Program-made: the position numbers and the translations under genes
Assembly: GCA_029051735.1 (NCBI GenBank)
Contig: JAIDKZ010000156.1
Coordinates: 1 to 42,662 of the forward strand
Source of the DNA: Anaeroplasmataceae bacterium
GTDB taxonomy: Bacteria; Bacillota_I; Bacilli_A; Acholeplasmatales; Anaeroplasmataceae
Length of the DNA stretch: 42,662 bases
Direction: 5' to 3'
Notes under the pieces: generated by a model
What the model was told of the DNA's origin: nothing
What the model saw: only the letters and a program-made list of their open reading frames with translations
The model's database searches: none
Shown: one piece after another, positions 1-42,662 of the stretch
Layout of the letters: every line of letters begins with the position of its first letter
How positions within the stretch are numbered: position 1 is the stretch's first letter

Positions 1-1200
1 ATGTTAGGTTTGAGCTTGGCAAGCTGTGGAGGAAAAGAAGCAGGGAGCAATGTGATAAAATTAGAATATTCAGGTGCTGCTTCTACCAAAGAGTTTACTA
101 TGAAATTATTTGATGATTTTAAGGCGGCAAGAAAGGCTGCAGGTGATAATAAGGAATATCAAATCACTTATGTAGAGCATGGTGCTGACTTAGTCGATAG
201 TGAGGTTCAAGACTGGATTGTTGGACCAGATGTTTATGAGTTTGCATCTGATAAAATTACAGCATTATATGAGAAGGGTGCTTTAGCAAAAGTTACAGGA
301 GCTAATGCAACTTTTATTTCTGAAAATAATAGTGAATTGGGTAAGTCTTTAGCAACTTTTAATGATACATACTATGCTTATCCATATACAGGTGATAATA
401 CATATTACTTACAGTATGATAAATCTGTATTTACTTCTGAGGATGTTAAATCCATTGAAAGAATGTTAGAGGTTGCAGCTGCAGCTGGAAAAAAGATAGG
501 GTATAACTTAAAAGAAGCCTTCTGGGGTGCAGGTGCTCTATTTACTTTTGGTGCAGATTATAAAATGACTTTTGATGAAGATGGTGCAGTTGTAAATGTA
601 GAAGCAGATTTCAATTCAGAAAAAGGATTAAAGGCTGCTAAAGCTATTTTGAATATAGTAAATAACCCAGCATGGTCTAATGATATGGAAGCTCCAACAC
701 CAACAAATGGATTGGCTGCTTGCGTTGCTGGTACTTGGGATATTAAAACTTATAAAGAAGCGTTAGGTGAGAATTATGGATGTGCTCCAATGCCTACTGT
801 TACAATTGATGGAGAAACAAAAAATCTTGGTGCTTTCTTGGGTGGTAAATTATTTGGAGTTAATCCACAAAGAGCACAAGGAAATACTGAAAGATTAGTT
901 GCTGCACATCAATTAGCAGTTTTCTTGTCTGGAAAAGAATGCCAATTAAAGAGATTTGATGATCAAGGTGTTGCTCCTTGTAATTTAGAAGCTGCAAAAG
1001 AACAAAGAGTGCTTGATAGTGAAAATGTGGCTGTATTAGTAGAACAAGCAAAATTTGCACATGCTCAAACAGCAGTACCAGCAAATTTCTGGACAGCTCC
1101 TATTACTTTAATTACTGGTATGACGGATGGAACGATTTCTTTAGATAACCTTCAAGAAGCTATTGAAACATTAAATACAAGTATAAAAAATAGTAAATAA
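1..1200 (+). CDS. malE: Sugar-binding lipoprotein of a maltodextrin ABC transporter (5' end truncated by window)
   Basis: This is a family 1-type extracellular solute-binding protein, inferred to capture maltodextrins released by the neighbouring amylase and pullulanase. The visible N-terminus begins at window base 1 with a hydrophobic stretch and a lipobox (SLASCGG), so the mature protein would be lipid-anchored at Cys9. No positively charged n-region precedes the hydrophobic segment, so the real start codon very probably lies just upstream of the window and this Met is internal. The two permease genes follow directly. The substrate is inferred from neighbours, not read from binding residues. 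Family assignment is confident; the maltodextrin specificity is less so. Confidence 0.85.
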   Translation: MLGLSLASCGGKEAGSNVIKLEYSGAASTKEFTMKLFDDFKAARKAAGDNKEYQITYVEHGADLVDSEVQDWIVGPDVYEFASDKITALYEKGALAKVTGANATFISENNSELGKSLATFNDTYYAYPYTGDNTYYLQYDKSVFTSEDVKSIERMLEVAAAAGKKIGYNLKEAFWGAGALFTFGADYKMTFDEDGAVVNVEADFNSEKGLKAAKAILNIVNNPAWSNDMEAPTPTNGLAACVAGTWDIKTYKEALGENYGCAPMPTVTIDGETKNLGAFLGGKLFGVNPQRAQGNTERLVAAHQLAVFLSGKECQLKRFDDQGVAPCNLEAAKEQRVLDSENVAVLVEQAKFAHAQTAVPANFWTAPITLITGMTDGTISLDNLQEAIETLNTSIKNSK

Positions 1201-1221
1201 AAAACGTAAAATTAAAATCTA

Positions 1222-1254
1222 AAGTACAGACTATTATTATAGTAGTCTGTACTT
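1222..1254 (+). promoter_or_regulatory. Perfect 12-bp hairpin between binding-protein and permease genes
   Basis: The arms AAGTACAGACTA and TAGTCTGTACTT pair perfectly around a 9-nt loop. The following bases are AAAGTTTTTA, so the T-run is offset from the stem and a classic terminator is doubtful. Intercistronic hairpins after the binding-protein gene are known in maltose operons to stabilise the upstream mRNA or cause partial termination, giving more binding protein than permease. That role is inferred here from position. Confidence 0.7.
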
Positions 1255-1281
1255 AAAGTTTTTATGTAAAGGGGTGGTTAT

Positions 1282-2823
1282 ATGACTACGATTGAATATC
1301 TTGCACTTCCCACTTATAAAAGAATTCTATATAAAATTTTAGCTTTTTTTGTGGCTATACCAAAAGTGATTTGGAATTTTATTTCAGTAACCATTGTTCG
1401 GTTTTTCACAAAGATTGGTAGAGGAATTGCGAATTATTTTATTGATACCTATGAAATTTTTGTTGGTGGAGATTGGAAGACAAGACTTTCCTATATAATT
1501 ATGGGATTTGGACATATTTATCGTAAATCTTATATAAAAGGCTTTTTATATTTGTTGTATGAAATCATATTTATCTATTTTATGATTTCTGTTGGCGGAC
1601 CTGCTATGATGCGAATAGGTTCGTTTGGCTATGTAGCACAAACAACGTATATGCATCCTATTTATGGGATAGAAGTATCTGATTTTAAAGATGATAGTTT
1701 GTTGATTCTTTTAAATTTTGTAATTTCTTTGATTTTTATTGCAATCTTAATTTTTCTTTGGTCTGTTCAAGTTCGTGAAAATCGTCAATTAGAAAATTTA
1801 AAAAAGATTGGTAAAAGAATTGGAGATAAAGAAACCGTTCAAGGTTTAGTAGGAAAAAATTTCCATAAAGTATTGTTGGCTTTTCCTACTTTTGGTGTTG
1901 TAATGTTTACCATTATTCCATTATTTTTAATGATTATTGTTGGGTTTACCAATTATTCTTCAACATATCAAAATCCAAAAGAATTATTTGATTGGGTTGG
2001 AGCATACAATTTTCAAAAGTTATTTGGTTTAACAGGAGATAATGGATATCAATTTGCTGCTGTTTTTGGACAAATATTATTGTGGACACTCATTTGGGCA
2101 ATTTTTGCAACCTTTACGAATTATTTTTTAGGAATGATTGTTGCTATGCTCATAAACAAAAAGGGAATCAAACTTAAGAAACTTTGGCGAACCATTTTAA
2201 TTACTACGATTGCTGTCCCTCAATTTATTTCCTTATTATTCTTATCTAAGTTTTTAAATACAGATTTAGGTGCTATGAATGTTATACTTAAAAATTTAGG
2301 TTTAATTAGTGAGAATATTAAATTTTTTGATGATGGTCTAATCGCAAAAATAACGATTATTGTTGTAAATATGTGGATTGGTATTCCATATACCATGCTA
2401 ATGTGTTCAGGTATATTAATGAATATTCCACAAGATTTATATGAATCTGCAAAAATTGATGGAGCAAGTCCTATAAAGATGTATATGAAAATTACATTAC
2501 CATATATGTTATTTGTTACAGGACCTTATTTGATTTCAACTTTTGTAGGAAATATTAATAACTTTAATGTCATTTACTTGTTGTCAGGAGGTAATCCAGT
2601 ATTTACAAATGTAAATGGAGTTCCATTAAATACTGAAGTTTATGGTGCTGGACAAACGGATTTGTTAATTACTTGGTTGTATAAAATTGCAATGACACAA
2701 GCAACAAAGGATTATGGTGTGGCTTCTGTAATTGGAATAGTAGTATTTGTTGTGGTGGCCTCCATATCTCTAATTTTCTATAATAGAACAAATGCTGTAA
2801 AGAATGAAGGTGATTTCCAATGA
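1282..2823 (+). CDS. malF: Maltodextrin ABC transporter permease, MalF type
   Basis: This is an inner-membrane permease of the binding-protein-dependent transport family. It has many hydrophobic segments and an EAA-loop signature near residues 387-410 (YESAKIDGAS...ITLP) that contacts the ATPase. At 513 residues it is long for the family: about 190 residues with extra membrane segments precede the usual core, as in MalF proteins that carry added N-terminal helices. A GGGGTGG ribosome binding site precedes the ATG. The stop codon overlaps the malG start as ATGA, indicating translational coupling. Sugar specificity is inferred from the operon. Confidence 0.88.
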   Translation: MTTIEYLALPTYKRILYKILAFFVAIPKVIWNFISVTIVRFFTKIGRGIANYFIDTYEIFVGGDWKTRLSYIIMGFGHIYRKSYIKGFLYLLYEIIFIYFMISVGGPAMMRIGSFGYVAQTTYMHPIYGIEVSDFKDDSLLILLNFVISLIFIAILIFLWSVQVRENRQLENLKKIGKRIGDKETVQGLVGKNFHKVLLAFPTFGVVMFTIIPLFLMIIVGFTNYSSTYQNPKELFDWVGAYNFQKLFGLTGDNGYQFAAVFGQILLWTLIWAIFATFTNYFLGMIVAMLINKKGIKLKKLWRTILITTIAVPQFISLLFLSKFLNTDLGAMNVILKNLGLISENIKFFDDGLIAKITIIVVNMWIGIPYTMLMCSGILMNIPQDLYESAKIDGASPIKMYMKITLPYMLFVTGPYLISTFVGNINNFNVIYLLSGGNPVFTNVNGVPLNTEVYGAGQTDLLITWLYKIAMTQATKDYGVASVIGIVVFVVVASISLIFYNRTNAVKNEGDFQ

Positions 2824-3713
2824 TTGGGAAAAAATTTAGTATTTTTGCAACTTCTAAAATGACTGGTGGTAAAAGAGCTAAGGAAAAGGTTAGTAAAATT
2901 GTCATCTATGTTATCCTTACCATTATTTCTATTATTTGGATCTTGCCATTCTTATATCTTTTGATACAGTCTTTTGCAGTAAAATATGAAGCTAATTTAA
3001 TTATTCCTAAGGAATGGACACTTCGTAATTATACAAATTTAGTTACAAATAAAGTTTATCCATTTTGGAGATGGTATTTAAATACACTTATTATTGCGCT
3101 AATTGTTTCTGTTTTAAATACAGTTCTAACACTAATTAGTGCTTATGCATTTTCAAGATTACGTTTTAAGATAAGAAAAGGGTATATGAAAATTATTCTT
3201 ATCATTGGTATGTTTCCAGGTTTCTTAGGAATGATTGTTACATATTATATGCTTCAAAAAATTCATTTAGCAAATGGCATGCCTGGATTATTTGGATTGA
3301 TATTAGTCTATATCTCTGGTTGTGTTATGAATTATTATGTAGCAAAAGGATTTTTTGATACGATATCAAAATCTCTAGATGAAGCTGCAATGATTGATGG
3401 TGCTAATAAGAATACGATTTTTTGGAGAGTAATTATGCCACTTTCTAAACCAATTGTTGTTTATACAGTTTTACTTGCATTTACTGCTCCATGGGGCGAT
3501 TATATGCTTGCTAGTGTTATGGCTGGTGGTCATTCTGAACTTTATAATGTTGCGGTTGGTTTACAACAGATGCTTGCAAAAGAAGCAGGAACACAGTATT
3601 TTCCAATCTTCTGTGCAGCAGGTGTAGTGGTTTCAATTCCAATTATGATTTTATTCTTCTTATTACAAGGATATTATGTTGAAGGTGTAACAGGAGGAGC
3701 AGTAAAAGGATAG
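2820..3713 (+). CDS. malG: Maltodextrin ABC transporter permease, MalG type
   Basis: This is the second permease subunit, pairing with the upstream MalF-like protein. Hydrophobic segments are spread along its 297 residues, a normal MalG length. The EAA loop is at about residues 187-210 (LDEAAMIDGANKNTIFWRVIMP). The start overlaps the malF stop (ATGA), and the amylase gene begins two bases after this stop, so the genes are read as one message. The N-terminus is longer in its polar part than a minimal permease. The assignment is secure at family level. Confidence 0.9.
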   Translation: MIGKKFSIFATSKMTGGKRAKEKVSKIVIYVILTIISIIWILPFLYLLIQSFAVKYEANLIIPKEWTLRNYTNLVTNKVYPFWRWYLNTLIIALIVSVLNTVLTLISAYAFSRLRFKIRKGYMKIILIIGMFPGFLGMIVTYYMLQKIHLANGMPGLFGLILVYISGCVMNYYVAKGFFDTISKSLDEAAMIDGANKNTIFWRVIMPLSKPIVVYTVLLAFTAPWGDYMLASVMAGGHSELYNVAVGLQQMLAKEAGTQYFPIFCAAGVVVSIPIMILFFLLQGYYVEGVTGGAVKG

Positions 3714-3714
3714 T

Positions 3715-5334
3715 ATGAAACATTTAAGAAAAGTTTTTTTGATTATGTGTTTGGTTATTTTAGGTTTAAGTATGGGTTGTACTGAAAAAAATGGTGCATA
3801 TGGAAAACGGATAACAGAAGATTTGAACACAACAAATATTATAGAAGATAATTATCGAAATTATTATGAAATCTTTGTAAGATCATTTTATGATTCCAAT
3901 GGAGATGGTATTGGAGATTTACAAGGTGTAATCAAGAAATTGGATTATATTAAAGACTTAGGATTTAATGGAATTTGGCTTATGCCAATTAATGAATCTA
4001 GTTCTTATCATAAATATGATGTGAATGATTATTATGCAATAGATTCTAAATATGGTACTATGGAAGATTTAGAACAATTAATTGAGGAATGCCATAAGCG
4101 TGATATAAAACTTATCATTGACTTAGTTTTAAATCATTCTAGTAGTACAAATGCTATGTTTACAAAGGCAAAAAGAGCACATGAAAAATATTTGGCAGGT
4201 GCTACTTTAACAGAGGAAGAAGAAAATTATAAAGATTTTTATTGTTTTTATGATAACAAAAGTGATGTTCCTTCTGTTAAGACAGTCTGTCAAGTTCCAG
4301 GTAAAGGATATTACTATGAAGCTAATTTCAGTTCAAATATGCCAGAATTTAATTGTGACAATCCCGCAGTTCGTGAAGAATTTAAAAAGATTATTAAATT
4401 CTATTTAGATAAGGGGATTGATGGATTCCGTTTAGATGCTGTAAAGTATTATTACTATGAGAGTATTACAAAAAGTATAGAACTTTTATCACAAATCAAT
4501 CAATGGGTAAAAGAAATTAATCCACAGGCTTATGTGGTTGGAGAATGCTGGGATAACAGTGAAATCATTGAAAAGTATTATGAAAGTGGAATTGATTCAT
4601 TTTTTAACTTCTCAACAAGTGTAAGTGATCCAGCAGGTAGTATAGTGAACTCTCTAAATTTAGAGGGGAAAATGTTAAATCGCTATTATGAAGGATTGCT
4701 TTCTAATGTGAGTATGGCAAAAAGTGGTATTCCTGCTCCATTTTTATGTAATCATGATATGTCTAGATTTACATCAAGTGCTAGTGAAAATAAAACAAAA
4801 TTTTTATATGCATTACTTTCTATGATGAATGGTTCAACCTTTACATATTATGGTGATGAGGTTGGAATGATAGGTTCAAATGCAGGGAATAAACCTGATC
4901 AAAATGTTCGTATTCCTATGTTATGGGGAGAAGGTACTGGGGATTGTGCAGAACTTGCAGGTGCAACTGAGGCAAGTTATCCATATGGAACAGTATTAAA
5001 TCAAATGAATGATCCTAACTCTCTATATAATTTTTATAAGAAATGTTTACTCATCCGAAATCAAAATCCTGAAATTGCTAGAGGAACAGTTTCTTTATTA
5101 GAAATGGATCGAGATGAGACCAAATTATTGTTTATTCAAAAAGAATATAATGGAAGTAAGATTGGAATTATATTTAACTTTTCACCTTATGATAATTTAA
5201 ATGTTGATTATTTGTCCAAAGGGTTTAATCAGGTGGTAGGTCAAATTGTGACAAATAGCAAAGAACAATATATTGGATTACAAAAAGATAAATGTATATT
5301 ATTGCCACCATATAGTATTGCAATTGTTAAGTAA
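3715..5334 (+). CDS. Alpha-amylase-family (GH13) lipoprotein
   Basis: This is a glycoside hydrolase family 13 enzyme predicted to cut alpha-1,4 linkages of starch or maltodextrin on the outer face of the membrane. A Lys/Arg-rich n-region and lipobox (LGLSMGC) mark a lipoprotein. A calcium-loop-like DSNGDGIGD follows at about residues 60-68. The GH13 regions are all present: DLVLNH, GFRLDAVK (nucleophile Asp241), GECW (acid/base Glu277) and CNHD (Asp348). Its 539 residues form a single catalytic unit without an obvious binding module. The enzyme may be an amylase, neopullulanase or oligo-alpha-glucosidase; the motifs do not settle which. It sits between permease and ATPase genes, tying import to extracellular hydrolysis. 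Confidence 0.9.
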   Translation: MKHLRKVFLIMCLVILGLSMGCTEKNGAYGKRITEDLNTTNIIEDNYRNYYEIFVRSFYDSNGDGIGDLQGVIKKLDYIKDLGFNGIWLMPINESSSYHKYDVNDYYAIDSKYGTMEDLEQLIEECHKRDIKLIIDLVLNHSSSTNAMFTKAKRAHEKYLAGATLTEEEENYKDFYCFYDNKSDVPSVKTVCQVPGKGYYYEANFSSNMPEFNCDNPAVREEFKKIIKFYLDKGIDGFRLDAVKYYYYESITKSIELLSQINQWVKEINPQAYVVGECWDNSEIIEKYYESGIDSFFNFSTSVSDPAGSIVNSLNLEGKMLNRYYEGLLSNVSMAKSGIPAPFLCNHDMSRFTSSASENKTKFLYALLSMMNGSTFTYYGDEVGMIGSNAGNKPDQNVRIPMLWGEGTGDCAELAGATEASYPYGTVLNQMNDPNSLYNFYKKCLLIRNQNPEIARGTVSLLEMDRDETKLLFIQKEYNGSKIGIIFNFSPYDNLNVDYLSKGFNQVVGQIVTNSKEQYIGLQKDKCILLPPYSIAIVK

Positions 5335-5348
5335 AGGAGAATTATATT

Positions 5349-7895
5349 ATGGCTGGATTAAGATTAGAGCATATTTATAAGGTTTATCCAAATGGAACTA
5401 AAGCAGTTTCAGATTTTACAATGGAAATCAAAGATCAGGAGTTCATTGTATTTGTAGGGCCTTCAGGATGTGGTAAATCTACAACTTTAAGAATGATTGC
5501 TGGATTAGAAGATATTAGTGCTGGCGAATTATACATTGGTGATAGAATCGTAAACGATGTAGAACCAAAGGATAGAGATATTGCAATGGTTTTTCAAAAT
5601 TATGCACTATATCCTCATATGACAGTATATGAAAATATGGCATTTGGTTTAAAACTAAGACATGTACCAAATGCAGAAATCCATGAAAGAGTTTTATGGG
5701 CAGCTCAAATACTTGATTTGACAGAGTATTTGGATCGTAAACCAAAAGCAATGTCTGGTGGACAACGTCAAAGAGTTGCACTAGGTAGAGCAATTTTAAG
5801 AAATCCTAAGGTTATGCTTTTAGACGAACCGTTATCTAATTTGGATGCAAAACTTAGAGCTCAAATGCGTAGTGAAATTGCAAAATTACATAGTCAATTA
5901 CAAACCACTTTTATCTATGTTACACATGATCAAGTAGAAGCAATGACATTAGGTACACGTGTCGTTGTAATGCGTTTAGGTAGAATCATGCAAATTGATA
6001 GTCCTAAAAATTTATATGATTATCCTAATAACTTATTTGTTGCTGGATTTATTGGAACACCACAAATGAATTTTTTCCATGCAGTTTTAGAAAAAAAGAA
6101 AGAAGATATTTTTGTGGATTTTAAATGGAGTGATGAATCCGTTTATATTCCACAGGCACTTCTTGCTAAGGTTAAACCACAGTATATTGATGGGAAAACT
6201 GAGGTAATAGTAGGAATTCGTTGTGAACATCTATCTTTAGAACCAGAAATTGTTGAAAAGTCAAAATATACAATTAATGTTCGAATTTCTCATTTTGAGG
6301 AATTAGGAAATGAAACTTTAATTTATGCGGATATCAATAAAGATGGAGATGGTTTTAAGGAAACCTCTACAAGAGTTATTATTAAAGGAAGCTCAACTTA
6401 TGGTTTAGTTAAAGGTCAAATGGCTAAAATGGCAATTGATGTTACTAAAATTCATATGTTTGATAAAGATACAGAAGATACGATTAATCCACGTATTCCA
6501 AGTGATAATTTAATTACTGCAGAAGTGAAAGGGACGACTTTGAAACTAGGTGAAGTTTCTTATAGCATTCCAAATGCGATTCATTTAGAGAATGGAATAT
6601 ATGATGTTTTAATTCCAACATCTGCAATGACTTTAACAAAGGATTCTGATAAAAATATTGTAGAAGTTGTTTCTTTTGAAACAATTGAAGATAAAAATGT
6701 GGTTGGTATTCAATTGAAGAATCAATTATTATTTACAACGATAAAGGATACTGTTTCAGTTAAGGACAAGTTATCTTTGGAATTAGATTTTACACAATTA
6801 GAGTTCAAGCAAAATGGTGAAATTGTTCAAAAAGCAATTTATGAATATGATCGTTTAAATGCGATATTTTTAAATTATGCTACAGCAAAAAGCTTTGTTG
6901 GAGATCAGTATGAAGAAGTTTTACAACAAAGAATTGAAGCAGTAGAACAAAAATATAAACCTATGCTTTCTTCTTTAGAAGAAGAATATCAAAAGAATTG
7001 CGTAGAAGCAAGTAAAGTGGATTCTAAAAGCGTTCAAGCTAAAAATCTTCCTTTAATTGCAGAGAAAAAACAAATTTTAAATTCTTCTATGAAAAAATTA
7101 AAAGAAGAATTTATTAAAAATTCTAAAAAACTTTCAAATGAGCATAAACAAAATTTAGATCGTATTACAAATGATGTTAATGCTTCTTATACCAAGATAA
7201 AAAATGATGAATTAGAAGCTTTTGAAAACTTCAAGAAAATCAATAAAGATAAAGATGCTTATCGTAGAAGGAATCAAGAAATTCGTGAATTTAAAGCCAA
7301 TTTTGGTTTAGAAAAGAAGAATGAACTTGAAAAGCAAATTAATTTAGAATCTATACGATACGAAAGTGATTTAAATGCTTTAAAGGGGATTTATAAGCGT
7401 ACAGTAGAAGGTATAAAAAAGGATTATAAAGATTTTATTAATTCTTGTAATGCAGAAAGTAATCCATTAAAAGTATTAACTAAAAATTATAAAAAACAAG
7501 TAAAGGAAATACGAAAAGAGTATCAACAAGAAAGAACTCTAGCAGAAATCATATTCTTTTTGAAAATAAACAATTTGATTACGCTATGTACAGACGAAAT
7601 CTCTAACAAGATGGTTCAAAGTTTAGGTGTAAAGGTGTTTACAAAACAATACATTATTGATATACCTCATACGGCTTATGTAGAAGATGAGAATGGATTA
7701 GAATTAGAAGTTTTAGAAGTTTTAGATTTTGGAAAACAAAAGTATTTGCATTGTCAAGTAGATGATGGTGCTGGTTTAAAAGAGATTTATATGGAAACTT
7801 CTTCTACAATAGTAGAGAAGGAAAAAATTAAGGTTTCTTTTGATGTTTCAAAAATTCATATTACTGAAAAATCAATGGAGATTAAGATTTATTAA
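5349..7895 (+). CDS. msmX: MalK/MsmX-type ABC ATPase with long coiled-coil C-terminal extension
   Basis: This is the ATPase that would power the maltodextrin permease from the cytoplasmic side. The nucleotide-binding domain is complete: Walker A GPSGCGKST (37-45), signature MSGGQRQR (135-142), Walker B VMLLDEP with Glu160, and a THD switch. A TOBE-type regulatory domain follows, ending near MAIDVTKIHMF (361-371), where ordinary family members stop. This protein runs on to 848 residues. There is a second beta-rich segment (about 375-500), a Lys/Glu-rich coiled coil (about 525-730), and a last segment closing with VSFDVSKIHIT (829-839), which echoes the TOBE ending. The gene follows the amylase with an AAGGAG site. 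The function of the tail is unknown. Confidence 0.9.
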   Translation: MAGLRLEHIYKVYPNGTKAVSDFTMEIKDQEFIVFVGPSGCGKSTTLRMIAGLEDISAGELYIGDRIVNDVEPKDRDIAMVFQNYALYPHMTVYENMAFGLKLRHVPNAEIHERVLWAAQILDLTEYLDRKPKAMSGGQRQRVALGRAILRNPKVMLLDEPLSNLDAKLRAQMRSEIAKLHSQLQTTFIYVTHDQVEAMTLGTRVVVMRLGRIMQIDSPKNLYDYPNNLFVAGFIGTPQMNFFHAVLEKKKEDIFVDFKWSDESVYIPQALLAKVKPQYIDGKTEVIVGIRCEHLSLEPEIVEKSKYTINVRISHFEELGNETLIYADINKDGDGFKETSTRVIIKGSSTYGLVKGQMAKMAIDVTKIHMFDKDTEDTINPRIPSDNLITAEVKGTTLKLGEVSYSIPNAIHLENGIYDVLIPTSAMTLTKDSDKNIVEVVSFETIEDKNVVGIQLKNQLLFTTIKDTVSVKDKLSLELDFTQLEFKQNGEIVQKAIYEYDRLNAIFLNYATAKSFVGDQYEEVLQQRIEAVEQKYKPMLSSLEEEYQKNCVEASKVDSKSVQAKNLPLIAEKKQILNSSMKKLKEEFIKNSKKLSNEHKQNLDRITNDVNASYTKIKNDELEAFENFKKINKDKDAYRRRNQEIREFKANFGLEKKNELEKQINLESIRYESDLNALKGIYKRTVEGIKKDYKDFINSCNAESNPLKVLTKNYKKQVKEIRKEYQQERTLAEIIFFLKINNLITLCTDEISNKMVQSLGVKVFTKQYIIDIPHTAYVEDENGLELEVLEVLDFGKQKYLHCQVDDGAGLKEIYMETSSTIVEKEKIKVSFDVSKIHITEKSMEIKIY

Positions 7896-7924
7896 AAATA
7901 CCAATGAAGAAAAGGAGGTAAAGT

Positions 7925-8572
7925 ATGAAAAGAAAAATAATTTTTACACTACTTAGTATTGCTGCTTTCTTTATGGTTGTCTTGTGTGGATGTAGTGATC
8001 AAAAAACTCCTATGAAGGGGTATATTGATGAAACTGAATTGACAGAAATTATCAATGGATTTGATTCTAGTATCATACCAACAAAGTATTCTTATGAGGG
8101 ATTTTTAAATTATTTTGATTATTCTGAGGAACTTGTTCCTAGAAGTATAAGAAAGATAGATGTTGATTTTATTGATTCAAAAGATATATATAGTGATCAA
8201 TGTTCATCATATTATTTGAGATTGCCTTTACATATAACTTTAGAAAATTGGAACTCATCTGAATTAAATAATTCAGGTCTATCCCTTTCTACTAGATATC
8301 AATTAGAGTCTAAAATTTATAGACCGGCTAGTTTGGATAAGGTCTATTACTATAGAAGTGAAGATGGTGGTTTCATCATTAAAACTTTTGGTGCAAACAA
8401 GCCACTAATTATTAAAAGACCAAGTGATATAACTTGTCGTGGAAAATGGAATATTGAGATTGAATATGATAAAAATGGATATTTAATAAGAGAGACTTTT
8501 GCAACAATAAATAGTAGTGAAAAAAATAAAAGTGAGTGTTGCTATGGTGAAGCAAAGTATACATATGCATAG
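7925..8572 (+). CDS. Unknown lipoprotein of the starch locus (215 aa)
   Basis: I do not recognise a family. The N-terminus MKRKIIFTLLSIAAFFMVVL followed by CGC is a lipoprotein signal, so the protein should be anchored outside the membrane. The mature part is polar, rich in Tyr, Ser and Ile, with no evident repeat or catalytic motif; the pattern suggests beta strands. A GGAGGT site precedes the ATG. It lies inside the starch operon between the ATPase and another lipoprotein of similar layout, so a part in substrate handling is possible but not shown. Confidence 0.8.
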   Translation: MKRKIIFTLLSIAAFFMVVLCGCSDQKTPMKGYIDETELTEIINGFDSSIIPTKYSYEGFLNYFDYSEELVPRSIRKIDVDFIDSKDIYSDQCSSYYLRLPLHITLENWNSSELNNSGLSLSTRYQLESKIYRPASLDKVYYYRSEDGGFIIKTFGANKPLIIKRPSDITCRGKWNIEIEYDKNGYLIRETFATINSSEKNKSECCYGEAKYTYA

Positions 8573-9311
8573 AAGTTTACTAGTATTTTTCTTTGGGGTA
8601 ATGGTAATGCTTTTATCCAGCTGTACTGTAAAAATACCAGAAGGAGATATAAAAGATTTTGTTGAGCAGTTTGATTATGATTTAGCTTATCAATGGGTTC
8701 AGACTGGGAAAAGTGTAATTACTGTTACTTATTCTGTAGAGGGTAAGGAAGACGGTAAAGTTTGTTCTACAACTTTGATTGATAAAAGTGGGTTGGAATA
8801 TCATTATATGAATACAGATGTTTCTGGAAGTTATTATGGTACAACATCTGGAAAATATAATTACTTTAATCAACAAATCTTAAGCTATATGAATGAAGAT
8901 GAGACAGCATCTGCTTTTCAACTTACAGATGGTGCGTTAGAAGACATTTCATATCGACCAGAAGATGTTACTATTTCTGTTCATAATTTTTTCTACACAG
9001 AATTGGAGGCTGGTTACCATAGAGGTGGAGTTTATTATGGTGACTATATCCTTGCAAATTGCGGAAGATACTATTCTTGTTTTTCTCTAAATGAAGCAAA
9101 AACAGAGTTAACTTATCAAGTGAATACCTCCACTAAAAATAGTGATGGAGATGAGATTTTAACGTTACATCATTTTGTGGTAAATGAATATGGAATGATT
9201 TTATCGTTATCTTCAAAATCAATTATTATAGAAAAAGATATTATTATAGAAACAACGATTGCATGTGAGTATAATTTGCTTTTTGATAAAAAAGTTGAAC
9301 TTATAATATGA
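8544..9311 (+). CDS. Unknown lipoprotein of the starch locus (255 aa)
   Basis: No family is recognised. A hydrophobic segment ending in a lipobox (MLLSSC) marks a lipoprotein; the mature part is polar and Tyr-rich. The ORF track starts at a GTG at 8517, which has no ribosome binding site and would overlap the previous gene by 56 bases. I prefer the ATG at 8544, and the ATG at 8565 is also possible. Its C-terminal third (NEYGMILSLSSK...IIIETTIACEYN) resembles the layout of the preceding lipoprotein (DKNGYLIRETFATIN), which suggests distant paralogy. The next gene begins within four bases. Confidence 0.75.
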   Translation: MVKQSIHMHRSLLVFFFGVMVMLLSSCTVKIPEGDIKDFVEQFDYDLAYQWVQTGKSVITVTYSVEGKEDGKVCSTTLIDKSGLEYHYMNTDVSGSYYGTTSGKYNYFNQQILSYMNEDETASAFQLTDGALEDISYRPEDVTISVHNFFYTELEAGYHRGGVYYGDYILANCGRYYSCFSLNEAKTELTYQVNTSTKNSDGDEILTLHHFVVNEYGMILSLSSKSIIIEKDIIIETTIACEYNLLFDKKVELII

Positions 9312-9325
9312 AAGGATTAACAAAA

Positions 9326-12010
9326 ATGAAAAAAATAATTTTAAGTATCCTATTGCTTACTATACTAAGTATAACTTTGGCATCATGTCAGAATAAAACT
9401 CCTTCCCTTCCACCAGAAAAACCAGGTGTTGAGGATACTCCAAATTTACCAGAAACTGATGAAAACTTAGGTTTTGCTATTCATTATGATCAGACCTCTC
9501 AAACTTCTGGTAAGTATAAATGGAATTTATGGTTATGGGAAGATGGAAAAGATGGAAAAGATTATCAGTTCAATGCTGAAGATAGCTATGGTGTAGTTGC
9601 TAGATATAAATGGGAAGATTTTTCTAATACCGCATTTGAACATGGACTTTGGTTTATTGTTAAAGAAAATAAAACATGGGCTGAGAATGCAGTGAAAGAT
9701 GGGGATAGTGACCGTTTTATTGATTTTTCTTCTTTAGAAATTGATAAATATGGATATTATAATGTCTATCTTAAAAATGGAGATGCAAATATTTATATCA
9801 ATGCATCAGGAGAAATGAATGAAATGATTAAGAGTTTTGATCTTGCTTATAATAGCGTGAAAGGATTCCAAATTTGGTTCCAAACAAATAAAGCATTTAG
9901 CTCTTATAAGATTACACTTGGTGATGAGATAATTTTTTCAGATGAAATCACTACATCTGATCAAATTGATTCTAAAACAGAGACAAGAATGGTATTTAAT
10001 TTAGGTAAAGAAATGCCTAGCATTTTAAGTGAATATTCATTGAGTGTTACATTCCAACCAAGTGGAAAAACGTTGACAAAAATAGCAGATTTATCTGTTC
10101 TATATAAGACAGAGGCATTTGAAGAAAAGTATACATATACAGGAGAATTAGGAGCTATTTATTCTAAAACGAGTACAACTTTTAGAGTATGGTCACCAGT
10201 TTCTACAGCAATGAAAGTTAGAGTATATGATATAGGAACTCCAACAACTTTAGGTGGAAATAATGTGCATCAAGAATACACAATGCGACCAGGGGAAAAA
10301 GGAACTTGGGAATTTACAGTGAATGGTGATTTAGAAGGAAAATATTACACATTTGTTGTAACAAACTCAACCTATCAAAATCAAGAAATTGTAGATCCAT
10401 ATGCTAAATCAACAGGAATAAATGGATTACGTGGTATGATTGTTGATTTCTCTAAAACAAATCCAAATGGATGGGAAAATGTTGTTGTAAACAATTATAG
10501 TTCTACAGAACTAACTGTTTATGAAACACATATTGCAGATTTGACAAGTAGTTCTACATGGGGTGGGACACCATCAAACGCAAAACTTTATAATGGTTTT
10601 TATGAGGCAGGAACAACTTACACACAAGAAGGCATTACTGTAAAAACAGGTTTTGATCATATAAAAGAATTAGGTGTAAATGCAGTTCAACTTCTTCCAA
10701 TATTTGATCAAGCAAATGATGAGCGAGTTGCTAACCGAGTATTTAACTGGGGATATAATCCGCTAAACTATAATGCATTAGAAGGAATTTATTCTAGTGA
10801 TCCTACAGATGGTTATGTAAAGATTAGAGAATTTAAAAATCTTGTTAAAGCTTATAATGAAGCTGGTATAAATATTATTATGGATGTGGTTTATAATCAT
10901 GTTGCAGGATTAGATAAATCTAATTTTGATGTTTTAATGCCTAAGTATTATTTTAGATATACATCTGCTGGTGCATCTAATGGTTCTGGTTGTGGTAATG
11001 AAACAGCTTCTGAAATGGCTATGTTTAGAAAGTTTATGATTGACTCTACAGAATTTTGGGCTTCTGAATATAAGCTTGGAGGATTCCGCTTTGATTTGAT
11101 GGGAATTCATGATATTAAAACGATGAATGAGTTAGCAAGCAATTTACATGAGAATGTGAATGAAGCAATTACCATTTATGGAGAGCCTTGGGCTGCTGGA
11201 ACAATTGCTTTAGGAAGTGGAAATACAGCAGCAGCACAAGTATCTATGAATAAGTATGAGGGGTATGGATGTTTCAATGACCATTTAAGAGATGCTTTAA
11301 TTAAGGGTGGATTAAATGCTGTTACTAGCAAAGGATGGATTACAAATAACAAATCAGTATCTTCAGCTGATGTGACAAATATTAAAGCTGGTTTGACAGG
11401 ATTGGTGCTAGCTACAAATACTACACTAGAACCAAAAAATTGTATAAATTATGTTACTTGTCATGATAACTATACACTATATGATCGTATTAAAGCATCA
11501 GGAGTAACAGATGCAAAAACGATTAAAGAAATGGCTATGCTTGCAAATTCTATTGTGTTTACTTCACAAGGTGTAAGTTTTATGCTTGCAGGAGAAGAAT
11601 TTTTAAGAACTAAAGGAGGCAATTCCAATTCTTATAATGCTTCTTATAAGGTAAATGAATTAAATTATGCATTAAAAATAAAAAATTTAGATTTATTTAA
11701 TAATTATCAAAAATTAATAGCATTAAAACAAAATAAAAATATTTTTGGTAAGAGTGGATCAGAATGTAAGGAAATTGTAGTTAATACAAATTCAAATGGA
11801 AGTTTAATATATTATGATTTAGTAGATACAGTAAATCATATCAGTTATCGTATCATTCATAGTAATGGTGTTTCTGCAGAAGATAAGAAGGTCGATTTAT
11901 CTGGCTACACATTATATTTAGATACTTTAAATTTAGATGATTTTACTTTAACTGCTGCAACTTCAATTGAAGCATATCAGACAGTTATTGCATATAAATC
12001 TTTAAGTTAG
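9326..12010 (+). CDS. pulA: Type I pullulanase lipoprotein (GH13)
   Basis: This is a debranching enzyme that cleaves alpha-1,6 linkages of pullulan, amylopectin and limit dextrins at the cell surface. The start at 9326 gives a typical lipoprotein signal (MKKIILSILLLTILSITLASC) with AAAGGA nine bases upstream; the track start at 9308 is less likely. Domains in order are a CBM41-like module (WNLWLWEDG, about 50-165), a linker, a CBM48-like module (TTFRVWSPVSTAMKVRVYD) and the catalytic barrel. The pullulanase-type NWGYNP motif is present, with DVVYNH, FRFDLMG (Asp590), YGEPW (Glu620) and CHDNY (Asp714), numbered from this start. It works with the amylase and transporter in the same operon. Confidence 0.93.
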   Translation: MKKIILSILLLTILSITLASCQNKTPSLPPEKPGVEDTPNLPETDENLGFAIHYDQTSQTSGKYKWNLWLWEDGKDGKDYQFNAEDSYGVVARYKWEDFSNTAFEHGLWFIVKENKTWAENAVKDGDSDRFIDFSSLEIDKYGYYNVYLKNGDANIYINASGEMNEMIKSFDLAYNSVKGFQIWFQTNKAFSSYKITLGDEIIFSDEITTSDQIDSKTETRMVFNLGKEMPSILSEYSLSVTFQPSGKTLTKIADLSVLYKTEAFEEKYTYTGELGAIYSKTSTTFRVWSPVSTAMKVRVYDIGTPTTLGGNNVHQEYTMRPGEKGTWEFTVNGDLEGKYYTFVVTNSTYQNQEIVDPYAKSTGINGLRGMIVDFSKTNPNGWENVVVNNYSSTELTVYETHIADLTSSSTWGGTPSNAKLYNGFYEAGTTYTQEGITVKTGFDHIKELGVNAVQLLPIFDQANDERVANRVFNWGYNPLNYNALEGIYSSDPTDGYVKIREFKNLVKAYNEAGINIIMDVVYNHVAGLDKSNFDVLMPKYYFRYTSAGASNGSGCGNETASEMAMFRKFMIDSTEFWASEYKLGGFRFDLMGIHDIKTMNELASNLHENVNEAITIYGEPWAAGTIALGSGNTAAAQVSMNKYEGYGCFNDHLRDALIKGGLNAVTSKGWITNNKSVSSADVTNIKAGLTGLVLATNTTLEPKNCINYVTCHDNYTLYDRIKASGVTDAKTIKEMAMLANSIVFTSQGVSFMLAGEEFLRTKGGNSNSYNASYKVNELNYALKIKNLDLFNNYQKLIALKQNKNIFGKSGSECKEIVVNTNSNGSLIYYDLVDTVNHISYRIIHSNGVSAEDKKVDLSGYTLYLDTLNLDDFTLTAATSIEAYQTVIAYKSLS

Positions 12011-12055
12011 CGATTTTATCTGGCTTCAAATTGGAAGTTTAGATTGAATCATAAA

Positions 12056-12073
12056 AGCAAAGAATTCTTTGCT
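12056..12073. repeat. 18-bp perfect palindrome after the pullulanase gene
   Basis: AGCAAAGAATTCTTTGCT reads identically on both strands and lies 46 bases past the pullulanase stop. It could form a 7-bp hairpin with an AATT loop, or serve as an operator for a dimeric repressor. No T-run follows, so it is a poor terminator. The half-site CTTTGCT occurs again about 14 bases downstream. Function is unknown. Confidence 0.6.
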
Positions 12074-12106
12074 AAAAACAACTTTGCTCAATATAGAGAA
12101 AAGCTG

Positions 12107-12135
12107 TTGAAAGGTTTTAAGGGTAAACCTATAGC
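12107..12135 (+). promoter_or_regulatory. Candidate promoter for the starch-binding lipoprotein gene
   Basis: TTGAAA is separated by 17 bases from TATAGC, a fair but not strong match to a vegetative promoter. The -10 lies inside an inverted repeat AGGGTA...TACCCT (12120-12151) that could be an operator or a weak hairpin. This 171-base gap contains nothing else that I recognise as coding. Confidence 0.35.
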
Positions 12136-12182
12136 CTAAAAAGCATACCCTAAATCTTTTTAAGTATTACAAGGAGGAAAAA

Positions 12183-13436
12183 ATGAAAAAGATATTTAAA
12201 GGATTAATGTTTGCCATTGTTGGTCTATTTGGAGTAGTTGCACTTGCTTCATGCACTACTAAAGAAAAACACAAATGGACATGGGAAAATGATGCTACAA
12301 AGCACAGACAGGTTTGCAGTGATTGTAGTGAAAAAACAGAATGGGAAGCACATGTTTGGGGAGAATGGAAAGTAACTGAGGAAGCTACTGAAGATAAAAA
12401 AGGTTCTAAAGAACATACTTGTACAGTATGTAATTATACAGCTACAGAGGCAATAGCTGAATTGGCTCCTGAACTTGGTGTATCTACTCAGATTACAGCA
12501 GTTTATGCACAAGTTCCTGCTACTTGGGAAACTGTATATATTTATTATTGGAACAATCTTACTGGTGAAGATAATACTCTTGAAGAGGGATATAATGTAG
12601 CTTGGCCAGGTGTTGAAATGACTTTAATTAATGCAGATACACATATGTATGGATACAAAATTCCAGCTGGTGTAAATATGGTTATTTTTAATAATGGTTC
12701 TGCTCAAACAGTAGATATTCCATTTGCAACTGGAAAGAATTTATATGTATTAAATTCAGATGTGAATAGTGAAAGTAAATATGAAATTGTTTATAGATCT
12801 TATACTGCACAAACTACAGATCCAGAGTTATCAGATCCTGTTTCTAGTGTAGTTGAAAAGTTAGATGTATATGTAAAAGCTCCTACTACATGGGAGACTG
12901 TTTGTATTCACTATTTTGGTGGAGCATTAGAAACTAGCTGGCCAGGAGAAACAATGGAGCTTGTAAACGCAGATGAGAATATTTATAAATTTAATGTACC
13001 AGCAGGATCTACATTTATCATAAATAATAATGCTGGTTCTCAAACAAGTAATTTACAATTTATTGAAAATGTAAATGCATATATCATTGATGAATATAAT
13101 TCTATTTCTTATGGAAAATATGAAAATGGAGTACTTACTCCAGTTGAAGTGCATATTATCCCTGTTTATTATTTCTGCGGAGGACCAACAAACTGGGCTT
13201 TCTCAGATGAAAATAAGTTAGTAGTTGATGGAACAACTGCATCAATCACTGTAGAATTAAAAGCAGGCGAAGAGTTTAAGGTTTGTACAACTGCTTGGGA
13301 TTCTCCACAATATGGAGATTTCTGTGAGGGAATCAGTGTTTCTTCTAATATTGTAGCTGATACAGCAGGAACTTATGTACTTACTGTTCTTGACTATGAT
13401 ACAGCACCTGTATTAACAATTACTCGTCAAGCTTAA
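12183..13436 (+). CDS. Surface lipoprotein with tandem starch-binding (CBM26-like) modules
   Basis: This is a non-enzymatic lipoprotein predicted to hold starch near the cell surface. A signal peptide ends at a lipobox (ALASC). A Trp/His/Cys-rich segment with two CxxC pairs (CSDC, CTVC; about 25-95) follows, of a kind common in Firmicute surface proteins. Two related modules then carry PATWETVYIYYW...AWPG and PTTWETVCIHYF...SWPG, the aromatic and Trp-Pro-Gly pattern of CBM25/26-type starch binders. A third, different beta module (PVYYFCGGPTNW...) ends the protein. There is a strong AAGGAGG site. It closes the starch locus and is followed by a clear terminator. Glycan specificity is inferred from module type and context. 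Confidence 0.82.
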   Translation: MKKIFKGLMFAIVGLFGVVALASCTTKEKHKWTWENDATKHRQVCSDCSEKTEWEAHVWGEWKVTEEATEDKKGSKEHTCTVCNYTATEAIAELAPELGVSTQITAVYAQVPATWETVYIYYWNNLTGEDNTLEEGYNVAWPGVEMTLINADTHMYGYKIPAGVNMVIFNNGSAQTVDIPFATGKNLYVLNSDVNSESKYEIVYRSYTAQTTDPELSDPVSSVVEKLDVYVKAPTTWETVCIHYFGGALETSWPGETMELVNADENIYKFNVPAGSTFIINNNAGSQTSNLQFIENVNAYIIDEYNSISYGKYENGVLTPVEVHIIPVYYFCGGPTNWAFSDENKLVVDGTTASITVELKAGEEFKVCTTAWDSPQYGDFCEGISVSSNIVADTAGTYVLTVLDYDTAPVLTITRQA

Positions 13437-13460
13437 ATAAAAAAAGTTGATTTATAAAAC

Positions 13461-13517
13461 AAGTCCAATTTTCATCTTAAGTAAAATTAAGAATATAAAA
13501 TTGGATTTGTTTTTTTT
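13461..13517 (+). terminator. Intrinsic terminator ending the starch locus
   Basis: The arms AAGTCCAATTTT and AAAATTGGATTT pair (one G-T), and an inner stem TCTTAA/TTAAGA extends the structure. A run of eight T follows. It separates the starch locus from asnA. Confidence 0.85.
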
Positions 13518-13533
13518 ATTTAATGTAGATATC

Positions 13534-13600
13534 TTTACATTGGAAAGTTATTTTAATTTTATATGGAATATGATATAATGTTTGCATTGGAAGGTTATTT
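13534..13600 (+). repeat. Near-identical 20-bp direct repeats in the asnA leader
   Basis: TTTACATTGGAAAGTTATTT at 13534-13553 recurs as TTTGCATTGGAAGGTTATTT at 13581-13600, with 18 of 20 bases the same. The copies are 47 bases apart. The second contains the GGAAGG ribosome binding site and ends directly at the asnA ATG; the extended -10 element lies between the copies. The meaning is unknown. Confidence 0.6.
13571..13579 (+). promoter_or_regulatory. Extended -10 promoter of asnA
   Basis: TGATATAAT is a perfect TGn-TATAAT element. The region 17 bases upstream (TTTTAA) is a poor -35. Transcription should begin near 13586, giving a leader of about 15 bases with GGAAGG six bases before the ATG. 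Confidence 0.7.
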
Positions 13601-14608
13601 ATGAAAAGATTATATTTAAAAGAAAACTATAATTCAATATTAAATTTAATGGAAACGGAGATTGCAATTAAATTTGTAAAAGATCATTTTGAAAAGGAAT
13701 TAGCGACAGCTTTACATTTGACTAGAGTTTCTGCTCCTTTATTTGTTTTACCTTCTACAGGGTTAAATGATGAGTTGAATGGTACAGAACGAAGAGTAAA
13801 CTTTGAAATTCATGGAATTGAAGAACCTGTTGAAATCATACAAAGTCTTGCAAAGTGGAAAAGAAACGCTTTAGCAAAGTATAACTTTCAGGTAGAAAGT
13901 GGCTTATATACAGATATGAATGCAATTCGAAGAGATGAAGAATTAGATAGTTTGCATTCTGCTTATGTAGATCAATGGGATTGGGAAAAAATCATTTTAA
14001 AAGAAGAAAGAACTATAGAATATTTAAAAAATACAGTTCATGATATTTATAATGTTTTACTTCATATAGAACATAAGGTTCATAAAGAATTTCCTCAATT
14101 AAAATGTGTGTTACCAAAAGACATATTTTTTATTACTACAAAAGAATTAGAAGCCTTATATCCAAATTTGTCTTCCATAGAACGAGAAAGAGAAATTTGT
14201 AAAGAAAAGGGTGCTGTATTTTTAATGCAAATTGGAGTTCCCTTATCAAATGGTCTTCCACATGATGGGAGAGCTTCAGATTATGATGATTGGGAATTAA
14301 ATGGAGATTTGCTTGTATATTATGAGGAATTGGATATCGCTTTAGAATTATCTTCTATGGGAATTCGTGTTGATGAGGAGTCCATTCAAAAACAAATAGA
14401 GTATAAACATGAGGGATATAAATTAAATAATCCTTATGTGAAAAATATAATCAACAAAAACTTACCTTACACCATTGGTGGGGGAATTGGTCAATCTCGA
14501 ATTTGTATGTTTTTTTTGAAAAAGGTTCATATTGGAGAGGTGCAATCTGCAATATGGCCAGAAGAAGATTTGAAAGAATTACAAAATAAAAACATTCATC
14601 TTTTGTAA
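13601..14608 (+). CDS. asnA: Aspartate--ammonia ligase
   Basis: This makes asparagine from aspartate and ammonia using ATP, giving AMP and diphosphate, in the cytoplasm. It is a relative of class II aspartyl-tRNA synthetases. The 335-residue length is normal. Recognisable family stretches are VLPSTGLNDELNGTERRV near the N-terminus, HDGRASDYDDWELNGDLL in the middle and the C-terminal GGGIGQSRICMFFL, the class II motif 3 with its Arg. It has its own extended -10 promoter after the starch-locus terminator. It is probably the organism's ammonia-dependent asparagine source; no AsnB is seen here. Confidence 0.96.
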   Translation: MKRLYLKENYNSILNLMETEIAIKFVKDHFEKELATALHLTRVSAPLFVLPSTGLNDELNGTERRVNFEIHGIEEPVEIIQSLAKWKRNALAKYNFQVESGLYTDMNAIRRDEELDSLHSAYVDQWDWEKIILKEERTIEYLKNTVHDIYNVLLHIEHKVHKEFPQLKCVLPKDIFFITTKELEALYPNLSSIEREREICKEKGAVFLMQIGVPLSNGLPHDGRASDYDDWELNGDLLVYYEELDIALELSSMGIRVDEESIQKQIEYKHEGYKLNNPYVKNIINKNLPYTIGGGIGQSRICMFFLKKVHIGEVQSAIWPEEDLKELQNKNIHLL

Positions 14609-14639
14609 TTTTTTTACAAATTATGTATTAGAAAAGTTT

Positions 14640-14645
14640 TATAAT
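14640..14645 (+). promoter_or_regulatory. Candidate -10 upstream of tsaD
   Basis: TATAAT lies 18 bases before the TTG start, but the only TTTACA upstream is 21 bases away and there is no TG extension. It may be a weak promoter or chance in AT-rich DNA. Confidence 0.3.
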
Positions 14646-14662
14646 GAATTGAAGGTGAGAAC

Positions 14663-15673
14663 TTGTTAGTACTTGGTGTGGAAAGTAGCTGTGATGAAAC
14701 ATCTGTTGCGGTTGTAAGGGATGGAAAAGAGGTGCTTTCCAATGTTATAAATTCACAAATTGATATTCATAAACGATTTGGAGGAGTAGTTCCAGAAGTG
14801 GCATCCAGACATCATGTTTATCAAGTGTCAATGATTTTTGAAGAAGCATTACAAAAAGCAAATGTAAAGCCTGAAGATATTGATTTGGTAGCTGTTACAA
14901 TAGGACCCGGACTTATTGGTTCTTTGTTGGTTGGTGTGAATGCTGCAAAAACATTTGCTTTACTTTACCATAAACCAATCATTGGAGTTCATCATTTGGC
15001 AGGACATATTTATGCTAATGCAATAGAACATGAGATGCACTTCCCAGCAGTTGCTCTTTTGGTTTCTGGGGGAAATACAGAACTGATTTATATGAAAGAT
15101 CACTTTTGTTTTGAAATTGTTGGAGAAACTTTAGATGATGCAGTTGGAGAAGCTTATGATAAGGTTGCAAGAGTGGTTGGACTTCCTTATCCAGGAGGTC
15201 CCGCTGTAGACAAGCTTGCTCATTTAGGTAAGGATACTTATGCATTGCCAAGAGTTTATTTAGAAGAAGGATCTTATAATTTTTCCTTTTCAGGATTAAA
15301 AAGTGCAGTAATTAATTTAGTGCACAATGCTCATCAAAGAAATGAAGAAATTAATAGTGAAAATCTTTGTGCTTCTTTTCAGGCTTCTGTCAGTGAAGTT
15401 TTGGTTGCAAAAACCTTGAAACTTGCTAAGGAAAGAAATGTTCGGCAAATTATTGTAGCTGGTGGTGTTTCTGCCAATCAGGGTTTAAAGGAACGATTTT
15501 TGAAGGAAAATATGGATTTTGAACTGTGCATTCCTTCTATTAGGTATTGTACAGATAATGCAGCAATGATTGCAGTTGCAGGGTATTATCAATTTAAAAA
15601 ATATAAAAAAGAAGATGATTTAAGCCTAAATGCTTATGCATCTTTAGATTTGGAGGATATGTATGAAGTTTAA
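14663..15673 (+). CDS. tsaD: tRNA N6-threonylcarbamoyladenosine transferase
   Basis: This transfers the threonylcarbamoyl group from TC-AMP to A37 of ANN-decoding tRNAs, acting with TsaB/TsaE, which are not seen in the window. The N-terminus [14 protein letters not shown], metal ligands in HHLAGH (His111, His115) and [20 protein letters not shown] and [10 protein letters not shown] are all family signatures. Length is standard at 336 residues. The start is a TTG, chosen because GGTGAG precedes it at good spacing and it gives the expected N-terminus. The 3' end overlaps the next gene by 11 bases. Confidence 0.96.
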
Positions 15674-17351
15674 GGATTTTAAATATGAAAGACCTGATGT
15701 TCAGGTAATTGCTTCTAAAATAGAAGAAGAGGCACTACGTTTAAAGGCTGCAAAAAGTTTAGATGAGGCTAAAGAGATTGTGGCGAATGTAATTGAAATT
15801 GGAGATCATTATGGAACAATGGCAACAATTTGTTCTATACGAAATAGTATTAATACAGTAGATGAATTCTATGAAAAGGAAACAGAATATTTTGATGAAA
15901 GCACTCCAATATTTTTGAATGCTACTCATAAATTTTCAGTTTCTTTAGTTAATAGTTCTTATCGTAAAGAATTAGAAAAAATTTTTACTAAGCAATTTTT
16001 TATTAAAAATGAACTAGGTTTAAAGTCTTTTGATGAAAAAATCATGACAGATTTGACAGAAGAAGCAAAACTTTGTACAGAATATTCTAAATTGCTTGCT
16101 TCTGCTAAAATTGAATTTGATGGTAAGATTAATAATTTGAGTCAAATGACTGCATATGCCAATAGTTTGGACCGCGAAGTCCGTAAGGCAGCTGAGTATA
16201 AGAGAGTAGAGTTTATGGAATCTATTGAAAAACAGATTGATGATATCTATGATAAACTTGTTGCTGTTAGAACGAGAATGGCTAAAAAGCTTGGATATGA
16301 TAATTATGTTGATTTTGGTTATTTGCGTTTAGAAAGAAGTGACTATAATAGCAAAGATGTGGAAAATTATCGTAAGCAAGTGTTAGAATATGTAGTTCCT
16401 TTAGCAAGTAAGATTATAGAAAAGCAAGCCAAACGAATTCAAATTGAAAGTATAAAAAATTATGATTTGCCAATTTTTTATTTGGATGGGAATCCAAATC
16501 ATGGAAAAAATAAAGATATGCTAGTAGAAAGTGCATCCTTATTTTATTCAGAATTGTCAAATGAGACTAAAGAGTTTTTTACATTTATGAAAGAAAATGA
16601 GTTAATGGATTTAGACACAAAGCCTAACAAAGCAGGTGGCGGTTACTGTACAATGATTGCAGATTATCAGGCTCCTTTCATATTTTCAAATTTTAATGGC
16701 ACAATGGGAGATGTTGATGTATTAACCCATGAGGCAGGACATGCATTTGAGGTTTATACAGCCGCTAAAATTTTACCTGTATCTGATGTGTATTGGCCTA
16801 CGTTAGAAGCCTGTGAGATTCATTCTATGAGTATGGAGTTTTTTGCTTATCCATATATGAATTTGTTTTTTGATAAGGATGCAAAAAAATATCGTTTCAA
16901 ACATTTAAGTGAAGCAATTACTTTTATACCTTATGGTGTTTGTGTAGATGAATTCCAGCATTATGTTTATGAAAATCCTTTGGCTACTCCAAAGATGAGA
17001 AAAGATAAGTGGCGAGAATTAGAACAAAAGTATACTCCTTGGAAAAACTATGATGGTATAAGCTATTATGAGGCTGGAAATTATTGGCATCGTCAGGGTC
17101 ATATTTTTTCTAATGCATTTTATTATATTGATTATACACTTGCTCAAGTTTGTGCTTTCCAATTTCTTTTGATGGATAGACAAAACCATGAGAATGCTTG
17201 GAATAAATATTTGAATTTATGTAAGTTGGGTGGTTCAAAATCTTTTGTTGAACTTTTAAAAGCAGTGGATTTAAAAAATCCATTTGAACCAGGATCTTTA
17301 AAAGATATTATGCCTCGATTAGAGGAAGTTTTAAAAGACCTGGAGGTTTAA
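15663..17351 (+). CDS. pepF: M3-family oligoendopeptidase (PepF-like)
   Basis: This is a zinc metallopeptidase predicted to cut short peptides in the cytoplasm. The catalytic motif is HEAGH (His356, Glu357, His360), and the third zinc ligand is probably Glu385 in [13 protein letters not shown]. The [18 protein letters not shown] stretch before the motif is typical of the family, and 562 residues is a usual length. There is no signal peptide. The ATG overlaps tsaD, with GGAGG inside its last codons. uppP follows after one base, so the three genes are likely co-transcribed. Peptide preference cannot be read from sequence. Confidence 0.92.
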
Positions 17352-17352
17352 A

Positions 17353-18234
17353 ATGGAAGCAATATGGAATATAATAAAAATAGTTTTATTTGGTATTGTT
17401 GAGGGAGTTACAGAATGGCTTCCTATCAGCAGTACAGGTCATATGATCATTTTAGAAGAACTGTTAGGTGCAAAAGAGATTTTTGATGGTGGTAAAGCAT
17501 TTTGGGATTTCTTTTTGGTTGCGATTCAGTTAGGTGCAATAATAGCTGTCATTGTTTGTTTCTTTAATAAATTAAATCCTTTTTTTGGGAAATCTTTAAA
17601 TGACCCTACTGTAGAAAAATCAAAAGAAGAGAAAAAAGGAATTTGGCTATTATGGGCAAAGGTTTTGGTTGCTTGCGTTCCAGCAGCAGTCATTGGACTT
17701 TTATTAGATGATTGGCTAGATAGTGTATTTTATAATTCTATCACTGTTGCTGTGACATTAATCTTATATGGTATTTTATTTATTGTAATGGAAATATGGA
17801 ATAAGAAACGCAATTTTAAAGTCACAGATGTTCGCAATTTGACATTTAGAACGGCTTTAATTATTGGTGTGATTCAGTTACTTGCTTTGATACCTGGAAC
17901 CTCTAGAAGTGGTGTTACAATATTGGGAGCTATGCTCATATTATGTAATCGAGAAGTGGCTTGTGAGTTTTCTTTCTTTTTGTCAATTCCAGTTATGTTT
18001 GGGGCTTCTTTATTAAAAGGAGCAAAATACATTATGCAAGCAGAAGAGATTAGTTCAAATGATTTGGCTTTATTAGCTGTAGGGGCGATTGTTGCTTTTG
18101 CTGTTTCTATGTTTATTATTAAGTTCTTAATGAGTTTTATTAAAAAGCATGATTTTAAATCATTTGGTATTTATCGTATTGTTTTGGGAGTATTATTAAT
18201 TATTTTATTTGTTTGCGGAGTTATGTCTATATAA
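17353..18234 (+). CDS. uppP: Undecaprenyl-diphosphatase
   Basis: This is a membrane phosphatase that converts undecaprenyl diphosphate to the monophosphate for reuse in peptidoglycan synthesis, and is linked to bacitracin resistance in relatives. The BacA/UppP signatures are GVTEWLPISSTGHMII near residues 14-30 and PGTSRSGVTILGA near 181-193. About eight hydrophobic segments are spread over 293 residues, a little longer than the common 265-280. An AGGAGG-like site lies at the pepF end. An unrelated PAP2 phosphatase lies two genes further on and may share lipid-phosphate work. Confidence 0.95.
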   Translation: MEAIWNIIKIVLFGIVEGVTEWLPISSTGHMIILEELLGAKEIFDGGKAFWDFFLVAIQLGAIIAVIVCFFNKLNPFFGKSLNDPTVEKSKEEKKGIWLLWAKVLVACVPAAVIGLLLDDWLDSVFYNSITVAVTLILYGILFIVMEIWNKKRNFKVTDVRNLTFRTALIIGVIQLLALIPGTSRSGVTILGAMLILCNREVACEFSFFLSIPVMFGASLLKGAKYIMQAEEISSNDLALLAVGAIVAFAVSMFIIKFLMSFIKKHDFKSFGIYRIVLGVLLIILFVCGVMSI

Positions 18235-18268
18235 ATTTAAAATAAAAATAGTATTAGAAATTAAATAA

Positions 18269-18277
18269 TGTTATAAT
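18269..18277 (+). promoter_or_regulatory. Extended -10 promoter of the DUF1576-type operon
   Basis: TGTTATAAT fits TGn-TATAAT, with no convincing -35 at 17 bases. It lies between uppP and an AAGGAGG ribosome binding site, so the next three genes probably form their own transcript. Confidence 0.65.
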
Positions 18278-18299
18278 ACTAAAAAGGAGGTGGAAAAGG

Positions 18300-19628
18300 A
18301 TGCGTAAGTTTTTTGCGTATTTACATGAACATTTCTATTTAGAGGTTATAGCATTATTTTTTTTCTTACTTGCTTTTTTTATTGAACCTATTCTATCTTT
18401 ATCCTCTGGAAATGGATTTGTTTTTGATCCAATCCATCAGATATTCAAAGGGTACTTTAAGATTATAACTTCCCCCTCTATTTTAATTACAGATTATGTT
18501 TTTATTTCAAGTTTAGGAGCAACTTTTTTTAATGTAGCAACCATTTTGTTGATTAATTTAATTTTGTTAAAAATTTTGAAATTAAAAATGAATGGTCCTA
18601 TTTATGCGGGTGTTATAATGATTTGTGGCTTTTCCTTTTTTGGAAAAAATATATTCAACACAATTCCAATTTATTTTGGAATCTATTTATTCTCATTATT
18701 TAAAAAGATTCCTTATAAGACTTTTATTATCACGATTTTATTTTCAACAGGAATTTCTCCTTTGGTAAGCTATACTATATTTGGGTTGGGAATTCATATG
18801 GGTATCTCCATTCCTTTAGGAATCTTGTGTGGCATGATTGTTGGGTTTATCATTCCAGCTTTTGCAGCTCATACGATTGTTTTTCATGAGGGATATAATC
18901 TATATAATACAGGTTTTGCATTAGGTGTTATTTCTGCTATTTTTTATGGAATTTATCAATTATGTAATTTAAAAGTAGAAGCAGTTCATCTTTATGATTA
19001 TTCTACATCTACAGTATTTTATTTTATTTTACCTATTTTATCTATTATATCAATTATTTTAGCTTTTATAGGTGACGCAAGAGTTTATAAACGTTATTTT
19101 GCACTATTGAAAACGAGTGGAAGATTGATAAGTGATTATGCATATGAATTTAAGAAAGAAGCAGTCTTATTAAATTTTGGGGTTTTAGGATTAGTCTTAT
19201 TTTTTATATGTTTAATCTTTAGAGTTCCAATGAATGGTGTGATTTTTGGTAGCATTCTTTCTATTTTGGGGTTTGCAGGATATGGATTGCATATTCGTAA
19301 TGTTTTACCTGTCTGGGTAGGAGCAGGACTAACCATTTTTATAAGTATGGTTATCAACCAAAATTATGAATTGAGTATTTCAAATATTATCACATTTGTC
19401 TTTGCTTCTGGACTGGCTCCTATTGCTGGAAGATATGGAATCGTTTATGGTCTTTTTGCAGGAGTATTGCATATTATATTAACTCCTCTAATGTTAAATT
19501 TTCAAGGAGGATTCGATTTGTACAATAATGGACTTTCCGCAGGGTTTGAGGCAGCCATACTCACAGTACTTGCAGAGAAGGTTTTTGTAAGGAGGGAACA
19601 TCATGGTAGAAAATCAAAAGATTTGTAG
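18300..19628 (+). CDS. DUF1576-type polytopic membrane protein
   Basis: This is a 442-residue protein with many hydrophobic segments. It appears internally duplicated: GYNLYNTGFALG near residue 198 matches GFDLYNNGLSAG near residue 404, about 205 residues apart. I recognise this pattern as the DUF1576 family, whose function I do not know. Polar residues around the repeated Tyr-Asn motif could line a transport path, but that is speculation. There is a strong AGGAGG site. The end overlaps the next gene by 26 bases, so the two products are probably made together. Confidence 0.75.
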   Translation: MRKFFAYLHEHFYLEVIALFFFLLAFFIEPILSLSSGNGFVFDPIHQIFKGYFKIITSPSILITDYVFISSLGATFFNVATILLINLILLKILKLKMNGPIYAGVIMICGFSFFGKNIFNTIPIYFGIYLFSLFKKIPYKTFIITILFSTGISPLVSYTIFGLGIHMGISIPLGILCGMIVGFIIPAFAAHTIVFHEGYNLYNTGFALGVISAIFYGIYQLCNLKVEAVHLYDYSTSTVFYFILPILSIISIILAFIGDARVYKRYFALLKTSGRLISDYAYEFKKEAVLLNFGVLGLVLFFICLIFRVPMNGVIFGSILSILGFAGYGLHIRNVLPVWVGAGLTIFISMVINQNYELSISNIITFVFASGLAPIAGRYGIVYGLFAGVLHIILTPLMLNFQGGFDLYNNGLSAGFEAAILTVLAEKVFVRREHHGRKSKDL

Positions 19629-19941
19629 AATTGTTGAAGAATTTAGTTTATATCTTCTAGAGAAGAATGCTTTTGATTTAAATATAAAAGTAAAAAAATC
19701 AGAAGAAAAAACATCTATATATTTTGATTGTTCTTTAATAGATAAGAAATACTTAAATGAATTAGAACAGATATTTAAGCATAAAAGGCAGAAAGAATTT
19801 GAAATTTATGGCTGGGAACTGATTGGTCAGGGAGATGCTGATAACGAATTGGTGTTAGTTTCAAATTTGATTAATCATTTTATGTATTACATTAAAGATG
19901 AAAGGATATATTTTAGTTTGGTGAGATATGAAGAACTTTAA
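19603..19941 (+). CDS. Conserved-context small protein of unknown function (112 aa)
   Basis: I do not recognise this family. It is a soluble, charged protein without signal peptide or membrane segment and with predicted mixed helix and strand. The ATG is preceded by AAGGAGGG and overlaps the upstream membrane-protein gene by 26 bases; its end overlaps the PAP2 gene by 14. This tight nesting makes it a real gene and a likely partner of one of its membrane neighbours. Confidence 0.75.
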   Translation: MVENQKICRIVEEFSLYLLEKNAFDLNIKVKKSEEKTSIYFDCSLIDKKYLNELEQIFKHKRQKEFEIYGWELIGQGDADNELVLVSNLINHFMYYIKDERIYFSLVRYEEL

Positions 19942-20623
19942 TTGGAAAAACTGGATTAAGGTGATTGGGGTTGTTGGATGTGTAATTACATTCATTACCT
20001 TGACGATTATGATTTATTTAAATCATCTTGAGCCATTAAAAGTTGATATTTGGATGCGTGATTTATGTTATAATATTCGTGGGAAAAAATATGGATTTGG
20101 CTTTTGGTTTTTTAGATTGATTACAGAATTTGGTAATTTATATATTATTGCAATCATTATCATTTTGACTATTTTATTGACAAAATGTGATTATAGAGCA
20201 ATTATTCTTTCTATTGGAATGCTTGCGGCTGTGTTATTGAATGTGGGATTGAAGGAACTTTATTTGCGGGAACGACCACTTGCTGATATGAGGTGGATGG
20301 CAGAGGATTCTACTAGTTTTCCTTCAGGGCATTCTACAGCTGTTGGTTTCTTATATCCATTTATAATTTATATCATTTATCATACAAATTTAAAAAAAAT
20401 ATATAAGAATATAATTTATATTTCATGTTCTATTATCATACCACTAGTTATGTTTTCAAGATTGATTTTAGGAGTTCATTATTTTACTGATGTTCTTGCT
20501 GGAGTAAGTGTTGGTATCATGGTTTCTTGTTTTTGTATGTTAATGTATAAACTTTGTGAGAAGTATGATTTTATGACAGAGGGATTATTTGATAAAATAA
20601 GAAAAAATAAAAATAAAGATTGA
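19928..20623 (+). CDS. PAP2-family membrane phosphatase
   Basis: This is a lipid-phosphate phosphatase of the PAP2 superfamily, active at the outer membrane face. The three catalytic motifs are present: KELYLRERP (from Lys109), PSGHS with His135, and SRLILGVHYFTDV with His184. Membrane helices surround them. Substrates in the family include phosphatidic acid, phosphatidylglycerophosphate and undecaprenyl diphosphate; this one cannot be assigned. The start overlaps the 112-aa gene with GGTGAG upstream. It ends its operon before a strong terminator. Confidence 0.92.
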   Translation: MKNFNWKNWIKVIGVVGCVITFITLTIMIYLNHLEPLKVDIWMRDLCYNIRGKKYGFGFWFFRLITEFGNLYIIAIIIILTILLTKCDYRAIILSIGMLAAVLLNVGLKELYLRERPLADMRWMAEDSTSFPSGHSTAVGFLYPFIIYIIYHTNLKKIYKNIIYISCSIIIPLVMFSRLILGVHYFTDVLAGVSVGIMVSCFCMLMYKLCEKYDFMTEGLFDKIRKNKNKD

Positions 20624-20630
20624 GATTTTT

Positions 20631-20664
20631 AAGTCTGTAGATCAAAGCTTACAGACTTTTTTTT
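20631..20664 (+). terminator. Intrinsic terminator after the PAP2 gene
   Basis: AAGTCTGTA and TACAGACTT form a perfect 9-bp stem with a 10-nt loop, followed by a T-run. On the minus strand the flank is A-rich, so it serves only the + strand. Confidence 0.9.
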
Positions 20665-20680
20665 ACTTGTGATTTACAAT

Positions 20681-21217
20681 TTACCAATCTAAACGATAAG
20701 CATATTTTTCTAATAAGGAAAGATTGATTATGTTTAATAATTTATTGTGTTTATCAATTATTTTTTTATCTTTTAGAAACAGAAGAGTTTGTGATAGAGT
20801 TTCTTTACGTAGATTCAAAAAAATAGCGAGTTCAGCAATGGAAAAAGTAAAATAAAAGCTTTCTGTTTTTTTATTTCTATATTCAAAAAGAATATAACGA
20901 GATACTTTGATGATTGGATCTTGGATTAGAAGAAGTTCTACATGATTTTTCTTTTCTAAAAGGATTTGAGATAAAATTGAGAAGTAAGAAAAGTCAATTT
21001 CTGATTTGTCTATCCATTGTCCTGCAACTAAGTCTAAGGCAATATAGTCATCTAAAGTATAAGGGTTATAAAAGATTTGATCTAAAAATAAATAATCCTT
21101 TGGTTTATATATTTCTGTTCCTTTTTTATTTGTTATATGTCCTTTGGTGATTTGAAAGATTTGATTGATATATGTATTTTTCTTTATAATCGTTTCATTT
21201 CTAAAATAAGTTTTCAT
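20681..21217 (-). CDS. Short, divergent Crp/Fnr-like transcription regulator
   Basis: This is a 178-residue protein with a helix-turn-helix near its C-terminus (FSIAELAIFLNLRKETLSQTLLFLKDKKII) laid out as in Crp/Fnr regulators. The N-terminal sensor part is shorter than the usual 220-230-residue family member, and I see no clear cAMP-binding signature or Fe-S cysteines. The ATG follows directly on a terminator T-run with no ribosome binding site, so expression is odd: read-through, leaderless or from an unseen promoter. It lies last in the minus-strand activator operon and may regulate it. Confidence 0.72.
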   Translation of the reverse strand: MKTYFRNETIIKKNTYINQIFQITKGHITNKKGTEIYKPKDYLFLDQIFYNPYTLDDYIALDLVAGQWIDKSEIDFSYFSILSQILLEKKNHVELLLIQDPIIKVSRYILFEYRNKKTESFYFTFSIAELAIFLNLRKETLSQTLLFLKDKKIIDKHNKLLNIINLSLLEKYAYRLDW

Positions 21218-21252
21218 AAATAAAAAAGCTAAGCCTTTATTTACAGCTTAGC
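21218..21252 (-). terminator. Intrinsic terminator directly before the Crp-like gene
   Basis: Read on the minus strand, GCTAAGC and GCTTAGC pair around an 11-nt loop, followed by TTTTTTATTT and then the ATG of the regulator. The upstream arm lies in the last codons of the preceding gene. Readthrough or attenuation would set the regulator level. Confidence 0.75.
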
Positions 21253-22515
21253 GTCCTCGTTTTCTTTAATTTTCTCTCTTGCAATGGCAAGCATCAGTTT
21301 GATTCGATTTTCTTGATTAACTTTAGTAGCAGAAGGATCGTAATCAATTGCAACTATATTTGCTTCTGGATGAAGGCTTTTTATTTTTTTCATAACGCCT
21401 TTTCCACAAATGTGATTTGGTAAGCATCCAAATGGTTGAGTACATACAATATTTTCATATCCAATTTCAACTAGTTCCATCATTTCAGCAGTAAGTAGCC
21501 AACCTTCTCCCATCTTAGTTCCATGGGATAAAATTCCTTCTGATAAATCTTTTGTATGGGAGAAATATTTCATTGGTGTAATTTTTGTAGGCTGAATACT
21601 TTTTATCATCAATGTTTCTCTACGTTTCAAATACCAAATTAATATTTTTGATAGAAATTTTTTCTTCTTACCATGACCATAAAATTGATTATCATAGATA
21701 GAATTATACAAACAATAAAGAATAAATCCATATAATCCTGGAACCATAACTTCAGCATGTTCACTTACTAAAAACTCTTCTAAATGGTTATTTCCAAGTG
21801 CGGCATATTTAACATAAATTTCTCCAACAATTCCAACTTTAGGTAGTGCTTGAGATAAGTCTAAGGATAATGCATCAAAACTTTTTGCAATTGCATTTAA
21901 GTTTTTCTTTAATGCATGATACGAAACACCTTTTTTATTTTCAAATTGCTTTCCAATTGTTTCTACCCATTCATAGGCTAGTTTTTTAGCACTTTCAGGT
22001 TCTACTTCATAAGATCTTGTTTTATTATATAAATACATAATCTCATCCCCATAGGTCATTGCGGCAGCAACCTTTTTAATTAAAGAATAGGTAAGACGTA
22101 ATCCACTATCCTTTTCTAGATTAGATGCGTTTAATGATACGACAGGAATATAACCATATCCAGCTTTATCTAAAGCTTTTCTGAGGAGATGTATATAATT
22201 AGAGGCTCTGCATCCACCACCAGTTTGAGTGATAAGAAGAACAACTTTATCTAAATCATCTCGGTGATTCAGGTTATCTATGAATTGACCAATGACAAGC
22301 AGTGCAGGATAACAAGTATCATTATGTACATATTTTAATCCTTCAGTTACGACATCTGGGCCTTCATTGGTCATGATTTCTACTTTATACCCAGAGCAAA
22401 TTAATGCTTTTTCAAATAAAGCCATGTGAAAAGGAAGCATGGATGGAATTAAAATGGTATGAGTTTTACGCATGGATGCGACAAACTTAGGATAATCTTT
22501 TACTTCTGATTCCAT
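21241..22515 (-). CDS. 2-hydroxyacyl-CoA dehydratase-like iron-sulfur protein
   Basis: This 424-residue protein resembles the HgdB/BcrC/DUF2229-linked half of the large activator-type proteins. Conserved Cys contexts are NDTCYPALL, GGGCRASNY, CTQPFGCLPNHICG, plausible iron-sulfur ligands. No signal peptide is present. In many Firmicutes this region is fused to the activator ATPase in one very long polypeptide; here it is a separate gene whose GGAGGAT site overlaps the end of the ATPase gene, so the two are translationally coupled. The substrate is unknown. A double-cubane cluster protein role is one possibility. Confidence 0.78.
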   Translation of the reverse strand: MESEVKDYPKFVASMRKTHTILIPSMLPFHMALFEKALICSGYKVEIMTNEGPDVVTEGLKYVHNDTCYPALLVIGQFIDNLNHRDDLDKVVLLITQTGGGCRASNYIHLLRKALDKAGYGYIPVVSLNASNLEKDSGLRLTYSLIKKVAAAMTYGDEIMYLYNKTRSYEVEPESAKKLAYEWVETIGKQFENKKGVSYHALKKNLNAIAKSFDALSLDLSQALPKVGIVGEIYVKYAALGNNHLEEFLVSEHAEVMVPGLYGFILYCLYNSIYDNQFYGHGKKKKFLSKILIWYLKRRETLMIKSIQPTKITPMKYFSHTKDLSEGILSHGTKMGEGWLLTAEMMELVEIGYENIVCTQPFGCLPNHICGKGVMKKIKSLHPEANIVAIDYDPSATKVNQENRIKLMLAIAREKIKENEDAKL

Positions 22516-22517
22516 AT

Positions 22518-25421
22518 TTAATCCTCCTTTTGTTCTAAAGCAGCAAATAAACTTCTTAAACGAATTTTTACTGCACCTAAATTTGTAATTTCATCTATTT
22601 TGATTTGAGTATAGATTTTGTTATGATTTTCAAGAATCGTTTTACATTCATCTGTTGTTACTGCATCTAATCCACAACCAAAACTTACAAGTTGAACAAG
22701 ATTCATATCTTTTTGGGTGGTACAGAATTTTGCTGCAGCGTAAAGTCTAGCATGATAGGTCCACTGATTTAGTACACCCACCTTGAATTTAGGGATAAGA
22801 TGGGAAATTGATTCTTCCGTTACTACTGCAACATTAAAGCCATGAATTAATTTATCAATTCCATGATTTACCTGTGGATCTACATGATATGGTCTTCCAG
22901 CTAATACAATAATTTGTTTATGTTCATCTCTAGCTTGTTTAATAATTCTATCAGCTTGGTTTCTTAGATCCATAAGATGTTGATCATATTCGTTGTAAGC
23001 AGCAGAAGAAGCCTCTTTAATCTCTTTTTTTGATATTTTATAGCTTTTTAGTATTTCACTCATTTTTTCTTCAAATATTTTCTTATCATGAATACTTATA
23101 AATGGATGAATGAAATTAATATTTTGTACGTCTTTTACGTTATTTTCTATAGTTTGTGGATAGTAAGCTACAATTGGACAATTGAAATGATTATCTCCTT
23201 TTCCTTCATCAATATTGTAACTCATGCATGGATAGAAGATAGTTTGAATATCTTCTTGCATCAGTTTTGCAATATGTCCATGAACAAGTTTAGCTGGATA
23301 GCAAACTGTATCAGAAGGTATAGTGTGTTGTCCTAAGGTGTAAATTTTTTCATTAGAAAATCCACTATGAATCACTTCATATCCAAGTTTAGTAAAGAAA
23401 GTATACCAAAAAGGCCATAATTCATAATTGTTTAGAACAAGTGGAATTCCTAACTTTCCTCTTGTTCCTGGTTTACTTTTGTAACTTAGTAGCTTATTTC
23501 TTATATATTCATATAAATTAGAATTTTCATTTGTTGTCTTTTTGGTTAAAGGCTTTTCACAACGATTTCCACTGATGAAACGATTTTGATTACTTCCAAA
23601 TGTATTTACAGAAAGTAAGCAATGATTATTACATAATTGACAATTGAAATTTTTGACCTCATGCTTAAAAGTTTTTAATTCTTCCTTAGTTATCGTTTTT
23701 GAGTGTTCAAGTTTTAATGATTTTGCATATAAAGCAGCTCCATAGGCTCCCATTAATCCAGAGATATTTGGACAAACCACATTTAAGTTTAATTCTTTTT
23801 CAAATGCTCTTAACACAGCTTCATTATGGAATGTTCCACCTTGTACAACAATGTTATTACCTAATTGTGAACTTGTTGTTGCACGAATAACTTTATATAA
23901 TGCATTTTTTACAACAGAAATAGAAAGCCCTGCAGATATGTTTTCTATAGTAGCACCATCTTTTTGTGCTTGCTTTACTGAGGAATTCATAAATACAGTA
24001 CATCTAGAACCTAAATCTACAGGTTTATCAGCCATAAGTCCTAACTTTGCAAATTCCTCTATCTTATATCCTAACGCATTTGCGAAAGTTTGTAAGAATG
24101 AACCACATCCAGAAGAGCATGCTTCATTTAAAAATATATTAGCAATTGCATTGTTTTCAATTTTAAAACATTTTATATCTTGTCCGCCAATATCTATAAT
24201 AAAATCTACATTTGGTTTGAATTTTGCAGCAGCACGATAATGGGCCATAGTTTCAACTAATCCTGCATCTAAATTAAAAGCATTTTTTGCAAGATCTTCT
24301 CCATAACCAGTAGAAGCAGAACCAGCAATATTTAAATTTGGATATTTTTCATATAATTCATTAAAAATAGTTTGAATAACCTCAACTGGATTACCTTTAT
24401 TTTGTTGGTAACGTTCAAAGCGAATATTTTCTTCTTCATCAATTATAACAAATTTTAAAGTAGTTGAACCACTATCTATTCCAATATATAGCTTTCCTTC
24501 ATAATTTTCTAATGGATAAGAAGGTATATAGGCTTTTTTATGTCGTTCTCTAAATTCTTTGAGTTCCTGTTCATCAGCAAACAATGGTTGATTGAAAGCA
24601 TAAGTGGCTTGATTTGTATATGTTAATAAGTTTTTGATAACACTTGGTATGTTTAAAACTTCTTTAGCACATAAAGCGGCACCTATAGCTACATAATATA
24701 AAGAATTTTCAGGGCAAATCCCTTTTACATTTAAGGCAGAATCAAAACTTGCCTTTAGTTCAGATAGGAAAGTAAGAGGACCTCCTAAATAAGCAACATT
24801 TCCTGTGATTTCTCTTCCTTGTGCCAATCCTCCTATGGTTTGGTTTACCACTGCATTAAATATGGAAGCAGCTATGTCTGATTTTGATGCACCTTGATTT
24901 AATAATGGCTGAATATCTGATTTTGCAAAAACACCACATCGAGATGCGATAGCATATAGTTTTTGATGATTCGTTGCTAATCCATTAATTTCAGTAATAT
25001 CTACATTTAAAAGTGTAGCCATTTGATCAATGAAAGCACCAGTACCACCAGCACAAGATCCATTCATTCGAACCTCCATGCCATCTGTTAAAAATAAAAT
25101 TTTGGCATCTTCTCCACCTAATTCAATTATACAGTCAGTACCAGGGATTAAAGTATTAGCTGCAATACGAGTAGCATACACTTCTTGTACAAAAGGAATA
25201 TTTACTCCTTCAGCAAGTCCCATTCCAGCAGATCCTGATATAGCTAAGGTTGCCTCATTATCAATAATTTTATCAGAAATTAATTGTTCTAATTTTTGTA
25301 TTATATTATCTTTTATATGTGAGTAATGACGTTTATAGTCAGTATATATAATCTTATTTGTTTCATCAAGTACAACACATTTTATGGTTGTAGATCCTAC
25401 ATCTAGTCCTATTTTTTTCAT
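22518..25421 (-). CDS. Tandem BadF/BcrA-type activator ATPase with DUF2229 region
   Basis: This protein uses ATP hydrolysis to drive low-potential electron transfer in the family of 2-hydroxyacyl-CoA dehydratase activators. Two ASKHA-type ATPase domains are seen: GLDVGSTTIKCVV, GGEDAKI and CAGGTGAFIDQMA in the first (about 1-260), then GIDSGSTTLKFVI, IGGQDIKCFKI and CSSGCGSFLQTFA in the second (about 310-580). The CAGGTG and CSSGCG cysteines may hold a shared [4Fe-4S] cluster. A CQLCNNHC cluster and a DUF2229-like region follow. At 967 residues it lacks the C-terminal part, which is the next gene. It has a near-consensus promoter and GGAGGTG site. Confidence 0.87.
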   Translation of the reverse strand: MKKIGLDVGSTTIKCVVLDETNKIIYTDYKRHYSHIKDNIIQKLEQLISDKIIDNEATLAISGSAGMGLAEGVNIPFVQEVYATRIAANTLIPGTDCIIELGGEDAKILFLTDGMEVRMNGSCAGGTGAFIDQMATLLNVDITEINGLATNHQKLYAIASRCGVFAKSDIQPLLNQGASKSDIAASIFNAVVNQTIGGLAQGREITGNVAYLGGPLTFLSELKASFDSALNVKGICPENSLYYVAIGAALCAKEVLNIPSVIKNLLTYTNQATYAFNQPLFADEQELKEFRERHKKAYIPSYPLENYEGKLYIGIDSGSTTLKFVIIDEEENIRFERYQQNKGNPVEVIQTIFNELYEKYPNLNIAGSASTGYGEDLAKNAFNLDAGLVETMAHYRAAAKFKPNVDFIIDIGGQDIKCFKIENNAIANIFLNEACSSGCGSFLQTFANALGYKIEEFAKLGLMADKPVDLGSRCTVFMNSSVKQAQKDGATIENISAGLSISVVKNALYKVIRATTSSQLGNNIVVQGGTFHNEAVLRAFEKELNLNVVCPNISGLMGAYGAALYAKSLKLEHSKTITKEELKTFKHEVKNFNCQLCNNHCLLSVNTFGSNQNRFISGNRCEKPLTKKTTNENSNLYEYIRNKLLSYKSKPGTRGKLGIPLVLNNYELWPFWYTFFTKLGYEVIHSGFSNEKIYTLGQHTIPSDTVCYPAKLVHGHIAKLMQEDIQTIFYPCMSYNIDEGKGDNHFNCPIVAYYPQTIENNVKDVQNINFIHPFISIHDKKIFEEKMSEILKSYKISKKEIKEASSAAYNEYDQHLMDLRNQADRIIKQARDEHKQIIVLAGRPYHVDPQVNHGIDKLIHGFNVAVVTEESISHLIPKFKVGVLNQWTYHARLYAAAKFCTTQKDMNLVQLVSFGCGLDAVTTDECKTILENHNKIYTQIKIDEITNLGAVKIRLRSLFAALEQKED

Positions 25422-25460
25422 TGAAACACCTCCAAAAAAAGTTTGGCAATACTAAAATTT

Positions 25461-25489
25461 ATTATATTATAAATAATATAACAAGTCAA
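25461..25489 (-). promoter_or_regulatory. Promoter of the activator operon
   Basis: On the minus strand TTGACT is followed after 17 bases by TATAAT, nearly the full vegetative consensus. Transcription would start near 25454, about 30 bases before the ATG. Confidence 0.88.
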
Positions 25490-25572
25490 TTATCAAAAAT
25501 GCTTCCATTTTTTTACAAATGTTTAAAAAAACAAAAAATAATAGATAATCTTGATTTTAAATGATATTTTTC

Positions 25573-25601
25573 TTGATACATAAAGAGTTTTACGATATAA
25601 T
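25573..25601 (+). promoter_or_regulatory. Promoter of the beta-helix lipoprotein gene
   Basis: TTGATA and TATAAT are spaced by 17 bases. Because it lies downstream of the ORF-track start at 25561, it rules that start out and supports 25648. Confidence 0.85.
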
Positions 25602-25647
25602 ATTTAAGAGATTCAAAAAAAATATAAGTGTAAAGGATTTAGGTATT

Positions 25648-27270
25648 ATGAAACGACTTATTATGATATGTTCTACGCTTTGTTTAGGGGTATTACTTTT
25701 ATTAACAGGGTGTTCAAAGAATAATTTACCAAATATAGATGGTAGTTTAAAAATTGTTAATGGTAAAACAAATTTAAGCGTAACAGCTAATTTTACAGAT
25801 TCAGATGATCATGCATTATTTAATGGTAATGTAAGTTCATATATTGTATTGAACAATACAAAAGAAGAAAAAGAGATTACTCGTAAATCTGTTACAATTA
25901 AAAAAGAAAGTGGAGAAGAACCTACACAAACTTTAACAAGCAATAGTTTGGATTTTACTGGTTTGACTGCTGATACAAGTTATACTTTAAAATTGATAAT
26001 TTCAGCTAAAGGAAAACAACGTACAATTTCCACTTCAACAGTTAAAACGATTAACAATGGAGCTTCAGCAGACGATCCTATTAAAATTGAGGATTTAGAT
26101 GGATTGTTAAATATGAATAATGGGAATGATTCATATTATATATTAGAAAAAGATATTGACTTAGGTGGAGAAAAATTGACATCTATATTCAATTCTAGTA
26201 CTTATTTTAAAGGAGTATTTAATGGAAACAATCATATGATTTCAAATTTCTCTTTAGAAAGTAATCAGTATAATGGTTTATTTGGTTATATGTCTAATGC
26301 AGTAGTTGAAAATCTAACATTATCCAATGTTTCTTATGATGCAAACCGTTCAGACACATATTTAGGTGCTTTATCTGGTTATGCTAAGAATTGTACAATA
26401 CGTAATGTTACAATTGATGGATTGAATTTTGTTCATTCAGGTCAAACAACAAGAATGAACTATGTTGGTGGTTTAATTGGTAAAGCCGAGAATTCAACTA
26501 TTGAAAATTGTACAATCAATGGGTTGAAAATTAATATTTCTAGAGCACAATTATATGTATATACAGGTGGCTTTATTGGAGAAAATGAAAATACATTGAT
26601 TACAGATTGTAGTGTTTCAGGAAGCATAGAAGCAACAATTGCATATACTTCTAATGATAATGGTTGTTTATTTTTAGGTGGATTTGTTGGTGCAAATTGT
26701 TCTAACAAAGGTATAAAAAATTGTTACTCTATTGTTGATATTAAAGTTTTAGAGCCAACTTCTGTTACTAGTAGCGGAACAAAAACACATCAAGTACATG
26801 TTGGTGGATTTGCAGGAAGTAATTTCCATGATGGTGCATATTATGATAATTGTGCTGGCGTTGGACAATTAGATGTTACAGTTGCATATTCAACTTATGT
26901 TTGTATTGGTGGATTTGCTGGTAGTACTTTTGCTAAAAATAAAGGAGAAGTAGAGGTAAATACTTCTCGTATGATTAACTGCATTTATGTACCTACAGGA
27001 AAAGGTTTAACTGTTACTTTGATGACGCAAGGTGAGGCAAAAGAAGGTGAAACTGCTCCTTTTACAACACAGGAGGCTTATGTTTCTTTAACAGTTGGTC
27101 GCTATGGTAGTAAAACTGAGCAATCTATGGATAATGTAATTTGTTATTCTAGAAATTTAGTTGTAACGAATACACATGATAATTATAAAGAAACACCATC
27201 TGTAGTTTCTACTATAATCACTGCGTTTAGTCAGACAATTCAAAATGTAATTATTCGTGCAACAGCATAA
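25648..27270 (+). CDS. Surface lipoprotein with GLUG-like beta-helix repeats
   Basis: The start at 25648 gives MKRLIMICSTLCLGVLLLLTGCS, a clear lipoprotein signal with AAAGGA upstream. A fibronectin-III-like beta segment follows (about 25-130). The rest is a ladder of Gly-rich repeats such as NGLFGYMSNAVVENLTLSNV, GGLIGKAENSTIENCTING, GGFIGENENTLITDCSVSG and GGFVGANCSNKGIKNCYS, matching GLUG-type repeats expected to wind into a right-handed beta helix. Such proteins often act in adhesion or glycan binding, but no catalytic site is visible. It has its own promoter, divergent from the activator operon. Confidence 0.8.
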   Translation: MKRLIMICSTLCLGVLLLLTGCSKNNLPNIDGSLKIVNGKTNLSVTANFTDSDDHALFNGNVSSYIVLNNTKEEKEITRKSVTIKKESGEEPTQTLTSNSLDFTGLTADTSYTLKLIISAKGKQRTISTSTVKTINNGASADDPIKIEDLDGLLNMNNGNDSYYILEKDIDLGGEKLTSIFNSSTYFKGVFNGNNHMISNFSLESNQYNGLFGYMSNAVVENLTLSNVSYDANRSDTYLGALSGYAKNCTIRNVTIDGLNFVHSGQTTRMNYVGGLIGKAENSTIENCTINGLKINISRAQLYVYTGGFIGENENTLITDCSVSGSIEATIAYTSNDNGCLFLGGFVGANCSNKGIKNCYSIVDIKVLEPTSVTSSGTKTHQVHVGGFAGSNFHDGAYYDNCAGVGQLDVTVAYSTYVCIGGFAGSTFAKNKGEVEVNTSRMINCIYVPTGKGLTVTLMTQGEAKEGETAPFTTQEAYVSLTVGRYGSKTEQSMDNVICYSRNLVVTNTHDNYKETPSVVSTIITAFSQTIQNVIIRATA

Positions 27271-27293
27271 TTCTTATTGTAATGTATAATATT

Positions 27294-27312
27294 GGAGCTT
27301 AAGCTCCTTTTT
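27294..27312 (+). terminator. Short terminator between the beta-helix gene and cysS
   Basis: GGAGC, TTAA loop, GCTCC and a TTTTT run. The stem has only five base pairs but is GC-rich for this genome. Confidence 0.65.
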
Positions 27313-27335
27313 ATGCTAGTTAAGGAGATGAAAAA

Positions 27336-28664
27336 ATGGGGCTTAAAATTTATAATTCTTTAACAAATCAACTTGAAGAATTTCAAGCCATTCGTTCTAA
27401 AAAAGTGAATATGTATGTTTGTGGCCCTACGGTATATAATTATTGCCATATTGGCAACATGCGTCCAGTTGTATTTTATGATATGCTAAAAAATTATTTA
27501 GAATATTTGGGTTATGAGGTTACTTATGCTTCTAATATAACAGATGTAGATGATAAAATTATTCAAAAGGCAATTGAAGAACATAAATCAGAAAAAGAGA
27601 TTGCAGAATTTTATGAGAAAGCATATTTTGAAGATGCGAAGAAGCTAGGTAGTAAAAAACCAAATATTATTCCTCATGCCACAGAATATATTGATGATAT
27701 GATTTCTTTTATTAAGGAATTAGTGGATAAAGGGTATGCCTATGAGGTTGATGGGGATGTGTTTTTTAGAGTAAACCGCATTATGGATTATGGATGCTTA
27801 TCCAATCAGGTAAGTGAGGATTTAGAACAGGGGGCTAGAATTTCTGTTAATGAAAAAAAAGAAAATCCATTAGATTTTTCTTTGTGGAAAAAGACAGAAG
27901 AGGGCATAAAATGGAATTCTCCTTTTGGTGAAGGAAGACCTGGATGGCATACAGAATGTGTAGTTATGAATCATAAAATCTTTCAAGACCAAATTGATAT
28001 TCATGGTGGAGGGATGGATTTGAAATTTCCACATCATGAAAATGAAATTGCGCAAAGCAAAGCACTTTACCATCATCATCTGGCTAAGTACTGGATGCAT
28101 GTTGGAAGAATGGATTTTGAAGGGCAAAAAATGTCTAAATCCAAAGGTAATGTTATTTTTGTGCATGATTTAGCAAATAATAAGGTGGGAATGATTCTTC
28201 GTATGATATTGGTTTTTACACCATACCGCAATAATTTTTCCTACTCTAATTTAGTATATGAACAATATGAAGCCACTTTTGCTAAATGGCAAAGAGCATA
28301 CAAGCAAGGACTTTATGAATTACAGTTAGCAGATTTTAAAGAAGAATCTTATAGTAAAGAAACTATGAAATTGTTTGAAGATTATATGAATCAGGATTTA
28401 AATGTTCAAAATGTTATGACTTTGCTTGAGGGGTTAATTAAGGAATTGAACGCTTATATTCGGGTAAAAGATTTAAAGCAAATTAGTGTAAAGTTAAATA
28501 CAATTCGCAAAATATTAGATGTTTTAGGAATTGATTTGTTTGTAAATCCAATGAAAGAACATGAATTAGATGTTTATAAGAAATGGATCAATGCTAGAAA
28601 TGCTAAGGATTACACAGCAGCAGATCAATATCGTAAACAACTTGTAGAATGGGAAATAGTTTAA
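27336..28664 (+). CDS. cysS: Cysteinyl-tRNA synthetase
   Basis: This charges tRNA-Cys. The class I signatures are HIGN (in NYCHIGNMRP) and KMSKSKGN at residues 265-272. Zinc ligands are expected from the VCGPT cysteine, the ECVVMNHK region and HHENEIAQ. The 442-residue length is slightly short at the anticodon-binding end compared with about 465. An AAGGAGAT site precedes the ATG. No T-box leader was seen. The neighbour is mrnC, as in Bacillus. Confidence 0.96.
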   Translation: MGLKIYNSLTNQLEEFQAIRSKKVNMYVCGPTVYNYCHIGNMRPVVFYDMLKNYLEYLGYEVTYASNITDVDDKIIQKAIEEHKSEKEIAEFYEKAYFEDAKKLGSKKPNIIPHATEYIDDMISFIKELVDKGYAYEVDGDVFFRVNRIMDYGCLSNQVSEDLEQGARISVNEKKENPLDFSLWKKTEEGIKWNSPFGEGRPGWHTECVVMNHKIFQDQIDIHGGGMDLKFPHHENEIAQSKALYHHHLAKYWMHVGRMDFEGQKMSKSKGNVIFVHDLANNKVGMILRMILVFTPYRNNFSYSNLVYEQYEATFAKWQRAYKQGLYELQLADFKEESYSKETMKLFEDYMNQDLNVQNVMTLLEGLIKELNAYIRVKDLKQISVKLNTIRKILDVLGIDLFVNPMKEHELDVYKKWINARNAKDYTAADQYRKQLVEWEIV

Positions 28665-29041
28665 TGGATGCTGTATTATTAAATGGTTTAACATTAGCTT
28701 ATATTGGAGATGCAGTATATGAAATATATATTCGCCAGTATGCATTAAATTTAAATTTAACCAAGGTAAATGATTTACATAAAAAAGCAATTCAATATAC
28801 AAATGCTTCTTTTCAAGCTAAGGCGATTCATTATTTAATAGATAATCACTTTTTAGAAGAGGATGAAATAAAAATTTATAAAAGAGGAAGAAATTCTCAT
28901 GTTCATACCGCAAGAAAAAATGTTGATTTATCTGAATATTTGGATGCTACAGGATTTGAAGCATTGATAGGATATTTATATTTAAATGATCAAAAAAATC
29001 GATTGGAAAAAATTATTGAAATTTCTATTGATTTAGATTAG
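28649..29041 (+). CDS. mrnC: Mini-ribonuclease III
   Basis: This is an RNase III catalytic domain without a dsRNA-binding domain, known in Bacillus to mature the 3' and 5' ends of 23S rRNA. The signature LAYIGDAVYEIYIRQYAL holds the acidic active-site residues, and the C-terminal EALIGYLYLN carries the second acidic cluster. The 130-residue length is usual. The ORF start overlaps the cysS end by 16 bases; an ATG at 28664 (TAATG) is an equally possible start. Neither has a strong ribosome binding site, so coupling to cysS is likely. Confidence 0.93.
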   Translation: MGNSLMDAVLLNGLTLAYIGDAVYEIYIRQYALNLNLTKVNDLHKKAIQYTNASFQAKAIHYLIDNHFLEEDEIKIYKRGRNSHVHTARKNVDLSEYLDATGFEALIGYLYLNDQKNRLEKIIEISIDLD

Positions 29042-29050
29042 GAGGTAACT

Positions 29051-32000
29051 ATGGCAACTTTTGATGATAAAAGTATATTTGGTAAAAAAGAAGATACTGA
29101 AGAAAAAGTTAAAGAAGAAGAGTCAGAAGAAGCTTTAGAGGAGACAGCAGAAGAACTTATAGAAGAGGAAACTGCTGAAGAAATAGCTGAAGATGAAAAT
29201 GAAGATGCTATTGTCATTGGAGAAGAAGTTATTGAAAGTGACAAGGTTCGGAAAAAAAGAGAAAAACGCGAGGCTAAAGAGCAAAAAATTGCTGATAAGC
29301 AATATGCTAAAATGGTAAAAAAGCATCGTAAAGAAATGAAAAATAATCCTGAAAATATCAAAAGATATAATACAGATGCTGATAAAGGATTGCCAGATGA
29401 AGTAGTTGAAAAGCGTATTTTAGATGATTTGGTAAATGTTACTAAAAAAGGATCTTCTAAATCTCGTAAAATGATTGTAATTTCTAACATCTTTACTTTC
29501 TTCAATATTTTAACATTATCTATTGCAATATGGTTGATGACCATCCAAGCATGGACAGATTTGGTATTTTTAGTAATTGTTACTGCTAATACTGTAATTG
29601 GAATTTATCAGGAATTAAAAGCAAAGAAGACCATTGATCGATTATCTTTACTTTCTGCACCAAGTGCTGTAGTAGTTCGTGGTGGAGTGACCAAAGAAAT
29701 CAATGTGGTTGATGTTGTTTTAGATGATTTGATTATTTTAAATTCTGGTAATCAGATCTGTGCAGATAGTGTTGTTGTTGATGGGTCAGTAGAAGTTAAT
29801 GAATCTTTGCTTACTGGTGAAAGTAATGCAATTATAAAAAAACCAGGTGACTTGTTATTTTCTGGTTCATATGTAGTGTCTGGAAAATGTCGTGCTCGAG
29901 TTGATAAGGTTGGTAAGGATAATTATATTGAAAAACTTTCTGATCAGGCTAAAAAATATCAAAAGCCAAACTCTGAATTATTAAAATCATTAAAATGGAT
30001 TATATATGCAATGGCATTTTTGATTGTGCCAATTGGTGTAGCTTTATTTTGCTTACAGTTATTCAACAGTGGTATTCCTTATGTTACAGCTGTAAGAAAG
30101 ACAGCAGGTGCCATGGTGGGTATGATTCCATCAGGATTATGGTTATTAACATCTGTAGCTTTATTTGTTGGTGTAATCAAATTATCTCAGAGGAATGTAT
30201 TAGTTCAAGAATTATATTGCATTGAAATGCTAGCTAGAATTAATGTTTTATGTTTGGATAAGACAGGTACAATAACGGATGGAACAATGAGTGTGAAGAA
30301 TGTCATTGATTATAATACGTTATATGGGATGACAACAAAGAATATAATTTCAGCAATGTTAAATGCGCTCAATGAACATAATTTAACCTCAAAGGCTTTA
30401 GAAGAAGAATTTGGATTGAATAAACGTATAAAGCATACAGCAACAATTCCGTTTAGTTCACAAAGAAAGTTTAATGCAGTTACCTTTGATAAAATGGGGA
30501 CTTTTGCGTTAGGAGCTCCAGAATTTGTTTTAAAGAAGAATTTTGATCAGATTAGTAAAGAAGTAAATAAATATGCTGGAATGGGGTATCGTGTACTTTG
30601 TTTGGCACATTTTAACGGTACAATTAATGATAATCAACTTCCTGCTTCAGAACCAGAGGTTATATCATTGATTTTAATAGAGGATAATATTCGTCCAGAT
30701 GCGATTAACACAATCAATTATTTTAAAGAAAGTGGAGTATCTGTAAGAGTAATATCTGGAGATAATCCAATTACTGTATCCAAAATTTCAGAGCGTGCAG
30801 GAATAGAAAATGCAGATCAGTATATCTCTTTAGATGGTCTTTCTGATGCAGAAGTCGAAAGAGCAGCATTAAAGTATACAGTGTTTGGGCGTGTTTCTCC
30901 TTCTCAAAAGAAGCTTTTAGTTACTACGTTAAAGAAGTCTGGTAAGAAAGTAGCAATGACAGGTGATGGTGTTAACGATATCCTTGCTTTAAGAGAAGCA
31001 GATTGTTCTATTGCTATCGCATCTGGTAGTGAGGCTGCTCGTAATGTTAGTCATTTAGTTCTTTTGGATTCTAATTTTGATTCTATGCCTAAAGTAGTTT
31101 CAGAGGGTAGAAGAGTAATCAACAATGTTACAAGTGTTGCTTCCTTATTTTTAACTAAAACAATTTTCTCATTACTTTTAGCAATTCAAGCTATGATTAA
31201 TGGTGGTGCATATCCTATATCTACAAATCAGTTGATCATGATTGATTTGTTTGCAATTGGTATTCCATCATTCTTCTTAGCATTAGAACCAAACAATAAA
31301 GAAGTTGAAGGAAATTTCTTAGGAAATATTTTAAAAGGTGCCTTGCCTGGTGCTTTGACAATTATGATGATTTCTTTGCTGATTTTTGGATTATCTAATA
31401 GTTTAAGTTTGGATACAATTTCCATTCAAACAATTATTGTTATTGCGGCTACTCATACTTGTTTAATGGTATTATTTAAAGTATCAAAACCATTTAATAC
31501 TTTGCGAAGAACATTATGTATTTGTTGTTATGGAGCTTTCCTAATTATTGCATTCTTGTTGCCTCAGTTCTTAGAATTTAGGCCAGTTGTTCCTTTTTCA
31601 GAATATTATTCAAGCAGTATTCGTGAGGATAGACTGATGTTTACACCTCAAATAGAGATTAGTAAAGATTATTATTATGTGTTTGATGGAAAGGTAACAA
31701 AATATCAAAAAGTTTCATCAGAAAACAATATAAATATATCTTGTTTTCATGATTTATCTTTAGACAAATATTTTTATGTATTTAATGGTACTAATATTAA
31801 AGAGGAAGTTGTAATTCCTAATATCAGTTTTATGTCAGATGGAAGTGTTGTATTGGGCGGAACAACAGTTTTCTATGAAGAAGAAGTTGATGGCGTTAGT
31901 CAAAAGAAAAGTATTATGTATGAACCTGGTTTTGAATCTAAATTTAAAGTCAAATCAGATGGTAAATTAGAATATAATGGTAAACCAGTTATGAGAACAT

Positions 32001-32857
32001 TAACTGCTACAGATGAATATTATGGTTTTTATAACAAATATGGAAAAAATCAGACTTTGGATATTCAAATTTGTATTATGCCTACAGTGGAACTTAAAAA
32101 TGATCAGTTGACTGTAACACCTCGTATTTCTAATATCAATTCTGCTCAGGATTCTACTACAAAAACTTATAAGATAAATATTTCATCAAAGGAAAATTTA
32201 AAATTATCAATTGATGAAAATACTTTAGAATTACTAGTCAATGGGCAAAAACTTGGTAATATGTTAGAAGATGGATCTATTTCTTCTAATACATATAAGG
32301 TAGAATTACCAACAGTATCTTTTGACAAGGATAGAAATATTATTATCAATGGATTAGATACAGAGATTAATGCTTCTTTATTTGATGTGGAGGTTAAGGA
32401 TGGATTGGTTTCCAATTCATCTAATATAAAGGTATTACCTTATGATGCTTCTTATTATCTTGTAGATAAGAATACTTCAACAGTAAGTGCTGGAATGAAT
32501 ACTTCAATTCGTTTATCCAATCCATTAATATGTCCAGATGTTACAACTACAGTTAGTGGTAATTATATTATTGATGGTTATTATACAGATTTTGCAGTTA
32601 CATCTAATACTCCAGATCCAAAAATAGATGGAGATTATAACTTGATTTTAGGTGGTGTAGTCACAGATTATAGGATTTCTCCTAATCTAGTGTCTACAAA
32701 TACAAGTGGCATTGTTAAGCAATTAACAATTCAAGCTAAAATATTTTTATTAATGTTATGCTTGCTTGCAGTTCCATCAATGAATTTATTACAGGCTATA
32801 GTTCCTTGGATTAAAAGACAAATTGCATTGATTCAAAAAATATTATCTAAATTTTAA
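29051..32857 (+). CDS. P-type cation ATPase (CtpE-like) with acidic N-tail and large ectodomain
   Basis: This is a cation-pumping ATPase of the plasma membrane. Core motifs are present: TGES (Glu257), DKTGT with phosphorylated Asp403, and GDGVNDILAL. The LVQELYCIEMLARINVLCLDKTGT context resembles CtpE-type calcium-related pumps. The M4 motif reads IPSGLW instead of IPEGL. An acidic 80-residue head (runs of Glu) precedes the core. After the helix ending near residue 843, a beta-rich stretch of about 380 residues is inserted before a final helix (about 1231-1250), placing it outside the cell by family topology. At 1268 residues it is far longer than the usual 780-920. It sits between mrnC and rlmB, with GGAGGT overlapping the mrnC stop. 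Confidence 0.9.
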   Translation: MATFDDKSIFGKKEDTEEKVKEEESEEALEETAEELIEEETAEEIAEDENEDAIVIGEEVIESDKVRKKREKREAKEQKIADKQYAKMVKKHRKEMKNNPENIKRYNTDADKGLPDEVVEKRILDDLVNVTKKGSSKSRKMIVISNIFTFFNILTLSIAIWLMTIQAWTDLVFLVIVTANTVIGIYQELKAKKTIDRLSLLSAPSAVVVRGGVTKEINVVDVVLDDLIILNSGNQICADSVVVDGSVEVNESLLTGESNAIIKKPGDLLFSGSYVVSGKCRARVDKVGKDNYIEKLSDQAKKYQKPNSELLKSLKWIIYAMAFLIVPIGVALFCLQLFNSGIPYVTAVRKTAGAMVGMIPSGLWLLTSVALFVGVIKLSQRNVLVQELYCIEMLARINVLCLDKTGTITDGTMSVKNVIDYNTLYGMTTKNIISAMLNALNEHNLTSKALEEEFGLNKRIKHTATIPFSSQRKFNAVTFDKMGTFALGAPEFVLKKNFDQISKEVNKYAGMGYRVLCLAHFNGTINDNQLPASEPEVISLILIEDNIRPDAINTINYFKESGVSVRVISGDNPITVSKISERAGIENADQYISLDGLSDAEVERAALKYTVFGRVSPSQKKLLVTTLKKSGKKVAMTGDGVNDILALREADCSIAIASGSEAARNVSHLVLLDSNFDSMPKVVSEGRRVINNVTSVASLFLTKTIFSLLLAIQAMINGGAYPISTNQLIMIDLFAIGIPSFFLALEPNNKEVEGNFLGNILKGALPGALTIMMISLLIFGLSNSLSLDTISIQTIIVIAATHTCLMVLFKVSKPFNTLRRTLCICCYGAFLIIAFLLPQFLEFRPVVPFSEYYSSSIREDRLMFTPQIEISKDYYYVFDGKVTKYQKVSSENNINISCFHDLSLDKYFYVFNGTNIKEEVVIPNISFMSDGSVVLGGTTVFYEEEVDGVSQKKSIMYEPGFESKFKVKSDGKLEYNGKPVMRTLTATDEYYGFYNKYGKNQTLDIQICIMPTVELKNDQLTVTPRISNINSAQDSTTKTYKINISSKENLKLSIDENTLELLVNGQKLGNMLEDGSISSNTYKVELPTVSFDKDRNIIINGLDTEINASLFDVEVKDGLVSNSSNIKVLPYDASYYLVDKNTSTVSAGMNTSIRLSNPLICPDVTTTVSGNYIIDGYYTDFAVTSNTPDPKIDGDYNLILGGVVTDYRISPNLVSTNTSGIVKQLTIQAKIFLLMLCLLAVPSMNLLQAIVPWIKRQIALIQKILSKF

Positions 32858-32866
32858 TACATTATT

Positions 32867-33055
32867 TTGTCAAATTTTGTCCATACTAAATTTGGTGATG
32901 GTATGCAAGACAATTTTGATGATAAAAAATTTAAAAATACGAGTTATTTTCTTCAACGATGTGTTAAGGTAGAAGAATTCTATGATTATGAATTTGGAAC
33001 TGAATTTTTTGTTACAGCACCTGTTGAAGTAAATGATATGTATAATCAAAATTAA
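32867..33055 (+). CDS. Small ORF before the rlmB promoter (uncertain)
   Basis: An open frame of 62 codons from a TTG, or 50 from an ATG at 32903 (MQDNFDDKKF). No good ribosome binding site is seen for the TTG; GGTGATGG lies very close to the ATG. A strong terminator sits just past the stop. Base use looks coding, but no family is recognised. It may be a small protein or a remnant. Confidence 0.4.
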   Translation: MSNFVHTKFGDGMQDNFDDKKFKNTSYFLQRCVKVEEFYDYEFGTEFFVTAPVEVNDMYNQN

Positions 33056-33059
33056 TAAT

Positions 33060-33096
33060 TACCTCTATGAAGAATTTTCATAGAGGTATTTTATTT
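33060..33096 (+). terminator. Strong intrinsic terminator before rlmB
   Basis: TACCTCTATGAA and TTCATAGAGGTA make a perfect 12-bp stem with a 5-nt loop, followed by TTTTATTTTA. Confidence 0.88.
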
Positions 33097-33108
33097 TATC
33101 TGATATTT

Positions 33109-33117
33109 TGGTATAAT
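33109..33117 (+). promoter_or_regulatory. Extended -10 promoter of the rlmB-sigH-rpmG-secE-nusG operon
   Basis: TGGTATAAT matches TGn-TATAAT, right after the terminator and 30 bases before the rlmB ATG. The -35 region is weak. Confidence 0.7.
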
Positions 33118-33146
33118 ATGAACTAGAACAATATGGTGGTGTACAG

Positions 33147-33866
33147 ATGATTAAAATCTATGGTAAAAATTGTATCTATGAAGCTATTCGTGCAAAAAGC
33201 AGAATCAAAAAGATTTATTTATCCTTTGAGGTATCAAAAAAAGATTCAAAGTTTTTATGTATGTTAAATGATAAAAAGATTTCATATGACATCGTAGATA
33301 AAAAACAAATGGATCAAATTTTTGGGAATGGACATCAGGGATATGGTGCATATCGTGAGGAGTATAAGATTTATAATGAGGGGATTATAGATGAGATTGT
33401 TGGAACCTCTAAACGATTGTTACTACTGGATGGTATTATGGATCCGCATAATCTAGGAGCAATTATACGTAGTGTGGATGCTTTTGGATATGATGCAGTA
33501 ATTTTACCTAAAAATAGAAGCTGTAGTATAACTGAAGCAGTTGCACATGTTTCTACTGGAGCGATAGAACATGTAAAAATTGCCTATGTAAATAGCCTTT
33601 CCACCTTTGCTTTAAAACTTAAGGAAAAGGGATACTGGCTTTGTGGTACAGATGCTTCAGGTAATGATTCTTTGGAATCTCTAGATTTATCCTTAGATTT
33701 AGCTGTTATTATTGGATCAGAGGGCTTTGGAATGAATAAAACCTTATTAAAAATGGTGGATTATTTAATATCTATTCCTATGATAGGACATGTAAACAGT
33801 TTAAATGCTTCTGTAAGTACAGGTATTGTTCTATATAGGACAAGAAAAAATGGAAGGATATTATAA
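33147..33866 (+). CDS. rlmB: 23S rRNA (guanosine-2'-O-)-methyltransferase, RlmB/TrmH type
   Basis: This is a SPOUT-fold methyltransferase; RlmB methylates G2251 of 23S rRNA. SPOUT motifs are DPHNLGAIIRSVDAFG, IGSEGFGMNKTLLKMVD and IPMIGHVNSLNASVSTGI, which form the knotted cofactor site. A short N-terminal substrate-binding domain (about 1-75) precedes. Length 239 is usual. It holds the place of Bacillus yacO, upstream of the sigH-like gene, which it overlaps by 17 bases. Exact rRNA target is by family similarity. Confidence 0.92.
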   Translation: MIKIYGKNCIYEAIRAKSRIKKIYLSFEVSKKDSKFLCMLNDKKISYDIVDKKQMDQIFGNGHQGYGAYREEYKIYNEGIIDEIVGTSKRLLLLDGIMDPHNLGAIIRSVDAFGYDAVILPKNRSCSITEAVAHVSTGAIEHVKIAYVNSLSTFALKLKEKGYWLCGTDASGNDSLESLDLSLDLAVIIGSEGFGMNKTLLKMVDYLISIPMIGHVNSLNASVSTGIVLYRTRKNGRIL

Positions 33867-34407
33867 AGAAAACGATAACGAATTAATTTATTTAATAAAA
33901 GATGGCAGTAATGCTGCTAGAAAAGTTTTATATGAGAAGTATACGTATTTAATTAAGAAATTTTACTTTACTTATTTTTCTTCTGCCAAAATTTTGTTTA
34001 CTGATTTTTTACAAGAGGGACTGATGCTATTAGAGCGTTCGATATATTGTTATCGTTCAGAAGTTTCTACATTCTATTCTTTTTATTCAGTTTCTCTTAG
34101 AAATTTATCTTTTAAATTTTTAAGTAGAACCAAGAGTGCAGTCTATTTAAGAGAAAACCCACAACATTATATAAACAATCAAGATTATATAGATGAAAAT
34201 AGTAAAAGTTATTTATTTAAGGTGATTCAAAAAGAATTTGAAAAGGAAGAAGAGATATTAAAAGTCATACTTGATTTTTGTATTATTGAGAATGGCACAC
34301 TTTCTGCTTTATCAAAGAAGTTGAATATATCTTATAATAAACTCTATATTAAATATAAAAAAGCAAAAGAAAAGGTAGAAAAAATATTGACTAATCTTAA
34401 GGGATGA
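33850..34407 (+). CDS. sigH: SigH-like RNA polymerase sigma factor
   Basis: This is a small sigma-70-family protein. Region 2-like sequence (ELIYLIKDGSNAARKVLYEKY...FLQEGLMLLERSIYCYRSE) precedes a region 4 helix-turn-helix (TLSALSKKLNISYNKLYIKYKKAK). The gene lies exactly where Bacillus sigH lies, between rlmB and rpmG, but yacP is missing. The track start at 33826 is a TTG; I prefer the ATG at 33850 with AGGA upstream, giving 185 residues. The sequence is divergent, so the promoter it reads is unknown. Bacillus SigH drives the transition state, competence and sporulation onset. Confidence 0.78.
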   Translation: MEGYYKENDNELIYLIKDGSNAARKVLYEKYTYLIKKFYFTYFSSAKILFTDFLQEGLMLLERSIYCYRSEVSTFYSFYSVSLRNLSFKFLSRTKSAVYLRENPQHYINNQDYIDENSKSYLFKVIQKEFEKEEEILKVILDFCIIENGTLSALSKKLNISYNKLYIKYKKAKEKVEKILTNLKG

Positions 34408-34463
34408 GTTAAAATATGAATAAGCCTTTTAAGGTTTTTTATTTTGCGATAAATAGGAGGAAG

Positions 34464-34619
34464 ATGAAATTGCGTACTAAAGTTATACTTGTTTGTGAGG
34501 AATGCTTATCTCGCAATTACACGACTTCTAAAAATCCTCAAAAAACCCCACAAAGAATTGAAATGAAAAAATATTGTAAGAATTGTGATAAATATACAAT
34601 TCATAAAGAAACTAAGTAA
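34464..34619 (+). CDS. rpmG: 50S ribosomal protein L33
   Basis: A 51-residue large-subunit protein, [14 protein letters not shown]...[14 protein letters not shown], with the two CxxC pairs of a zinc-binding (C+) L33. The track start at 34416 adds an unlikely N-terminus; the ATG at 34464 has AGGAGG three bases upstream of a fitting spacing and yields the normal length. secE follows closely, as in Bacillus. Confidence 0.95.
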
Positions 34620-34631
34620 GGAGCTAGAACT

Positions 34632-35042
34632 ATGGCTATAAAAGAAAAAGAAAATGATAAGCCTTCAAGAATTTGGCAATATTTAAAGGAATCACACAAA
34701 TGGGAAAATTATGTATTTTTAATTTTTTCTGTTTTGGTTTTGATATTAGGATTATTAATTTTAACAGGAGCTTTAGCTGTTAAAAATAATATTTGGTTAA
34801 TTGGTGATCATCCAAAGGCTTTTGGATGGATTTTAGTAGTGATATCTGGTTTATTTACAGTGTATGGTTTATACCCTTTCTTTAAACCAGCTTTTCCAGA
34901 ATTTAAGAAGGTTACATGGTTAACTTTAGGAAAGTTTATTGGTAATTCTTTCCGTGTATTACTATTCATTGTAATTTTTGCATTATTGTTCTTCTTATAT
35001 GATTCATTCATAACTCAAATATTATCAAGAATCTTGGATTAG
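34632..35042 (+). CDS. secE: Preprotein translocase subunit SecE with extra N-terminal helices
   Basis: This is a component of the SecYEG channel. The C-terminal 50 residues hold the family core: PEFKKVTWLTLGKFIGNSFRVLL from residue 89, then one helix. About 88 residues with two further hydrophobic segments come before it, so the protein is 136 residues rather than the 60 usual in Firmicutes. The three-helix plan is like E. coli SecE. The gene lies between rpmG and nusG, as expected, with AAGGAGC upstream. Confidence 0.9.
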   Translation: MAIKEKENDKPSRIWQYLKESHKWENYVFLIFSVLVLILGLLILTGALAVKNNIWLIGDHPKAFGWILVVISGLFTVYGLYPFFKPAFPEFKKVTWLTLGKFIGNSFRVLLFIVIFALLFFLYDSFITQILSRILD

Positions 35043-35052
35043 GAGAATCTAT

Positions 35053-35598
35053 ATGAGAAGATGGTATATTGTTGGTACTTATTCAGGTTATGAAAATGCT
35101 GTTAAACAGGATTTAGAACGTCGTAGAGAAAGTATGAATATGACAGATAAAATTTATCAAGTCATGGTTCCTGAAGAAACAGTGGAAGTTACTGATAAAA
35201 AGGGCAAGAAGAAACTTAAAGTCAATAAATTATTTCCTGGTTATGTTTTTGTAGAGATGGAAGTAGAAGGCGAAATGGATGAAAAAGCTTGGTTTATGAT
35301 TCGTAATACACCAAAGGTTACTGGATTTTTAGGTTCTAGTGGTGGTGGTACAAAGCCAGTTCCAGTTCCAATTGATGAAATGAATCGAATTTTAATCTCT
35401 TTAGGTGTTGTTGAAAAACCTGTTGTTGATTTTAATGTTGGAGATAAAATCGAAGTTGTTGAGGGACCTTTTGCAGGTAGAATTTGTGATATAGCCGCTG
35501 TAAATGCTGAAGCTGAAGAAATTATTGTTTTGGTAGAAATGTTTGGTGGTAGATCTACTCAAATGACTTTCAAGTTTAGTGAAATTAAAAAAATATAG
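35053..35598 (+). CDS. nusG: Transcription termination/antitermination factor NusG
   Basis: NusG binds RNA polymerase and affects pausing and termination. The NGN domain begins WYIVGTYSGYENAVKQDLERR and contains KLFPGYVFVEM and WFMIRNTPKVTGFLG. The C-terminal KOW domain has FNVGDKIEVVEGPFAGRICDI. Normal length, 181 residues. AGGAGAA precedes the ATG. It is last in the operon; rplK, which follows it in Bacillus, is not here. Confidence 0.96.
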   Translation: MRRWYIVGTYSGYENAVKQDLERRRESMNMTDKIYQVMVPEETVEVTDKKGKKKLKVNKLFPGYVFVEMEVEGEMDEKAWFMIRNTPKVTGFLGSSGGGTKPVPVPIDEMNRILISLGVVEKPVVDFNVGDKIEVVEGPFAGRICDIAAVNAEAEEIIVLVEMFGGRSTQMTFKFSEIKKI

Positions 35599-35599
35599 A

Positions 35600-35640
35600 A
35601 AAATAAGCTGTGTTTTTGATGACACAGCTTATTTTAATTT
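35600..35640 (+). terminator. Terminator after nusG
   Basis: A perfect stem of about 14 bp (AAAATAAGCTGTGT with ACACAGCTTATTTT) and 8-nt loop, followed by a mixed T-rich tail. Confidence 0.8.
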
Positions 35641-35670
35641 TAATTTTTATTATAAAAAAATGTTTTTCAC

Positions 35671-35699
35671 TTGCAATTATTGGTGTATTATGTTAGAAT
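35671..35699 (+). promoter_or_regulatory. Promoter of rpmE
   Basis: TTGCAA and TAGAAT at 17 bases, with TG one base before the -10 (TGTTAGAAT). Transcription near 35706 would leave a leader carrying a short upstream ORF. Confidence 0.8.
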
Positions 35700-35718
35700 A
35701 ACGGAGGTAAAACTTTCT

Positions 35719-35781
35719 ATGACAATTCGTCATGGCGGAAGGAGAAGAAGACATGAAAAAAGGTATACATCCAGACTATAA
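35719..35781 (+). CDS. Arg-rich 20-codon upstream ORF overlapping rpmE
   Basis: Too short for the ORF track. ATG preceded by CGGAGGT, the best ribosome binding site of the leader; the peptide is [20 protein letters not shown]. It runs in another frame through the rpmE ribosome binding site and ends 29 bases inside rpmE. It may be a translated leader that controls L31 synthesis, or chance. Confidence 0.45.
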
Positions 35782-35965
35782 GACTGTAAAGGTTACTTGT
35801 ACTACATGTGGTAGCGTATTTGAATCTGGTTCTGTTTTAGGCGAGATTCGTGTTGATACATGTTCAAATTGTCATCCATTCTATACTGGTAAGCAAGCAT
35901 TTACTCAGGCAGATGGTAGAGTTGAGAAGTTCAACAAACGTTATGGTATGAAAGAAAATAAATAA
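35753..35965 (+). CDS. rpmE: 50S ribosomal protein L31, zinc-binding type
   Basis: A 70-residue large-subunit protein. [19 protein letters not shown] and the signature [12 protein letters not shown] with FNKRYG identify it; the paired cysteines show the zinc-carrying (C+) form, which in Bacillus is replaced by a zinc-free paralogue under zinc limitation. The track start at 35732 adds seven unlikely residues; the ATG at 35753 has AAGGAG upstream. It has its own promoter and terminator. Confidence 0.95.
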
Positions 35966-35973
35966 GGATAAGG

Positions 35974-35999
35974 AAGCTCACTTAAAGATGAGCTTTTTT
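35974..35999 (+). terminator. Terminator after rpmE
   Basis: AAGCTCA and TGAGCTT form a 7-bp stem with an 8-nt loop, followed by TTTTTT. It stands between rpmE and tdk, whose own promoter is not evident, so tdk may depend on read-through. Confidence 0.82.
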
Positions 36000-36025
36000 A
36001 TTGTAAAAATTGTAGGAGAAGAAAT

Positions 36026-36604
36026 ATGAGATATTATAATGATAAGCCGGGTTGGATTGAAGTAATTTGTGGACCAATGTTTGCAGGAAAAACAGAAGAA
36101 TTAATTCGTAGAGTAGTACGTATGGATTTTGCTAAAAAGAAATATTTGATTTTTAAACCAACAATTGATAATCGTTATTCATTTTGTGAGGTCGTATCTC
36201 ATAGTAAAAGATCTGCAAAAGCGATTAACATAAGTGCTTCTAAGGAGATATTTGATCATATTCATGAGGAAATAGAAGCTGTTATTATTGATGAAGTTCA
36301 GTTTTTTGATGATGATATAATTGAAATTTGTAGAAATCTTGCAAATCAGGGATTGCGAGTAATCTGTGCAGGTCTAGATTGTGATTTTAGAGGAAATCCG
36401 TTTCCTGTAGTTGCGAATCTATTGGCAATGGCAGAAAGTATACATAAGTTAACTGCAATTTGTGTTTGTTGTGGCATGGAAGCAACAAAGACACAACGAA
36501 TTATCAATGGCAAACCTGCAAAGTATAATGATCCTACTATTTTGGTTGGAGAAAAGGAATCTTATGAGCCAAGATGTAGAAAATGTCATGTGGTGTTACA
36601 ATGA
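36026..36604 (+). CDS. tdk: Thymidine kinase, type II
   Basis: This phosphorylates thymidine to dTMP for nucleotide salvage. The P-loop GPMFAGKT (16-23), catalytic Glu90 in IDEVQFF, the [15 protein letters not shown] lasso region and zinc cysteines (CVCCG and CRKCH) are all present. At 192 residues it is of normal length. A GTAGGAGAAG site precedes the ATG. It overlaps tadA as ATGA; the neighbourhood with rpmE is common in Firmicutes. Confidence 0.96.
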
Positions 36605-37050
36605 CATCAGAGTATTTTATGAAGGAAGCATTAAAGGAAGCGCAAAAAGCATATAAAAAGAAAGAAACACCAATTGGAGCGGTTGCAGTATATCACAATA
36701 AAATTATTGCTAGAGCGCATAACCAAAGAGAAACAAAGCGTAATGCTATTTCTCATGCAGAAGTATTGGTTATCAATCGTGCTTGTAAGAAATTGAAAAG
36801 TTGGCGTTTAGATGAAGTTATCATTTATGTCACATTAGAACCTTGTATTATGTGTGCTGGTGCTATGATTCAAGCAAGAATAAAAGAAGTTGTCTATGGC
36901 GCAAAAAATTTAAGGTTTGGAGCTCATACAGGGCCACTCAATTTATTTAATGCAGAATATAATCACTTTGTTCAAATTCAAAGTGGAGTTCTTGAGTCAG
37001 AATGTAAAACGATATTATCTAATTTCTTTAAAGAGTTAAGGAATAAGTAA
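36601..37050 (+). CDS. tadA: tRNA-specific adenosine deaminase
   Basis: This converts A34 to inosine in the anticodon of tRNA-Arg(ACG). The zinc and catalytic motif is HAEV (His52, Glu54), with PCIMC (Cys82, Cys85), followed by the family's [17 protein letters not shown]. The ATG at 36601 overlaps the tdk stop; the track start at 36583 is 18 bases too early. At 149 residues it is of usual length. It has no separate promoter, so tdk and tadA form one unit. Confidence 0.94.
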
Positions 37051-37053
37051 TGC

Positions 37054-37082
37054 TTGATTTTAAATTTGAAATATGCTATTAT
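37054..37082 (+). promoter_or_regulatory. Promoter of the SRP RNA gene
   Basis: TTGATT, 17 bases, then TATTAT with a TG extension (TGCTATTAT). Predicted start 37089 matches the first paired base of the RNA. Confidence 0.82.
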
Positions 37083-37088
37083 TAAAAA

Positions 37089-37177
37089 GTCCTTAATCAA
37101 TTATTTACGGTGAACCAGGTCAGGATCGGAAGGTAGCAGCCTTAAGCTAGTAAGTAATGTGGTTAAGGCGTTTTTTT
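37089..37177 (+). ncRNA. ffs: Signal recognition particle RNA, small bacterial (4.5S-like) type
   Basis: The conserved domain IV is seen as CAGGTCAGGATCGGAAGG followed by TAGCAGCC, with the GGAA tetraloop that binds Ffh. The ends pair: CCTTAATCA with TGGTTAAGG and ATTATTTAC with GTAAGTAAT, forming a single long hairpin. A TTTTTTT run ends it. The length, about 85 nt, is the short form lacking the Alu domain found in Bacillus SRP RNA. Confidence 0.95.
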
Positions 37178-37182
37178 ATGCC

Positions 37183-37208
37183 AAAAAATAAAGCAGCATT
37201 TGCTGCTT
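37183..37208 (-). terminator. Terminator of the Xaa-Pro aminopeptidase gene
   Basis: On the minus strand AAGCAGC, a 4-nt loop and GCTGCTT are followed by TATTTTTT. It begins at the stop codon and lies tail-to-tail with the SRP RNA terminator. Confidence 0.85.
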
Positions 37209-38997
37209 ATATTGCTTTTGTATATTCTTTTAACCATTCTTTTTCTTCATTTGTTAAATAAGGTTCTAAGGTTTCAAAAACTTTTTCATGGTATTGATTG
37301 AGCCATTTCTTTTCATCAGAAGTTAAAAGCTTTTTTTCAATAGCATCTAAATCAATAGGAGCATAGGTTATGGTTTCAAATCCTAAAAATTCACCAAACT
37401 CATTTGAATCCTTTTCAACACATAGTAATTCATTTTCTATGCGTATACCATATTTGTTTTCTAAATATATTCCAGGTTCATTTGTTGTAATCATACCTGG
37501 AACAAGAATTGCTGAATCATTTCGTTCTGGGACAGTTTTCCACCGAAATCCATTAGGTGCTTCATGAACAGATAATAGGTAACCTACACCATGACCAGTA
37601 CCACATTTATAATCCATTAGAAGCTTCCATATTGGACCACGAGCTAAAATATCTAAATTCATACCTCTAGTTCCTTTTAAGAAAACTGCTTCTGATAATG
37701 CAATCACAGATTTTAATACAGTGGTAAAATGAAGTTTTTGTGTTGAGGTGAGTGAACCTAAGGCCAATGTTCTTGTTATATCTGTAGTTCCATCTAAATA
37801 ATGACCTCCTGAATCAATTAATAATAAATCTTCAGGTTTTAAAGTGGCATTTGTGGCTGGAGTGGCAGAGTAATGCATCATTGCCGCATGCTCTTTATAT
37901 GCACATATTGTATTAAAAGAAACATCAACAAATCCTTCTTGATTTTCTCTTTGTTTTTGTAAATATTCTGATACTGAAATTTCAGACATAGAAGAGGAAG
38001 TCTGAATATTATTTTTAAGATAATACATAAACTTTGTAAATGCCACACCATCCTTAATGTGTGCTGAGATAATATTTTTGATTTCTGTTTCATTTTTTAT
38101 AGCCTTCATTAATAAGGAAGGATTTGAAAAGTTCATTAAAGTATTTTCAGAAATAATATTTAAATAAGTAGAATAATTGATTATATTATAATCTACTAAA
38201 ATATTTTGATTATTTAAATTTTTTATAAATTCATAGAAATAAAAATAAGTATTTAATATGATCTTATTTTCTTTTAAATAGGATTCTAACATTTTATCTA
38301 ATTTGCGTTGGTCTAAAAATAGATAGCAATCTTCATAGGTTATAATTGTATAAGCTAGAAAAACGGGAGTATGTTCTATATCATTTGCTCGTAAATTATA
38401 TAGCCAAGCTTGATCTTCTAGACTAGTCAAAATATGAACTGTAGCATTTTTTTGTTTCATTTCTTCTCGAATTAAATTAATCTTTTCTTGAAATGATTTC
38501 CCTGTAAAAAATGTCTCTAATTTATAGATAAAGGAAAAAGGAAGATTAGGACGATCTGACCAAACTTCTTGCAAAATATCTTCATCAGCTTTAATTTTAA
38601 TATTAGGTAAATTTTTTATTAATTCTAATACCATGTTTGCAGATAATACTTTCCCATCAAATGCTAATGTATCACCTTCTATTAAATAATTAGATAAAAA
38701 TTCTGTAATTGTAGGTACACCTGGATTCCCTTGTTTCATAAGAACGATAGGTCGATTTTCAATTTGTTTTGCAGCTTGAATATGATATCTACCATCTGTC
38801 CATAAATAAGCTTTATCTTGTGTGATGATTAAAGTACCAGCAGAACCAGTAAATCCAGTTAAAAATGCTCTTCCTTTAAAATATGAAGAAACATATTCAC
38901 TATTATGATAATCTGAGGTTGGAATTATATAAGCTTTAATTTGTTTTCTTCCTAAAATTTTTTGAAAATTTCTAATTTTATCCATGATGTTTTTCAT
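37207..38997 (-). CDS. pepP: Xaa-Pro aminopeptidase (M24B)
   Basis: This is a metallopeptidase that removes N-terminal residues before proline. Two creatinase-like N-terminal domains (about 1-310) precede the pita-bread catalytic domain, with metal ligands in DSGGHYLDGTTDITRT, GTGHGVGYLLSVHE, TNEPGIYLE and RIENELL. No signal peptide is present, so it is cytoplasmic. The ORF track begins at a TTG (39021) that lies on the probable -10; I take the ATG at 38997 after AAGGAAAGG, and the ATG at 38985 is also possible. Length of about 596 fits the long form of the family. Confidence 0.94.
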   Translation of the reverse strand: MKNIMDKIRNFQKILGRKQIKAYIIPTSDYHNSEYVSSYFKGRAFLTGFTGSAGTLIITQDKAYLWTDGRYHIQAAKQIENRPIVLMKQGNPGVPTITEFLSNYLIEGDTLAFDGKVLSANMVLELIKNLPNIKIKADEDILQEVWSDRPNLPFSFIYKLETFFTGKSFQEKINLIREEMKQKNATVHILTSLEDQAWLYNLRANDIEHTPVFLAYTIITYEDCYLFLDQRKLDKMLESYLKENKIILNTYFYFYEFIKNLNNQNILVDYNIINYSTYLNIISENTLMNFSNPSLLMKAIKNETEIKNIISAHIKDGVAFTKFMYYLKNNIQTSSSMSEISVSEYLQKQRENQEGFVDVSFNTICAYKEHAAMMHYSATPATNATLKPEDLLLIDSGGHYLDGTTDITRTLALGSLTSTQKLHFTTVLKSVIALSEAVFLKGTRGMNLDILARGPIWKLLMDYKCGTGHGVGYLLSVHEAPNGFRWKTVPERNDSAILVPGMITTNEPGIYLENKYGIRIENELLCVEKDSNEFGEFLGFETITYAPIDLDAIEKKLLTSDEKKWLNQYHEKVFETLEPYLTNEEKEWLKEYTKAI

Positions 38998-39012
38998 CCT
39001 TTCCTTTTTAAC

Positions 39013-39018
39013 ATTATA
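39013..39018 (-). promoter_or_regulatory. Candidate -10 of the Xaa-Pro aminopeptidase gene
   Basis: TATAAT on the minus strand, 15 bases before the preferred ATG. No good -35 is visible and the leader would be very short. Confidence 0.4.
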
Positions 39019-39046
39019 CAACTTTTTTAAAACAAATAAAATCCTT

Positions 39047-39074
39047 TTGAATAAAATGAAATTTATGTTATAAT
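39047..39074 (+). promoter_or_regulatory. Promoter of the cvpA-like gene
   Basis: TTGAAT and TATAAT at 16 bases with a TG extension (TGTTATAAT), facing away from the aminopeptidase gene. Confidence 0.8.
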
Positions 39075-39107
39075 ATTTTTCATAAGGAGATAGGATGTGA
39101 TATCAAA

Positions 39108-39839
39108 ATGGATTTGAAAATTTGTGGTATTTTAGATATAGTTTTTATACTATTATTATTGCTATCTTTGTTTATTGGGTATAAAAAGGGGTTTTTGAAA
39201 AAGGCAGTAGGAATGGTTGGTCTTTTTTCAGGACTAATTGTAGCTTTTGTTTTTTGTACTCAGTTTGCGGAATGGTTGGAAAAAACAGGTTTAATCTATG
39301 ATGACTTATATGCTAAGATTCATGGAAATGTTTTGTCGTCTAAGTTGTTTCAGGATAATTTTTTGAATCTTACAGATGCAACAGTATCTGAAGTTCTTCA
39401 AAGTATAGGAGTTCCTAAGTTTTTTGCTTCTTTATTTGCAGGGCATATAAAAGAAAGTGTTCAGATTGATGTATTAGCGCATAACATTTCTCATTTTTTT
39501 GCACATACATTGATGGTTATTATTAGTTTTTTAATTTTATTTATAGGAATTTTTCTTTTAGCTTTAGTATTAAAGATTGTTATTAATCTTTTACGTGGCA
39601 ATAAAATAATACGTGTTTTAGATGGGATTTTAGGAATGGCATTGTATGCTTGTTTATTTCTAATTGGAATTTACATTATTTTTATGATGATGAGATTGAT
39701 GGAAAATGTTGAATTTTATCAGCCTGTAAAAAAGTTTTTAGATGTAGATATGATGCTTGCTGATTCTGAAAGATTTAGAATCACAAAATATTTTTATGAG
39801 CATAATATTTTATATGATTTAATTAGTTTGTTGTTTTAA
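39108..39839 (+). CDS. cvpA: CvpA-family membrane protein
   Basis: A 243-residue integral membrane protein. The N-terminus (ILDIVFILLLLLSLFIGYKKGFLKKAVGMVGL) is the typical CvpA start, a helix followed by YKKGFL, and four or so hydrophobic segments are seen overall. CvpA is named for colicin V production but its molecular role in Firmicutes is unclear. It is larger than the usual 160-180 residues, with an added hydrophilic stretch near 60-130. A TAAGGAGAT site lies 20 bases upstream. Confidence 0.82.
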   Translation: MDLKICGILDIVFILLLLLSLFIGYKKGFLKKAVGMVGLFSGLIVAFVFCTQFAEWLEKTGLIYDDLYAKIHGNVLSSKLFQDNFLNLTDATVSEVLQSIGVPKFFASLFAGHIKESVQIDVLAHNISHFFAHTLMVIISFLILFIGIFLLALVLKIVINLLRGNKIIRVLDGILGMALYACLFLIGIYIIFMMMRLMENVEFYQPVKKFLDVDMMLADSERFRITKYFYEHNILYDLISLLF

Positions 39840-39841
39840 AG

Positions 39842-39870
39842 AACTGTGATTTTTTTCACGGTTTTTCTTT
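39842..39870 (+). terminator. Terminator after the cvpA-like gene
   Basis: AACTGTGA and TCACGGTT pair (one G-T) with a T6 loop, followed by TTTTCTTTT. Confidence 0.78.
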
Positions 39871-39887
39871 TAAAGATTGTAGCTCTA

Positions 39888-39896
39888 TGATATAAT
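39888..39896 (+). promoter_or_regulatory. Extended -10 promoter of the 39929 gene and transketolase
   Basis: TGATATAAT, a perfect TGn-TATAAT, 33 bases before the ATG; the -35 region is poor. Confidence 0.68.
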
Positions 39897-39928
39897 AAAA
39901 TATGGGTTTTTAGAAAGGAATTTATGAT

Positions 39929-40636
39929 ATGAGAATTAATCCTAAGTTGTATGAGGTTGCAAATGAAGCAACACCTGTAGAAGTACAGGAATTTGATGAA
40001 AGAAAAATAGAAATATTTTTCATGGATGATTATCCAGCTGTAAAGGAAGAGTTTATTAATCAAGGGAAGTTTGCTACTTGGTCATCTATTGATGGCAAGA
40101 ATTATCGTGTATTTATAGAAACAGGTTATTATGAAGAGTTAAAAGAGTTATACACTCAGCCTGTAAATAAGATTTGGGTTGATTTTTGGGATACGTGTGA
40201 AAATATTTCAAAGAAAACAACAAGAACAGCAATTATCCCTGTAACTATATCTGCTGTTGCATTAGTATTTTTGTTTTATTTTGTTTTGCCAAAAGAAGTG
40301 CAATTCTATGTAATGCTTGCGGTTGTGGTTGTTGCGTTTGGACTAATGATGTTTTTTAATCGTTTAACTAAAAAGAAGATTTATGATGCTAATAGAAATA
40401 GTGTTGAAGAAATTAAAAAGGCAGTAGGGGGCACTAATAATTTTGACAGACTTATTGATAGACAAAAAACTTATATGGATGAATACTACGATGCTTTATA
40501 TGCAGATGAGGAATCTGATGAAGAGGAAGTAGAGTCTATTGAAGCTGAAGGTTCAAATGAAAACGCCATAGAAGCACCTGTATTGGAAGCAGAGATTGAA
40601 GAAGTAAAAGAAGAAAAGGTTGATCAAAATGAGTAA
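39929..40636 (+). CDS. Unknown membrane protein with two helices and an acidic tail
   Basis: No family is recognised. A soluble N-terminal part (about 1-95, with FMDDYPAVKEEF and WSSIDGKNYRVFIETGYYEELK) is followed by two adjacent hydrophobic segments (about 103-147, a hairpin), a Lys/Arg-rich stretch, and a strongly acidic C-terminal tail (residues 190-235, Glu-rich). The pattern suggests both ends lie in the cytoplasm. An AAAGGAA site precedes the ATG. The end overlaps the transketolase gene, so they are coupled, but a functional link is not evident. Confidence 0.8.
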   Translation: MRINPKLYEVANEATPVEVQEFDERKIEIFFMDDYPAVKEEFINQGKFATWSSIDGKNYRVFIETGYYEELKELYTQPVNKIWVDFWDTCENISKKTTRTAIIPVTISAVALVFLFYFVLPKEVQFYVMLAVVVVAFGLMMFFNRLTKKKIYDANRNSVEEIKKAVGGTNNFDRLIDRQKTYMDEYYDALYADEESDEEEVESIEAEGSNENAIEAPVLEAEIEEVKEEKVDQNE

Positions 40637-42605
40637 TTATATTGATGATTTGTGCATTAAATCCTTACGTGTTTTAGGAGCAGAAATTATTACCAAAGCG
40701 AAGAGTGGGCATCCAGGTATTGTGTTAGGTGCTGCTCCAATTGCACATACTTTATTTACTAGACATTTAAATATTGATTCTAATGATGAAAAGTGGTTTA
40801 ACCGTGATCGGTTTATTTTGTCAGCTGGACATGGTTCTGTATTATTATATATGATGCTTCATTTTTCTGGATTTGGCATTACGATTAATGATTTAACTGA
40901 ATTTAGACAAAAAGGAAGTTTAACTCCAGGTCACCCTGAATATGGACATACACCAGGTGTTGAAATGACAACAGGTCCATTAGGACAGGGTTTTGCATCT
41001 GCAGTAGGAATGGCTATTGCAGAGTCTCATTTGGCTGCAAAATTTAATAAACCAAATCTAGATATTGTAGACCATAATACTTATGTTTTATGCGGTGATG
41101 GAGATTTACAAGAAGGTGTTGCTATGGAGGCTGCATCTTTAGCAGGTCATTTGAAGTTGAACAAACTAATTGTATTGTATGATTCTAATGATATTCAGTT
41201 AGATGGTGTGGTATCTTTGGCTAATACAGAAAGCATTGAAAATAAATTTAAGGCAATGAATTGGAATTATATTAGAGTAGAAGATGGAAATGATGTAGAA
41301 GAAATTGATGAGGCAATAAAAAAAGCTAAAAATTCTAAGAGTCAGCCTACTTTAATTGAAGTGAAAACTATTATTGGATATGGAGCTCCAACAAGTGGGG
41401 AGTGTAGTGTTCATGGTAAGCCATTGTCAGATGAAGAAGTCCAAATATTGAAAAATAATTTGGATTATAACCAAATGTCTTTTGCAGTCCCTCAAGAAGT
41501 AAGAGAGTTCTATAAGAATAATGTAAAAGAACGTGGAAGTCAAGCAAATTCCAATTGGAACTTTATTATGGCACAATTTGCAAAAAAATATAATGAAGAA
41601 TATGAACTGCTCAATCATTATATGTTTGATGATTTTAGAATTGAAGATTATGATGATTTACCTGAATTTGAAGTTGGAAGTAGTGTTTCAACTAGAACTG
41701 TAATGGGGAAAGTAATGGATTGGGCTTCATCTAAACTTCCTAATTTAATTGGTGGTTCTGCAGATTTATCCTCCTCTACTATGATTAAGGGAGCCGGAGG
41801 CATATATGGAGGCGTAAATCTAATAGGAAGAAATATAAAATTTGGTGTAAGAGAGCATGCAATGGGAGCTATCGCAAATGGTATTACATTACATGGAGGT
41901 CTTAGAGGATTCTGTTCTGGATTCTTTGTATTTAGTGACTATTTGAAACCAGCAATAAGATTAGCTGCGATTATGAAGATTCCAACAATGTTCTTATTTT
42001 CCCATGATTCTTTGTGTGTTGGAGAAGATGGTCCTACACATCAGCCAGTTGAACAGTTAGCTATGTTTCGTAGCATGCCAAACATCAATGTCTTCCGTCC
42101 AGCTGATGCAAAAGAAATGGCTTCAGCTATGATTTTAACTTTAGAAAATAAAGAAAATCCTACAATTATTGTTTCTACAAGACAAAATTTACCTGTTTTA
42201 GATTGTACTAATCTAGAGGGGGTTTCAAAAGGAGCATATATTGTTTTTGAACCTAAGGGAACTCCAGGATCTTTATTAATAACTTGTGGTAGTGAATTGG
42301 ATCTTTGCATTTCAGTTGCAAAAAAATTAGAAGAAGAAAATATTTTTACTAGAGTAGTTTCCATGCCTTCTATGGATTTGTTTGAGCGTCAAAGTGAGGA
42401 GTATAAAAATAAAGTAATGCCAAAGCGTATTACAAAGCGAATGGCTGTTGAAATGGGAGCAAGCATGCCGTGGTATAAATATGCTTCTGTCGTTCATGGA
42501 ATAGATGAATTTGGTAAATCTATGCCTTTAAAATATATTGCAGAAGAATATGGATTTACAATTGATGTAATCTATAAAGAATTTTTAGAAATGTATAATA
42601 AATAA
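40629..42605 (+). CDS. tkt: Transketolase
   Basis: A thiamine-diphosphate enzyme of the non-oxidative pentose phosphate pathway, moving two-carbon units between sugar phosphates. The family features are KSGHPGIVLGAAP, GPLGQGFASAVGMAIAE, the ThDP motif GDGDLQEGVAMEAA, the catalytic Glu context GVREHAMG and DGPTHQPVEQLA. The ATG at 40629 is chosen over the TTG at 40620 because it has AAAGG upstream and gives the standard N-terminus. At 658 residues it is full-length. It closes the transcript before a strong terminator. Confidence 0.97.
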   Translation: MSNYIDDLCIKSLRVLGAEIITKAKSGHPGIVLGAAPIAHTLFTRHLNIDSNDEKWFNRDRFILSAGHGSVLLYMMLHFSGFGITINDLTEFRQKGSLTPGHPEYGHTPGVEMTTGPLGQGFASAVGMAIAESHLAAKFNKPNLDIVDHNTYVLCGDGDLQEGVAMEAASLAGHLKLNKLIVLYDSNDIQLDGVVSLANTESIENKFKAMNWNYIRVEDGNDVEEIDEAIKKAKNSKSQPTLIEVKTIIGYGAPTSGECSVHGKPLSDEEVQILKNNLDYNQMSFAVPQEVREFYKNNVKERGSQANSNWNFIMAQFAKKYNEEYELLNHYMFDDFRIEDYDDLPEFEVGSSVSTRTVMGKVMDWASSKLPNLIGGSADLSSSTMIKGAGGIYGGVNLIGRNIKFGVREHAMGAIANGITLHGGLRGFCSGFFVFSDYLKPAIRLAAIMKIPTMFLFSHDSLCVGEDGPTHQPVEQLAMFRSMPNINVFRPADAKEMASAMILTLENKENPTIIVSTRQNLPVLDCTNLEGVSKGAYIVFEPKGTPGSLLITCGSELDLCISVAKKLEEENIFTRVVSMPSMDLFERQSEEYKNKVMPKRITKRMAVEMGASMPWYKYASVVHGIDEFGKSMPLKYIAEEYGFTIDVIYKEFLEMYNK

Positions 42606-42614
42606 TTTATTGAC

Positions 42615-42643
42615 ATCAAGCTCATTTGAGCTTGATTTTTTTT
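42615..42643 (+). terminator. Terminator after transketolase
   Basis: ATCAAGCTC and GAGCTTGAT form a perfect 9-bp stem with an ATTT loop, followed by a run of T. Confidence 0.92.
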
Positions 42644-42662
42644 ATCTTAAGTTTCTTTATTT

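Follow-up and report, generated by a model that had tools for sequence, protein, structure and literature searches.

The pump gene described here raised two questions: what a stretch of about 380 residues is doing between the last two membrane helices of a P-type ATPase, and where that stretch came from. The gene lies in the window, the 42,662-nucleotide stretch of DNA from an Anaeroplasmataceae bacterium that was analyzed in this study. Its reading frame ran uninterrupted for 1268 aa, from the ATG at 29051 to a stop codon whose last base is 32857, and a good ribosome-binding site (AGGAGG, 29040-29045) preceded it. The core motifs were complete (LTGES at residue 254, DKTGT at 403, and TGDGVND at 637), and together with the order of the A and P domains they placed the protein in the P-type ATPase superfamily; the Pfam families E1-E2_ATPase and Hydrolase were also detected. 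Hydropathy indicated ten helices, with M9 at about residues 822-844 and M10 at about 1230-1250, so that residues 846-1225 form a single loop from M9 to M10. The reading frame, motifs, and hydropathy agreed with the initial annotation of this DNA, which had described a complete core and a stretch of this length between the last two helices. The features of the gene were as follows.

29051-32857, forward strand: putative CtpE-like (P6-type) P-type ATPase with an M9-M10 ectodomain, 1268 aa
29051-29362, forward strand: Glu/Lys-rich cytoplasmic N-tail (residues 1-104), low complexity, fast-evolving
29363-31582, forward strand: catalytic and M1-M9 core (residues 105-844), dN/dS 0.01-0.11
29810-29824, forward strand: LTGES, A domain (residues 254-258)
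30125-30139, forward strand: M4 motif IPSGL (residues 359-363), with Ser at the position of the Glu in the PEGL of described CtpE/P6 pumps
30257-30271, forward strand: DKTGT phosphorylation motif (residues 403-407)
30959-30979, forward strand: TGDGVND (residues 637-643)
31238-31267, forward strand: M6, MIDLFAIGIP (residues 730-739)
31514-31582, forward strand: M9 (about residues 822-844), by hydropathy
31586-32725, forward strand: predicted extracytoplasmic insert (residues 846-1225), all-beta, degenerate tandem repeats
32738-32800, forward strand: M10 (about residues 1230-1250), by hydropathy, then a basic cytoplasmic C-tail, VPWIKRQIALIQKILSKF
33060-33088, forward strand: terminator-like hairpin and T-run, 3' of the pump and a small ORF

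The N-in, ten-helix topology predicted that the M9-M10 insert is extracytoplasmic. Basic residues (Lys and Arg) fell on the cytoplasmic sides, in the short M8-M9 segment and in the segment past M10, and a cytoplasmic placement of the insert was not obtained. Independent support for the outside location came from the repeats within the insert, which otherwise occur in lipoproteins and amidases, proteins that are extracytoplasmic. The earlier proposal of a surface domain on an ion pump was upheld by both the topology and this kinship. An acidic N-terminal tail had been named as a second unusual part. The tail was indeed present (34% Asp/Glu and 21% Lys/Arg over residues 1-100), but proved ordinary, as tails of about 90-112 residues were found in the insert-less relatives L030, L036, L067, L077, and L091, with short ones in others. 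The tail was rejected as a partner feature of the insert, since it occurs with or without it.

The insert differed from the core in composition, with Tyr at 6.6% vs. 2.3% and Ser, Asn, and Thr also richer, which matched the Tyr/Ser/Asn-rich character first noted, and the M9-M10 loop was somewhat acidic (49 Asp/Glu and 35 Lys/Arg). The insert carried the repeat motif G-x-[YW]-x-[IV]-[DN]-G-x-x-T, and the ortholog alignment contained recurring segments of the form P-x-[IV]-x-[IV]-S-x-x-G-x-Y-x-[IV]-[DN]-G-x-x-T-x-Y. A unit profile was built only from repeats of surface proteins and of pumps in another family (f19), leaving out the window's family to avoid circularity, and was compared using hhalign. 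Six units in the window insert were supported (scores 17.8-29.4) and three were weak, while the null maximum was 12.7 with columns shuffled, and pump core blocks scored at most 10.0. One further unit expected from the predicted strands was not supported. The units, all scored with hhalign, were distributed as follows.

31661-31714, forward strand: repeat unit (residues 871-888), score 27.5
31760-31813, forward strand: repeat unit (residues 904-921), score 24.2
31832-31873, forward strand: weak unit (residues 928-941), score 11, under the null maximum
31952-31981, forward strand: weak unit (residues 968-977), score 12, under the null maximum
32096-32140, forward strand: repeat unit (residues 1016-1030), score 19.9
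32234-32251, forward strand: weak unit (residues 1062-1067), score 10, under the null maximum
32324-32368, forward strand: repeat unit (residues 1092-1106), score 17.8
32549-32602, forward strand: repeat unit (residues 1167-1184), score 25.2, one of the best-conserved segments of the insert
32627-32680, forward strand: repeat unit beside M10 (residues 1193-1210), score 29.4, with VTDYRIS

An HMM derived from surface lipoproteins and amidases only yielded 2.16 hits of at least 5 bits per ectodomain, compared with 0.003 in shuffles and none in pump cores. Predicted secondary structure was all strands, about three per unit, in low-confidence models, in line with the beta-rich stretch of the initial annotation. 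AlphaFold models of two stretches, the C-terminal part and residues 105-1268, had mean pLDDT values of 47 and 49.5 and were used for secondary structure only; structure prediction therefore bore out the strands but not a trustworthy fold. A Foldseek search of the PDB returned no match at E 0.001 or better, and sequence searches of the PDB matched only the pump core with the whole pump (in the alignments shown) and nothing with an f19 insert. The window insert had no significant match in Pfam, PHROGs, or phage sequences. The best PDB match of the repeat profile, a phage fibre at E 0.15, was not used.

Within the window's genome the repeat profile matched only this pump, bar one insignificant match. 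Across the class, it matched frames with lipoprotein-like starts (e.g., L053, L054, and L058) and amidase-like frames (L059-L066) resembling cell-wall amidases, identities that were assigned by reading the sequences rather than by a family scan. A lipoprotein-like frame in a member of the window's own family (L106) carried the repeat too. The unit motif is the same as that of the DUF4988 / G-Y-W-x-I-N-G-x-x-T repeats of Bacilli lipoproteins and amidases. Inserts of f19 pumps matched DUF4988 (PF16378) weakly, the best at E 1.1e-6 and 29.0 bits, below the curated cut-off of 30 bits, and the window insert gave no match to it up to E 1. No paper on the repeat sequence was found in the open-access literature, where a mention of DUF4988 concerned another subject. 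Upstream of cysS, positions 25561-27270 (forward strand) encode a 569-aa protein with GLUG motifs, which is probably a surface protein.

The pump locus has the order cysS-mrnC-pump-rlmB, followed by sigH, secE, and nusG. The order cysS-mrnC-pump-rlmB was common to most members of the order whose flanks were examined, with or without the insert, so the insert-less pumps are positional orthologs. Named relatives were uncultured Anaeroplasmataceae and Acholeplasmatales, and two of these records had pumps identical to those of the window's genus-mates. A long insert of about 290 to 470 aa was found at the same syntenic locus in 31 of 31 core sequences from genera g1-g6 of the window's family (f1) that were complete enough to show it. 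Because the insert is in all 31 at one locus, with dN/dS mostly well below 1, it is not a product of chance or of assembly. Between the pump and the terminator hairpin, at 32903-33055 (forward strand), lies a 50-aa ORF that was 70-78% conserved in genus-mates (L002-L009) and 42% conserved in L010, was not found at the examined loci of other genera, and looks like a real small protein.

In a core tree calculated with the insert left out, the 31 insert-bearing f1 sequences grouped together (support 100 and 98) and the insert-less genus g7 fell outside, which suggests a single origin of the insert close to the family's base, with g7 the only genus lacking it. The insert was not confined to this family. 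In five f19 pumps (L087, L088, L089, L094, and L097), which have sister f19 pumps lacking an insert, clean repeats occupied about 270 residues of the M9-M10 loop; in the f9 pump L093, the insert in this loop was about 90 residues long and contained two or three units. Profile-profile comparison of the f1 and f19 inserts gave a probability of 96.6% (E 6e-10), whereas reversed and shuffled controls did not exceed 10%. The family search thus recovered pumps with an insert in the same loop across the window's family and in other families, and no described domain of known role covered it. Well-supported branches of the core tree forced three changes of repeat state (in f1, in a subclade of f19, and in L093 of f9), with insert-less sisters between them. 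Three separate gains at one loop are apparently the simplest history, and one old gain followed by many losses appears less likely. Another f9 pump, L096 (genome G289), had a different, unrelated insert of roughly 200 residues in the M9-M10 loop, helical-looking in character.

Pairwise dN/dS was 0.01-0.11 for the core and mostly 0.12-0.42 for the insert, rough values given the high dS in many pairs; two diverged, poorly aligned pairs had insert values of 0.68 and 0.95. The insert evolves faster than the core while remaining mostly under purifying selection. Conservation across the family was modestly higher in the first and last units (0.33-0.44) than in the middle (0.20-0.38). One pair of loci departed from this pattern of divergence. 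L008 (G007) and L009 (G009) shared about 90% DNA identity over cysS, mrnC, and the core, whereas from M7 to M10, insert included (about 3825-5310 of L009), identity was 96-100%, mostly 99-100%, and insert dS was 0.02 against 0.52 for the core. This looks like recent recombination that replaced the insert as a cassette; an assembly artefact is possible, both genomes being in many contigs. It was the one clear case of an insert swap among 51 pairs across the family, three of which were one genome under two loci.

What the insert might bind was considered in light of the gene content of its hosts. Peptidoglycan biosynthesis genes have been reported in 40-60% of Anaeroplasmataceae genomes (PMC10868615). 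SEDS proteins (PF01098; FtsW/RodA/SpoVE) were absent from the sampled g2, g4, and g5 and most g6 insert-bearing genomes, and the insert was kept in genomes at least 95% complete that had no SEDS, such as G013, G019, G025, and G029. Because the insert persists in genomes without these wall synthases, many of them nearly complete, peptidoglycan or another wall polymer was rejected as its general ligand, for which it is unlikely, and the binding of wall polymers suggested by the initial annotation was not borne out as a general role.

We propose a role that starts from the demonstrated presence, position, and repeat nature of the insert, its kinship with surface repeats, its recurrence in the same loop, the purifying selection on it, and its independence of SEDS. 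In the ancestor of most of the Anaeroplasmataceae, small beta units of three strands each would have entered the M9-M10 loop as a tandem array, from the repeat stock that also supplied secreted surface proteins. M9 and M10 are part of the supporting helix bundle, outside the ion path, so that the loop tolerates a long insert. The array may fold as an elongated beta structure covering the outer face of the pump, its first and last two units, tied to M9 and M10, docking near the membrane and its more variable middle units reaching out as a distal tip to touch some component of the surroundings; this fold, the docking, and the tip are conjectural. The insert would then act like a covalent beta-subunit or KdpC-like cap plus a surface-binding module. 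We consider such an arrangement, a cap joined covalently to the outer side of the pump and bearing a variable tip for binding, the most likely of the readings, at about even odds; for it we infer the fold, docking, ligand contact, and transport effect.

Alternatively, the insert could mainly cap or stabilize the pump, like the Na,K-ATPase beta-subunit or KdpC, serving folding, occlusion, or ion access without an outside ligand. The more conserved flanks and end units fit such a part, KdpC and P2C/P4 beta-subunits are known extracytoplasmic pump covers (PMC10654040), and gain at one loop on separate occasions points to a use connected with the pump, but same-locus relatives manage without the insert, and its wide range of lengths and fast sequence turnover are unexpected for a pure internal subunit, which leaves this reading possible but doubtful. 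Quite improbable, in our judgment, is a tolerated and nearly neutral surface decoration or decoy (e.g., a shield or a phage target) that lengthens as repeats duplicate in a permissive loop; fast divergence, one apparent cassette replacement between species, and several different inserts in the loop, including that of L096, would agree with it, whereas the dN/dS of most pairs and the presence of the insert in every sampled member of six genera would not. The initial annotation had also raised ion sensing or binding, and a sensor or buffer of ions, feeding or gating the pump, could be imagined from the resemblance of the core to a Ca2+-uptake pump and from the somewhat acidic loop. The ortholog alignment showed no conserved motif for ion binding, however, and proteins that have no role in transport carry these repeats too, making this the remotest of the readings. 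The M9-M10 loop could even be an evolvable slot in this pump clade for surface-binding cassettes, repeatedly grafted and exchanged between species, and the pump could double as a variable receptor or adhesin, with binding perhaps coupled to transport, although we think this reading unlikely.

The core appears to be CtpE-like (P6), a divergent branch rather than a typical P6 pump. This assignment was based on the best annotated plasmid-borne matches, HAD-IC P-type ATPases of 36-43% identity that share the CtpE-type M4/M6 pattern; matches to models of other P-type classes were far below cut-off. CtpE/P6 ATPases, including M. smegmatis CtpE, form the functionally uncharacterised family 23, with homologues reported in Tenericutes (PMC5615198, PMC10654040). 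CtpE is described as a Ca2+-uptake pump; in P6 pumps, M4 is said to carry PEGL, and M6 to have Ile instead of the Ca2+-coordinating Asp (PMC10654040). The Ile was present in our pump (DLFAIGIP, Ile736), and PEGL was absent, with IPSGL in the window pump and in orthologs across the order and PAGL in most f19 and f9 pumps. From a hand alignment, we take Asp732 (31244-31246) to occupy the position equivalent to SERCA Asn796, and Ile736 to stand where SERCA has Asp800. At this hand-assigned Asn796-equivalent position of M6, an acidic residue was found in 0 of 12 PEGL pumps and in 79 of the 82 others (94 sequences). An exchange of acidic residues between M4 and M6 fits 91 of the 94, a pattern rather than proof and not statistically independent, since the tree shows only one or two such events. 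The replaced M4 glutamate bears on the open question of which ion P6 pumps carry, and in which direction. In one genome (G055, locus L080), the pump stood in two tandem copies between mrnC and rlmB, the second without the acidic M6 residue. A CtpE-like pump gene on the Burkholderia contaminans plasmid pB1701 (L042) was unusually long, with an annotated length of 3774 bases, and the tail of its translation contains FSFPSSHA, similar to a PAP2 phosphatase motif, making it a possible pump-phosphatase fusion.

The strongest results of this study were the identification of the insert as repeats and the finding that it recurs at a single loop, and the weakest concerned its function. The repeats, their recurrence in other lineages, and the altered M4 motif had not been noted in the initial annotation. 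Compared with CtpE/P6 pumps, the window pump has the same P-type core, ten helices, and an M6 Ile where Ca2+ efflux pumps have Asp, but it carries IPSGL instead of VPEGL, its acidic residue lies at a different M6 position, and it has both an M9-M10 ectodomain and a long acidic N-tail. It is an unusual variant of a known pump family, apparently undescribed in the open-access literature searched. The apparent gains at the same loop from a pool of surface repeats, alongside insert-less positional orthologs in sister lineages, constitute a natural experiment, and the effect of the domain on transport is therefore testable by direct comparison. An extracytoplasmic part at the outer face of a P-type pump recalls the Na,K-ATPase beta-subunit, CDC50, and KdpC by analogy only, as no sequence match between these and the insert was found. 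Those outer-face accessory domains are known as separate subunits, whereas in this bacterial pump a large covalent one, made of tandem repeats, sits inside the M9-M10 loop.
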